DNA from: Paguma larvata
Lineage: Eukaryota; Chordata; Mammalia; Carnivora; Viverridae
Direction of reading: 5' to 3'
Assembly (NCBI GenBank): GCA_030068075.1
Contig: CM057844.1
Span: forward strand, 5,642,001-5,706,000
DNA: 64,000 nt
The notes under the pieces are model-generated. The model did not search any database and was not told where the DNA came from. It was given only the letters and a program-made list of their open reading frames with translations. This document shows positions 1-64,000 of this stretch, piece by piece; the stretch's first letter is position 1, and every line of letters begins with the position of its first letter. A program made the translations under genes and the position numbers.

Positions 1-365
1 GAAACGAATGTGCTAGAAAAGCTATCCAATAAAACCATGAAATCCACTGCTTTTTGAAAACACAAATGGGAACTGCGTCTAATAAGTTCATGGCATTCCT
101 AGAAAGTTACGCCCCGAGGGACTGATATGTGTCCTGGAAGGATTTGGAGCAGATGGTGAGAGACAAGTGTGTGCATCCAAAAAAAGCCAACCTCTCTTCC
201 AAAGAGAGGTCACTGTCCCCACGACCTCTCTGGACGGAGTTTCCTGGGAAATCCCACTGAAACAAGGGGAAAGGAATCAGAGTGGACCCCTTGGGTGGGC
301 TACATAGGGTGGAGTGCCTCAGGAGAAAGTCAGACCAGGTCCAATTCCCATCAGTCCATCAGTCC
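1..365. other. Unannotated leader of window
   Basis: I recognise no gene or repeat in this stretch. The only open frame (169-375, 68 codons) has no recognisable domain and no codon signature, so it is probably chance. Confidence 0.4.
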
Positions 366-436
366 TATAGACTAACCAGTCCTGGCACTTCAGTTTACCC
401 CGGGCCTCAGTTTACCCATCTATAACAGGAGGTAGT
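366..436 (+). repeat. MIR SINE fragment
   Basis: The words GGCCTCAGTTTACCCATCT and the following AACAGGAG match the conserved core of mammalian MIR elements, which reads roughly CCTCAGTTTCCTCATCTGTAAAATGGG. Only a short diverged piece is left. The assignment comes from memory of the MIR consensus. Confidence 0.4.
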
Positions 437-454
437 TTAGACAATATAAAATGT

Positions 455-775
455 GACCCTCCAGCTGTCCAAAATGGCAGCCACCAGCCACATGTGGTGA
501 CTGAGCACTTGAAATATGATTAATCTGAATTGAGATGTACTCAGTGTAAGTACATACTGGATTTCAAAGGCATGATACAAAAAAAAGTATGTAAATATCT
601 GATTAATACTTTCAATCAATTATACATTTACATGATAATATTTTAGATATACTAAGTTAAATAAAACATATTACTAAAATCAATTTCACTTATTTTTTTA
701 AATGTGGCTACTAGAACATCTAAAATGCTCCTGTATCTGACTTTGTATTTCTATGGGACAGCACAGCTCTAAACC
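455..775 (+). mobile_element. Nonautonomous DNA-transposon relic, hAT-like, copy 1
   Basis: The segment runs from GCTGTCCAAAATGGCAGCCA to CTATGGGACAGCAC, so its ends are roughly inverted repeats of TGCTGTCCA. The inside includes CCACATGTGG and a long AT-rich middle. A second copy lies in the opposite orientation at 32631-32945 and shares the distinctive AT-rich middle (for example GATAATATTTTAGATATACT here, matched in reverse there). It is a small mammalian DNA transposon without coding capacity. I do not name the exact family. Confidence 0.55.
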
Positions 776-3700
776 TTCTCCAGGTTTAAGCTTCTGGGAA
801 GAATTTATTTATGGAAAACAAAAGACCCACCAAATACTGACATCAGCTATGCTTTGCAATATTATTATGAACCATTATCAATATGTCATCTTCTCTGACC
901 AAATCTCTAATCTCTATTTTGTTTTCACCGCAGGGTGCTTAGTCGTTTCTTGATTATAGACTGGTGCATGGTACCTCCCTGGATGCCTGGCAAAATGTGA
1001 GCTGATGTCTATTCTCTGTCCAGGGGACATGCTAGGAGATCAAGGGTATGGCCCTCATACCTTTGGCTTTTAAGTGTCAGCAGATCCACATAAGGATTTG
1101 TCCAATGAAATTACTGACTAAAATGTGATTTTGTTTCCGTCCATTATTTTTCAAGCACCTACCATCTCTGTCCACTGTCACACAACAGCGAATTGTTGTC
1201 CTGGACTGTGCCTGAAAGAAATGACTCTCCACACCAAGAACAGTCTGGAAGCTTGAATGTGGGAATCACCCAAGGTGTGTGATTGCACCAGTTCTGGATG
1301 ATTGAAAATCTGCCTGCAGACAGAATTTTTGAAAACAGAATAATTTTTCAAATGCTGAGGAGAGACTGATAGTTAAGGGAAGCCTGTCAGGGTGAAGTGA
1401 ATCATCACCCCTGGTTTATCTCTTTTGTAGAGTTACATTTTAGCAATCGGGTTTCTTCAAAACTAGTCACACTCTATTCTTTATGGTGTCAGAGAGCTTT
1501 CTTCTATGGCTTCTCCGAAAGGTCTAAAAGACAAACATGAACCACCTGTTATCCAAACTGTTCAAAATGACAAAAAAGGGATTTCTCAAACTTAGCCTCT
1601 GCCGCTGAACTATGCCCTCAAAGCCCCCAGTTGGTTCATGAGCCCAGGCTCAGGGCATCTCCCTGCAGAAGGAGCAGTTGGGAACCACAGGAGAGCAGGA
1701 TCCCTGGGGTCAAAATATACTTATTTCCTGGTCAGTTAAGACCAACTCTTCTCCTGTCCCAGAGGCAAAGAGAGGCTGGGAAGCAGTCCCTGAGAAACAG
1801 AGAACTCTACCAACTTGTAGGTGGCACAAGGCAGGTTCGCCCAGGCACTCTTGGAAGAGATTAGATTGTTGAGAGGGCAATACACACTGGTCCTCTTCTG
1901 AAATTGTTCTCTGCCATAAGAGGTTCCCCCTTGGGAACAGGGACACAGCAACAAAAGGATGGAGCAAATCGCTCATGGCAGACCTCAAGTTATAAACTGA
2001 AATTTACTTCCTGGTACCATGCTGGGGCTACAGCACAATTTTATCTTCAGACAAAAATAAAGGTAGGTCCCAGCTCAGACCATGTGAGTTCCTTTGTCAA
2101 TGGATACAGTGCGTCTATGTCAGCCTGGAAGGGGAGTTGGGAGTGTGGTGGGGAGAGGTGGAAGGTGAGGGAGAAGCCTGGAGTCTGGGCACGGGCACAT
2201 TTGGACCACAGCAACAGACCCAAGAGGGCAGAACTGGTGGAGGACGAAGTGCTGAAGGATAGCCAGATGACGTTGACTGTCAAGATCTTTACCTTGCAGA
2301 CTGGTCCTGGGCCCAGCATAGAGCCAGAGTCTGCAAGCAGGCAAAGTGGATGATGGAATGGTTTGGAAACAAACACGTTTGGTGGTGGTGCAGACACATT
2401 AAGGGCAGCATCTGAAGTCCCCAGAAATGAAAGAATGAGAACAGAAATTGGGGAGGTGGATGTAGGGGAAGGAGGATGGTGGGGATTTGGGTGACTTGAG
2501 AGAAATCTGCAAGCACCAGGCACCTGGATGGGGTGAGGGTGGGGGTGGCTTGGGGGAAGCTGTGGGATTCAGGAAAAGAGGGATCAAAGCTGACTTTGAG
2601 TTTGTCTGCTAGTGCAGAACCACCTACAGCTTTTCCAGCCTAGATGATGTCTTTCTTACACAAGCTCATTCACACAATACGTCCTGAAATGTGATAGCAA
2701 CAGGTGTCCACTTCTATACCAACATGCAGATAACTCTAGCTGCTTTGTCCAGAGCATCACCTGCCTCCCTGTATATGTTTTAATGAGCATCTCATAGACC
2801 AGGGAGATGCATTTCTGGGGGAAATTCACAATGTGCTTCACGATGGGAAGGACTATGGAAAATGTATTTGTCCCGCATAGGATGTGACACATCATAGCAC
2901 GTGATTCCACATGAATAATAACCATGGGGCACTATCGACCACCCCAGAATGCTCAGACGATCTTCAGTAGCCAATCAAATATTCACAATACTAAACACAT
3001 TACAAGTCATAAAAGAAAAGAATGTTTCATGTGAGAAGTAAATGGGGCTCTGAGAATATATATCCCAATGTGGTGTTTCAGAGAAATCTTTCCTGAAGAA
3101 GTAGCCTTTGACGGCTGAGGTTGACTCCGTATACCGAGGGAGGTGGGGTAGGGATAAATTTTGGGACGACTCTCTTACTGCCATGCTGTTATTTCCATAC
3201 ATCAGTGATGCCCTATAACCAAACAGGAGAATTTCATGAAGTATAAGAATACTTGGTTACATTCTTGGCTCACAGCTGAATTTCACATCCATTTCTCAGT
3301 TATTAGGGCTCATGTGATTTTGTGTAAAGTGTAGATAATTGAAAGACAATCACCAGTCCTCTTTTTCATCATTATCTTCCCTTTTCCAATTTGTATTTTA
3401 AAATCAGAACTGCTAACTGATTAGTAAGCTCGGATTTGTGGTTATCTATCTGTCCTGGCTCATGGAAATGACTCAGATAAGTTGCAAGACACAAAGGTGC
3501 CTTAACCCACCTGATCTGTGTCCAAAGGGCAGTTGACTTCATTCTTACAGATAACTACATGCCTAAATTATGAAATCATTAATAATAACTAACAATCATA
3601 TTTATTTACTTAATATTATAATCACTAATACCATTCCATCCTTAATATGGAATAGCCATTATAAAAAGTAGTATTATCTATAAAGAGGAGAAAAGAAGTA

Positions 3701-4265
3701 TAAAGTATATCATAAACTTGGAGTATGTAACTTAAAAAATTTAAGCTCTGGGGAAGAAAAGAAGAAGTAAAAAAAGAGACAACACCAAGTTAAGTGGTGC
3801 AGGCCTCTTTGCCAATATTTTCCTCCAGGACATCTGAGTCAGGAGAGATGAAGCAGGACATGTCCTCGATGGGGTCAGGCAGGTGTCTCACTTCTTGCCT
3901 GATTGATTCTTTCATAGGACATAGCCTAGAAATACAAGCTGATTGCTTTACCTGGTGTCCAATTGAAAAAAAAATTTTCCCCCAGGACACAGTGGCTATC
4001 ATGAAATTAATAGGTAGTATTGAGTCCTCCCTCAAGAATTTTCAAAGGCAATTTTGACCATACTCGATTTTCTCCTCTTGCTTTGACTATAAAATATAAC
4101 TGCTATGTAAGATTCAACCCCCCTGCACTTCCTGAGCATAAAGTGGTAATTATGGACTAACCAATAGTTAGGCTGATGTAGGCAGCACCTTGGGTTAAGG
4201 AGGGGGGTGGGTTTGTCCCCTCTACCAGGATGAAATAAGTATCTCCACATAAGACAGGATCCAGA
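776..4265. other. Unannotated non-repeat stretch
   Basis: I see no young SINE or L1 here. Open frames at 1904-2353 (+) and 2047-2523 (-) overlap on opposite strands and resemble no family I know. The 3540-3740 part is AT-rich. Nothing supports an exon, such as paired splice signals around a conserved-looking frame. Confidence 0.35.
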
Positions 4266-4269
4266 AACT

Positions 4270-4912
4270 GAAGATGAGTCAGGAGGCTGGTGGGTTAGTG
4301 CCTGGTCTACAAGAGACTTGAAAAGCCCCTTGTCTGGCTTAAGTTAGGTGGATGTTGTACAACTTTATTCCAAGTTGAGTAAACGGATGAAGAACAGAGC
4401 CTGCTACGTCCACATCGCATAACTATGAGGACGGAGAATCAAGACCATCTGTGTCAACATAACTATTTCTTCCAGGATATTCGTACCCAGGATGTTAAGG
4501 CTTTAAACCAACAAATCATTTTGCTATCTGCCGCAGGAAATTCCTACAAGACAATTTGTCCTGGCAAACAGTTTGCTCACCTGGGAAAAGCTCGCTCATC
4601 AAACAACAGTTAACTTGCCAAGATTCTATTCAAGACCCTTGTCTTGCTGAATCCACCAATTCAGAACTATTAAGCTACATACTCTGCTGAAACCTGATCA
4701 ACTCTCTGCCTTGGAAAATATAGCTTAAAGGACCCAAGCCCAGACCTCTGAACCCTATAAAGATGCCTCCTGTCCTCCTGCTTGTACACCAGTGGGACTG
4801 TGTGCTGGTGATGTCCTTCCTTACTGGGGTCGGCTTGTTGAATTTAGCTTTGCTGTATCAGCGAGGCTCTTCTGATAGATTTTTATGGAGTCCAAAATTG
4901 ACACAATAAATC
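4270..4912 (+). mobile_element. Possible solo LTR of an old endogenous retrovirus-like element
   Basis: The right half has the order expected of an LTR: a CCTATAAAG box at 4753-4762, then a CT-rich stretch with CTGTGTGCTGGTG and GCTTTGCTGTATCAGCGAGG, ending with TTGACACAATAAA near 4912. No flanking duplication or internal gag/pol sequence was seen. The left limit is a guess. It could instead be unrelated single-copy DNA with a chance TATA box. Confidence 0.3.
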
Positions 4913-7900
4913 AAGTTTAGTCTTTCGTAAATGGGGAGCATATACATGCAAGTTAATACATACTTGCAACCCATCAAGATGGGAGAATTAGTAAACGTTG
5001 TCCATTTCCTCACTAATTAGGAGGCTTCTATGTTATTCCTCCTTTGAGGAAAAAGATATGGTGTTTGAACACCTGCCTAGGACAGATTTCAAATGCACGT
5101 TTTACCTCTGTTTTTCTAGTCCTTTATATGATTCTGTGTTTTATACAAAGTAAAAGCCATAAGAAGGAAATGAATTCCCAAATACAAATTTGAAATGACT
5201 GTCAGTCAGGTCTTAATTTACAACATACACACAGAGTATATAAAATGCCCATTTAGATTCTGATCTCGTTAAGCTACCAAGGTAATTTTAACCCATTAAC
5301 ATCTATACGCATACGGAGAGTGGTACAGTTTTAATCATCCTGCCTTGGTTCTCTCTTGCCTGATCATAAAAGGCTTCCAGGTATTTGATAAAATACACCA
5401 GCAAATAATAATCTGTCTAGGGTGAGACCCAGGAATGTGGTTTTTTTTTTTTTGTTGTTGTTGTTCTTTAAAGAGGACCTACGTGATTCATACAGTCAAG
5501 AAAGTGCAAAACACACTTGTCTACAACATCGAATTCACTGGAATGCAAAATCCAGCTTCTATCATAAAACCATCCAGCTGAAAAAGGAACAAGCAGTTGA
5601 CAAATAAAGATTGCCTCAGTGGTTTTATACAGGGTGGCATCTTGCAGGCCCTGGATCCCAGGCCTGTCTGGAAGCACTAAGTCACAAAAACTCCAACCTA
5701 CTGTAAACCCGGTAACAGCTCACAGCTGGGTTCAGGCGAGCTCCCCCCGTCCTGAGCTGGCTCAGAACAGGCTTCGCTCCGCAGCTCCCCAAGCAGCCCG
5801 GCAAAGCGAGCAAGCCTGCCCATTAGAAATCCCAATCGAGGCTTCCTTTTACCTTAAAGAAACTTCCTCGCTTGTCCAGACCGCGGGCGCCCATGGTCCA
5901 AGCTGACATCTCCCCCAGCGATGCTCTACTGCACTCCCAGGACTCCTGAAGGTAGAGACATTTTTAACGGTTAGTCCAGCCTGTAGGAAATTCCTTTCTA
6001 AGCCACAGAACACTCACAACAACAGTCCTGCCAAGATCTTTTTCCGTCAACAACACAGTGCCATTTATTTCCCACCAAAGCCCTTCCATCCCCTTTCAGG
6101 CTGATTTCCTGCCCCAGACAGCACAGTTCCTAGTCTGTGCCCCACCTCACTGCCCCACCTCCTGCTTCTCCAGCTGACGCAGAAGGTCTCTGGGACTGCA
6201 GAAAGTAGAATGATTGCTTTGTATGTTTGCTTGACCCCACGCTCAAGTCCTAAAGGGACCGATATTAGATGTCACCGTAATCTGCTCTGAAGCTTATGGA
6301 CTTAATGTGGCTGAACACAGAGGGACAGCAGAAGAATGAGGCCCCGCATGTCCCAGGAAATCCTGCCGGAATGGGATGAGGTCATCATCAGCTCTGCTAG
6401 CCCTCTCCCCAGGCAAGGTCAACACAAGGGCACTGGGAATAAATCCCTTTATTTTCTCCCTAGAAATCAAAGATTGGGATGAAATCCTACATCCCTGTTT
6501 ACAGAGATTAGTTTGTATAAGAAACTGCACGGAAACAGCTCCATGATAACCCAAGGGGAGGGAGGCAGTGGACTTTGGAATGTAGAGAAAAATTTAAAGG
6601 CATGATATGATTCTGAATCATAACTGTGGTCATTTCAGCTTGGAATTTCCCTCACTTGAGCATCAAAACTTGATAATCTTCCCTCTTGGCTACAAAGCCT
6701 TCAGTGTCCACCTCTAAGTAAAACACATGCATACCCAGGCAGCTGGCCTTGCCCCAGCCAGCATGCAGGGCAGACCTGGTGGGGGGGGGCGGGGGTCTCC
6801 CTAAACCTTCCTTACCAAGGGAGGTCAGGCCAGGAGCAACTGTTCTCCTTCTCACAATCTCTTCTGCTCACCATTACATGCCCAAGATGAAGCTCATCCT
6901 GACCATGACCAACACGGTATAAGGACAATAAAGTGAAAACAGGTCACGCCACATTAAGGAATATTAAAAGGAGTTCAGCTGCAGGGGTGGGGTCAGGAGG
7001 CACCGAAGCTGCAGTAGCTGCTGCCAGTTTGCTAAAGCTATTTCATTATTGCTGGGGGGCAGACAGCCAAAAGCACCAAAAGGACATTTCAACAAGTAGA
7101 AAAGCATAATTACTTAGCAGAGAACGACATGCGCATTGGCGAAGAACACTCTTTGGCAAGAGGCTCATTTTGCCCCCAAGATTTGCCTCTATGTTCACAT
7201 TCATAGGGGCTTTCATTGATCTGTGGAATCCCATCTAGGAAGACGGTAATGCAGTGCACACCCATCCCTCCTTCCAGAACCTTCGCCTATTTTAGTCCTT
7301 TCTCCATGACTCCCTCTCTTTAAAGGTTCAGAGGTGTCTTCCCTGTGTTGCTTTCCACTTGTAATCCCACTGGGACGGAGGTCAACATTCCAAAACCTCC
7401 TGAGAAGACGGGAGCTCTCCTTTGCAATTGTGCTGACTCCAGAGCTTCAGGTTCTCAGGCTCAGCGGCTGAATGGAGCCCCAGCTCCAAAGCCTTTGAAG
7501 TTCATCACTTATTAGCAAAGTCCACAGACTGGAGCGACTCCAGAATGAAAACACAGGGCTGTGTTCAGAACTAAGAGGAGACGGAAAGCCACACCATAAC
7601 CTTGGGGATCACATGATTAACTGTTTCCATGCAGAAGCGCACACACAAAAAAAGAACACTTCTTGAAACCAAGCCTAATGTGCAATTCTTTTCCTTTCAG
7701 ATGTTTTCTCGGCGAGGGATTTGACATTGTGCAGCAGTTAAGGAGCTGCCAGTGAGAGCCAAGACTTAATTCCTCGTCCAGATCAAAGTCTCTTTGTTCT
7801 GTTCCTAAGATTTCCATAGACAAACCCCTTCTGATGAGCCATGACAGACAGGGCATTTTGCCTATAGCAACGGAGCAGTTTGGATTCCAGAAGTTTACGA

Positions 7901-10507
7901 GTTTAATCAGCTGCCTGAAAATTGCATGCACGAACTTCAACCTCAAGCAGTCCTCAAGGGAAACATCCAATGTGGATTCCGTGCGTGCCGGGCAGGCAGA
8001 CCTATCACATTTCTTCAGGAAAATGCAGGTTGCCTTTCTCCTTCTTCAAAAGGCTGCTCCAGGAGGAAGATGACAGCAGGCAATAAGAGCAGGCTGCCAA
8101 GTGCGACAGCGGGTCTTTCCTTCCGGTTGAATGAAATCCAAGCGGACAGTACATCATAGATTATTCTCATTAAAAATTTATATATAGTTCTTAAAAGCCA
8201 ACCCCCCCAAAAGTTCTGGTTTAAGGTCCTTCGCATTATAACAAGTTTCCTTCCCAAACCATAACCTCTAACACTTTAACTCAATATGGACAGAGTATGA
8301 TCTAATTTAAAAGGATAACTTCTTTCCATTCATGGCTCCCCACCACTCTCTACCCCGAGGGGTTACACTAGCAGTTTCATCCTAAAACCATTCCAGTAAC
8401 AGGCTGGACTGAAACAAACAAACAAAAAAAGGTGCAGTAGTTTGAAAGCCTGTAAAATTCTTCCAGATTTATACATTGAGAGCTTGCTCCTTTCCTGATT
8501 TCCCTGAAAGGTAAAGTGGATTCTTGAAAAATGAGCCCATTGCATCCAGTGGCTCTTTCCAGATGCTAGCTAAAAGCTAGAAAAAAAATAAATTAAAAAA
8601 AAAAAATAGTGGGGGTGGGGTAGGGAGGGGAAAAGCCCTAATGGGACATTTTGGAACTGCCAAGCCTTTTCAATAACACCACTGAAGGAATGTAAACGAA
8701 GCCGGCTGCTCCAGTCAGCTAAGGGACAAAGGCAGGAAGTGAGTATTCCTCTCTCGCAGAAACACCAGGCTCTGCCACTGGAGAGTATACCTAGCCGCGG
8801 CTTTTCGTGCAGTCCCAAGAGCCACTGCTGAGGTGGTCTGTCCTGAATTTTCAGCGTAAGGGACTCACAGAGTGGTCCATCCAGGTTCCAGGCTCACTGT
8901 CCAGTCCATTCTACTGAAAGCCCCTGAGGACAGGCACTGAGGCACCACCGCCTGGACACTGGCTGCAGGTTGGCTGCAGAGAGAGGGACATCGAGTGCCC
9001 AGCTTCCAATCACTGATCAGTGGGGCTCAGCTGAACCACTGGTACTCCCACAGCTTTTGCTCTACTTGGCCACAGGCCAGATCTTGGCAAGACAGAGGGT
9101 CCGAGATGTAGCCTCCTTCCTCCCCTCCCCCAATCCCTATCCCTCCTCCATTTATTCAATCATACTACCGTTCCTATTTGTTTGCTTCAGGTCACAAGTG
9201 CAGACCCACAGTAGAAGCAGAGGGACACTTACACAGACACCCACTACTCACAAGTCCAATTTACAAGAGACTTCCCTTATTCAAGGCATGGATCCTCAAC
9301 GCCGAGCCGCTAAGACAGCCGCAAAAGCCTTCTAATCACAATCTCTCTTCTCCTTTCTAGCAGCTGAATGAGACAAGGCGAAGTGGACTTCAGCTCTTAG
9401 TAAACAAGATCTCGTTATTATAATTATTTTACAGCCAAACTGACTGAAGAAGGAGAAAGTGACTCACCCCTGGGGACCTGTCAGGTCAAGGCCAATCCTG
9501 AGAAATGCACGTCACCTTTTTGCCTGGTTCTTTAAGTGGCTCCGATGATGACGGCAGGTCTGTCTTTTGAATGCTTTTCCTTGTTACTAAGAGGTAAAAG
9601 CCAGTGGGGCGGCTCTGTGTCTCGATCCAGGGAAAGTCTCTGAATATTTCCATAATTATCTTTGTATTACCAGGGATTTTACAAGCTGGACAGAAAAACT
9701 TGATTCCAGGCTCTGGCTTGAGAATTCAAATTACATGAATTTTTAAAAAAATTTTTCTTTAAGCATTTTGTATCACTGTCCAGGGCTGATTTTCCCTTCG
9801 TTAATACTCAAACTTTTTTTTTCCTCTCAACTTTTAAGATTATGCAACTTTTTCATTGAAAAGAGAAACTAGTTTATTGGAAGAAATCAGAAGCAAAGAA
9901 CTGTATTCCCAGCCCTCTTACTAATAACTGTGTTTTTAAATAGCATTGGAAACAATGTCAGCACCTCAATTTTGCCAGGAGTAATGAGGATCATCAAATA
10001 ATTTTTTTTTTTTTTTTAGCAAGGTGCATTTCTGCCACTCCTAGGATTGGCCTGACAATGGGGCTAATTCCACTGGAGGTCTACCCCTTCCATCCTTGGA
10101 AAACTGGTGCCTCCCAGAGACTCTGGCCATATCCACACTGCATTAGCTTTGTGGGTACTCCCATGGCCAAGGTGTGACACTTCCACCAAGGGAAACACAC
10201 ACCACCTTGGGCAACAGGTGGGAAGCTCAGCTGACAAGAAATTTCTCCTTTTCTTAGATGGGAGATTGCCTCTCTCACCTCCCACCCAATGCCTTCATTT
10301 TATCCCTTGGACCATTCAAGAATTAGCTTCCTGCTTCTCCAGCTTGCATGTCCCTGCAGACATCCCTATTTCTCCCCTAAGTAACCGCTTCTTTTAAACA
10401 TGGCTCAGTCTCAAGGCTGGTGCACTCTGCCCACATGGAAGCAGAGCTGTGAAGGGAGAGGGGGTGGCTACCTCCCAGGCTACTCTCTTTTGGCAATTCA
10501 GAAGTAT
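4913..10507. other. SINE-free unannotated block with two CpG-containing patches
   Basis: No interspersed repeat that I can name is visible across about 5.6 kb. Simple tracts occur: a T run followed by GTTGTTGTTG at 5442-5465, a G run near 6781-6790, an A-rich run near 8581-8606 and a T17 run near 10003-10018. Patches at about 5700-5910 and 9280-9320 keep several CpGs. The 121-codon frame at 8970-9335 has no recognisable domain. Regulatory or conserved noncoding DNA is possible but unproven. Confidence 0.35.
5700..5910. other. Locally GC/CpG-rich patch
   Basis: This 210-bp patch has clustered CpGs (in CAGGCGAGC, TTCGCTCCGC, GCCCGGCAAAGCGAGC, ACCGCGGGCGCCC) against an AT-rich background. It could be a small CpG island remnant or an enhancer. 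No TATA box, tRNA or exon is evident. An open frame at 5619-5906 crosses it without a recognisable domain. Confidence 0.3.
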
Positions 10508-10706
10508 GAGCCTGGGTGGCTCAGTTAAGTGTCCGACTTTGGCTCAGGTCATGATCTCACAGTTCATGGGTTCAAGCCCCATGTTGGGCTCTGTGCTGGC
10601 CTGCTTCGGATTCTGTATCTCCCTCTCTCTCTATTCCTCCCCCCTTGTGCTCTGTCTCTCTCTCTCTCTCAAAAATAAATAAACACGGAATAAAAAAAAT
10701 TTTTAA
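10508..10706 (+). mobile_element. CAN-SINE (felid type), copy 1
   Basis: This is a tRNA-derived SINE. It has the head GCCTGGGTGGCTCAG (A-box region), the B-box region GGGTTCAAGCCCC, a CT-rich stretch and the tail CTCAAAAATAAATAAAC followed by an A/T run. The head lacks its first few bases. Confidence 0.9.
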
Positions 10707-12112
10707 ATGTATGTGTCTTCTCAACCTCCTCACTTGAAAAGTTCCACATGGTAAGCAGTAACACCCTGCAACTTATGTTCAGTGATTTCACACCTACAAC
10801 AAGGAAGCCTCATAAGGCGCATTGGCTCTTAACCCAAAGGAGAACATAGACAGGAAGTCACACACTCCAGGTCTCCTCGTGGTTTACCTGTGAACCTGTG
10901 AGCACCTGAGCTTAGAGTGTTCTTTTCTAACCCTCTCTGGCCCTGATGCTAAAAAAGTATATGGTGGTTAGTTTTGTGTAGGTGGTTAATTTTATCTGGC
11001 AGCTCTTAAATTGAGTCAACACTGCAGGTACAATAGATTAAGTGATACACTTTAAAAATTTTTTTGAATTAACTGTCTTCAGAGTCCCTGAGTCAAGAAT
11101 CCACGGCCAAATAGTTTATTAGAGGTATCTTCAAGAAACACTGGTTGGGGAGGGGAAGTGATATGCGGAAGAAAGGCAGCCTATACAAAGTGTATGACTA
11201 ACCACTGAGCAACTGGACTTCAATCCTTCTGGGGAACTCTGGAAGTCAGTATAGACCATGTCTCAGAGTAGTCCCAACAGAGGGACAAGGGAGCTGAGGA
11301 AATGTCCAATTGCCTGCAGAAAGCCTTAATTCACCAGCATTTCCAACTTGCTGCTAGTGTGGGTAGAATGGGCTCCGGTGGCCAAAGAGAGCCTTAGGCA
11401 AAATTGGCAGTTGAAAATCAGGCCAGCACCAATGGAAATGTGAAGTACCCAAAGCATACAGGAAGGGCTTGACAGTGGCTGCTACAACTGGCAACTTTTT
11501 AAAAATCAGGACATTTTGCATGAAATGGAGATATGTAGCTTCTCTGGTCACACTGAACTATCATGAGAGTGTGGCCTAAACTGGTTGATTCTGAGTGTTC
11601 TCTTTAGATGAGATATAAGCTCTTCCAATTCATGAGTGCCCGCAGCTCTGCTCCCATCACTCAGATATCCTGCCTGAGCCACCCACACCTCTTGTGGAAC
11701 ACCTACCCTGCCCACATTGTGCCTTATAGGCAACCTGAGTGATTCTGTCCATGCCATCCCCTCAGCTGATTGGACCAGCAACATTACAATTGACCCAAGC
11801 TAGCATTTCATTGACTGTTCTCAGATGAAGTAGAATCCTCTGTTTCAAGATTTTGGGCTGAGAGTCCGTCACAAGTTACGTGATTATGCCTGAGAGCTGG
11901 ATTTGGAGCCATAGGCCAGCTCAGTTTATGTGAAGCATATATCTTGAGTGAGAAGATACAAGGGGCTACTGGTCCACGGTGGGCCAGGAGAGGAGAATGT
12001 ACATGTGCAAATTAGTGTCTTGGGTCTTGGCCTCAAACCATTGCCCTTATAGTTCCCACTAGGCCTGGCAGTGCCAAGTTTCAATGCATCTTGTATCCTG
12101 ACAATAAATATT
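10707..12112. other. Unannotated, with possible LTR-like pieces
   Basis: I can assign no family here. The parts around 11095-11330 and 11540-12060 have the texture of old ERVL-type LTR sequence (mixed composition, antisense-looking TTTATTAG), but I could not find ends or duplications. Short frames at 11354-11551 and 11548-11784 look like chance. Confidence 0.25.
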
Positions 12113-12183
12113 CCCTTTTTTTTTTTTTTTAGTAGTTTGGGTGGATTTATGTTCCACCCATACTACTAAAAAAAAAAAAAGGG
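12113..12183. repeat. 71-bp near-perfect hairpin (inverted repeat)
   Basis: The left arm (12113-12145) is CCC, 15 T, then AGTAGTTTGGGTGGA. The right arm (12153-12183) is TCCACCCATACTACT, 13 A, then GGG. The arms pair over about 31 bp with one internal mismatch and a two-base difference in the T/A run, around a 7-nt loop (12146-12152). It matches no MITE that I recognise. Confidence 0.85.
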
Positions 12184-12574
12184 CCAATGTTAATTTTTCT
12201 CAGACCAAGATTTTTTCCACTTTGAAAAACTCCAAATGAATGCAATTCATTGGTCAGGTTTGGATCTATCGCAAATGATGTTCAGTGAGGCTTCACCTAT
12301 TTCATTATGAATTGGCGACAATACTGATATTTTATATTTCTTAATCAGCAAGAAATGTGGAAGCAATAATCCTCAGGGACTCATGGAATACTCTGTTGCT
12401 CAGCACTAGACTGCCGTCATCACAAACTCAATGTTCTTTATTCTTCTAATATTCTAATGTTCTTCTAATGTTTTGTTTTGTTTAGTTGCAGCTTTGGTCG
12501 TGAGTGTACCAAAGAGTGAAGAATATACACACAGTCTAAATTGTACATAATGTCCTCTTTAAGAAAGTAGTGTT
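12184..12574. other. Unannotated
   Basis: I see nothing that I can name. A short internally repetitive stretch (TTCTTCTAATATTCTAATG and a near copy) lies at about 12436-12470. Confidence 0.35.
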
Positions 12575-12778
12575 GGGGCGCCTGAGTGGCTCAGTCGTTA
12601 AGTGTCATGATCTTGCAGTTCGTGAGTTCGAGGCCCAAGTTGGGCTCTGTGTCGACATCTCAGAGCCTGGAGCCTGCTTTGGATTCTGTGTCTCCCTCTC
12701 TTTCTCTGCCCCTCCCCTGCTCATGCTCTGTCTTTCTCTCTCAAAAATAAACATAAAAATTTTTTTAAAAAAAGAAAG
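12575..12778 (+). mobile_element. CAN-SINE, copy 2
   Basis: It has a complete head GGGGCGCCTGAGTGGCTCAG, a B-box region GAGTTCGAGGCCC, GGGCTCTGTGTCGACATCTC, a CT-rich stretch and a CAAAAATAAAC tail. The head keeps the GGCGCC CpG, which suggests limited age. Confidence 0.92.
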
Positions 12779-13587
12779 GTCTCATGTTAAATGTTCTTGT
12801 CACAATAAAATAAAATAGTCCTAGATTAAAATGTCATGACAACCACCTCTGAAGCACAAAAAGTGGGACACCATCCCTACAGACATTAAACAAGCCCCTA
12901 GGGCATAATTGCCTAGAATTTCATGTATTAATATGTTTCTTTTCCCTTCATTTTGATCCTGTATATGTTGATGTCTTTCCAAACTTTCCGCTTCACCCTT
13001 AGGATAGCTACCTTTCCCTTTAAACAGGGATGTGCTAGAAAATGCTTAACAACTGGCTTTCTTGGGAATAAAAGCCCTAAGTTTTAGCTGTTGCTTATTT
13101 TACGGGATAAATACTCTCATCATGGCTAATTTCAGGCTACCAATGGGACATCAACAAACTTGCAAAATTCATGAAAATCTAATGATCAGCTCTACTGAGT
13201 GAGGGGAGGGGAGAGTCTAGTTCGTGACTGCATTTAATCCACCCATTTGAAACCCCAACGTCTCTGAAGAGGTTGCTTTTCTTTGGTTCTTTTTACACTG
13301 AGGCAATACAAGATAGCAAAGTACAAAACTAGATCTCTAGACTGAAAGCAATGCTTTATCTATGAAACCACATTATTTGTTCCTAGTAAGACCTGAAATA
13401 TGTCTGGCTATCATGTCAACAAATTGAGTGATCCCACCAGGAAAACCTGAAGGAAGCCATGTGTTCAGTCTATTATTTTAGACTCAATAGGTTCTATTTC
13501 TTTACAGGCTGAAGAGAAGGAGAAGAAAAGATCTTCCTTTTGCCCATCAGACATTGGGGATCCCACCTGCCTTATTCAGAGTAGTAT
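12779..13587. other. Unannotated
   Basis: I see no gene or recognised repeat in this stretch. Confidence 0.35.
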
Positions 13588-13655
13588 CTCCAATACTGGA
13601 CACAGTGCCTGGCACATCTGTTCTCAATAAGTATCTCTTGGATAAGTAAGTGCAT
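13588..13655 (+). repeat. L2/MIR-like 3' end fragment
   Basis: The words ACAGTGCCTGGCACATCTG and CTCAATAAGTATC match the conserved 3' end of old L2/MIR elements, whose consensus contains GTGCCTGGCACATAGTAGG and CTCAATAAATG. It is heavily diverged. Confidence 0.4.
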
Positions 13656-13743
13656 GAGACTTTACAGGGAAGGCATCAAGCCTGAAAGGAAGGGTTTTTA
13701 AGGAATGGCTTCATCAAAAGCATAAGATAATAGGAAGAACTAT

Positions 13744-13812
13744 AACTTCAAGAATGGTAAGATATAAACTTTGAGAATGGCAAGAACTATAACTTCGAGA
13801 GTGAGAAGATAG
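13744..13812 (+). repeat. Three-unit minisatellite, about 23 bp per unit
   Basis: Three adjacent units begin AACTTCAAGAATGG (13744), AACTTTGAGAATGG (13767) and AACTTCGAGAGTGA (13791), with lengths of 23, 24 and 22 bp. The bases just before unit 1 (AAGAACTAT) repeat the end of unit 2. Confidence 0.75.
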
Positions 13813-15248
13813 CATGCTGTCAATCCATATAACATGCTGGAAAAAAACATTTTTTATGCCACTTTGGAACACAAGGACATTTCATCCACATGTTCTTTCT
13901 GTTGTTGGATTTCTCCTATAGGGTCTATGATCTAGAGACTCGCTATCCTCTTTATCATATACAGACTCACTTTGTTCTCTGCAATTCCCTAGCCAATCAC
14001 ATTTCTCGGCTCTTTCATTTTTGCACAAATCAGAATTCTAGGGGTCTTCAGGTGTGTGTCCACACCATTGCATCTTCACTGGAGACTGGAGACCACAAAA
14101 CAAACAAAGAAATCCACCAGACAGATGCAAAACTCTCAATGAAACATAACTGGCTGAGCAAATGGACTTCTCTGTGTGTTTGTGCATGTACCTGCATCAT
14201 GTATTATGGGGATTAGAGCCTTAAAATTCCCTATCCTTGTTTTTAAGTGCTTTGGGAAAAGTTGAGCCTCCTCTAGAGAATATTCTCCTTCTAAGCCCAC
14301 AGATTCCATGTGGGATGATAAGCAGAAGCACGGCATCCAATATCAAAATAACAAAATATATACATTGTGAATGCCCCATTACCATCTATGAATACCATCT
14401 TACATCCAGAATCCAGAAATTATCAAGGATAAGGCATGAAGAAACAGCTCCTCTCCAAAATAATTAATATTTTATGTGTCTACGAAAGAGTTATGGAAAC
14501 TCATATAAGCTCTCATAGTAAGGCTCTCAATGATATCTGTTGCCATCACCAATGAGGTGGTTTCGTGTCAGAAATTGTGCCTTGGCATTCAGGGATGTTT
14601 TAGTCCCTCTTGGCTGACCAACAGCATTCATGTTTGCCAGAAGAGACAAGTACATATGATTGGGGCATTTCACAAATCCAATCTCATGTTACTACCGAAC
14701 TACCAAGTAGTTTCCGCTAGGCTCTGCAGGCTCCCTTTGAAGCACAGGGTTTCCCTCGCTATGGTCTACCCAAATCCTATCTTCTTGTGCAGATGTCTGA
14801 CTCATGCTTATGGCAGACATGGTTAGTATGGGGGCCAAGGAGGAGGAGAAGCAGCTGTATCACCCCTTTCCCACCAGGATTATTTGAGGTTGAGCACAAA
14901 CTCACATCTGAGGGAGACTGCTTCGGGTCATAATGATGACGGTCTTGGAGTCAGACTTCTAGGAAAAAAAGATCAAAGGATGCAATGCAAGGTCAAATAA
15001 GCCCATGGATGATGGCCTTAATGGATAGTAGAGGCACTGAGCCATAGACCTTGTCTGGGCTCTCATGCCTCCCAAGGGGATGCTAGGTAGGCATGAATAT
15101 TTTCAGGGTCTGAAAAGAAGACAAATGGATGCTCATATTCTTTATGTCTGAATTTTTTTTTAATTATAAATCAAGACTACAAACTGTGTTCTATTTTCCT
15201 GCCAAAGATTTAGAAGGTCAGGTTTCCATATAAAATTTTCAGACTCTT
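13813..15248. other. Unannotated
   Basis: I see no recognisable gene or repeat. Open frames such as 13890-14216 (108 codons) and 14530-14826 (98 codons) have no domain I know and no exon-like signals. Confidence 0.35.
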
Positions 15249-15449
15249 GGGGCACCTGGGCGGCTCAGTGGCTCAGGTCATGATCTCACAGTCTGTGGGC
15301 TTGAGCCCCAAGTCAGGCTCTGTGCTGACAGCCCAGAGCCTGGAGCCTGCTTTAGATTCTGTATCTCCCTCTCACTCTGCCCCTCCCCTGCTTATGCTCT
15401 GTCTCTCTCTCTCACTCTCTCAAAAATAAACATTAAAAAATTTTTTTAA
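15249..15449 (+). mobile_element. CAN-SINE, copy 3
   Basis: It has the head GGGGCACCTGGGCGGCTCAG, a short internal deletion after the A box, a diverged B-box region GGGCTTGAGCCCC, a CT-rich tract and a CAAAAATAAACATTAAAA tail. An imperfect flanking duplication is visible: TTTTCAGACTCTT before it and TTTCCAGATTCTT after it. Confidence 0.92.
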
Positions 15450-16789
15450 TTTCCAGATTCTTCAGTGTTCTGTGCTGAACGGGGCACATGGGACAATCCA
15501 CACCTACCCCATGGCTTGTCGCCCTTCTCTTCTCTCTGACAGTTCTTTGGACACCCCCACCTTCCTGTCCAACCGTCATCTTGAATTCTCTCCACAAAAC
15601 TTCCAGCCTGTGCAGGCTATGCCACCAGGCTTGGGGCATACGGGCAGGGATTCCAGAGTGCTGTGCATCTGGAACAAGAAGAGAAGGGAAATGCAGTGTC
15701 CAGGCTAGCATAACGCTTGCCTCCATGTACCTCGCCTTCCATGGGGAGTGATGAGGCTGAATGGGATGAAGTGCATACCCCAGGGCAGGGGCCTCTCTTG
15801 CCCAGGTCTTAGGGCAGGTTGGGTCATCTTAGGGCCCATGAGAGAATAGACAAAGGTTTCACTACTGGTTTGGTTTTCTCCCATCCTCACCTGGACTTGG
15901 TTTGCAGAGTGTAAGGTTCAGTCCCAAGTGGCCCTAGTTACACCCTGGTGGTATTGGGGAAGAGAAATATGCTTGGATTCAACAGCCCTAAAGCATCCTA
16001 ATTCCTCTCTAGCTCTTAATTCCAGTTTAAGAGGTCATGCTCTCTTCTTAGAAGCTTTCTGGCTATTATACTCCTTCCTCCACCTTCTCTCCTCCTTTGG
16101 CTCTTCTAAAATGCTATAGCCCCTCACTCTGGGTCTGCCATCTTGGACTCCTCTTCCAATCCTGCCTCAATCCTAAACCAGCTGCTTTTCCCCTCCTAGC
16201 ATCATCATCTTGGAGATTAAAACACACTGAGTAACCACTGAAAAACACTTTAGCCCTGTGTCGGAGATCAAGCCCCCAAATGCATACCTGTTTTGGGACT
16301 GGGGATATATTATGACCTTCTCCAGTCAGCTTCCACTGACCTCAAGTTACTGCAGATAATAGGAAACTGGATACCATGCCTTAGAATCACCCCAAAACTG
16401 ATTATCTTGGCAAAAACAAGGTCTCCAGCAAAAAAAAAAAAAAAGAAAAAAAAAAAGACTAGAGGTTAATGCTTTTATCTCTCTGAAGACATTACCCTCT
16501 TGCTTATTACTCTAGAAGACTAAAAAGTGTTTTTTGTGAAAACCAGGAAAGATAGTTTATGTCTGCTTCATTGCTGGGCCAAACCATCCTTCTCATAGTC
16601 TTCATTGGCCTAACCCAAATGGTAGGTTTCAGATGTAACAGAGCTAATGCCCCATGACCATGAGGATAGTGACCCAGTTGGCATATGGCACTTTGATTTT
16701 CAAAGGGCTTTTACCCGTATCTCCCCATTTTATCTGCCTGTTAGGGCATCTTATGTTACATGGCACTTCATTTTTCTTTAATTTTTTTG
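15450..16789. other. Unannotated
   Basis: Nothing is recognised apart from an interrupted A tract near 16431-16457. Overlapping open frames on both strands at 15433-15751 are mutual shadows and show no family match. Confidence 0.35.
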
Positions 16790-16791
16790 AA

Positions 16792-16820
16792 GTATGTATG
16801 TATGTATGTATGTATGTATT
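16792..16820. repeat. (GTAT)n microsatellite at a SINE tail
   Basis: About seven tandem GTAT units lie at the 3' (T-rich) edge of the antisense SINE pair that follows. They probably grew from the A-rich tail. Confidence 0.75.
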
Positions 16821-17036
16821 TTTTTAAATTTTTTTAATGTTTCTTTATTTTTGAGAGAGAGAGACAGAGCATGAGCAGGGGGAGGGTCAGAGAGAGAGGG
16901 AGACACAGAATTGGAAGCAGGCTCCAGGCCCTGAGCTGTCAGCACAGAGCCCGACTTGAGGCTCGAACTCACAAACCGTGAGATCATGACCCGAGCTGAA
17001 GTTGGACATTAACCGACTGAGCCACCCAGGTGCCCC
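16821..17036 (-). mobile_element. CAN-SINE, copy 4 (antisense)
   Basis: Read on the minus strand it has a complete head (GGGGCACCTGGGTGGCTCAG), an intact B-box region and a CT tract. The plus strand ends GAGCCACCCAGGTGCCCC. It sits directly against copy 5 with a GTAT word on both sides, so it inserted into the tail of copy 5. Confidence 0.9.
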
Positions 17037-17214
17037 GTATATACTTTGAGAGACAGAGAAAGAGCAGGTGAGGGGAACAGAGAGGAATCCCAAGCAGGCT
17101 CTGCATTGTCAGTACAGAGCCCGATATAGGGCTTAAACTCACATACCATGAGACCATGACCTGAGTGGAAAATAAGAGCCAGATGTTTAACTGACTGAGC
17201 CACCCAGGCACTCC
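17037..17214 (-). mobile_element. CAN-SINE, copy 5 (antisense, older)
   Basis: The body is diverged and internally shortened (the plus strand ends GAGCCACCCAGGCACTCC). It is separated from its own tail by copy 4, which makes it the older of the two. Confidence 0.85.
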
Positions 17215-17275
17215 AAATGGCACTTCTATGTACAAATGTGAGGTTCCCCTACAGCTGGAAGCTTCTATTTTTTTT

Positions 17276-17475
17276 TAATGTTTATTTATTTTTGAGAGAG
17301 AAAGGTAGAGAGCAAGAAGAGGAGGGGTAGAGAGAAAGGGAGACAGAATCCCAAGCAGGCTCCATGCTGCCAGCACAGAACCTGATGTGGGGCTTGAACT
17401 CACAAACCTGCGAGATCATGACCTGAGCCAAAACCAAGAGAAGGACACTTAACTGACTAAGCCACCTAGGCACCC
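17276..17475 (-). mobile_element. CAN-SINE, copy 6 (antisense)
   Basis: This is a complete antisense SINE from TTTATTTATTTTTGAGAGAG to AAGCCACCTAGGCACCC. It is flanked by a direct repeat, GCTTCTATTTTTTTT, at about 17261-17275 and again from 17477, which marks it as a separate insertion. Confidence 0.9.
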
Positions 17476-17486
17476 TGCTTCTATTT

Positions 17487-17662
17487 TTTTTAATTAATTT
17501 ATTTATTTTGAGAGAGAGAGGGAAAGAGAGCACATGCATGAGTGGGTGAGGAGCAGAGAGAGAGGGAGAGAGAGGATCCTAAGTCAACTCCTCACGACAG
17601 AACCCCATGTGGGGCTCAAATCCACAGATCGTGAGATCATGACCTGGGCAAAAACCAAGGCT
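17487..17662 (-). mobile_element. CAN-SINE, copy 7 (antisense, head missing)
   Basis: It starts with TTAATTTATTTATTTTGAGAGAG and runs through CAGATCGTGAGATCATGACC. The tRNA-like head is missing. Copy 6 lies at its T-rich edge. Confidence 0.8.
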
Positions 17663-18986
17663 TTCTCCAGGAACCAAAGGCTTTGTTTTCTCATTTAGGG
17701 CTTGAGTGTTTCCTTTTCTTTCCTGCTCCCTGATTCTGACTAATTTCTACCCACTTTATTAGTTCATGGATGCACAAAGAGAGTAGATAGAAGTCAAATC
17801 ATTTAGTTGGCAGACTTGTGTATGATTTCTGGATTGCAGTTATGTATTTTGTATGGTTCCAATTTAGAAACAAAGCAAAGCAAAACAAAACCCGGTCTCT
17901 GCAGAGTCCTCTTTCTGCTTTCCTACCTGTTTTTCTGAACTCAGAAATACCTGTCTACAAAAAAGTACAAAAAGAAGCACTAATTCTTCGTTTCTTTCTC
18001 TGAAATGCAGCTCTGAATGTTGAATGCTGACTTTCCACTTAACATTCCGTTCCTCTGAAGTCCCCGCTCCCCTCTGCTAATGAGGGCACCAGGCTTGAAA
18101 CCTCGCTTGACTTGGCACATCAATCACTGTGCAGTTTTGCAGCCTTCTGGCCGAAAGGGCTGTCATCTCCCTTCCCATTCTCCACAACCACTCAGACCTT
18201 GGGCCGCGGCAGCCTTAATGGTTTCAGCAGCTCCCTAATGTCTGCGCACCCCCGCTGTCTGCGTCTGCTCCATTCCCTGCGGCAGGAACATGCCACACCA
18301 AAGGAACCGTCCTTTCCCAGCTCCCTGCTTCCCTGCTCACAACACAGTTTTTAGAATTGAATATCCATATTCCCTGGTTAGTTATTCAGGGTCCCTTTTT
18401 AATCTGTTTCCAACCCAATTTTCTAATCTCAGCAGTGACATGTGTGTAGGTTGGCACCCCTCCCCCCTCCTCCAGAGCACAGATCTCAGAGATTCCACCT
18501 GAGTGGAGACAGAGGACATTTCTGACTAGCATCGGCCTACCCTGGGTGAGTATTTTTCCAGGCATACTGTCACTCCCCGCCATACCGCCCAACCTATACC
18601 AGAGAGTTGAAAGTGGCCTAAATTGGCAATCCCAGACAGGTGAGACTCTGAAGCCACAGCAAGCATGGTGCACCAATACTTACCAGCGACAATGACTTGC
18701 CTCACTTTGACCCCGCTCACTTATCTGTCAGGTGGGAGAACTCCGAGGTGCCCACTCTTTCCCAGAGCTATCTCATTAGATTGGGCTTCAGGAGCCCCAG
18801 TGGGGCTGGCCTAGTAACAAACCAGTTAGTGGCTGCCTTTTTTTCTCACTTCCAAACTTGCCAACAGCATCCCTCCTTTCCTCCCAAAAATCTATTTGCA
18901 CTTGAATCCTTATCTCAGGGTCTGGGTACCCACAATTGGTATGAACACCAGGACAATCATGGACAATCATGGATGGATGCAAACAT
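17663..18986. other. Unannotated
   Basis: I see no repeat that I can name. Part of 18110-18300 is moderately GC-rich with a few CpGs (GGGCCGCGGCAGCC, TCTGCGCACCCCCGCTGTCTGCGTC) and could be conserved noncoding DNA. Open frames are short and without domains. Confidence 0.35.
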
Positions 18987-19040
18987 GAACACACACACAC
19001 ACACACAACACATACACACTTCGCACACAAAATATACACA
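18987..19040. repeat. (CA)n-rich tract
   Basis: This is an imperfect CA microsatellite (ACACACACACACACACAACACAT and related words). Just upstream, GGACAATCAT is tandemly duplicated at 18951-18970. Confidence 0.8.
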
Positions 19041-19360
19041 TGCACACACATGCTAAATAACACACTTTAAATACTGCTTTCCCTCCCCCCCCTCCTGTCC
19101 CTACTTTTCTACTGGCATTCCCTGAGATCACCTCCCAGTAAATAGTCTGTCCTGGAATTCCTGTTTCTGAGTCTGGTTCACTGCTTCTCTAAAGAATCCT
19201 CCTCAACTGAACTTACAATTAATGGGAACATTTTTGTCAATATAAAATCTGGGAAAAAGATTCATAAACATATTTTGAATAAATGTTGTGTGTCCCTGTA
19301 AACAACCACTATCGTTTTTTAGCATAACTAACTTTATCCAGTTAAGAGTAATGAAAAAAA
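19041..19360. other. Unannotated
   Basis: I see nothing recognisable. The 3' end is the A-rich target of the next SINE. Confidence 0.35.
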
Positions 19361-19545
19361 GGGGTGCCTGGGTGACTCAGTTGTTTAAGTGACTGACTTT
19401 TCGGCTCAGGTCATAAGATTGAGCCAGCACAGAGCTCCGTGCTGATAGCATGGATGCCGCTTAGGATTCTCTCTCTCTGCCCCTCCCCTGCTCATATTCT
19501 CTCTCTCTCTCTCTCTCTCTCAAAATAAATAAATAAAACTTTAAA
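19361..19545 (+). mobile_element. CAN-SINE, copy 8
   Basis: The head is GGGGTGCCTGGGTGACTCAG. The middle is diverged, followed by a TC run and a CAAAATAAATAAATAAAAC tail. The flanking duplication AAGAGTAATGAAAAAAA (before) is repeated with one change after it. Confidence 0.9.
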
Positions 19546-20119
19546 AAGAGTAATAAAAAAATGAAAGACTTATTTTTAAATTGTTGTAAATTTCCAACAA
19601 CTGAAAGACTTGTCACAGGGGATGTGATTTTTATTAATACAAAATCTTTCTTTCTTTTTCCAAAACAAATTCAAAGATTAAGAAGTGTCACCAAATGATT
19701 TAACCTCTCAAGACACCCACACACATTGGTCTGGCTCTGCTACCACCTGACCACAATTTAAGCTTTTAAGAAACTCCTATTTTTCTCATCCTAATCCCTT
19801 GTGTGTTTCCCCATGGTCACCAGCAATTAACCCTACGACATAAATGGGCCCTTAGATCAGTGAGGAGCTCTTACATTATAAGTAATAGAAAATCCAATTC
19901 AAATTGATTTAAAAATAAACAGTAATGTCTCCTTACAGATTGCTCATTAACTGCATAAGAAATGATAGTAACTGTACAGTGGAGAAACTACATAAGACCT
20001 CAACCAGAACTTGATCAAAGTTAAGACCCCCAGTGAGGGCAGACAGATGTTACATTTGTCCTGACCTGATGCCCCTGAATACAACCTCAGTTATAGTGTA
20101 TAGCAGAAAATGTGGAACT

Positions 20120-20335
20120 GGAATCCAGTTATAAGGAAACATCACATGCACCCCTAACTGAGGGACACTAGATAAAAACCCAGATTCTGCACAAATATCA
20201 ATGTCATGCAAGACAAAGAAAGGCTGAAAAGTCATTCCAGGTTAAAAAGACCTGAACCTCTAAAAAGCATAAGATCTTTGATTGGAGAAAGAAATATGCT
20301 ATAGATGACATTATTGGAAACATTCAAAACTTATT
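20120..20335 (+). repeat. Old interspersed repeat, copy A (family not named)
   Basis: The word order (CTGAGGGACACTAGATAAA, AAGACAAAGAAAGGCTGA, GGAGAAAGAAATATGC) parallels the segment at 21580-21968 (ATCAGACATGCCAGACTGAA, AAGACAAAAAAAAGGCTGAG). I recall this as a common, old mammalian L1- or LTR-derived repeat but cannot name it. Confidence 0.4.
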
Positions 20336-20342
20336 ATCTGTA

Positions 20343-20531
20343 GGGGCACCTGGGTGGCTCAGTTGGCTAAGCATCCAACTTTGGCTCTGGTCATGATCTT
20401 GCAATTTGTGAGTTGGAGCCCTGTGTTGGGCTCCATGCTAAATGTAGAGCCTGCTTGGGATTCTCTCTCTCCCTTTGTCTTTTCCCCTCCCCACTCACAC
20501 TTTCTCTCTCTCAAATAAACCTAAAAAAAAT
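20343..20531 (+). mobile_element. CAN-SINE, copy 9
   Basis: The head is GGGGCACCTGGGTGGCTCAG. The B-box region is diverged (GAGTTGGAGCCC), with a shortened CT tract and a CTCAAATAAACC tail. Confidence 0.92.
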
Positions 20532-20621
20532 TAGTTTCAATCAATGACTAAGCCTCAGTCGTGGATGATAGGACTGTGGGAATGAAAAGAACACCCCTGT
20601 TCTTAAAAATGGCATACGTAA

Positions 20622-20742
20622 GGGGCACTTGAATGGCTCGGTTGGTTAAGCTCTGACTTCAGCTCAGGTCATGATCTCAGAGTTCGTGAGTTCAAGTCCC
20701 ACATCAGGCTCTGTGCTGACAGCTTGAAGCCTGGAGCCTGCA
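20622..20742 (+). mobile_element. CAN-SINE, copy 10 (3' part missing)
   Basis: The tRNA-like head and the middle are present (GGGGCACTTGAATGGCTCGG, GAGTTCAAGTCCC, GGCTCTGTGCTGACAGC). The CT-rich region and tail are missing. Confidence 0.85.
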
Positions 20743-21499
20743 TCTGCCCTGCCAACACTATGCTTCCTTGGCCCAGTGAAAATCTTTTGAATGAATTCCT
20801 GAGTGAATCTGTGATAGAACTTAAAATGGCACTAGATACTAAAGAAGTCACTAAAATAAAATTTTATTCAATAAAATACATCTTAATTAGAATATATTAC
20901 TCTGTGAAAGAAATTTACTCTGTTATTCAGGCCACATGGAACCACTGAGAAACTCATAATTTAGCCAGTACGTGGAAAGTGCATATGTTCTAATTTCCTG
21001 TTTTTCTGTGAGAGGCCACTGTCCCAGCCTGGGTCAGGCAAAGCACAGTTTGTGGCCTGGCACTTCAGTAGCCCTGGCTCAGAGAAAAGACCATCTTTAT
21101 TTTGCACGGGTAAGTGGGGAAACCTCAGAAAAGCCACACTGCACAAATATTACATCACCAAACAGGGGAACAACCACACTCAGCAACCATCCTGGAGGCC
21201 CAGCTTGGTGTAGGTTCCTGTCGTATAACTTAGTTCAGCTCTTTGAGTACCAGGGTGCCTCACACCAGACATCCAGACACTTCAGGCTGCTGATGCTGCC
21301 CTTTCCTGGGGCCACAAAAATGCTTCGCAGCTTAGAAAGCAGGCTGGCTCACCAGCTGGCTGACATTTTCAAAGCAAACTCTGGAGCTATGGTCCAGGAA
21401 GGTCTAAATAAACCCCCCTGGATTCATCTTCATTTTTAGTCAAATCATAGCTCTCAAAAAATCTCCCACTGCAGAGAAACCTGGAGGACACCACCACCT
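20743..21499. other. Unannotated
   Basis: A 155-codon open frame (20972-21439) lies here but has no recognisable domain or family. The surrounding sequence looks like unique or very old repeat DNA. Confidence 0.3.
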
Positions 21500-21579
21500 T
21501 AACCAGCCAGCAGAGTTACCTGCCATGTGTGCCTCCTGATATCCGGCACTGGGGAGGACACATTACTTCTGTAGCATTT

Positions 21580-21968
21580 CCACCAAAAGTGCAAGACCTG
21601 AATCCATCTGTGAGGAACATCAGACATGCCAGACTGAAGGTCACTCTACAAAAACAACAGGCGTGAACTCTTCAAAAATGTCAAGGTCTTCAAAGACAAA
21701 AAAAAGGCTGAGGATCCATTTCAGACTGAAAGACTTGAAAAAGAAATGACAGCTAAATGCAACGCATGATCCTGGACTGGATGCTGAATCTAAAAATTAA
21801 AAAATAAAATTGCTACAAATGGCATTCTTGAGATGATTGGGGAAACTGGAATATGGACTGTAGAATAGATAAATGTATTACGTCAGTGTTAAGTGTCCTG
21901 AATTTGACAACTGTACTGTGGCGACATAAGAATATATCCTTGTTTTTAAGAAGTAAACACTTCAGTAC
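21580..21968 (+). repeat. Old interspersed repeat, copy B (family not named)
   Basis: This is a longer copy of the repeat at 20120-20335. It shares GAGGAACATCAGACA, AAATGTCAAGG, AAGGCTGAGGA, AAATGACAGCTAAATGCAA and GATCCTGGACTGGATGCTG with a repeat I remember from mammalian genomes. The SINE at 21970 ends it. Confidence 0.45.
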
Positions 21969-21969
21969 T

Positions 21970-22089
21970 GGGGTACCTGGGTGGCTCAGTTGGTTAAGCA
22001 CCAGATTCTTGATCTCAGCTCAGGTCTTGATCTCATGGTCATGAGTTCAAGCCCCGCATTGGGCTCCATGCTGGGTGTGAAGCCTGCTG
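21970..22089 (+). mobile_element. CAN-SINE, copy 11 (3' truncated)
   Basis: The head and middle are present (GGGGTACCTGGGTGGCTCAG, GAGTTCAAGCCCC, GGGCTCCATGCTGGG). It stops before the CT tract. Confidence 0.88.
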
Positions 22090-22166
22090 AAAACCAAACA
22101 AAACACGCTGAAGCACTAAGAAGTACTGAGACATGACGCATGCAACTTCTCAAACCATTTAGAAAA

Positions 22167-22168
<2 letters not shown>

Positions 22169-22204
<36 letters not shown>
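22169..22204. repeat. (GT)18 microsatellite
   Basis: An uninterrupted run of 18 GT units. Perfect dinucleotide runs of this length are usually length-polymorphic. Confidence 0.95.
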
Positions 22205-22206
<2 letters not shown>

Positions 22207-22309
22207 GGGAGAGAGAATGATAAAGCAAGTGTGATAATATGTTAACAATTTACTAATCTGGATAAATAAATGGCATACTTGTTTCTTTGAACTGACTGCA
22301 ACATTTTTT

Positions 22310-22503
22310 TTTAAACTTTATTTATTTTGAGAGAGACAGAGACAATGCGAGTGGGGAAGGGCAGAGAGACAGGGAGACAGAGAATGCCAAGCAGGCTCCA
22401 CACAGAGCCTGATGTGGGGCTCAAACCCATAAAACTGTGAGATCATGACCTGAGCCAAAACCAAGAGTCAGACACTTAACTGACTGAGCCACCCAGGCGC
22501 CCC
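22310..22503 (-). mobile_element. CAN-SINE, copy 12 (antisense)
   Basis: This is a complete antisense SINE ending GAGCCACCCAGGCGCCCC, with an exact 13-bp flanking duplication TGCAACATTTTTT (22297-22309 and 22504-22516). The intact GGCGCC and the exact duplication suggest a fairly recent insertion. Confidence 0.95.
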
Positions 22504-22516
22504 TGCAACATTTTTT

Positions 22517-23013
22517 AAGTATGAAATTGCTTCAAAATTTAAAAACAGATTCCACTGCCTCATTATACAAAATAAAATAAAACAAGACTCTCAGTGACAG
22601 TTTAATGTTTTTACACATTAAAGCTCCCCATGCAACATTGGGAAATGTGTAATTACACAGACAAGGCAAGAAAAAGCTTTATTCCATCACTTGTACAAAA
22701 TAAGTTTAGTATGGCAGCAAATTCGACATTAGTGTTTTTTAGAGGTTTGAAATTTGATATAAAATGTATTTATGGGTGTATGTCTTATTAATCTGTTATG
22801 CAGTATTTAAGATCTACAAAAAAGTTTAAAGATAGTATTGCACACTTCTGTACTCACAATCCCTTTGAATTCCTCACCCATCATAGCCTTTCTACCTCAG
22901 GAGTTACAAAAATTCTACACTCAGTGTTCATCAGCCCCCCATATTTCTCTATATGTTTGCTACATGTGTATGTATGTGTATTCTTTCATTGTATTTTTTA
23001 AAATGTAACTTTA
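22517..23013. other. Unannotated, AT-rich
   Basis: I see no gene or repeat that I can name. The stretch is AT-rich. Confidence 0.35.
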
Positions 23014-23237
23014 AAAAATAAATAAATTTATTTATTTGTTTATTTTTAGAGAGGGAGAGAAAGCATGTGCGAGCAGGAGAGAGGGGCAAAGGGAAAAAAG
23101 AGAGAGAATCTTAAGCAGGCTCCATGCTCAGCTCAGCTCAGTGCAGAGCCTGGGGCTCAATCTCACGACCCTGGGATCATTACCTGAGCTGAAACCAAGA
23201 GTTGGACACTCAACCAACTGAGCCACCCAGGTGGCCC
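23014..23237 (-). mobile_element. CAN-SINE, copy 13 (antisense)
   Basis: It runs from AATAAATTTATTTATTTG to GAGCCACCCAGGTGGCCCTG. A small CAGCT duplication (GCTCAGCTCAGCTCAG) lies in the middle. Confidence 0.9.
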
Positions 23238-23836
23238 TGAAAAAGAAATTTGAATGAAAGTTTGTGTAACCTGTGAGGCACCTCAAGGAATATGAGGGAT
23301 CCAGGGATTATAGTTTCAGCTGATCTTTCAGGCTCTTCGAAGATACTTAGTGACCACAATTCTACATTCTTGGCACGTAATTTGAACACCATGACCACAA
23401 TCCATAAAAGGTAGCAGCACACACTCAGTGATATTCTGGAACTAGAAAATACTGGTTCACAGTAATGACTGTATACATTTCTTCTCAACTCTGCCTTCAA
23501 TGACATTGCATTGGTAGATGGAAATTCACCATAGCTGGAACATTTACACCATGGAAATAGGTAGATTCCTAGGCATATAGAGGCATGCTTTGTTGTAAAC
23601 ACACCAAACCATTAAATGCACCTAGCTCCCATGTAAAAGGAACAAGTTAATTCAAGTTTTTCAGGTAGCCTTTCAGATTCTCAAAAGGAAAGTAGAACTA
23701 AAGCTTGTTAAGATTTCATAGACCATACAGACTTGTATAGAAAATGTCAAGGTGAATCTAGATGATAATTTAAGAAAAACTGCCCAAATATCCAGATAGA
23801 ATCATGTAAATATAATTCAAAAATTACACTTGCCCA
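23238..23836. other. Unannotated
   Basis: I see no recognisable gene or repeat. The antisense frame 23210-23602 begins inside the SINE and has no domain. Confidence 0.35.
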
Positions 23837-24050
23837 GGGGCACCTAGGTTGCTCAGTCAGTTAAGTGTCTGACTTCGGCCTAAGTCATGATCTTGACATT
23901 CCTGAGTTCAAGCCCTGCCATCAGGCTCTGTGCTGACAGAGTATTTCAGATTCTGTGTCTCCCTCTCTCTCTCTCTCTGCCCCTCCCCCACTCATGCTCT
24001 GTCTCTCTCTCTCTCTCTCAAAAATAAATAAACATTAAAAAAAATAAAAA
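23837..24050 (+). mobile_element. CAN-SINE, copy 14
   Basis: The head is GGGGCACCTAGGTTGCTCAG, with a full CT tract and a CAAAAATAAATAAACATTAAAA tail. The flanks ATTACACTTGCCCA and ATAACATTTGCCCA form an imperfect 14-bp target duplication. Confidence 0.93.
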
Positions 24051-24065
24051 AATAACATTTGCCCA

Positions 24066-25145
24066 CTGGGAAACAACTCCAAAGATTATGGTTTGATTGT
24101 CCTATACAGTAGTGAGTAGTTTTGTACCTGAGTTAGGTGAGCATATTTCAGCAGTCTTGCTTTGAACTGATCATATATACATATTCATCTCCTGTAGCCT
24201 ACTTCAAAGTGGACTGATCATCCTTCTGATGCCTTCCTAATGAGTGAAAATAACTCTTTAGCCAGGTTCATTATACGCCTGCAGAAGAGCTGTATTTTTA
24301 AAACCCTTTAATAATCATACTTTGGCAAAAGAAACGTGGGTGGGAATGAAGGAATTTGGTCCTTTTTTCTTCTTGCCAAATTCGGTGCTGTCAGCCAAGA
24401 GGAGAAGCTTTGGAGAAGTCAAAAGGAAAGATTCAAAGCACACCATGTTGGATGAACTGGTCGTCTTGTTTCTGAGAGCCAAGCCTCATGGTTCTCAAAA
24501 TGTAACCAAGTCTGGTTGTAATAAGAACCAGGAAAATCTTAACCACAAACAGATGAATGTTTTGCCAAAAGCCTGATGCCTCCCTGGGCAAACCTAACTA
24601 AACAACTTTATTCAAGTTCAGCTGCTACTCCCCACTCCAGCAAAGAGGACGTGAACCCGGCACACTAAACAGTGCCACCCAGGATGGTCCAAAGCCAGGG
24701 TAACTTTTTTGCCTATTATAAGCCAGCGGGGTTCTTGTCCTTATTATTGCTCCCCTCCTGGGAGCTTTTTTCCACATTTTTCCTAATGACCCCCCCATTC
24801 AATTTTAATATTATAAACATACAGTACCTTTGTTTATAGGTCACAGGCCTCTGTGATTTACACAGGAAGATTAAGATTTGTTGTCATTCCCCTGCTCCCC
24901 ACCCCAAAGCAACTTTTGGCTCCTTGGGGCCATGAGAGCCCCTGCAGAGAACACATGTTATAAACTGACCATCATTAACTGGGGTCTCACAGCCTCATGA
25001 TGGCCATGCAGGGCTTCCCTAATCCATCTTTGCAGTGTGGAGAAGACTGCTTTCCCACTCAGGGGCAACTTTGCTTTCTACTGATGAACAACAACTTAAC
25101 TAACGGCAGAAATGAAAGTTCTGAGCATTTGCTAGATGCTAGGCA
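24066..25145. other. Unannotated
   Basis: Nothing was recognised. The open frame at 24322-24576 (84 codons, lysine-rich) has no known domain. Confidence 0.35.
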
Positions 25146-25149
25146 CTAA

Positions 25150-25447
25150 ATCAAGCAGCAAAAATTTGCTGCTCACACTTCTGGAGGCTGGAAGTGCTAG
25201 ATCAGGCTGCCAGCGTGGTTGAGCTAGGGACCTCTCCTGGCTGCAGACTTCCTATTGTATTCTCACATAAAGGAAAGGGATTAGGTAGCTCTGTGGGGTT
25301 TCTTATACAAGAGCACTAATGCCAATTATGAGGGCTCCACTCTCATGACCTAAGCAATTCCTGAAGGCCCCATCTCCTAATACCATCATCTTAAGCAACA
25401 GGATTTCAACATAAGATTTTTGAGGGGACACATTCAGACCATAGCAT
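25150..25447 (-). mobile_element. MaLR-type LTR fragment (antisense, diverged)
   Basis: The plus strand reads CTTCTGGAGGCTGGAAGTG, CCTAATACCATCATC and TTTGAGGGGACACATTCAGACCATAGCA. These match the reverse complement of old ERVL-MaLR (MLT1-like) LTRs. It is decayed, without internal retroviral sequence. Confidence 0.45.
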
Positions 25448-25458
25448 GCTGTCATAGC

Positions 25459-25765
25459 ATGGATTCCTCCAGAAACAAACCCTGAGACAGGGATTCTAGA
25501 GCAGGTAATTTCCAGGAGAGACAATTCCAGGAAATACTGGTAGGTGAATGGGTAGTGAGACACAGAAGGAGAGGATGGTTTTCAAGCCAATTTCACTGGA
25601 GTTTGATTTCATAGAGAAACTCTTGCAGACAGCATCAAATACAAGCCTTAGAGTGATCCCATATGAAACAGTGAGGGAGTTCAGGTATTTATATACCAAC
25701 ACTCATCAGTCACTGGTTGAGGGCTGCTCCTGCTCTCTTTTGGCAGAGAGATGCAAATGCTGGGA
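25459..25765 (+). repeat. Possible old LTR-like repeat
   Basis: It begins GGATTCCTCCAGAAACAAACCCTGAGACAGGG, in short words that recur at 47986 (CCCCAGGAAGCAGACTGAGAC) and 53443 (CCCCAGAAGCAGAGCCTGA). The shared motif suggests one or more related, very old LTR families. Ends are not defined. Confidence 0.3.
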
Positions 25766-25837
25766 GTCAGAGGTCAGGCTGGTATGAACTGAACAGATAA
25801 AGTCCAAGGTACCAGACTGGGCACCACATACACAGAT

Positions 25838-26010
25838 TCATATAATTCTTACAACATCCAGGAGAGGCTGACATTCGAATCAGCCTGAAATGGGGTGCAA
25901 AAATGTAAAATAATGTTCTCCAAGTCAACAGGGAGTAAGTGGTAGAGATAAGAGAGAACTCTAAAGGCTACATGCTTAAACCATGCTATATTTTATACTA
26001 CCCTCTTCTG
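25838..26010 (-). repeat. MIR fragment (antisense)
   Basis: The run CCAAGTCAACAGGGAGTAAGTGG followed by GAACTC matches the reverse complement of the MIR core region. The copy is diverged. Confidence 0.4.
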
Positions 26011-26292
26011 GCATATCCAGGCTGCTCTTCTTGTTTTTTTCCTATTTAAATCAATTCAGCGAATTGATAGGACTCATATGAGACAGTGATTCTCTTATAT
26101 GAATCCACAAGTTAGCAAGAAAGGGAAGGATTTAGGGAATAGATATGAGTTGGAGTTTGGAATTGTTGGGTTTGAGTTGCCAGGACATCCAGGAGGAAAG
26201 ATCAGGAGGCAGGTACATCAATGGATCTGGCTTTTAAGGGTGGGTAGGAACACACTGGAGAAACAAGTGTGGGAGTTTTCAGCACACCCACG

Positions 26293-26709
26293 TGTTACAG
26301 ACTGAATTTTGTCCCTCCAAATCCATATATTGAAGCCCTAAACCCATACCTCAGAATGTGACTGTAGTTAGAGATAGTAGCCTTTAAAGAGGCAACTGAG
26401 TTAAACTAAGGCTGTTAGGTTGGGCCCTAATCCATCTGACCTGATAAAAAGGTCCTTATAGGAAGAGGAGATCAGAGTATACAAGGAGTGACCCCAGGGA
26501 TGCACGGACAGAGAGGAAAGACCATGTGAAGAGACAGCAAAAGGATAGCCATCTGCAAACCCAGGAGGGAGGCTTCAGAAGAATCCAATCTTGCCAGAAC
26601 CCTGAACTGGACTTCCAGTTTCCAGAACCATGGGAAGATAAATTTATATTGTTTAAACAACCCAGTCTGTGGTGTCTTGTTATGGCAGCCCTAGCAGATT
26701 TATATAACA
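26293..26709 (+). mobile_element. MLT1-type solo LTR (ERVL-MaLR)
   Basis: The segment begins TGTTACAGACTGAATTTTGT and ends CCCTAGCAGATTTATATAACA. Conserved words lie in order: TATTGAAGCCCTAAACCC, AATGTGACTGTAGTTAGAG, GGGCCCTAATCCATCTGAC, CCTTATAGGAAGAGGAGA, CCATGTGAAGAGACAGC, TTTCCAGAACCATGGGA and CAACCCAGTCTGTGGT. This is the order of mammalian MLT1 LTRs. No internal retroviral genes flank it, so it is a solo LTR. MLT1 insertions predate the split of the placental orders. Confidence 0.85.
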
Positions 26710-26929
26710 TGGTAACTGTTGTCATGGAATAGGGGGGGGTCTACCTGGGAGCCAAGGGAAGGTTTTTTTTCAAAATATTGGGACTGTTCAATGGGGCCAG
26801 TGCTGCAAAGTGGGCAAGAAAGACGGACTGAATGCTATTCACTGGGTGGAGCATGGGGAAGAAATAGGAGGAAAATGGGAAAATTTGCATTTTATACATA
26901 CTACCCTATTGGGTCCTCTTGTTGATCTT

Positions 26930-27012
26930 ATGATGCAGGTATCATCTTGCCTAGTGTCCTACTGTTAATAGGTGGTAGAACCAGTATTAGAACCAGGTAT
27001 GTCTGACTCCCA
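26930..27012 (-). repeat. MIR fragment (antisense)
   Basis: The run TGATGCAGGTATCATC...GGTGGTAGAACCAG...CCAGGTATGTCTGACTCC matches the reverse complement of the MIR core. Confidence 0.45.
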
Positions 27013-27030
27013 AGAGTCCTCTCTTTCTAC

Positions 27031-28189
27031 TACACCATGCATATCTACTCTGCTCTTGAGAGTGAATGGCCAAGAGTATCTCTGTAGCCTCATCCAGCTC
27101 ACCTTCTTAGAGGTTGAGTGGCTACTCCCATCTTGTTCCTGCCAATTCCTATCACTTAGGAAACTCAGTCACTTCTGTCATCCCAACATTCGAAGGATAA
27201 AACACTTGGAATAGCCTGGCAGGGAGGTATGTTCTCACTGTACAGCTATTCTCTCTTCCCAGGAAAGCTGCACAGACCCACGGCCTCCAGAGCTCATCTC
27301 CTGAGCCGTCAGGTGTCAACTCACCTGCTGCTACCTGATCCCAATCCTACTTTGTTTGGTTTTTGTCCCTCGGAGAGTTTACAGCTGCCCCACTTTCTTC
27401 CTGCATGTGCTGTGCTTCCTGCTAACTCCCACTTGGCACTGGTTCCCTCTGCCTGGGCAGTTCTATCCAGGACCTGCCAGCATCTCATTACGACAAGCAA
27501 ACCCAAACATTTACCCAGGACTGTAGGAAAACAGATGAGATCATGGAATTATTGACATTGATCTTTTTTTAGGAAAACTTATTTTAAAAATGGGGGGAGA
27601 GAAAGAGGATTTGGGATGGATAAATGTTATTCTAAGTGGAGGTTTTACTTCCTGAGTATGGCCAAGAAACGATTATTAAGATAATGGGTTTTGAGCACTT
27701 AGAAGAAAAATGATGGTCACTAGACATTAACATGATGTCCTTCAAACATGAAATTTGTCAACTTTTTAATGTTTCTACGCAATACATCAGAAGCTGTGAA
27801 CATCAAAGAGTTTAATTTTATGAAGGAGTCTGACAAGACTCTCAAAATACTCAGAGTTACAATGTGGGCTAGACAGCAAAATAGTTAATTATCTGCTCAC
27901 TCAACAACAAAGCCTCTATAATTCCTCTTTCCTCGGACCAAAAACCTAACTCTGTTGGGCCTTTTTCTGCTTCGATCTATTCTCCACATCTGCTGATTTC
28001 ACCTTCCTAACTTAACCTCTGGCACACTTCAGGCTTCACCCAGATTTAGCCTGGCCTGATTTCTCTTCTTCCTATTCAAGAAAATACATTGACTCTGGCA
28101 TGCAGCTGAACTGGCATGAGAAATAGGTTATCAGACCAGGGGACTAAGGGCTAGGCAAAGACTTCCTAAATAGGACATAAAAGCAAGAA
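27031..28189. other. Unannotated
   Basis: I see no recognisable gene or repeat. Frames at 27229-27555 (+) and 27321-27506 (-) overlap on opposite strands and have no domains. Confidence 0.35.
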
Positions 28190-29222
28190 CCATCTCAACA
28201 TTGACAACAGGAACATTTGAAAAGGATATACCATGCAAAAAAAGATGAATTAGACTTCATTAACATTAAAAACTGTTCGACAAAACACATCATTAAAAAT
28301 GAATGGACAAGTCATAGGATGGGATAAGATATTCTAAATTCATACATCTAACAAAGAACCTATGATCAGAATATATATTTTTAAACCTGAAAACCAATAA
28401 GAAAAAGACAAAAGAAATGTTTAAAAGGAGCATAAGACATGAATGAGCTCTTCACTAAAGAGAATATACAAGTCTAAAGCATATGAAAAGGTGTTCAACA
28501 TTGCTATTCATTGGGAAAATGTCAACTAAAACCATAATACGGTATAGCCACATAACCAGCTGAACAGATAAAATTTCAAAGACTGACCACATCAGGTGTT
28601 GGCAAGGACGTGGGGCAACTGGAACTCTCACACCCTGCCAGTGGGAGTAAAATTTGGTACAATTACTTAGGAAAACTGAAATGTTTACTAATATCTATGC
28701 CTACCTTGTCACAAGGAATGCTACTTCAGGATGAGTATGTGTATCTACAAAAAGACGTAAGTACAAGAATATTCACAGCAACTTAATTCCACAATAGTTC
28801 AAACCAGAAACAACTTAAATATCCATTAAGAGGAAAATGGATTGAAAAATTGTACACACTTATAGAATGGATAAGTACTCAGGAATTAAAGGAACAAATT
28901 ATTGATATATATCAAAACATAGGTGAATCGCAAAAACATGTCGAGCAAAAGAAGCCAGTCACAAAAGTGTATGTGTTTTATGGCATAGATTAGCCAAAAT
29001 GAATTGATGATGACAGATGTCAGAAAAATGGCTATTCTCATTTGGAGTGTTATTGACAAAGAAACTACCTGGGGTGATGCAGATGCTTTTTACCTTGATC
29101 TGAGTGGTAGTTACAATGGTGGTATGCTACAGAGCTCTGTCTGCATAGTTTACAGAGCTGTAGATCTAAGATTTTACATTTCCTGTATGAAAATTATACC
29201 TCAAAAAATATTTTTTTGAAAA
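28190..29222 (+). mobile_element. Old L1 3'-end fragment (broken ORF2 and 3' UTR)
   Basis: The nucleotide order follows the 3' part of mammalian L1 ORF2. Landmarks are AATTAGACTTCATTAA, ACTCTCACACCCTGCCAGTGGG (the region coding the Cys/His motif), TACAAGAATATTCACAGCA, AAGCCAGTCACAAAAG, and an A-rich end at 29200-29225. Many stops interrupt all frames, so this is a dead, old copy. Confidence 0.75.
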
Positions 29223-29486
29223 AAATGAGTGTGGATAGAGGCTAAAATACCCCAGTAGACATAAGGCTTTAAAAAGCCAAAGAGTGGTTTCTCTTCTGTT
29301 TCTTCATTATTAGCCAACCTGCAGGTCTAGAGTTACTCCATTTGTGATTCTAGTTCCATTTTTGATGACCAATCAATAGAATGCTCCAGAGGAAAAATGC
29401 TAAATTTGATAGCATCTAAGTCACCAATGATAGTAAGAACACCATTATTTTTACATACCATCTAGTAGGACAAACATTGCCAATTA

Positions 29487-29700
29487 GGGGCACCTGGGTG
29501 GCACAGTCGGCTGAGCATCTGACTCTTGATCTCGGCTCAGGTCATGATCTCACAGTTTGTGAGTTCGAGCACCACATCAGACTCTATGGTAATGGCTTGC
29601 TCAGAGCCTGCTTGGAATTCTGTCTCTCCTTCTCTCTGACCCTCCCCCATATTCTCTCTCTCTCTCTCTCTTTCAAAATAAATAAACTTTAAAAAAGGCA
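29487..29700 (+). mobile_element. CAN-SINE, copy 15
   Basis: The head is GGGGCACCTGGGTGGCACAG, the B-box region is GAGTTCGAGCACC, followed by a TC run and a TCAAAATAAATAAAC tail. The next SINE lies directly in its tail. Confidence 0.93.
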
Positions 29701-29701
29701 G

Positions 29702-29890
29702 GCCACCTGGGTAGCTCATGTGGCTGAGTGCCCAACTTTGGCTCAGGTCATGATCTCACAGCTTGTGAGTTCAAGCCCAGTATCGGGCTCTCTGCTATCA
29801 GCGCAGAGCCATCTTTGGTTCCCTCTCTCTGCCCCTCCCCAGCTCCTGCTTTTTGTCTGTCTCAAAAATAAATAAAAACATAAAAAAAAG
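29702..29890 (+). mobile_element. CAN-SINE, copy 16, in tandem with copy 15
   Basis: The head is CCACCTGGGTAGCTCATGTGG (first bases missing or changed), the B-box region is GAGTTCAAGCCC, and the tail is CTCAAAAATAAATAAAAAC. It has the same orientation as copy 15 and is head-to-tail with it. Confidence 0.9.
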
Positions 29891-31624
29891 AACTTCCTGT
29901 AACTGGAAACACTGCACGTGAGGCACATGTTGGGTGATAAAACGTAGGTGGCATTCCACTGAATTCAGGATTCTCAGACCTCCTTCTATAGCCTGAGGTG
30001 TTCTTTGCACCTCCACTTATGGGACTGCTACAAACAGAAAGTAAGGTGACCACCATGGCCAACTGGTTTGTGAGAACTTTAGATCACATCTCCCCTGAAG
30101 TGATTTATAATGTTGGCTTATGTCCCTTGTCTAGCATCCAGCCAGAGTCCGCACCAGTGAGGATGACACACACTGTTTCTCCTCACAAATGATCACTCCG
30201 AGGAGAAATGACAACCTCCACCAAGTCACACCTGATGTGCTGAGACAGTGAGCAAACCCACCCCCTCATCTGCCAGGGTTCTCACTATATCACACTTTGG
30301 GCAAAAAAGAGGGCTGTTCAGGTGGGAAAGAAGCTGATCATACGGCTTCTTGATTAACCAAATGTTAAAGGCCTTTGTCCTCAAAGCACGTTTTTGTAAA
30401 GCTTCCGGGCTGAAAGCTCGTCAGGCATGAGGCTATGAACACAGAATGGACTTTTTTAGAGTACTCTGAAATTTACTTTAAAGAGAACAGTCATTTGTAT
30501 AAAACCAAAAATAAAGGTAGGAGAACGTTCAGGAGGAAAGAACTTGCTTCTTTCCAACCAATCCCAAGGAACAAAGAGGAAAAATTTCGATCTTTAAAAC
30601 TGTATTTTCTAGCCTCATATATTAAGCTGCACATTTTTCTAGAGGCTGCTGTTTTAAGGCATTAAGAGACTTGTATTTTAATATAAAACACACAAAACCC
30701 TTGCTTTTTTTCTGTGCTGTGCCATTATCTGACTCTTGGCAGACTTAAAATTCTTCCTTTTAAAACTATTTCCTTTTGGAGGTCAGCTGAAGGCCCAGTT
30801 CAAGCACCACATTGATAAAACTGAACACAGGACCACTCTTAAGAGCCAGCCATTATGGGTCCCAGTAGAAAAACACTCTGTGGTGCCAGGCTTCCGAGAC
30901 ATCATGCCTCAAACGTGGCTTTGTGTCAACGCAGCTGTATCCACAGGCGAAAAGTTAAAAGATTTATTTAAAAATGTTTCCACTTCTGGAAGCTCTCTCT
31001 CTGCGATTTCGACGCAGTGCAGGAGCAAAGGACTGGGGGTAGAAAGACGTTCTCTCAGCTACTGAACCTGGTTGTGTATCGAGTTCCTGTGCCCAGACCT
31101 CGGCCCCCGTTTTTTCGGCTCTCTCCTTAGATGTGAGCAGGCATGCACAAGTGCCTTGATTATTGGTCGGCATTGAGGTCCAGAAGGAAAAGTCATACTT
31201 TGCTGACTGTCTATGTTTAAATGACAAAATATTAAACCCATTAATTCATTCTGCAGACAAGATGAGCTCATAGGGAAACAGAAGTTTTTTTTTTTTTTTT
31301 AATTGGTGAAATCTGGTGGTTTAAGCAAATGTAGCTCTAATACAGCTTAAGCTTTTGCAATCCAGTGAATTCTGTTCCCTTGTGCCTCCCTAAAATGGCC
31401 ATGGGCTTGACTTTTGTCCCTGTACAATTCCCCAAAGATAGTGACCGTGGTACAGAACGAATGTTACAGTAAGACAAGAATTACGGATACTTGGGGGGAA
31501 AGCCAATTGTATGGGACAGCTTAATGGTTGATTACTGTGGAGAACAGGAAAAATTGCATTGCTCTTAAAGTGGGAACAGGACTGTCACTGATTGACAACA
31601 GTAAATACATATCTCTGGCTCTTT
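29891..31624. other. Unannotated
   Basis: I recognise no repeat or gene. A T15 run lies at about 31286-31301. The 109-codon frame at 30736-31065 has no recognisable domain. Confidence 0.35.
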
Positions 31625-31738
31625 TTAAGTCAGTTTTTTATTGAAGTATAATGTGCATATGGAAAAATAAACACATAAGACATAAACAGCTTGATGAACT
31701 TTCAAAAAGTTAGCATACTCACTTAACCAGCACCCAGG
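31625..31738 (-). mobile_element. Old L1 fragment (antisense), left half
   Basis: The run TTTTTTATTGAAGTATAATG...TTAACCAGCACCCAGG matches the reverse complement of an old L1 3' region. The sequence resumes at 32316 (TCAAGACCTACAAGCAGAAC) after the LTR that splits it. The consensus I remember reads CACCCAGATCAAGA across that junction. Confidence 0.6.
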
Positions 31739-32315
31739 CTGATACAGTTTGAATTGGGGTATGGAGCTGATGGCCAAGAAAGAATTTTTGGGACATCTTT
31801 GGTGCAAAAGGGTGATTTTATTAAAGCACGGGGATAGGACCTATGAGCAGAATAAGCTGCACTGGGGTTGTGAAGAGTGACTGATAATATATCTTCAGGT
31901 TGGAAGGGGGGTAGGGACAGCATAAGTCTCTAAGGCATTTTGGAAACAAGGTTTCCAGGATCTTGAAGGGCTGCTGTTAGGAAAAGTTCATTTATTACCG
32001 TTTAGTAAAAACTCACTCACAAGACACTTCAGATGTATATCAGGGGGCCATAGGCTTGGTGTATGAATGCCAACATATATCTTGGAAGGGTAGAGATAAA
32101 GGAAGTTTCCAAAGGAATTTTTATATGTTAAAGTAGACTTACAGGATCCTGGAGGGATAATGTTAAGCTAAGATTGACTTTTGCCTTTAGCAAAGTGTCA
32201 TCATCCAGGGAGCTGAGTTCCTAGAGGAATGTCACTCTGCCTGTCTCAAGGACTTATAAATGGGCTGTAAGTTGTAAGGAAACTTGATTTTTTTCCTTTA
32301 CCTTTATTTCCTACA
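31739..32315 (-). mobile_element. Solo LTR of a class I-like endogenous retrovirus, inserted in L1
   Basis: On the minus strand the segment runs TGTAGGAAATAAAGG ... AACTGTATCA, giving TG/CA-type ends. On the plus strand the word order GGCCAAGAAAGAATTTTTGG, GGTGATTTTATTAAAGCACG, AAGGTTTCCAGGATCTTGA and GGAAGTTTCCAAAGGAATTT is one I recall from carnivore LTRs. It interrupts an L1 whose two halves fit together on either side. No gag, pol or env remains, so it cannot code for a virus. A clear target duplication is not visible. Confidence 0.55.
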
Positions 32316-32402
32316 TCAAGACCTACAAGCAGAACGCCACCAGACCTTCAGAAGCGACCCCATCTCCTCCTTTCCACTGGTCTTTATCTTCTCATCAAGC
32401 AG
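32316..32402 (-). mobile_element. Old L1 fragment (antisense), right half
   Basis: This continues the L1 at 31625-31738. The run TCAAGACCTACAAGCAGAACGCCACCAG...CAGAAGCGACCCC follows the remembered L1 order. Confidence 0.5.
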
Positions 32403-32403
32403 A

Positions 32404-32627
32404 CGTCAGCAAATCTATACATCTGCCTCCACCTGTTTTTATAAACTATGATTTACTGCAACACAGTCACACGTATCCACACAGTCACACGTAACCACAC
32501 TGTCTGTGGTTACTTCTGCACTAGAATTGCAGATTGGGCAGTTACAACGAAGTCGTTATGGCCTGACAAACCTAAAATATTTACTATCGGTGCCTTTGCG
32601 GAAAAGGTTTGCAGACCCCTGTTCTCG
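32404..32627 (-). mobile_element. hAT-type nonautonomous DNA transposon relic
   Basis: The plus strand runs from CGTCAGCAAATCTATACATC to GTTTGCAGACCCCTG, with inverted termini (CAGCAAA/TTTGCAG). The internal words CCTAAAATATTTACTATCGG and AGTCGTTATGGCCTGACAAA match a common mammalian hAT-derived MITE. An 18-bp unit (ACACAGTCACACGTATCC and a near copy) is tandemly duplicated at about 32461-32496. Confidence 0.6.
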
Positions 32628-32630
32628 GGT

Positions 32631-32945
32631 ACCACTATCCAGTAGAATATAATGAGAGTCACTAATGTAATTAAAAGATTCTAGTAGCCAGAATAAAATA
32701 TAAACATAAACAAGTAAAATTAATTTTAATATTCTATTTCCCTAACGTATCTAAAATATTATCATTTTAACATGTAATCAATAAAAAAGAATGAGATATG
32801 TTCTTTTTTCATACCGCTTCCAACTCTGGTGTGCATTTTACACTTACAACATATCTCAATTTGTGCAAGCCACACTCCTGGCCCTCGACAGTCCCATGTG
32901 GCCAGGGGTTACAGTGTGGGACAGCACAGTTCTAGAACACCCCAA
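32631..32945 (-). mobile_element. Nonautonomous DNA-transposon relic, hAT-like, copy 2
   Basis: This is the reverse-orientation relative of 455-775. It begins ACTATCCAGTAGAATATAATG and ends GTGTGGGACAGCAC, with the AT-rich middle AAAATATTATCATTTTAAC. It carries no coding capacity. Confidence 0.55.
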
Positions 32946-34539
32946 GCTCTCCAAAGCTGGAGCTCCAGGACCCTTACCCCTTTGCTGATCCCTCCGCTAG
33001 CCTGGGTTCCTCCCCTTCAAATGCAAGGGCAAATTTCTGCATCAGCTTCTCTTATTCTTTAACATAGGAAATGAAAAATCACATTCAGAAATCGTGCAAC
33101 TGTTGCTAGTAACTTATCCCTAGGACAAAGACCATAGAAGAAGCAACTACCTAAACTCACGGCTTCATGAGAAAGAACAGAATAAGTTGGCAGGACCCTC
33201 TGGACTTTTGTGAGGGGCGGGAGGGAGGGGAAGTGATACTAACAAACAAGTGAAAACAAATGGCAAACAATGCTTTAGATGAGGGAAGAAAGAAAAAAAA
33301 AGAGGAATTGATGAGCATCCCTTAAGAATATCTTGGGCAACTCCGCAATATCATTATTCTAGTTAGCAAGAAAAGAAGGCTGGCTACAGGGCTAAATACT
33401 AATTCTGGTCTGTCCAGTGATACAAAAACCAAGAAACAAAAGAATAACAGAATCGTTTGCCAATGTTCAGAAATGAAGACATGGCACTTAACAAATCTGA
33501 ATTTCTGGTATCTTTTGAAAAATTACAAGGGCTTGGAACACAAGTCCTACACTCCCATGTGACAGTTAGCTGGATGGAACAGCAGATGTTACCTCCCCCA
33601 CAGAAGGGGGTGGAAGTCCCCGGTTCGCCAGTCTCTACCATTCCCAATTGTCACACACCAGTTGTGTATCTGTTTACATGCTTACCTGGGTCAGTAGACA
33701 TAACTTTGAGCCACCAAGACAACTGCGGGATTGTGACAGGCTAATGTTGAACGTCATAGTTACACACCATTGGCAACAGAAAAAAAAATTGGCAGAAGTG
33801 AAAACAATTACATTTTAGATTGTGTTCTAGTGGTTTCAGTTCAAGCTGAGGGGCTTTGATTGTTTAGCGTATATCTTGGTAGAATAGTTGACCCCAGAAT
33901 CAGAGGCAAGCGATGTTTTTTATCCTTTAAATGTCTGACATGATGAAGTGTTTAATGGGTAGCTCCCAAGAGCACAGGACTGCAATTGCAAACTGTTTCC
34001 AGTCTTACCAGCCAAACTGGAAAAATACTCCATCAACATCACTTCTGGAGGTATTCTCTCTTAAATTATTGTGGCATTGGAGCCTGACACACTTGAGGAT
34101 TTAACTCTGATTGACAATCAGGTAACTAAGTGTATTATTTCAGCATCCCCATTTAAGCTATTTGTATCCTGAATCTTGTCAATTTACCCGAACCACATTG
34201 TACAGAAAGTTACAAATGAGCCATGACACTCCACTGCAACATTTTATGGCACTAAAAAATGTATTCTTTATAAAGTCAACACCTTGGGTTTGAAAACATT
34301 TTGAAGACTGAAAATGATTTTGTCAGAATAACTTTCTACTTCTAACAAGACTAGTTCTTCTCAAAAGAAATTCACAGAAAGTGATTCTCTTCTTTAATGT
34401 TGCCTGCCATTTCATTTTTGAACATGCTGGTGGGGTGTGATAGTATGAGATTCCTGGATCAGATATAAGGGAACCTGTCTTCGACTAGCTGGACAGCATA
34501 GGAGCTCTGTTAATTGAGAAACTGTGTTTTGGCTCACTG
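32946..34539. other. Unannotated
   Basis: I see nothing recognisable. The overlapping frames at 33399-33647 (-) and 33457-33744 (+) shadow each other. Confidence 0.35.
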
Positions 34540-34640
34540 TATAATCTAGAAAAGAGTTGCTGCCCTCCTCTAAGCCTCAGTTTCCCTCTATTTAAGGTAT
34601 GATGAGTAGGCTAGCTTGGTGAATTCCACCCTTTTCATTT
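34540..34640 (+). repeat. MIR fragment
   Basis: The run CTCTAAGCCTCAGTTTCCCTCTATTTAAGG matches the MIR core. Confidence 0.5.
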
Positions 34641-36394
34641 GTAGCTCGTCTCTTTTCTCAAGTGAAACTCTAGTTGAAGTTCACCAGATATGGGCAGAGC
34701 TGCCTTGGCTGAAGGGGGTGAATGCGAGGAGCTCAGCTGAGACACCCCCTCAGTCTATTACACAGCAGCCCTGATTGGTCTGAATACAACCGGTCGAGTG
34801 ACAACACTCAATCCTTTTCCAGATTGCAGAGTTTCTGAAGCAATCATTAAAATTACCCTAGGGTATCCTGGAATGCCTTCCAGAACAATACAGACTGCTC
34901 ACTCTCCTCACAAAACTGCTCCCTGCACCTCTGCTGGGAGCCTCCATAGCCCTGGACTATGCTTTGTGCCACTCTCCCCAACTGCTTTCTGCTTTTCTGA
35001 ACCTCACTCAGTCAAGAGCCTTCTCCAGCCCTGCCTCTCTCCAGAATGCTTTCTCAAACACTGTCCCATCTGATTCTGCTTCTCCCCCTTTCCCTTCTCC
35101 ATCTCCAGCACTTATATCACAGGGGCCTTATTAGTGAATCAACAAACACTCCTGACAGGACCCTCCCTCGGTGGAGGAACAAAGGAGCTCCTGACAAACA
35201 CCAGCTGAGCTCCATGTGCTCCCGTCATTCTGAGACCCCCACTTTCTACATGAGGTGGAGAGTGTCCCCCAGATTTTCCAGTGTGGGAGGTTCCTGAATG
35301 TTCTGATCTTTTAATAGGTCATCTTCATCACACAAGAAGCCCACTCACCATGAGGACAATTCGATAGTCTTCCAAAATAAGTGTGAACACTTACTAGTAG
35401 AGAAAAAGAAACTCCACCTTTGTGGTTAATTTTTATTCCATACGTCAGCAAAACCTATGGGGCAGCATCTGTGCCCCCAGATCCAGGGGAAAGGACAGAG
35501 TCAATTCACTTCAACAGAACTGAAGGAACAAAAGGCAACTCATGTTCAAGGTGGCAATGCCAAAAAACCTAATAAAGTCCTTTTGAAAAAGTCCTTGCCT
35601 GCTATGCGTGAAAGCTTGAATATAGCCCATATGAGCAAATGCCCCCAAAGAACAGAACTCTTAGGGAATAGGCAGAGCCAGAGAAGAAGAAAGTGGTACA
35701 AAAGTCCCATGTTGGAGATGATGGGAGCTCTCTGAATCTGACTTATGTGTCAACTCTCAACAACAACAAAAGTACCTGAACTACATTGTAAGGTTTTAAA
35801 TCTGTAAGTTTCTAGAAAAAAAAAAAAAGACATCTGCTGATGGATTGCTTTGGAAGAGCCCAAGCATGGTGAGGCGCCCCCGAGGGGACCTTGAGAAACC
35901 TGCATGGAAGGGGCTCTGTTGGGCCCAGGGAATGCAACTGTATGGATCTGAGGCCTGACCACTCGCTAGCCATCCTGGATGGAGATGCTCTCCCAGCAAT
36001 CCAGGGTGTGACCGGACATGTAAAAACATCTCCTTAATTTTCAGAAGTATTTTTGGGTTGGACTACGGGGCATGGCAACTTAGCCTTGAAAGGAACCTAT
36101 GAATGGGCTGCATCAACAATTTTAAACATTCCTGGAAACTGTAGGGAAGGGTTCTCTATAGAAAGGGAATGATGATGTGTCTTTGTATATTAAAAACATA
36201 ACAAATCAGGAGTACTTTGTTTCATTTTGTGTCTCCCAGACATTGCCTGCTCCCTGACACATAGGGGAAACCCAGGCACCTTATGAGGGATGGAGAAACA
36301 ACCAACTCCAAACTCCTGCTCAGGTAAGCCCTGCCAAATCTGATCGCTCTCTTACCTGGGCATGGCACCAAAGGAGGAGCCATGGGGACGGAAG
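34641..36394. other. Unannotated
   Basis: No gene or repeat was identified. Frames at 34798-35073 and 35457-35735 (91 and 92 codons) have no domain I know. An A13 run lies at about 35817-35829. Confidence 0.35.
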
Positions 36395-36485
36395 TCATGG
36401 GATCTGGACTCAGTTCTACTGGTAACAGATCGTGTGACTTTGGGCCAGGCATGTTCCCTGAGTTTCACAGTGCCTTTGTTTATGA
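36395..36485 (+). repeat. MIR fragment
   Basis: The run GATCTGGACTCAG...GTGTGACTTTGGGCCAGGCATG matches the tRNA-proximal MIR core (TGTGACCTTGGGCAAGTCAC). Confidence 0.5.
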
Positions 36486-36799
36486 AATTTGAGATCTTGA
36501 AATTGATGGTCTTGAAATATTAGCTTCTGGTATTTGTTTCCCTCCCTTGATTATAGAAATAATACACGTTCATTGTAATAACACATGATTCATCCAGAGG
36601 ATGAGTGGCAAAGGGGAGGCCCATCACACCAGGAGAAGTGGGAAGCATGGGAGGGATGGGTGTCTGAAGCACGAGATGAAAGGCCTGGGAGAGAAGCCAG
36701 GCATGAGCATTAAACTCGATCCTCCAGCAGTTGACTAGAAGGAAGAGACAGAATAGGGCCTCTTCAAACAATTCCTTATGGCATAGCAGACTCTGAGCA

Positions 36800-36925
36800 G
36801 GTCGACCAGAGGAAGAGCATTAGGCCAAGAGCCAGGAGACACGTCCCACTCCATTGCTGAACTGGTTTTGTGACTTTGGGCAGGTGACTGAACTTCCCTG
36901 AGTTTCCATTTCTTCATTGGTAACA
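36800..36925 (+). repeat. MIR element
   Basis: The run AGAGCCAGGAGACACGTCCCACTC...TGTGACTTTGGGCAGGTGACTG...CTGAGTTTCCATTTCTTCATTGG preserves the MIR core well. Confidence 0.65.
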
Positions 36926-38134
36926 CGTAAACAAAGCAGGGTTGGGACAGTAAAAGGGATCACGAAGGCTGTTGGCAAGCCCAAAAGCATGTACAGGGGC
37001 CAGTTACTGTCAAGTCAGGGGAAAGGAGGCCCCTCCCATCTTTGCCTTTATTGTATTTCCTTCACAAGTATTAGGGCAGTTATATTAGGGACTCTGTGCA
37101 CAGCAGCTTTCCTCACCTGTTATCTTGTTCCTCCCTTGAAAATCACATGGTGGTGAGGCATAGGTTAAAGCAGACAAGGCTATAAGAACAAATGTCAGGT
37201 ACATCATGAGGCGACAAGTATAGGCATGTGGACTCAATCAGAATTGGGTCCATCTCACCGGGAAAACAATCTCATCCAACAGTTCTTGCTGGAATCCTAC
37301 TCTTAATAAACAGGTTGGTCCACTTAAGTCTAGATCAAAAATTATGGCGGAGGCCTCACAGGCCCACCAATCTGACCAGCTTGTGTTGTCAAGTCATTGA
37401 GTGGAGTTACAGGACAAGACGAGAAGGCTTGGGTGAGATCCCCGGGGACCCAGTTTATGGAGTGGGTGAGGTGACACCCCCAGCATCAGCTCTAAACCCA
37501 GAGCCATAACCCACATTGGAAAAACGGACACTGAAATGTAGGGTGTGGCAAGACATGCTGGGCTATCCAATCCCCCAGGCCACAAACAGTGTCAAACCTG
37601 TCTGCAATGGTCTTATCTAGGCTATCACTCTACATTTTTCCATGTTTGGGAGTGTGATTTCCCCTAATCATAAGGGGAAAGAGACTTGAATGGAAACAGC
37701 CAGCTCCAGGCCCCAGGATGATGCCCAATGGGGAAGGGAGTGGCTACACCCACAATCCTCCCCGAAGTGCTGTGAAATTCCCCTGCTTTTCACAACATCC
37801 ACTGCCCCAAAGACCCCACTCCATCTTCATGTTCTCCCAGGACCAAATTGCCCATTAAACACATTCCCTCCTCCTAGCACTTATTTATTCATTTAATTTT
37901 TTTTCCAAACAGAAATCCCTTTTATCTAATACACAATCATTGCAGGAAAATTGTTTTTCCAAACAGATAGATGTAGTATAGTCCCCATCCTGTTTCCACC
38001 CATAATTCTACTTTTCTTGCTCCCTCACTATTTATAGTTTGGAATATATCTTTCCAGAATTATTTTTTCCCTGACTTTGGGGGGTTTACGTGATACATAT
38101 GCACAGGTCTTAAGTGGACATCTTTATAAATTTG
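36926..38134. other. Unannotated
   Basis: No gene or named repeat was found. The frame 37228-37509 (93 codons) has no recognisable domain. Confidence 0.35.
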
Positions 38135-38320
38135 TATACATGTTTACACCTACACACCAAGATTCAAAAACTGCCTGCCCCCCAGAAGCCTCTATCTTGT
38201 CTTTTCCCAGTTATACCACCAAAGAAAACCACTGTCCTGACTTCTATCCTCATATTTAGTTTTACTTGTTTGAACTTCATATAAATGCAACCACATGATA
38301 TGTACTCTTTGGTGCCCAAT
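38135..38320 (-). mobile_element. Old L1 fragment (antisense)
   Basis: The run GCCCCCCAGAAGCCTC, CCACTGTCCTGACTTCTATC, AACTTCATATAAATGCAACC, ATGATATGTACTCTTTGGTG matches the reverse complement of an old L1 3' region, of the same type as at 31625. Confidence 0.55.
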
Positions 38321-38500
38321 TTTTCTTTTCCTTTCCTTCTCCTTCTTTCTTTCCTTCTCATTCTTTCTCCCTCTTCCTTTTTTTTTTCCCTTAAATATAC
38401 TTAAAGAAGTAGACATTATCCTTTCTATTAATTTATCCCTCTTTGCAGGATTCTTAATATATAATATTCTCTCTCTCTCTTTCTCCTCTCTCTGTCTCGT
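38321..38500. repeat. Polypyrimidine tract
   Basis: The stretch contains long C/T runs (TTTTCTTTTCCTTTCCTTCT and similar, then CTCTCTCTCTCTTTCTCCTC). The opposite strand encodes artefactual Lys/Arg/Glu-rich frames. Confidence 0.75.
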
Positions 38501-38674
38501 ATTTCCCCCCAGTAGACTTGCAGGCTCTTCCAGGACTCAGGGCTCCTCCAGGTATCTAAAATTTGAGAGTAGCCCCAGACTCTTGTAGCTACTAGGGAAC
38601 ATGCCCTTTCTCTGTGAAAGGTGGAGAAACAAAACATAGCAAGCTCTGCTACTTTCTATCTTGTCTGTTGACCT

Positions 38675-40776
38675 GAATATATGATCTCATCAGAAGCCAT
38701 GCAGGTCAGAAGGCAGTGGGATAACGTATTCAAAGTTCCAAAAGAAAAGCTCTGTCACCCAAGAATTCTATATCCAGTAACACTGTCCTTCAAGAATTAA
38801 GTAGAAGTCAAAATACTTCCAGATAGATAAAAACTGAGAGAATTATTGCTACCAAAACTGCACTACAAAAAATACCAAGGAGAGTCCTTCTGGTTGAAAT
38901 GAAAGGACACTAGATGGCCACTTGAATCCACATGAAGAAATAAAGAACACCAGTAGAGATAACTACACAGAAAAATATAAAGGGCCATACAAAAGTATTT
39001 TTGTTTGAAATAGTATTTTTCTCCTATCTGATTTAAAACACAATTGCATAAAACACTAACTGTAAAACTGTGTTGGGCTTATAGCATATAAAGAACATTT
39101 TATAAAGATAATATGGTCAATCCACCAAGGAGACATACAATATGCACCAAACAACACAGCCCCAAAATACATGTAGCAAAAACTGACTGAACTGAAGGGA
39201 GACATATAAATTCAACAATAACAGTTGCAGATTTCAATACCTATTTTTAATAATTAGTAGAATTGGAAGATAAACAAAGAAATAGAAGACTCAAACAACA
39301 CTATGAACCAAGCAGACTTAACAGATAGCTGTAGAACACTCCACCCAAACAGCAACAGAATACACATTCTTCTTAAGGGCACACTGAACATTCTCCAAGA
39401 CAGATCATATCCTAGGCCACAAAAGAAGCCTTGACAAATTCAAAATGATTAAAATCATACAAATATCTGATCACAATAGATAAATTAGAAATCAACTGCA
39501 GGAAAATTGGGAAATTCCTTTATATTAAACTGACAATTTAATTAAACAACTAAATTAAACAATACATTCAAGTAACCAATGGATCAAAGAATAAATCATA
39601 AAGGAAATTATAAAATACTTTGAGATGAAAAAAAATACAACATACTAAAACTAGTGGGATGCAGCTAAGACAGTGCTTAGCTAGAGATTTATAGCTCTAA
39701 AATGGTTATATTAAAATATAATTTCAAATATAATTGGATTTCAAATTCAAAATATAACACTTCACCTCAAGAATTTTTCTTTGAGAGAGAGAGTGAGAGC
39801 ACATGAGTGGGGGTGGGGCAGAGGCAGAGGGAGAGAGAGAACCATAAACAGGCTCCATGCCAAGCGCAGCACCAGATACAGGGTTCAATCTGATGACCAC
39901 GAGATCTTGACCTGAGCCGAAATCAAGAGTCAGATGCCTGACCAAATGAGCCACACAGGTTCCCTAAGAATTTTTTTTAAATAGCAAACTAAACCCAAAA
40001 TAAGTGGAAGGAAAGAAATAAAGATTAGAATGGAAATCAATGAATTAGAGAACAGAAAAATTGAGATCAGTCAAAAAAAACAAAAGTTTCTTTAAGAAGA
40101 TAAATAAAACTGACAAATCTTTAGTTAGACTGAACTAGAAAAAAGAAAGAGGTCTCAAATTACTAACATCAGGATGAAAGAGGAGACGTCACTATTTACT
40201 TTACAGAAATAAAAAGAATTACAATAGAATACTATGAACATATACCAACAAATTGGATAATGTAGATGGAAGGGCAAACTCCCAGGAAGACACAAACTCC
40301 TGAAACTGACTCAGGAAGAAAGAAAATCTGAATAGATCTATAACAAATAAAGACACTGAATTAGAAAAACAAACAAACAAACTAACTAACTAAAAACCCC
40401 AAACTACTACCCACAATAAGCCTAGGACCTGATGACATCACTGATGAATTCTACCAACTGTTTAAAGAAGAATTAACACTGATCCTTCACAAGCTCTTCC
40501 AGAAAAGATGAGGAACACTATCTAACTCATTCTATGAGGCTGCATTATGTGATATCAATACCAGACAAAGTTATCATAAGAAAACTACAGATCAATATCC
40601 TTTATAAATATAGCTGTAAAAACCCTCAACAAAATAATAGCAAATATAAAACCATTTTATATTTAAAATTTTCTATTTAAATCCAGCAACATATAAAAAG
40701 GTTTAAATACCATGACCAAGGGGGATTCAACTCCAGAATGCAAGGTTAGTTCAACATATAAAAATCTATCAATGCA
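38675..40776 (+). mobile_element. Outer old L1, part 1 (end of ORF1 and 5' ORF2)
   Basis: The segment begins GAAGCCATGCAGGTCAGAAGGCAGTGGGAT, follows with CCAAGAATTCTATATCCAG (end of ORF1), then EN and RT-linker sequence such as CACACTGAACATTCTCC and CCTAGGACCTGATGACATC. Numerous stops and indels interrupt it. SINE copy 17 lies inside at 39779-39965. It continues at about 41590. Confidence 0.75.
39779..39965 (-). mobile_element. CAN-SINE, copy 17 (antisense, in L1)
   Basis: The plus strand ends GAGCCACACAGGTTCCCT and the SINE is flanked by AAGAATTTTT on both sides. The body is diverged. Confidence 0.88.
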
Positions 40777-41589
40777 CAAGCGTTGACAAGGAGGTAGGAG
40801 AAAAGGGAACCCTTGTGCATTGCTGATGGGAATGTAAATTAATGCAATCACTATGGAAAACACTATGGGAATTCTTCAAAAAAGTAAAAAAATAGAACTA
40901 CCACATTATCCAGCAATCCAACTTCTGGGTATATATCCAAAGGAAATGAAAACAGGATATTAAAGAGATATCTGTACTCACTGCAGAATTATTCACAATA
41001 GCCAAGGCATAGAAACAACCAAAGTTCCATCAGTGGATGAATGGATAAAGAAGATTTGGTATATTTATGAAATGAAATATTACTCAGTCATAGAAAACAG
41101 GAAATACTGTCATTTGCAACAGCATAGACAGACCTTGAGGGCATTACACTAAGTAAAATGAATGAGAAAAAGACAAATACTACATGATATCACTTATATG
41201 TGATTTCTTTCTTTTTTTTTTAAATCAAATTCATAGAAATAGAGAGTACAAAAGTGGTTGCCAGGGGCTGGGGATTGGAGAAATTAGGAGAAAGTTGGTA
41301 AGAGAGTATAAACTTTAAGCTATAAGGTGAATAAAATCTGAGGACCTAATATATAACATGATGACTATAGTTGAAAACCCTGTACTGATAACTGAAATTT
41401 GCTAAGAGACAGAACTTAAATGTTCACACTTCTAGAAAGAAAAAAGATAAATATGTATGGTGACGGATGTGTTAATTAAACGAGAGGAATCCTTTCAGAA
41501 TATATACATATATCCAATAATTGTGATGGGCACTTTAAATATCTTACAGTTTTACTTGTCAATTATATCTCAATAGAGCTGAAAAAACA
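40777..41589 (+). mobile_element. Inner L1 3' end inserted in the outer L1
   Basis: It begins GTTGACAAGGAGGTAGGAG and passes CCCTTGTGCATTGCTGATGGG (the Cys/His region), CCATCAGTGGATGAATGG and the 3' UTR words GGTTGCCAGGGGCTGGGG and GATGTGTTAATTAA. It ends TTATATCTCAATAGAGCTGAAAAAACA. The 5' side is truncated. The outer L1 matches ORF2 order on both sides, so this is a nested insertion. Confidence 0.7.
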
Positions 41590-41818
41590 TCGGTATACTA
41601 TATAAATAAAATAAATGACAAAAATATATGATCATCTCAATAGATACAGACAAAATTTAATCCATGGTAAAAATATTCAACAGACTAGGAAAAAAAGGGG
41701 ATTTCCTCAACCTCATAAAGAGCCTCCATAAAAAATCCACAGCTAACATCATCCACTATAGGGAAAGATTAAAAGTTTCCCCCTTAAGACCAAAAACAAG
41801 ACAAGGATGTCTGTTCTT

Positions 41819-42037
41819 TTTTTTTTAATTTTTTAACGTTTATTTATTTTTGAGAGACATACAGACAGAGTATGAGCAAGGGACGGGCAGAGAGAGAGGG
41901 AGATACAGAATTTGAAGCAGACTCCAGGCTCTGAGCCATCAGCACAGAGCCCGACGCGGGGCTCGAACTCACAGACCGTGAGAGCATGACCTGAGCCGAA
42001 GTTGGCCACTTAACCAACTGAGCCACCCAGGCGCCCC
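41819..42037 (-). mobile_element. CAN-SINE, copy 18 (antisense, in L1)
   Basis: This is a complete antisense SINE ending GAGCCACCCAGGCGCCCC. An exact 16-bp target duplication AAGGATGTCTGTTCTT flanks it (41803-41818 and 42038-42053). CpGs survive in CCCGACGCGGGGCTCG, which suggests a young copy. Confidence 0.96.
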
Positions 42038-42529
42038 AAGGATGTCTGTTCTTGCAACTTCTACCCAACATTGTAGAGGAGGTTCTAGCAAAGACAATTA
42101 GGTAATAAAAAGAAATAAAAAGCATGCCGACTGGAAAGAAAGAAGTAAAACTATCTCTATTCCCAGATGACAACGTCTTGTACACAAAAAATGCTAAGGA
42201 ATCTACAAAACAAATCAGAACCAATAAAGAAGTTTAGCAAGTTTGCAGGATAGAGGATCAATCAATACACAGAAATTAATTGTATTTTTATACGTTAGCA
42301 ATTAAAATGAAATGAAGAAAATGAAGCCACTAAGAAAGCATCAAAGAGAATAAACTACGTAGGAATAAACTGAACAAAGGAAGTGTAAGGCTCATATGGT
42401 GAAAACTACAAAACACCCTTGAAGGAAATTTAGGAAAATGGAAACAAAAGGAAAGATAGTCCATGTTCAAGGTGTAAGATAATAAGATGTCCCTTACTCT
42501 CTAAATTGATCTATATATTCAACACAATC

Positions 42530-42672
42530 CTTTCCTTCCTTCCTTCCTTCCTTCCTTCCTTCCTTCCTTCCTTCCTTCCTTCCTTCCTTCCTTTCTTTCT
42601 TTCTTTCTTCCTTCCTTCCTTCCTTCCTTCCTTCCTTCCTTCCTTCCTTCCTTCCTTCCTTTCTTTCTTTCA
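42530..42672. repeat. Long (TTCC)n microsatellite at a SINE tail
   Basis: About 140 bp of nearly pure TTCC/CTTT repeats: a TTCC block, a short CTTT block near 42592-42608, and a second TTCC block. It sits where the A-rich tail of antisense SINE copy 19 should be, so on the SINE strand it is (GGAA)n. Confidence 0.95.
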
Positions 42673-42880
42673 TTTTACATTTATTTATTTTTGAGACACA
42701 TAGAGACAGAGAACAAGTGGGGTAGGGGCAGAGAGAGAGGGAGATACAGAATCCGAAGCAACTCCAGGCTCCGAGCTGTCAGCACAGAGCCCATGCACAG
42801 CTCGAGTCCATGAACCAACCGTGAGATTAAGACCTGAGCCGAAGTTGGACGCTCAACCGACTGAGCCACCCAGGCACCCC
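42673..42880 (-). mobile_element. CAN-SINE, copy 19 (antisense, microsatellite tail)
   Basis: The body runs from TTTATTTATTTTTGAGACAC to GAGCCACCCAGGCACCCC. A short ACACAA word flanks the body plus tail (42522 and about 42882), consistent with a target duplication inside the outer L1. Confidence 0.92.
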
Positions 42881-43568
42881 GACACAAAATGCTTTTTGTA
42901 GAAATCGCCAAAATGCAAGGAATGCAGAATAGCCAAAACAATCTTGATAAAGAATAAAATTGGAGGACTCAACTTTGAATTTGAAACTTCCTGGTTTCAA
43001 AAATTACTACAAAGCTACAATACAAATCGCATATCTGATAACAGACTTGTATTCAGACTTTACTTAAAAGTTTGCACAACTGTAACAATAAAAGGATAAA
43101 TCAACCAATTTAAAAATGAGGAAAGAATCTGAACAGACCTTTCTCCAAAGAAGATATACAAATAGTTAATAAGCACATGAAAAGATGTTTGGTGTCATTA
43201 GTCATTAAGGAAATGTAAACCCATACCACAATGAGATACAACTTCATACCCACTGGGATGGCCACAGTAAGAATGAGGGATAAAAACTGTGCTGAGGATC
43301 TGGAGAAACTGGAACCCTCACACATTTCTGGTGGGGTCGTAAAATGATGCAAACACTAACCAGTTTGGTAATTTCTCAAAAAATTAAGCATAAAGTTCCC
43401 CTATTGAACCACCAATTCCACTCGTAGGTATATACCCAAGAGAACTGAAAACCCATGTCCACACAGAAGCTGGCACATGAATGTTGATGCCAACATGGTT
43501 CATAATAACCAAAAAGAGGAAATAATCAGAATGTCCATCAGTTGATGAGCGGATAAATAAAATGGGGT

Positions 43569-44010
43569 ACAGTAGTCCCCCGCCCCACCTCATCCTTGAT
43601 TAACTTTCTGTGGTTTCAATTACCTTAAGTCTACCATGGTCTCGAAGCAGATGATCCTCCTTGTGACTATCATCAGGCCAACAGCAGCCTACATCACCTC
43701 ATTCAGCTCATCATGAAGGCATATTATCAACTCACATCATCACAAGAAGAGTAGAGTACCACAAGATACTTTAAGAGAGAGATCACATTCACATTACTTT
43801 TATTACAGTATATTTCTGGAATTGTTCAATTTTATTATTGATTATTGTCATTAATCTTTTACTGTGCCTAATTTATAAATTAAACTTTATCATAGGTGTG
43901 TATGTATAGAGAAAACATAGTACATATAAAGTTCAGAACTATCCACAGTTTCAGGCATCCACTAGGGGTCTTGGAATGTATCACCCATAGGTAAGAGGGG
44001 ACTACTATCT
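43569..44010 (+). mobile_element. Tigger-family DNA transposon relic, inserted in L1
   Basis: It starts CAGTAGTCCCCCGCCCC and ends AAGAGGGGACTACT, which are terminal inverted repeats, with a TA just before the left end. The 3' half (TTTATAAATTAAACTTTATC, CAGGCATCCACTAGGGGTCT) matches the nonautonomous Tigger (pogo/Tc1-like) elements I recall. No transposase frame survives. The host L1 reads continuously on both sides. Confidence 0.8.
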
Positions 44011-44405
44011 ATCCATACAATGAAATATTATTTAGCTATAAAGAAGAATGAAGCACTAATATATGCTACAACATAGATGAACCTTCAAAACATATTACGC
44101 TAAGCAAAAGAAGACAGATATCAAAAGTCACATATTATATGATTCCATTTATATAAAATGTCCAGAATAGGTAAATCCACAGGGAAATAGATTGATGGTT
44201 GCCAGTGACTGGGAGAAAAGAGGAATGGGAAGTGACTGCTAATGGTTATGGGGTTTCTTTCTGGGGTGATGGAAACATTTTGTGATTAGACAGTGGTAAT
44301 GGTTGCAAAACTTTGTGTATATACTGAAAACCACTAAATTGTATGCTTTCAAAGGGTGAATTTTATGCCATGTGGATCATATCTCAATTTTTTGAAAGTA
44401 GGAAA
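44011..44405 (+). mobile_element. Outer old L1, part 3 (3' end)
   Basis: The run TCCATACAATGAAATATTATT, GATTCCATTTATATAAAATG, GGTTGCCAGTGACTGGG is the L1 3' end, resuming after the Tigger element. The last part reaches the 3' UTR. Confidence 0.7.
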
Positions 44406-44687
44406 AAAGTTATGGTCTTATTAAAGTCACTGGACTTGATTGAGGAAATGATTTACCCTTGACTGAGTAAATTAGTTAAGTAATCATAGCATCTATTTCC
44501 CCAGGGCATCCATCTATTCTTCAAAATATAGAGAAAATGCTGCTCCATGTAGTATGACAAGACTAAGACTGACAATGAAGAATTTGTTATTTTAAAAATA
44601 AGTTAGAAGGTAGCTAGCAAAAACTACTTCGTATTAAAAGAAGAACAAAACAGCCTCCCAATGAGAGAAGGTGTGATTTTCTTTTCT

Positions 44688-44902
44688 TTTTAATGTTCAT
44701 TTATTTTTGAGAGAGAGAGAGAGAGAGAGAGCGTGAGTAGGGGAGGGGCAGAGAGAGAGGGAGACACAGAATCCCAAGCAGGCTCCAGGCTCTGAGCTGT
44801 CAGCACAGAGCCTGATGCAGGGCTCGAATTCATGAACCATGAGATCATAACCTGAGCTGAAGTTGGATGCTTAACTAACTGAGCCACCCAAGAGCCTCGT
44901 TG
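44688..44902 (-). mobile_element. CAN-SINE, copy 20 (antisense)
   Basis: The SINE includes a (GA)n run, a GGGCTCGAATTCATGAACC B-box region and GAGCCACCCAAGAGCCTC at the head side. The flanks TGTGATTTTCTTTTC and TGTGATTTTATTTTC form a target duplication with one change. Confidence 0.93.
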
Positions 44903-45377
44903 TGTGATTTTATTTTCAAGCTAAAATCTCTGCAGGTTTTTTGGCAAAACAAAATCAAACCAAAACTTGATTTTTGTAAAGTTACTGTTTTCGGTCTGCT
45001 GAATAAAGTCTTTCTTTTTCTTCCCCTCATCCAATTCAATATACATTTCATACAAATATATAAATAATCAAACCAGATGAAAATATAGGCATATATCTCT
45101 TTCATCTCTGAATAGGAAAGAGCATTGTCAGCATACACTCCCTTCCAGGAAAAAAAAAAAAGAATCAAAAGGAAAAGATGGATAAATTTAATTACAGTAA
45201 AAAATTACATATTATACATCAACACAATATAAACACAATTAAAAGGCAAGTAAAAGGATGGTTTAACATTTGCTAGGATTTTGACAAAAGATAACACAAC
45301 TAACTTATAATTCATTCACATAAATCAATAAAAAATTCTAAAATCCCAACAGTGAAATCTGCAGAAGTTATGAACAG

Positions 45378-45380
<3 letters not shown>
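44903..45380. other. Unannotated, AT-rich
   Basis: I see nothing recognisable. An A run lies at about 45150-45161. Confidence 0.35.

Positions 45381-45381
<1 letters not shown>

Positions 45382-45428
<47 letters not shown>
45382..45428. repeat. (AC)n microsatellite
   Basis: About 23 uninterrupted AC units, followed by a short imperfect extension to about 45443. Likely length-polymorphic. Confidence 0.95.
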
Positions 45429-45433
<5 letters not shown>

Positions 45434-45717
45434 TCACACACACAAAGCCACAGGATAGAAAAGATCTGTGGTTAATTTGAAACTGTTGAAATTTCCTACT
45501 AGAAAAAATGCAAATTGAACTGACAATAAAAAGCTGTTTCTCACTTATGAAATTAACCAACGTTAGGAAAGAGATAATGCTAAAATTTGTTGATATCTCA
45601 GTGCCTTTATTTTCCCCTGAGGCATTTTAATTTTCTTTGAACAGTTCCTCATGGTTTTTCAGTTAAATTCGTTCTCAAGTATTTCCTTTTTTGCTGCTAT
45701 TACATGTAAATACTTTG

Positions 45718-45885
45718 GACTCAGAATCCCTAACTGGTTAAAACTCCAGCTCTGTAATTTACCGTTTGTGCACATGTGTTTGCATGCATGTTTGTGTGTA
45801 TATGTGTGCACACGTATGGTGTATGTTCTATTACTTAACCTCTCTGAGGCTCAATTTCCACATCTGTAAAACGGGGGAAAATAAA
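45718..45885 (+). repeat. MIR with an internal TG-rich expansion
   Basis: The MIR core GGACTCAGAATCCC...CTGTAATTTACC is split from its second half (ACTTAACCTCTCTGAGGCTCAATTTCCACATCTGTAAAACGGGG) by about 60 bp of alternating TG/CA-rich sequence at 45765-45825. Confidence 0.65.
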
Positions 45886-46079
45886 GCTTTAAGAAAAATA
45901 TCTGCACATGACAAGCAACCAACGACAGTAATAATAGTGGGGCAGTCATGATGATGCCCAATATCTTTCGATTCCTCTAAAACAAGTAACTATTGTTTGC
46001 ATCTCAGGTGGAGAGCAAGACCCTGAAGCAGAGTCACAGTGGGGAAGACCCATACTTTTAGCAGGTATGTGATGTGGGT

Positions 46080-46195
46080 GGAGATAATAATACCTACCAT
46101 AAGGATGTGTGATTGAATTGGCTGAAGTATGCAATATACCAAGCATGCACTAATAATATAGGAGTTGTCAATATTATTATTTTTATTAATTATAA
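46080..46195 (+). repeat. MIR 3' half
   Basis: The run GATAATAATACCTACCATAAGG...AGGAGTTGTCAATATTATTATT matches the MIR 3' half. Confidence 0.5.
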
Positions 46196-46270
46196 ACCCC
46201 AGACACTGTCTGACTCAGAACATTCAAGACCTGCCCTAGAGTATCATTTTCTTAGAAATAAATTATCAGA

Positions 46271-46622
46271 TCTTCTTTATCCATTTGTCAGTTGATGGGC
46301 ACTTGGTCTCTTTCCATGATTTGGCTATTGTCAAAAGTGCTGCAAGACAGATACTATATGTTTCCACGCATAGGTGGATTTTGAGAGACTAAGCAAAAAC
46401 CAGGGGGGAAGGGAAGAGGGGAAAGGAAAAAAAGACACAGAGAGGGAGGGAGATAGAACATAAGAGACTCTCAAAGACTAAGAACAAACTGAGGGTGAGG
46501 GGGGTGAGGGAGGCGGGAGAGGGGGTGACGGGCATTAAAGAGGGCACGCGTTGGGATGAACACTGAGTGTTATATATAAACCAATTTGGAAATAAACTAT
46601 TAAAAATAAAAAAAATTTAAAA
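46271..46622 (+). mobile_element. Young L1 insertion with 5' inversion (twin priming)
   Basis: A 17-bp duplication AGAAATAAATTATCAGA (46254-46270 and 46623-46639) flanks the insert. Bases 46271-46343 are the reverse complement of the segment at about 60094-60165 of the full-length L1. Bases from 46344 run forward and match from about 60288 to the tail. About 120 bp of source sequence between the two pieces is missing. The forward part includes the G-rich 3' UTR and AATAAACTATTAAAAATAAA tail. This is the classic outcome of twin priming. The insert encodes no protein. Confidence 0.92.
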
Positions 46623-46639
46623 AGAAATAAATTATCAGA

Positions 46640-46748
46640 GACACAGGTCGGAATTCCATCTCAGCTGTGTGACCCTGTGCAAGTTACTTCCTTGTGTCTC
46701 GGTTTCTTCACCTGCAAAATGGAGATGATAATACTACTATCATCAGAC
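46640..46748 (+). repeat. MIR, left part (split by LTR)
   Basis: The run CATCTCAGCTGTGTGACCCTGTGCAAGTTACTTCC...CTGCAAAATGGAGATGATAATA is a good MIR core. Its 3' end continues after 47072. Confidence 0.65.
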
Positions 46749-46753
46749 AGTAT

Positions 46754-47068
46754 TGTGCTAGTCTGGGGCCTCTGAGATGTAGACACCAAGACAGGATCAA
46801 TTGTGTGAAGATTTTATTAGGGAATATGCCTATGGGGGAGATGGAAAGGGAGCTTGGGGAGGCTGGGAAATCCATGGGGAAGGGTGAAGGAGACAGAGAG
46901 CCATGGAGGCAGTGACAGCTGTCATAGAAGTTCTGGGTCTCAGGAATGGGCCTGCCTTAATATCCCTGCAGGTGCAGTCCCTACCTGGGAAATTCAGGAA
47001 TGATTACAAAGTACGGCAGTTGGTTCCTTGGTCAACCACGCCCCCTTTGGTTGGAAGTCAGCCACACA
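46754..47068. mobile_element. Inferred solo LTR inserted in a MIR
   Basis: The segment begins TGTGCTAGTCTGGGGCC and ends AGTCAGCCACACA, so it has TG/CA ends. It is flanked by AGTAT (46749-46753) and AGTGT (47069-47073), a 5-bp duplication with one change. MIR sequence continues on both sides in register. The family is not recognised and no coding sequence is present. Confidence 0.45.
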
Positions 47069-47071
47069 AGT

Positions 47072-47165
47072 GTAAGGATGAAATGTATCAAAACATGTGA
47101 AGCCCCTGGAACATGGCCAGGCACAAAGTGAGCACAGCTATTATCATCATTATCATCATTATTAA
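47072..47165 (+). repeat. MIR, right part
   Basis: The run AAGGATGAAATGTATCAAAACATGTGAAGCCCC...GGCACAAAGTGAGCACAGC completes the MIR begun at 46640. Confidence 0.6.
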
Positions 47166-47329
47166 TTACTTGAAACATTATAGTAGAAACAAGAAGTACA
47201 TTTTAAAAGTCTATGTTAAGAGTGATATGTGATATAAACTATTATCACTTAACGTTTTGTATATATTTCTTTTACCTACTGTAACAAAATTGCAGAATAA
47301 ACCTTTTATATTCCTTTATCCTTCCTGGA

Positions 47330-47396
47330 ACATCTACTGTATATACTTACTCATAGTTCATGCTCAATAAATGTCTGTTGAACAAATGATGGATTC
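47330..47396 (+). repeat. L2 3'-end fragment
   Basis: The run TCATGCTCAATAAATGTCTGTTGAACAAATGATGG is the conserved L2 3' end pattern. Confidence 0.55.
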
Positions 47397-47559
47397 AGTT
47401 ATCAGGGAAATTACACTGATAGGATCTTCAGTAGTAGATAGGCTTAACCTTATCTTGGAAATAAATTCATAAAAGTTCCCAGTCTACTCTTCCTAGCAAA
47501 ACCATACTAAGTTGTTTTTCCAATATTCTATAATAAAAATTTTAGAACAAGATAGATTT

Positions 47560-47840
47560 TTTTTTCAGTGTACACCCACATAAGCACCACCTAGATTCTA
47601 CCATTAACATTTTACAATGCTTGTTTTATCACATATTTATCCATCTTTCCATCTCTCTACTCGGACATCAATCCATCTGATTTTGGGTGCATTTCAGGGA
47701 AAACTACAGACACCTATTCTTGTCCCTAAATATTTTATCATGTGTATCATTGGCTAGAACTCAAAATTTTTTCATGTTTTTTTTTCTTTTAATGTAAAAT
47801 TTACACTGAGTTTTTGAATGAATGTAACCAGTTCTGAGCA
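47560..47840 (-). mobile_element. Old L1 fragment (antisense)
   Basis: The run ATTAACATTTTACAATGCTTG, TTATCACATATTTATCCATC, TGGGTGCATTTCAGGGAAA, ATCATTGGCTAGAACTCAA matches the reverse complement of an old L1 3' region. Confidence 0.5.
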
Positions 47841-47977
47841 CCAGGACATCACCTAGTTGAGAGTGGTTGCCAGCTGCATATTTCTCGGGGGAACTGAATG
47901 CCCTTGGTGGGTGGAGCATTTGCTTGACACATGGCACTTCACGTGCTTCTCACAGATGCTAATTATTATAAATTAGG

Positions 47978-48380
47978 GTCCCCAGGAAGCAGACTGAGAC
48001 AGAGTATGCAGGTTTATTAAGGAGCACCCATGAGACCTATGCTTGTGGAATGGAAGTGGAGGAAGCAGGAGAGGTAGAGGGAGAAGTGGAGTTGAAGGAC
48101 AGATTCAGCCAGCCCCTGCAGGGAGCTAGAATACTAGTCATAGCTGTCCTGAGTTGGGCTGAGATAGCTTGGCTTTTGTACCCTCACTGCTATCAGTCAG
48201 GGATGTGGGTCCCTCCAGGAATGACAATGACTTTGGACTAGGCAGGCAGTTCTCTGCAACTGAAGCACCCATCAAAGGGCTGACATTTAAGGCTGCCTGT
48301 GGTCAGTATGGAACAAATCCCTCCTTGAAGGAGGTCTGGTGGAACATCACAATGTTGACAAAACTGATGACACTTTGCTC
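47978..48380 (+). repeat. Possible old LTR-like repeat
   Basis: It begins GGGTCCCCAGGAAGCAGACTGAGACAGAG and GGTTTATTAAGGAGCACCC, words shared in part with 25459 and 53437. The ends are undefined and no duplication was seen. Confidence 0.3.
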
Positions 48381-48660
48381 ATTCCAGAGATACATCATAC
48401 AGCAATTGCACATGCTTTATTCCACAGGAATAGGAAATTCTGTCCAAACCATGTTTAGGGTCCTGGAGACTGAATTAGCTGCCTGAAGAGGTTGTGATAA
48501 ACATTTGCTTGTCACAGTCAATGAGAAACAATATTGCAAAGGGCTGGAATTTATGACTCCTTGTTATATTATGAGCCTATTCCTCATGTAACACAGGAGA
48601 GCTCTATATCTTGGGCAGCAGATGGTCCTCACCAAACTGTGCAAGAATGACATGTGAGAG

Positions 48661-48866
48661 GGGGCACCTGGTTGGCTCAGTTGGTTAAACGTCTAACTCT
48701 TGATTTTGGCCCAGGTCATGACCTCATGATTCATGAGTTTGAGCCCCGGGTCAGGCTCTGTGCCGACCGTGAGGAGCTTGCTTGGGATTCTCTCTCTCCT
48801 TCCTCCCTCTCTCTGTATCTCTCCCACAAAATAAATAAACTTAACAACAACAACAACAACAACAAC
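48661..48866 (+). mobile_element. CAN-SINE, copy 21, with (AAC)n tail
   Basis: The head is GGGGCACCTGGTTGGCTCAG and the B-box region GAGTTTGAGCCCC. The AATAAATAAAC tail has expanded into about eight AAC units (48843-48866). Confidence 0.93.
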
Positions 48867-49113
48867 ATGATGAGTTAGAGAGGGTACAGGAAAGGATTCT
48901 AGGGTTTTGTCATATAAGAAAAAAGTGATCTATGACTTGGAATAAAAGTTAATGAACTGCTAACTTGGGTTCAGAATACCTGGTAAAATAAGATGTGAGG
49001 CTAACTAAAGACACCAATGGTCACAGACCTTATACACAGTTGTCAGGATTAGCCTTGTCTGAAAAACCAAATGATTTCCTCAAAATGATATTTTTAAAAG
49101 AAAGTTCATCTCC

Positions 49114-49431
49114 TATGGTCTGAATATTTGTATCCCCCTAAATTCATATATTGAAAACTTAATGCCCAAGGTGAGATGGTATTAGGAGGTGGGAAGTGAT
49201 TAGATCATTAGAGTGGAGTCCTCATGAATGGGTTTAGTATCCTTATAAAAGAGGCCTCACAGAGCTTCCTGCTTCTCATCACGTAAGGATACAACAGAAG
49301 TCTGCCGCCCAGAAGAGGGCCTTACCGCTGGCACTCGATCTCAGACTTCCAGCCTCCAGAACCATGAGAAATGAATTTCCGTCATTTATAATAACTCTGG
49401 TATTACATTACAGCAGTCTGAACAGACATCA
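49114..49431 (+). mobile_element. MLT1/MaLR-type solo LTR
   Basis: The word order TATGGTCTGAATATTTGTATCCCCC, ATTCATATATTGAAAACTTAATGCCC, GATGGTATTAGGAGGTGGG, GTCCTCATGAATGGG, CCTTATAAAAGAGGCC, CAGCCTCCAGAACCATGAGAAA and GCAGTCTGAACAGACA fits old ERVL-MaLR LTRs. CTTATAAAAG is its likely TATA region. No internal sequence remains. Confidence 0.75.
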
Positions 49432-52400
49432 TCTTGTATGTTCTCCCTTAAAAAAATTAGTGCTTTCTAAACTTGACACCTGTCATTTGGGTATGCCCCA
49501 AATCTTTTGACCATACTCCCCACACTTTGATAATGTGTTACAGTATAATTCCCTCTTTTTCTAACATAGAATGTGAAGATAAAGCAAAATTTTCATTTCC
49601 TGGCCTCCTTGCGGCTGAGACGCAGTCATGTGACTTAGGTCCTACCAAGATGAAGGGCTCATGCGAAGCTTTGCTGGGAACTGAGTGAGGCAGGGACAGA
49701 GGCGGGGCCAGTGGCAGTGGCAGAGCTAGTGTGGCTCTGAGACAGCTGGGGAGGGACTCTCCCTATTCACCAGCTGACTGACATTTGGCAGGCTGACTCT
49801 GTTCTGTCACTCTGCAAGTCACTTGGGAAGCTCAGCCTAGAGCCCACTTCTTGAACTCTTCTATGATTCTGAGAACTCTGTTCCTCAATATCCCTTCCTA
49901 CATAAGCCAGCTAGAGGTGATTCAGTTGTATATATCAAAATACCTTGAACAAAGCATTTCTATCACCCATAACAGTGCTAATGGAACTTTCTAAGTCACA
50001 GCACACTTTCATAAAATACAATATTCTGTGGAAGCCTGGTAGGCATAGTAGACTATAAATGGAGTTGTGCTAATATACTTTGGTCTTCTTGCCCCTTCCA
50101 ATTCTAGAACTCTAGGGTTATAGCGAACTCAACTACAGGAGAAAGTACAAACTCCTTAGTAAGGTTATTCTAGAGGGTCCTTCATACACTGAACCCAACA
50201 TATTTTCTTCTGTTTCAACTCTCATGACTGATGTCTTCTGTTCTACAGTCTTACCTGATTAATCCCCATTTTCTCCATAACTGTTCATCTACTTGTTCCT
50301 CTTCTGAGCATGTCTGTCATGACTGCCAGGAAACTACCCATGTACTCTTTAAGACCCAGATCAATCATAACCTCCATGAATCTCTTACCAATGCCTCTTC
50401 TCATCCAGCAATTGGTCATTTCAGTAGTCATTACCATTCATGGGCCTACCATTTTCAGATGTAAGTATTCTCCAGTGATGACCCCAGATAACCTGTAATT
50501 TTTGCTGAGGCACAAATCCAAATCACTAATACACCAAGGTTGGCAAATTGTCTTGGCTTTTCCTTTCATTCCACCCATCAGGGCCTTACAATGGCTACAC
50601 CTGGCAGGAAGCCATTTAACAAATGGGGCCTGAGAAAACATAGCTGGGCCAGAACAGATATAATAGAGGGCAGAGTCAGACAGAAACAAAACTGGATCTA
50701 GAGGGAGAGGAGGAAATGGTCAGCTCAACAGAACCTCACAGGAGTCAGGAGTGGGACTCATTAGAATATGACAAAGGAAAGACATACTTTGTCATGTTTT
50801 GTTCAAAAGAAGTGGATTTTGTTCATTTGTTTTGGAGACTCAGTAAGCTGTCTCTGTAAGTCAAGAGCAAATCTATACATCCATGCATGAGTTTTCATGC
50901 TGGGAAATAATGGAGATGAATGAAAAAAAAAAAAGTGCTTCTGTAATGGCAGGCTACCATAGCCCCTGGCAAACATAGGAAATGAGGGATTCATTCCTGT
51001 CACAGAAATCAGGAAGAAAGATCGAAGACCAAACTGATGGGAAATTCAACTGTGCATCCACGTTCTTACAGTATCATTGTGGTAGAAATTGCATATGACA
51101 CACCCCTGACCTACCACACTGGCAGACTCAACCCTCAGAAGATTGAGCAAGCGGTGAGAGGAGTTACTGTTCTCATCTTACTTCCAATCAAAAGGAGGAA
51201 TTGGTTGGAGAAGTGGCAGTGACGAGCACCAAGAGCGAGAAGTCTCACATCATCCTGACGTTCACATCAGCTGGGAATGAGACACCTAGTCTGGCTGAGA
51301 ATTTTGTAGTTACGAGCAGAGAGTTTTAAAAAGTTTACAGGTGAGCTGGAGTTTATACAAAATGTCTTCCTTCTTATAAAGCGGGGTGGGACATTCTTGG
51401 CAATAGGGTTCCGACACCACAAACACAAGTATACAGCTAGAGGGAGAAGAACCACAACAAGCTGATGTGTTTGCAGACAGATCCACAGTGAGTTCACAGC
51501 CAGAAAGGACAAACTATGAGTGCAGGTCCCCGAGGCATGGCTGAGTCCCACCCACTGAGGCGGATCTATGTGAACACTGTCTAGAAGCCTTAAAACCCAG
51601 GAAGGGATGTCTTTCAACTAAAACACAGCTAAATGAAACCATAAAGGAACTTTTAAAAAGTATTTTTGGAACAAGATAAGGTTGACTGGCAGCAGAATAG
51701 AAGAGGAGCAAATGTACCCAATTCCTTGTCCACTGGAGCATTTAATACCCGTAGCATGAACAAATAAAGAAAGAAGTAAGATTGTAAGACTGGGGAGAGG
51801 AAGTCAGCATTAATATGTAGGATTGAATCCGCAAAGATCTGGATATTCCATAGGCATTTCCATTTCCCAGTCTGGTGGGATCACATGCCAGGCTACAGTT
51901 AAAAATAAAACACGCGCGAGATGATTTGTGGTCATCTTCAAGCATTCATAGGAAATTGAAGAGGGGCTGGGTCAAGGCTGGTGGATAATGTTGACCCCTG
52001 GCTTCAAAAAACAGAGAAGGCAGTGGACTCTTCCAGCTATGCAGCTGTGGGCTGGAGGGCCATCTCACTCATGACTATGGTTGGGATTATTGGCAAAATG
52101 GTTTGGCAAAAAGTGCTCATCCCCAGGGGTCAGCTTGGGTTTCCAAAGGCAAGCTGCGTCAGCTTAGCCACACTTCTTATGTTTTTGGCAGGGCTATAAG
52201 ACTAGGAAATTAGTAAGAACCTGTTACCCATGGGGCTGAATTTAATAAAGGAGCTGACGAATAATGACACCTTTTGAGTAAGATGGAAAATTGTGCATTA
52301 GAGGAGCCTCTTAAATGCCCACACATATTGAGCCCTACTTGATGGATGGCAACCAAAGTGGAGCAGGCCCCTAGTCTCTTTCCAGACCTTTGCTGTTCAG

Positions 52401-53436
52401 GATGTTTATTAATAAGTTGGACTAGGATAAAAGTTGAGTGAAGGTGAAGCTGACAAATGGGTTAAAGTGCTAAGTCAGTGTTTCCTGAACATCGGTCATT
52501 CATGTACTGCCCTTGAGGTTCCCATTACCATGGGCCACATGGGCTTAAGGACTTTCTTTAAGTCGACTCATTTTTAACTTAAATTTATATATAAAGAAGC
52601 CATGTATTTGATGTGCTAACTATATTTTACAGTAAAAATTAAGTTCATAAGAATTAAAAGATCAATGAAATAAAAGTGTAGGAAATGTTCATCGGAGTAC
52701 CATCTAAGAATCTTCTGGGTTACCTCTTGCAGCACTTGTAACATGCTTTGGAAAAATAGGACCAGATGACATGTTTGGGATACAAAATATAATTCAAGTG
52801 GCTGAGATAATAGGCTCACAAAATGAAATTTAGCAGAAACAAATGTGAAATCTTGTGAGTAGGAGTATAAAACACATTGCTGCAGCACATGCCGGGGGAA
52901 AGTACAGTCTACCAAGAATACATGTGGAAGGGTCTCTGGATCAAAGTTGAATGTTAGCACCATGATGGATGTTGGCATTGCCTGAACCATTGATCCCTAT
53001 CCTATGTGGGCCCATTGGAAGCAGTTTCATCATTTAGGGAAGCCCTGCTGTGAGTCTTCAGCTCTCAGTGAAGACTGAGACTGAAGACTGAACGGTAGTT
53101 CAGTCCATATGGCTCAGTTTTGGTGAGCACCAACACTGGTACTCTACCACCCTGGACTATGGTGAGAAGAGAAGCCAGGAAGTGAGAGAAGAACAGAAAC
53201 CTGGCCACAAAAGGATTAACTGAATGGCCTGGAAAAGTTCAGAGTAAAGAGAAGAATGGAAAGGAGAGCTGTCTTCTTAAAACTAGGCTCAACCTGCTGG
53301 GCTCAGCCTAAGACACACGTATGATCACACAACTGAGATGAATCTCCTAGAAAGCACAGTGCCCCTATTTACTGGGGAGAGCCAAGCATACACTGCTCAA
53401 ACATTTGGAGGGGCTGTTGAGGAAGGCTTAGTCCTA
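49432..53436. other. Unannotated 4-kb stretch
   Basis: No SINE, L1 or LTR that I can name is visible, and no exon. Open frames at 51267-51617 (-, 116 codons) and 52616-52990 (-, 124 codons) have no recognisable domain. An A12 run lies at about 50924-50935. Confidence 0.35.
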
Positions 53437-53640
53437 GATCAGATTCCCCAGAAGCAGAGCCTGAAGTGGGGATTCAGATGCACATAGCTCATTGGGAGAG
53501 TCTTGTCAGGGAGTGAGGCAAACAGGGCAGGGAAGGACAAAGGGGTAAGCAGGTCTGTGTTCACAGGTAAAGTCTAGCCCTAGTCCGACTCCACGGGGAG
53601 CTGTGGTAGCATGAATTGATCACTTATCCCACTTGAGGCA
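53437..53640 (+). repeat. Possible old LTR-like repeat
   Basis: The run GATTCCCCAGAAGCAGAGCCTGAAGTGGGGATTCAGATGC resembles the start of the segment at 25459. Ends are undefined. Confidence 0.3.
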
Positions 53641-54985
53641 TGGGGCCTCCCTTTTACATCTTTGTATCAGCCAGTCAGTGACTTGGGTTGCCCTACTGGG
53701 TATATCTTCCCCGGATGAGGAGGTTCCTCTCCACTGAGAGCAGGTCTCTGGAGAAGGGGGCTACTGAGATGTCATTAGATTTCAACACCCATGGCCACTA
53801 GGGAGGAGTGCACCAGCCGAGTGACCCTTGGTGGGTATCTTCTCATCAGTGGTTTAAGAGGCTGGCCGTTGAGTGTTCCTTTCTATTGGAAAATGACTAA
53901 TGGCACCTGAGCTTTTGTACCTTATGTCTTGAGGTCATTTTTAAAAAAAACTGCTCAAGACCATTTTTCTTCTTGGCTCCTATTGCGTCTCTGACAGCCA
54001 GAACTTGCCAAAAAAAGAAAAACAACAAACAAACAAACAAAAAATCTCTCTTTCTGAGATTCTAAGAAGCTCCTATAACTGTTATAAAGTCCAAGTCATG
54101 CAGGGGTAGATCCAAGATTCAGGGGGCCTGAGGTTTATTCTGTTTTGGAATCCCCCTTTATAAGAAAGAATTCAAAATTACTAATGCAAAATGCCTGTAT
54201 GTCCCTGGAAGGTCTCTGGGCATGGAAAGGGCCTTGAAGGACACTTGAGTGTAAGTAGATATACCATAAATCTATGTCTGCCTGTATTAATTTTTGCCAT
54301 ATCCATGTAACACTGTACTATTATTTACTTTTTAAAATCAATTCATTTAAAGATAAATAAATCTAACTCATCCTAGGTAATAATCACGGTGATATCACAA
54401 TTTGATGCGGTAGTTAATATACTTTAAATAATCTTATAATGAATCCCTAAGCTCAAAAAAGATTTATTTTTGGTTTGTCTAAAATAAAGCTATGTTTAAT
54501 CAAGGGTAGACTTTCCCTACCACCTTCACCTTGATAACTGGTGGTGGGAAACAGTCCTGAAAGCTCCCTTCTCTGCCCTAGACCTCTTCCAGGAAGGGAA
54601 GTGTCATCTGGAAGAAGGCCTAGTTCAGACTCCCAAAGTAGGACCTTACTCAGGTCCAGCTTTTAAAGGACTTTAATAACTCCGCTGATGCTTAGACTAG
54701 TCTCCGGGTGGCCACAGAAGGGAACAAAATATATGTTATTACCATTCTCTTACTTGTGCTCAGAGAAGGTCAAACAGCTACTAAAGGGTGAAATCAAACT
54801 TAACTCAGCCTTCAGATTTCAGATCATAAATATTTTCACTACCTTCTGCTCCCTTACCATGTTCACTATCAAATAGCTTTGATTTTAAGGTAAGAAATCC
54901 CCTGGTAACACCTCCTTGCTATGGCTCTGTAACTGCTAAAACAGGGAGGGGTCCATCTCAGGGATTCACTAAGAGGGAGACTTTG
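53641..54985. other. Unannotated
   Basis: Nothing is recognised apart from A-rich simple sequence (AACAAACAAACAAACAAAAAA) near 54024-54043. Confidence 0.35.
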
Positions 54986-55130
54986 AGCGGTCCCTCTAAG
55001 CTTTAATTTCCTTATCTGTAAAATGGGTATTCAATGCAAAACTCTATGGAAAAGCGCTTCTGAGCACAATGCCTGGAATATAGTGAGTCCTTAATATATG
55101 CTAGCTATTCTGATGATTATTACGAGCCAC
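54986..55130 (+). repeat. MIR/L2-like fragment
   Basis: The run TTTAATTTCCTTATCTGTAAAATGGG...AAGCGCTTCTGAGCACAATGCCTGGAATATAGTGAGTCC...TAGCTATTCTGATGATTATTA is the MIR 3' half. Confidence 0.65.
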
Positions 55131-55303
55131 TAGAAATTATTTAAAAGATTTTTTTAAAGTTTGGTTTACTAAGTTGCTAGGCCAAGATAAGACGTATTTA
55201 TGAAAACAGCCACCTCCTCTTATAGGACACATTGTGAAGAAATATATATTAAGTGCATGCAAAGCACTTTTAAATTATTCAATTGAATTATTAACTTACT
55301 GTC

Positions 55304-55323
55304 AAGATTATGTAACCATATTA
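55304..55323 (+). repeat. Left target-site duplication of the full-length L1
   Basis: AAGATTATGTAACCATATTA is repeated exactly at 60585-60604. The upstream base is C, so the left edge is well defined. The pre-insertion junction TC|AAGA reads TCTT/GA on the bottom strand, close to the TTTT/AA preference of the L1 endonuclease. Confidence 0.97.
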
Positions 55324-55540
55324 GGGGGGCGCGCGAGCCGCGGGGCGAGGGACGGCGCGGCAGGCTCGAGGCGGAAGAAGTCGGGCAGCGGAGTCGAGGA
55401 CTCGAAACCCGAACAGCCCACACGCTCCACGCGTCCAGGAGCTGAGGGGAAAGGAAGAGCGAGGTGCAGATACATCTGTTTCTTTGACTTGGTGATTGAA
55501 GGGCAACTTCAAGAAACAACACATAACACATCCAGCCAAA
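55324..55540 (+). promoter_or_regulatory. L1 5' UTR / presumed internal promoter, CpG-rich
   Basis: It starts with a G run (GGGGGGCGCGCGAGCCGCGG), as many L1 5' ends do, and carries about 20 CpGs in its first 115 bp, within AT-rich DNA. Human-type L1 5' UTRs hold an internal RNA polymerase II promoter and are CpG-methylated, so the same role is inferred here. At 217 bp it is short. I saw no YY1-like ATGGCGGC word in it. It may be shortened by truncation, by splicing of the source RNA, or be naturally short. Confidence 0.7.
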
Positions 55541-56434
55541 ATGACGAGACGGAAGAATTCTCCTCAAAAGAGTCTACAAGAAGCAGTGACAGCTCAAGAA
55601 TTAATGAAAAGAGATATAAGCAACATAACAGAACTTGAATATAGAATGTTAATCATAAAACTAATTGCTGGCCTTGAAAAAAGCTTAGATGAATGCAAGG
55701 GGTCCTACGAGGCAAAGTTCAAAGACCTTAAAAACGGTCAGGAAGAATTAAAGAAGACATTGGAAGAAATACAGGGGAAACTGGAAGCAACCACAGCACG
55801 GATTGAAGAGGTAGAGGAAAGAGTTAGTGCATTAGAAGACAAAATCATTGAAAAAGAGGAAGCAGATAAAAAGAGAGAGAAGCTGATCCAGGAACAGGAA
55901 AGGAGAATTCGAGAGCTGAGCGATGCAGTCAAAAGAAACAATATCCGTATCATAGGAGTTCCAGAGGAAGAAGAGAGAGAGAAAGGAGTCGAAGGGGTTC
56001 TGGAACAAATCATTGCTGAGAACTTCCTCAACATGAGAAAGGAAACGGGCATGGAAATCCAAGAGGCACAGAGAACTCCCCTCAGACGTAACTTGAATAG
56101 ACCTTCTGCACGGCACATCATAGTGAAGCTGGCAAAATACAAAGATAGGGAGAGAATCCTGAAAGCAGCTAGGGACAAAAGAACCCTAACATACAAAGGG
56201 AGACCTATAAGGGTAGTAGCAGACTTATCTACGGAAACTTGGCAAGCCAGAAAGGAATGGCAGGACATCTTCAATGTGATGAGCAAGAAGGACATGCAAC
56301 CAAGAATTCTGTATCCGGCTAGCCTGTCATTCAGAATAGAAGGAGAGATCAAGGTTTTTCCCAACAAACAAAAACTGAAAGAATTTATCAAAAATAAGCC
56401 AGCACTGCAAGAGATCCTGAGGGGCATTCTATGA
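55541..56434 (+). CDS. ORF1: L1 ORF1 protein (ORF1p), RNA-binding chaperone
   Basis: ORF1p coats L1 RNA as trimers and helps form the cytoplasmic ribonucleoprotein needed for retrotransposition. The chosen start gives 297 aa, beginning [10 protein letters not shown]. An in-frame ATG at 55496 would add 15 residues, but 55541 (context AAAATGA) gives the more typical basic N terminus. Residues about 35-130 are a heptad-like, Glu/Lys-rich coiled coil. The RRM begins near [10 protein letters not shown] (133-142) and includes [13 protein letters not shown] (about 196-208). The C-terminal domain carries [13 protein letters not shown] (218-230). Human ORF1p has 338 aa, so this coiled coil or N terminus is shorter. 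No stop or frameshift interrupts it. Its TGA overlaps the ATG of ORF2 in the word ATGA. The product is predicted, not shown to be expressed. Confidence 0.95.
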
Positions 56435-59400
56435 AAACAAGGAGGCAAAGAATACAAACTACCAGACACAGCCTTACAAACATGAAACTTACAGATAATA
56501 CAGTGACTGTAAGCCCATATTTTTCAATATTAACACTGAATGTAAATGGACTAAATGCGCCAATCAAAAGACAAAGGATAACAGAATGGATTAAAAAACA
56601 AGACCCATCTATTTGCTGTCTTCAAGAAACTCATCTTAAACCTGAAGACACCTTCAGATTGAAAGTGAGGGGATGGAGAACTATCTACCATGCTACTGGA
56701 AGTCAGAAGAAAGCCGGAGTAGCCACACTTATATCAGACAAATTAGACTTTAAAATGAACGATGTAATAAGAGATGAGGAAGGACATTATATAATAGTCT
56801 CAGGGACCATCCAGCAGGAAGAGCTAACAATTGTAAATATCTACGCACCGAATTCAGGGGCACCCAAATTTGTAAAACAACTAATTACAAACATTAGCAA
56901 CCTCATCGATAAAAATGTCCTAATAGTAGGGGATCTCAACACTCCACTCTCAGCATTGGATAGATCAACAAAACAGAAAATCTCCGCAGAAACAATAGCC
57001 CTGAATGACACATTAGGACAGATGGGCCTCACAGACATCTTTAGGGTCCTTCATCCAGAAGCAAAGGAATTTACATTCTTCTCATCTGCACACGGTACAT
57101 TTTCCAAGATAGACCACATTCTGGGGCACAGGGAAGCTCTGAATAAATATAAAAGAATTGAGATCATACCGTGTACAGTGTCAGACCACAATGCTTTGAA
57201 ACTTGAAATCAACCACAGGAGAAAGCCTGGAAAATATCCAAGAACATGGCGGCTAAGAAATAACCTACTAAAAGATGACTGGGTCAACCGAGCCATCAGA
57301 GAAGAATTTAAAAAATACATGGAAACAAATGAAAATGAAAATACAACAATCCAAACGCTCTGGGATGCAGCAAAGGCAGTCCTGAGAGGGAAATATATTG
57401 CAATCCAGGCCCATCTCAAGAAACAAGAAAAATCAATAACACAAATTCTAACAGCACGCCTAAAGGAACTAGAAGCAGATCAACTAAAACAACCCAAGCC
57501 CAGCAGAAAGAGAGAAATAACAAAGATCAGAGCTCAAATTAACCATATGGAGACAGAAAAGGTAGTGGAACAGATCAATGAAACCAAAAGCTGGTTCTTT
57601 GAAAAAATAAACAAAATAGACAAACCTCTAGCCAGGCTTCTCAAAAAGAAAAGAGAGAGAACTCAAATAAATAAAATCGTGAATGAAAAGGGAGAAATTA
57701 CAACCAATCCCTCAGAGATACAAGCAATCATCAGAGAATACTATGAAAAATTATATGCCACCAAACTTGGCAATCTGGAAGAAATGGACAGCTTCCTAAA
57801 TAGCCACACGCTACCAAAACTCAAACGGGAAGAAATAGAAAATTTGAACAGACCCATAACTAGTGAAGAAATAGAATCCGTTATTAAAAACCTCCCAGCA
57901 AATAAAAGCCCTGGACCAGATGGCTTTCCTGCGGAATTTTACCAGACATTTAAAACAGAGTTAATTCCTATCCTCCTCAAGCTGTTCCAAAAAATTGAAA
58001 CGGAAGGAAAACTCCCGGACTCATTCTATGAAGCCAGCATCACTTTGATTCCCAAACCAGATAGAGACCCAGCAAAGAAAGAAAATTACAGGCCAATATC
58101 CCTGATGAATATGGATGCAAAAATTCTCAACAAGATACTAGCAAATCGAATCCAACAGCATATAAAGAGAATTATCCACCATGATCAAGTAGGATTCATC
58201 CCTGGGTTGCAGGGCTGGTTCAATATTCGCAAATCAATCAACGTGATACATCACATCAACAAAAGAAAAGATAAGAACCATATGATCCTGTCAATAGATG
58301 CAGAAAAAGCATTTGACAAAATACAGCATCCTTTCTTAATAAAAACTCTCGAGAAAGTCGGGATAGAAGGAACATACTTAAACATCATAAAAGCCATATA
58401 TGAAAAACCCACAGCTAATATCATCCTCAATGGGGAAAAATTGAAAGCCTTCCCCCTGAGATCAGGAACACGACAGGGGTGTCCACTCTCGCCACTGCTA
58501 TTTAACATAGTGCTGGAAGTCTTAGCATCAGCAATCAGACAACAAAACAAAATAAAAGGCATCAAGATTGGCAAGGAGGAAGTCAAACTTTCACTTTTTG
58601 CAGATGACATGATACTTTACATGGAAAACCCGACAGAATCCACCAAAAGCCTACTAGAACTGATTCATGATTTCAGCAAAGTTGCAGGATACAAAATCAA
58701 TGTACAGAAATCGGTGGCATTTCTATACACCAACAATGAAGCAGCAGAAAGAGAAATAAAGAAGCTAATCCCTTTCACAATTGCACCAAAAACCATAAAA
58801 TACTTAGGAATAAACCTAACCAAAGATGTGAAAGACCTCTACACTGAAAACTATAAAAAACTTATGAAGGAAATTGAGGAAGACACAAGGAAATGGAAAA
58901 ACATCCCATGCTCATGGATTGGAAGAATAAATATCGTCAAAATGGCAATACTACCCAAAGCAATCTACACATTCAATGCAATCCCAATCAAAATTGCACC
59001 AGCATTCTTCTCAAAGCTAGAGCAAACAATCCTAAAATTTGTATGGAACCACAAAAGACCTCGAATAGCCAAAATAATACTGAAGAATAAAACCAAGGCG
59101 GGAGGCATCACAATCCCAGACTTTAACCTCTACTACAAAGCGGTGGTCATCAAGACTGTATGGTATTGGCACAAAAACAGACGCATAGACCAATGGAATA
59201 GAATAGAAAACTCAGAAATGGACCCGCAAGTATATGGCCAACTAATCTTTGACAAAGCGGGAAAATGTATCCAATGGAAAAAAGACAGCCTCTTTAACAA
59301 ATGGTGCTGGGAGAATTGGACAGCAACATGCAAAAGAATGAAACTAGACCACTTTCTTACACCACTCACAAAAATAAATTCTAAATGGATAAAAGATCTG

Positions 59401-60405
59401 AATGTGAGGCAGGAAACCGTCAAAATCCTAGAGGAGAAAACAGGAAAAAGCCTCTTTGACCTAAGACGCACCAATTTCTTACTCGACACGTCTCCAAAGG
59501 CAAGAGAATTAAAAGCAAAGATGAACTATTGGGACCTCATCAAGATAAAAAGCTTCTGCACGGCAAAAGAAACAACCAACAAAACGAATAGGCAACCAAC
59601 GGAATGGGAAAAGATCATCGCAAATGACATATCGGATAAAGGACTAATATCTAAAATTTATAAAGAACTTACCAAACTCCAAACCCGAAAAACAAACAAC
59701 CCAGTGAAGAAATGGGCGGAAGATATGAATAGACACTTCTCCAAAGGGGACATTCAGATGGCCAACAGACACATGAAACGATGCTCAATGTCACTCAGCA
59801 TCAGGGAAATACAAATCAAAACTACACTGAGATACCACCTCACACCAGTCAGAGTGGCTAAAATGAACAAATCAGGAAACTATAGATGCTGGCGAGGATG
59901 TGGAGAAGTAGGCACCCTCCTACACTGTTGGTGGGAATGCAAACTGGTGCAGCCACTCTGGAAAACGGTGTGGAGGTTCCTCAAAAAAATGAAAATAGAG
60001 CTACCCTATGACCCAGCAATAGCCCTGCTAGGAATCTACCCAAGAGACACAGGAATGCTGATGCATAGGAGCACGTGTACCCCAATGTTCATAGCAGCAC
60101 TTTCGACAATAGCCAAATCATGGAAAGAGACCAAGTGCCCATCAACTGACGAATGGATAAAGAAGTTATGGTACTTATATACAATGGACTACTACGTGGC
60201 AATGAGAAAAAATGAAATCTGGCCATGTGTAGCAAGATGGATGGAACTGGAGGGTATTATGTTAAGTGAAATAAGTCAGTCAGAAAAAGACAGATACCAT
60301 ATGTTTCCACGAATAGGTGGACTTTGTGAAACTAAGCAAAAACCAGGGGGAGGGGAAGAGGGGAAAGAAAAAAAAGACACAGAGAGGGAGGGAGATAAAA
60401 CATAA
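56431..60405 (+). CDS. ORF2: L1 ORF2 protein (ORF2p), endonuclease and reverse transcriptase
   Basis: ORF2p nicks genomic DNA and reverse-transcribes L1 RNA from the nick. The frame has 1324 codons from 56431. A second methionine (residue 18, at 56482, with A at -3) gives 1307 aa and better matches the human N terminus. Human ORF2p has 1275 aa. The apurinic-type endonuclease keeps N37, E66, D168, N170, D228 and H253, the counterparts of human N14, E43, D145, N147, D205 and H230 at a constant offset of 23. The reverse transcriptase keeps D623 (SIDAEKAFD) and the FADD box at 723-726 (D725, D726). The Cys/His motif keeps C1153, C1157, H1165 and C1170. The C terminus extends about 26 residues past the human end with a Glu/Lys-rich tail. 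It overlaps ORF1 by 4 nt. No stop or obvious frameshift was seen, so catalytic competence is plausible but untested. Confidence 0.96.
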
Positions 60406-60432
60406 GAGACTCTCAAAGACTAAGAAAAAACT

Positions 60433-60473
60433 GAGGGTAAGGGGGATGAGGGAGGGGGGAGAGGGGGTGATGG
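60433..60473 (+). other. G-rich 3' UTR tract of L1
   Basis: The tract has five or more runs of at least three G (GAGGG, AAGGGGG, GAGGGAGGGGGG, GAGGGGG) and could fold into a G-quadruplex. L1 3' UTRs of several mammals carry such tracts. A related tract is present in the twin-primed L1 at 46493-46532. Confidence 0.75.
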
Positions 60474-60532
60474 GCATTAAAAAGGGCACATGTTGGGATG
60501 AACACTGGGTGTTATATGTAAACCAATTTGAA

Positions 60533-60538
60533 AATAAA
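60533..60538 (+). terminator. L1 polyadenylation signal AATAAA
   Basis: AATAAA lies 11 nt before the poly(A) tail, followed by CTATTATAAC. This is the normal spacing for an L1 poly(A) signal. Confidence 0.9.
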
Positions 60539-60547
60539 CTATTATAA

Positions 60548-60548
<1 letters not shown>

Positions 60549-60584
<36 letters not shown>
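60549..60584 (+). repeat. Uninterrupted L1 poly(A) tail, about 36 nt
   Basis: The tail is pure A to the start of the right duplication, whose own first bases are A, so the tail length is uncertain by two. Long pure tails shorten and mutate quickly, so this suggests youth. Confidence 0.93.
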
Positions 60585-60588
<4 letters not shown>

Positions 60589-60604
60589 TTATGTAACCAT
60601 ATTA
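60585..60604 (+). repeat. Right target-site duplication of the full-length L1
   Basis: It is identical over 20 bp to 55304-55323. The two copies have not diverged. Confidence 0.97.
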
Positions 60605-60718
60605 ATGTATATATTAGCATGAGCAATAAAGAGTGGCCATAAATAATTAAAAATTGATTATGTTCATCCAAATAGATGTATACAGTGCTTTAGCATTTGG
60701 GATTTATAGTTGTGTGTA
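60605..60718. other. Unannotated flank
   Basis: This AT-rich sequence follows the L1 and joins to the left flank at 55303 in the pre-insertion allele. I see nothing else in it. Confidence 0.4.
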
Positions 60719-60744
60719 TCTCTCTCTCTCTCTCTCTCTCTCTC
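60719..60744. repeat. (TC)13 microsatellite
   Basis: Thirteen uninterrupted TC units. Confidence 0.9.
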
Positions 60745-60830
60745 ATTAGTGTAAATCAGTGAGCACCTATTGTGCCTGGGAGAATAAGCATCATTAGCTT
60801 AGCCATTACTAGTGCTCTAAGTTAATATAA

Positions 60831-60946
60831 CTTTTTTTAAAGTCTTTATTTAAATTCCAGTTAGTTAGCATAAAGTGTAATATTAGTTTCAGTTGTACAA
60901 CACAGGGATTCAGCAATTCCTTACATCGCCCAGTGCTCATCATAAT
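60831..60946 (-). mobile_element. Short antisense 3' L1 fragment
   Basis: The plus strand runs TTTTTTTAAAGTCTTTATTTAAATTCCAG to CCCAGTGCTCATCA. In reverse this ends like a carnivore L1 3' UTR (TGATGAGCACTGGG ... CTGGAATTTAAATAAA), from a different subfamily than the intact copy. A 12-bp direct repeat AAGTTAATATAA flanks it (60819-60830 and 60947-60958). Confidence 0.82.
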
Positions 60947-61082
60947 AAGTTAATATAATTCTAACACCTGACAGAATACAGGTACCTAGAAAGGATCAGG
61001 ACAGGAGTAAGGATAGGATCTGAGCAACAGAGTTTGGAAGATGGAATCAGGATATCAGTTTAGAATCTGTCCGAGGCTTTTA

Positions 61083-61291
61083 AAATTTTTTTTAATGTTT
61101 ATTCATTTTTGAGAGACAGAGAGTGAGCAGGGGAAGGGCAGAGAGAGAGGCAGACACAGAATCCGAAGCAGGCTCCAGGCTCTGAGCCATCAGCACAGAG
61201 CCCAATGCGGGGCTCGAACTCACAGACTATAAGATCATGACCTGGGCTGAAGTCGGCCACCCAACCGACTGAGCCACCCAGGCACCCCATA
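61083..61291 (-). mobile_element. CAN-SINE, copy 22 (antisense)
   Basis: This complete antisense SINE ends GAGCCACCCAGGCACCCC. The flanking duplication TCCGAGGCTTTTA (61070-61082) and TCCAAGGCTTTTA (61292-61304) differs at one base, where the left copy keeps a CpG. Confidence 0.95.
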
Positions 61292-61304
61292 TCCAAGGCT
61301 TTTA

Positions 61305-61789
61305 GAGTTCCTTACTTCATACAAATTTGGGCTCTTTCATTTATTCCACTGATCCAGCCCCTGAAAAATCTTCCCATTCTTTGGATTCATGATAGGAAAT
61401 TCATCTAAAAGCTCTGAGAAAATGCAGGAAGGGGCTGTCACCTCTACCGATCAGGTCTAGGCAGTTCTTGTCTTCTTTGTCAGTCCTGGAGAACTGGTCA
61501 ACCTGTCCCACCCCTGTCCTGTGGCATTTCTAGCCTGAAAATCTTCTAGGAAGCTCAGATCTCTGGGCCACCTAGGTATAAAGTACACTTGGGTCCATCT
61601 TAAAGGATGAAACACAGATGAGAATAGACTTTGTGCGCCTGAAGTTCTGGAGACCATGTTCCTGAGTAGTGTGGAAACATCCTCCAAAAACATGTGGGAG
61701 AAGAATGAGTCAGCTCTAATCCTGATTTTCACCTTTTCAGGTCTCACTTTCCCATCCTAGGCACTGAGAATGTGTGTATCTTGGCCCAC
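61305..61789. other. Unannotated
   Basis: I see no gene or repeat that I can name. The antisense frame at 61457-61747 has no domain. Confidence 0.35.
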
Positions 61790-62700
61790 AAATCATTCAA
61801 CCATTCTATTTAACCAGCATGAGTGGGCATCTACAATGTACCAGGCAGTAGACATGAGAAAACAGATGTATTAAAATGTTGTCCTCTGCACCAGACACTC
61901 ACAAGATCACTGAGATTTGTGACCCATGCAATAGACACATATGAAAGAAGTGTAAGTTCTTCCCAGGGAGACTATAAGAACTTTACAAGGAAGGCAACCT
62001 CTGAGCTGATAGGCAGTGGAAGGTGTTCCAAGCAGAGAGAAAAGCATGAGAAATGCTCTCTCCCTGCTAGAGAGGGAGAATCCTGGGGAAGGGGAAGTAT
62101 CCTGGGGAAGGAGAATTGAGGTTGGACAGAACAGATCATGTTGTAGGCCATGCAAACAAATTCAGGTTTGACCCTATGGATAATGTCAAGGCACCACTGA
62201 ATATTTCTGAATAGGAGAGTGACAATGTGATGGGCCAATCAGGTGTGTGTGGGGTGGCGGGGGCTAGTACATACGTGAGATGAATATGAAGGGTGGAGAA
62301 TATATACACATGAGATCTATTTAAGGGGTACTGGATTTGATATATGTATAAGGTAAGAAGAGGAAAAAGTATCTAAGACAACATTCAGATTTCAGTTATG
62401 GGAAACTTGGGTAGAAGTGGTACAATTCACAGAAATACAGCATCTAGAAAAACAACAGGTATAGTAGGAGAAACAAAATAGCTCACCTTTGGACAGATGA
62501 GTTTGAGAAGTAGGTCTCCAAAGTAGAGATGACCAAGAGAGAGTTAGAGATGAGTTTGGAGCTCAGACACACAGTCAGGCAGTAGAGACACTGTAGTGGG
62601 TATGCAGCATGACCAATGGATGAAATCTGAGGTATAAAGCCAGAAGATCCCTCTAGATGAGCACTCTCCATACTGCCTACAGCAATATTCTGGGACCAGC
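61790..62700 (+). repeat. Likely very old interspersed repeat
   Basis: The runs GAGTGGGCATCTACAATGTACCAGGCA, GTGTTCCAAGCAGAGAGAAAAGCATGAGAAA, GACCCTATGGATAATGTCAAGGCACCACTGAA and GAGAGTTAGAGATGAGTTTGGAGCTCAG resemble a widespread mammalian old repeat, but I cannot name it. Frames at 61823-62119 and 61972-62238 are not credible genes. Confidence 0.3.
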
Positions 62701-63555
62701 TCACACCACTTCCAATGAGTCCCCTAAATTAAGTTGTATGAAATGTCTGAAATGTGAAATAAATAAAAGGCTAGAGAGAACAAACATTATTTGACTCACA
62801 TGGAAACAAATTCTTCCTCGTCGTAAGAGCCAGAAGTGACAAGATAATTAAAACTAAACACTGCAGCAGGAATGGAAATAGAAACAAAAAGGCTTTATGA
62901 AAATCAGTTTATCAGAGTTGCCCTGGATTGCTTCATTGTTGGTGGAAGGGGACCTGTCAGGTCCCCAGTACCTGCAACTGCAGAATTCTCATCCATGGAG
63001 ATCACCACTGAGACTGCTCAATTTTTTCTAGCTCTAGACTCATCAAAGGCACCTTTTGAAAAAGTAATGTATTTTCCTTGGCTTTCAAATTCCGAAACAG
63101 CAGGGAGTATTCCAGTTTCCCCACCAGGCACTAGTTCCCAGGGTGGAGCAATATCCTGGCACCGTGGTTGACACAGGAAACCATGCTCTGAATCCAATTA
63201 GGAGAAACAACCTAAGGCCTGGGCCTCCCCTTGTGGCTGCCTTAGTTTCTGTGCCTGTAAAGGTTTCTGAGCAATATTCAGGCTAACTAGTTTATCCATG
63301 ACGTTAGCAATAAATACGGCCCTCTAGGCCAACAAATATGGCCCTCTGGACTTGCCATAAGTCGCAACATCTGAGTGCTGTTAGCATGAGGGGGAAGCAG
63401 AGAGATCACTGTGTGGATGGCACACAGAAGACTTCCTCTCTCCCTGACATCATAGACACTGATGATCAGTTGTAGTGATATATCCCAATGGGGTATCTCA
63501 GAACCCTTTCCAACACAGCACTCCAAGCCTTCAGGTAGAGTTGATTCCAAACTGA
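62701..63555. other. Unannotated
   Basis: I see nothing recognisable. A short tandem pair (AAATACGGCCCTCTAGGCC and AAATATGGCCCTCTGGAC) lies at about 63312-63353. The frame 62872-63171 (99 codons) has no known domain. Confidence 0.35.
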
Positions 63556-63642
63556 TTCTGTCAGTGAAAAAAGTGAGGCTCTAAGGTTAAGTAAGCTCCC
63601 CAAGGTCTCACAGCTGGCCAGTGTCAGAGCTGGTGTCAAATA
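63556..63642 (-). repeat. MIR fragment (antisense)
   Basis: The run GTGAGGCTCTAAGGTTAAGTAAG...CCAAGGTCTCACAGCTGGCCAGTG matches the reverse complement of the MIR core (ending near GTGACCTTGGG). Confidence 0.55.
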
Positions 63643-64000
63643 TGACTCTCCTTGACTGTTTCAACAGCATGTCAACACTCACCATCTAATTCCAAGTTGG
63701 AATGTTACTATGTTCTGTATTCCCCCAGAGCTTCCAGATGATCAACATGACAGGCAAGAGTGGAATATCCAAACAAGAACTCAGTTATCTCACTGAGATA
63801 GAACTGGCAATACTTTTTTATAGCAAAGTTTAAGGAATTATATTTCTCTGTGTTCATCTAATATTTGGTCAGGATTTTTGTTTGTGTGACCCAGTTCTGA
63901 TTACAGGTCAACCACGTCTAACCCCTGCATGGGTGCGCTGTTTTCTGTTGCATGTCTACCTCTAATTCTCTATGCTAACAGACACATAAGAAGCCAAAGG
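63643..64000. other. Unannotated end of window
   Basis: I see nothing recognisable in this final stretch. Confidence 0.35.

Follow-up and report, generated by a model that had tools for sequence, protein, structure and literature searches.

Structure of the LINE-1 element

The window (the whole stretch of 64,000 nucleotides analysed, C22:5642001-5706000 of a 2.44-Gb assembly) carries a LINE-1 (L1) element enclosed by a target duplication (TSD). One assembly was analysed, on DNA alone. The features of the element are as follows.

55304..55323, + strand: 5' copy of the TSD, 100% identical to 60585-60604 (direct-repeat search)
55324..55324, + strand: extra G, missing from the source exon (window versus contig C6)
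55325..55463, + strand: host exon 1, 139 nt, CpG-rich, inside the match C6:74311075-74311215 (minus), 1 difference (55456)
55464..55501, + strand: host exon 2, 38 nt, match C6:74088600-74088637 (minus), 1 difference (55483)
55502..55540, + strand: canonical L1 5'UTR, final 39 nt, the left edge falling precisely at the splice acceptor TTTTCCTTTCCAG/GGCAAC (slash, junction)
55541..56434, + strand: ORF1, 297 aa, L1 ORF1p (Pfam PF02994 and PF17490; solved LINE-1 ORF1p chains matched)
56431..60405, + strand: ORF2, 1324 aa, endonuclease-reverse transcriptase-Cys/His, ATGA overlap with ORF1
57290..57290, + strand: private substitution, ORF2 Q287R, A in all 20 aligned copies
58597..58608, + strand: RT active-site FADD, residues 723-726 (motif check)
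59887..59940, + strand: C-terminal CX3CX7HX4C motif, residues 1153-1170 (located by pattern)
60406..60548, + strand: 3'UTR with AATAAA close to its end (read from sequence)
60549..60586, + strand: poly(A) tail, 38 A, the final two common to the TSD (sequence run count)
60585..60604, + strand: 3' copy of the TSD (direct-repeat search)

The element is a LINE-1, with L1 RRM and dsRBD-like domains in ORF1p and the endonuclease (EN), reverse transcriptase (RT) and C-terminal Cys/His part in ORF2p. The first-pass annotation had described two open ORFs and a perfect 20-bp duplication, and both descriptions hold: the ORFs run to 297 and 1324 aa and overlap as ATGA, and the two TSD copies (AAGATTATGTAACCATATTA) are 100% identical. 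Because the first AA of the TSD runs into the poly(A) tail, its length is given as 18-20 bp. The tail is uninterrupted, as had been claimed, and measures 38 A instead of about 36 nt. The nick site on the bottom strand is 5'-TCTT/GA, with two mismatches to TTTT/AA. Thus the TSD, the poly(A) tail and the EN-type site, which are hallmarks of target-primed reverse transcription (TPRT), are all present.

The constant offset of 23 to human ORF2p was reproduced: in the part of the alignment listed, residues 29-1297 of the query lie on residues 6-1274 of the chain, at equal lengths and without gaps. The catalytic residues are also present (EN N37, E66, D168, N170, D228 and H253; RT D623; FADD; CX3CX7HX4C), the EN and RT positions being placed by what we take to be the human ORF2p residue numbers. 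Rfam gave a single weak match (E 0.78) on 55200-55600, in the upstream flank. No relatives were found when viral contigs were scanned with ORF1 and ORF2, prokaryote contigs with ORF2, and plasmids with ORF1 DNA.

Origin of the 5' leader

The 178-nt leader is made up entirely of exon 1 (139 nt) and exon 2 (38 nt), preceded by a single additional G. A genome search with 55324-55499 returned five places (5 of 5 candidates scored), three of which are L1 copies: the window, a copy on C17, C6:74311075-74311215 minus (99%, query 2-142), C6:74088600-74088637 minus (97%, query 139-176) and C10:35643784-35643922 (85%, query 2-141). The two C6 exons lie on one strand about 222 kb apart, and the leader differs from them at two positions in 177 nt (55456 and 55483). 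On C6, exon 1 ends at a GT donor (GAGCGAG/GTAGGA), and the sequence after its match reads GGAGCGAG/GTAGGAAGG. Exon 2 is preceded by CAG and followed by a GT donor (TTTTATCCTCAG/exon/GTAAGAAGG; in the longer reading, TATTTTATCCTCAG/38 nt/GTAAGAAGG). Called from two exons and their splice sites, the putative C6 donor looks like an ordinary host gene.

At the start of exon 1, C6 has GCGGCGGTGA before GGGGGCGC, and the window has GGGGGGCGC. An additional 5' G is a signature of a reverse-transcribed cap, and the extra G at 55324 is compatible with such an origin. The leader lies inside the TSD and was therefore part of the reverse-transcribed RNA. There is no ATG in it before ORF1, compared with four in the 5'UTR of the canonical copy L011, so translation should not suffer.

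The canonical 5' end was examined by a search with 55324-55823, in which 40 of 1,204 candidates were scored. Among these 40 copies, 38 match exactly bases 177-500 at 100%, and the initial 176 nt are matched by the window and the C17 copy alone (C17 94%, query 2-498). At the junction, the canonical copies have TTTTCCTTTCCAG/GGCAAC, which is a 3' splice site of classic form. The L1 5'UTR is about 1.6 kb or more in the 11 young copies read through; that of L011 starts GGGGGAGGAGGCAACATGG and contains repeated units of about 139 bp. Measured against a full-length L1 of this genome, with its 5'UTR of about 1.6 kb and tandem units of about 139 bp, the window element has 39 nt left and host exons in place of the rest, and the description "full-length-like" has to be given up. 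The CpGs reported in the 5'UTR are undecayed (CpG o/e 1.02 in 55324-55540 versus 0.21 in the window), but they had been assigned to the wrong sequence: 20 of 20 fall inside the host-derived leader and none in the 39 nt of L1 5'UTR. An ordinary full-length L1 with a short native 5'UTR would agree with a G-rich, CpG-rich sequence directly after the TSD; given the 11 young copies with a 5'UTR of about 1.6 kb and the host exons that make up the 5' 178 nt, we regard this explanation as scarcely credible.

The 5' piece is thus made of spliced sense host exons ending at a splice donor, the L1 part starts at an L1 splice acceptor, and a single TSD encloses both, which is the structure of an mRNA-LINE-1 5' chimera. 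It is not that of a SpIRE, in which donor and acceptor both lie in L1, because the donor exon is on C6. We believe that the window element is very probably a young L1 body inserted by TPRT from a spliced chimeric host-L1 RNA. Transcription would have started on contig C6, from a CpG-rich promoter of the host, exon 1 would have been spliced to exon 2 across the intron of about 222 kb, and exon 2 would have been joined to the splice acceptor that lies shortly before L1 ORF1, skipping the L1 5'UTR of about 1.6 kb. The chimeric RNA would have retained the two ORFs together with the poly(A) end of L1, and its own proteins would then have copied it into C22. The C6 exon boundaries with their donors and acceptor, the junction at the L1 acceptor, the TSD, the tail and the open ORFs were read directly; the C6 exons are presumably part of a transcribed gene.

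Age and activity of the insertion

The view that this copy is very young and intact in its coding part was supported. Compared with 20 other copies, of which 11 are canonical, its body departs from the majority base of the column at 3 of 5,047 sites; two changes are synonymous and the third, Q287R, is private. When 57230-57350 was searched at 100%, the window itself was the only match among 40 scored copies (136 candidates), and no offspring of the window copy were seen among them. Intact young L1 copies are not rare here: ORF1 of 297 aa together with ORF2 of at least 1,321 aa was found in 16 of 21 fully read copies, a set selected by identity, near or complete, over 324 nt. The ORF2 length in intact copies was 1,321-1,325 aa. 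ORF2 was shortened in L010, L016, L019 and L021, and the ORFs of L009, the C17 copy, were left unscored, the ORF1 start motif used in scoring being missing there. For dogs, the consulted part of PMC13103737 gives 2,366 dimorphic loci at which an allele is intact.

Competence for retrotransposition had also been proposed. We consider it doubtful because the element lacks almost the entire L1 promoter region, though the proteins look intact. In human L1, a promoter with an activity of about 267-fold over that of a promoterless vector falls to about 7-fold once part of the 5'UTR is spliced away (PMC5860796, consulted in part). By analogy with these human SpIREs, further rounds from the window copy would likely be weak, since its L1 promoter region is gone; as a source, the new copy would be weak or dead, unless expression is driven by the captured exon or the new surroundings. 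Open ORFs, a perfect TSD and undecayed CpGs are therefore no proof of a source element that is full-length and retains its promoter.

Repeated use of one donor locus

Exon 1 of C6 heads at least three L1 copies (the window on C22, L009 on C17 and L051 on C10), which are of different ages and show two splice forms. L009 is an older L1 with an exon 1 plus exon 2 leader (93%). L051 is an older L1 (85%) in which exon 1 starts more upstream and is joined directly to the L1 GGCAAC, without exon 2. No TSD was found for L009.

The leader might instead be an alternative 5' end inherited within an L1 lineage, with the window copy derived from an L009-like chimera. L009 and the window do have an identical two-exon leader structure, and their similarity starts at the same base, one G inside the start of the window element. 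However, the bodies differ at 84 of 5,046 sites, the window body is 3 changes from the majority of 20, and it sides with L009 alone at one site only (59292). Ordinary descent from L009 is unlikely, because of these 84 differences and because the window body is near the column majority. The search with the leader gave five genomic places in all, three of them L1 copies. We therefore give the lineage explanation a very small chance and take independent captures of the two leaders as the better reading.

Cis- or trans-splicing

How the host exons were joined to the L1 was considered separately. The fusion RNA probably arose by cis-splicing to an L1 within the C6 gene, which we favour over joining in trans, from two RNAs and without an L1 in the C6 gene; the latter is possible and distinctly the less likely of the two. 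The 40 kb read downstream of exon 2 contained two old antisense L1 fragments and no young sense L1, which speaks against cis-splicing and for trans-splicing. Nevertheless, the reading of the C6 introns covered a minority of their length, and cis-splicing to an L1 missing from this haplotype needs fewer assumptions. The length of intron 1 (about 222 kb) also counts for trans-splicing, as long introns favour it. In human, 15 of 17 donor genes are without an intronic LINE-1 and were taken as cases of trans-splicing (Law & Burns, PMC13174262, in the part consulted).

The leader of the copy L028 bears on the same question, as it consists of two C6 exons and a 52-nt exon best placed on C12, followed by L1. 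Exon A lies at C6:70020157-70020235 (donor GTAAGT) and exon B at C6:70028353-70028514 (TAG/.../GTGAGT), the latter with an 89% match on C8. The 52-nt exon has a full-length 100% match on C12 between TTGTTTAAG/ and /GTAAAG (AG and GT). This arrangement suggests joining in trans, but the 52-nt exon also matches C3 (96%) and another place on C12 (44 nt, 100%) and may have moved. The L028 leader may be a moved exon or an older chimera, and the case is weakened because its TSD was not found.

Cis-splicing, the preferred route, has its own demands. The captures are of different ages, so it needs several L1s, or long-lived ones, in the C6 gene. A separate point counts against the chimera explanation as a whole, whichever the route: the leader shows two differences in 177 nt versus one private change in 5,047 in the body, more than one age predicts.

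Foreign 5' ends among young L1 copies

The 40 scored copies were classed by the sequence 5' of the junction. This sample is biased towards copies that share 324 identical nt with the window and, in its AG/GGCAAC class, towards exons ending in AG. The L1 5'UTR was contiguous in 20 of the 40 (11 read to the 5' end, and 9 to -840 only, so that breaks farther up are missed), and one copy (L037) had a break at about -550 in L1. Six copies were spliced internally from a donor after -1437 (ACT/GTGAGT), five of them to the acceptor at -355 (L014, L016, L029, L033 and L034) and one to AG/TTTTCC (L030). In the other 13 copies, foreign sequence ended exactly at one of three L1 acceptors: at -355 in four (L015, L039, L042 and L046), at AG/TTTTCC in three (L018, L023 and L035) and at AG/GGCAAC in six (the window, L009, L019, L027, L028 and L041). 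Leaving out the window, which was the query, and L009, which was found through the common leader, 11 of 38 copies have foreign 5' ends.

Of the 20 copies that have no contiguous 5'UTR, 19 are interrupted at the three acceptors, and ordinary 5' truncation was rejected on this ground. The chance of this under uniform breakage is about 3e-51, with sites chosen after being seen. In a crude splice score over 107 AGs, the acceptor at -355 ranked first, AG/GGCAAC fourth and AG/TTTTCC ninth, with non-used sites second and third; these ranks back the three acceptors in a suggestive way only.

Among the 13 leaders, that of the window and L009 is the only one common to two copies. A TSD of 15-20 bp lies outside the leader in five of the eight chimeras read to the 3' end (the window, L015, L018, L019 and L023) and was not found in the other three (L009, L027 and L028). 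Host exons with splice sites were located for the window/L009 leader, for L028 and for L051, which is outside the 40. The other ten leaders are probably of host origin as well. The junction points to this, and several of them also look CpG-rich on inspection; the weakest cases, L018, L027 and L039, show no obvious CpG enrichment. Source-locus searches covered the leaders of the window, L028 and L019. The L019 leader is contiguous at C5:90299030-90299481 (98%), which may be either the source exon or a sibling insertion.

From these results, we speculated that the L1 of this seemingly felid genome acts as a strong exon trap, a proposal to which we give even odds. Three acceptors within about 395 nt upstream of ORF1 would capture host first exons in the germline, by cis-splicing or even by interchromosomal trans-splicing; about a third of the youngest copies would carry a different host promoter-proximal exon replacing most or all of the L1 5'UTR, and some genes would donate repeatedly.

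Comparison with known systems

Catalogues have so far listed mRNA-L1 chimeras as occasional. If one in three of the youngest copies indeed carries host exons joined at these three acceptors, this genome would offer a natural system for studying the origin of host-L1 fusion RNAs in cis or trans, and for asking about the escape from L1 promoter silencing and the rate at which gene promoters seed L1 copies. SVA_F1/MAST2 is said to be a parallel case, in which a retrotransposon acquired a CpG-rich first exon by splicing and both were copied together, as in the window. There, SVA is reportedly non-autonomous and the fusion became a subfamily, whereas here we see separate captures and no subfamily.

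Studies of young LINE-1s in dogs describe carnivore L1 copies with intact ORFs, a TSD and a long tail, as in the window, and many of these copies segregate; host-exon 5' ends are absent from the examined parts of these papers (PMC12458276 and PMC13103737). For the cat, the titles and abstract starts of the open-licence literature yielded no study of L1 5' ends. The consulted part of the study of SpIREs, or spliced integrated retrotransposed elements (Larson 2018, PMC5860796), describes retrotransposed spliced L1 RNAs that lost much of the 5'UTR, and 6 of our 40 copies are of this kind; a SpIRE has its donor and acceptor within L1, whereas the donor of the window element is a host exon.

The closest counterparts are the human mRNA-LINE-1 5' chimeras, which, in the consulted part of the source (Law & Burns 2026, PMC13174262), likewise begin with the start of a sense host transcript, end at a splice donor in several cases, and continue into a near full-length L1 inside one TSD. 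For the human assembly, that part lists 17 chimeras of L1 with an mRNA or lncRNA; 15 are in sense, the introns are long, and RAP1GDS1 is the donor of two. These 17 came from a whole-genome pipeline, whereas here 13 of 40 scored, very young copies are foreign at L1 acceptors, so the two samples are not directly comparable. In contrast to the human cases in the consulted part, one donor locus here heads three L1 copies of different ages and with two splice forms. This kind of chimera is already known; what looks new is how often it seems to occur, the recurrence of three acceptors and the threefold use of one locus.

Source exons and leader of the focal LINE-1

The leader of the young LINE-1 differed from its source exons on contig C6 at 2 of 177 sites (window 55456 and 55483), compared with 1 private change in 5,047 positions of the L1 body. 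At both sites, L009, the C17 copy with the same two-exon leader, had the same bases as C6. The two mismatches may reflect the source allele, a reverse transcriptase error or editing.

Leaders, splicing and 5'UTRs of other L1 copies

In chimeric copy L028, two other C6 exons are followed by a 52-nt exon and then by the L1, and this 52-nt exon matched three places (C12:63946146-63946198, C3:48202453 and C12:71634978). In L042, a copy with a foreign leader, ACCATGGCCGCGCAGGCGG lies at the end of the leader and is followed by the L1 acceptor at -355 (L042:402-485); this end is like a coding first exon, and an upstream frame could arise from the leader. Copy L030 was internally spliced from -1437 to AG|TTTTCC, so the L1's own donor also uses an ORF1-proximal acceptor. 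The 5'UTR of the full-length copy L026 was approximately 190 nt longer than those of the other copies, which suggests that the number of 5'UTR units varies.

Other L1 pieces and an antisense frame in the window

40007-43443, old L1 fragments, 65-68% identity to the focal element
46256-46639, 5'-truncated L1 3' end, ~90% like the focal element
46261-46343, minus strand, its inverted 5' part
46344-46631, plus strand, its remaining part
55220-55531, minus strand, open frame of 103 aa, antisense to the leader and extending into the flank

The L1 3' end at 46256-46639 is flanked by repeats of ~14 bp (AATAAATTATCAGA) and looks like a twin-priming insertion. The antisense frame is probably due to chance, because the leader is host exon; its position resembles that of primate ORF0.
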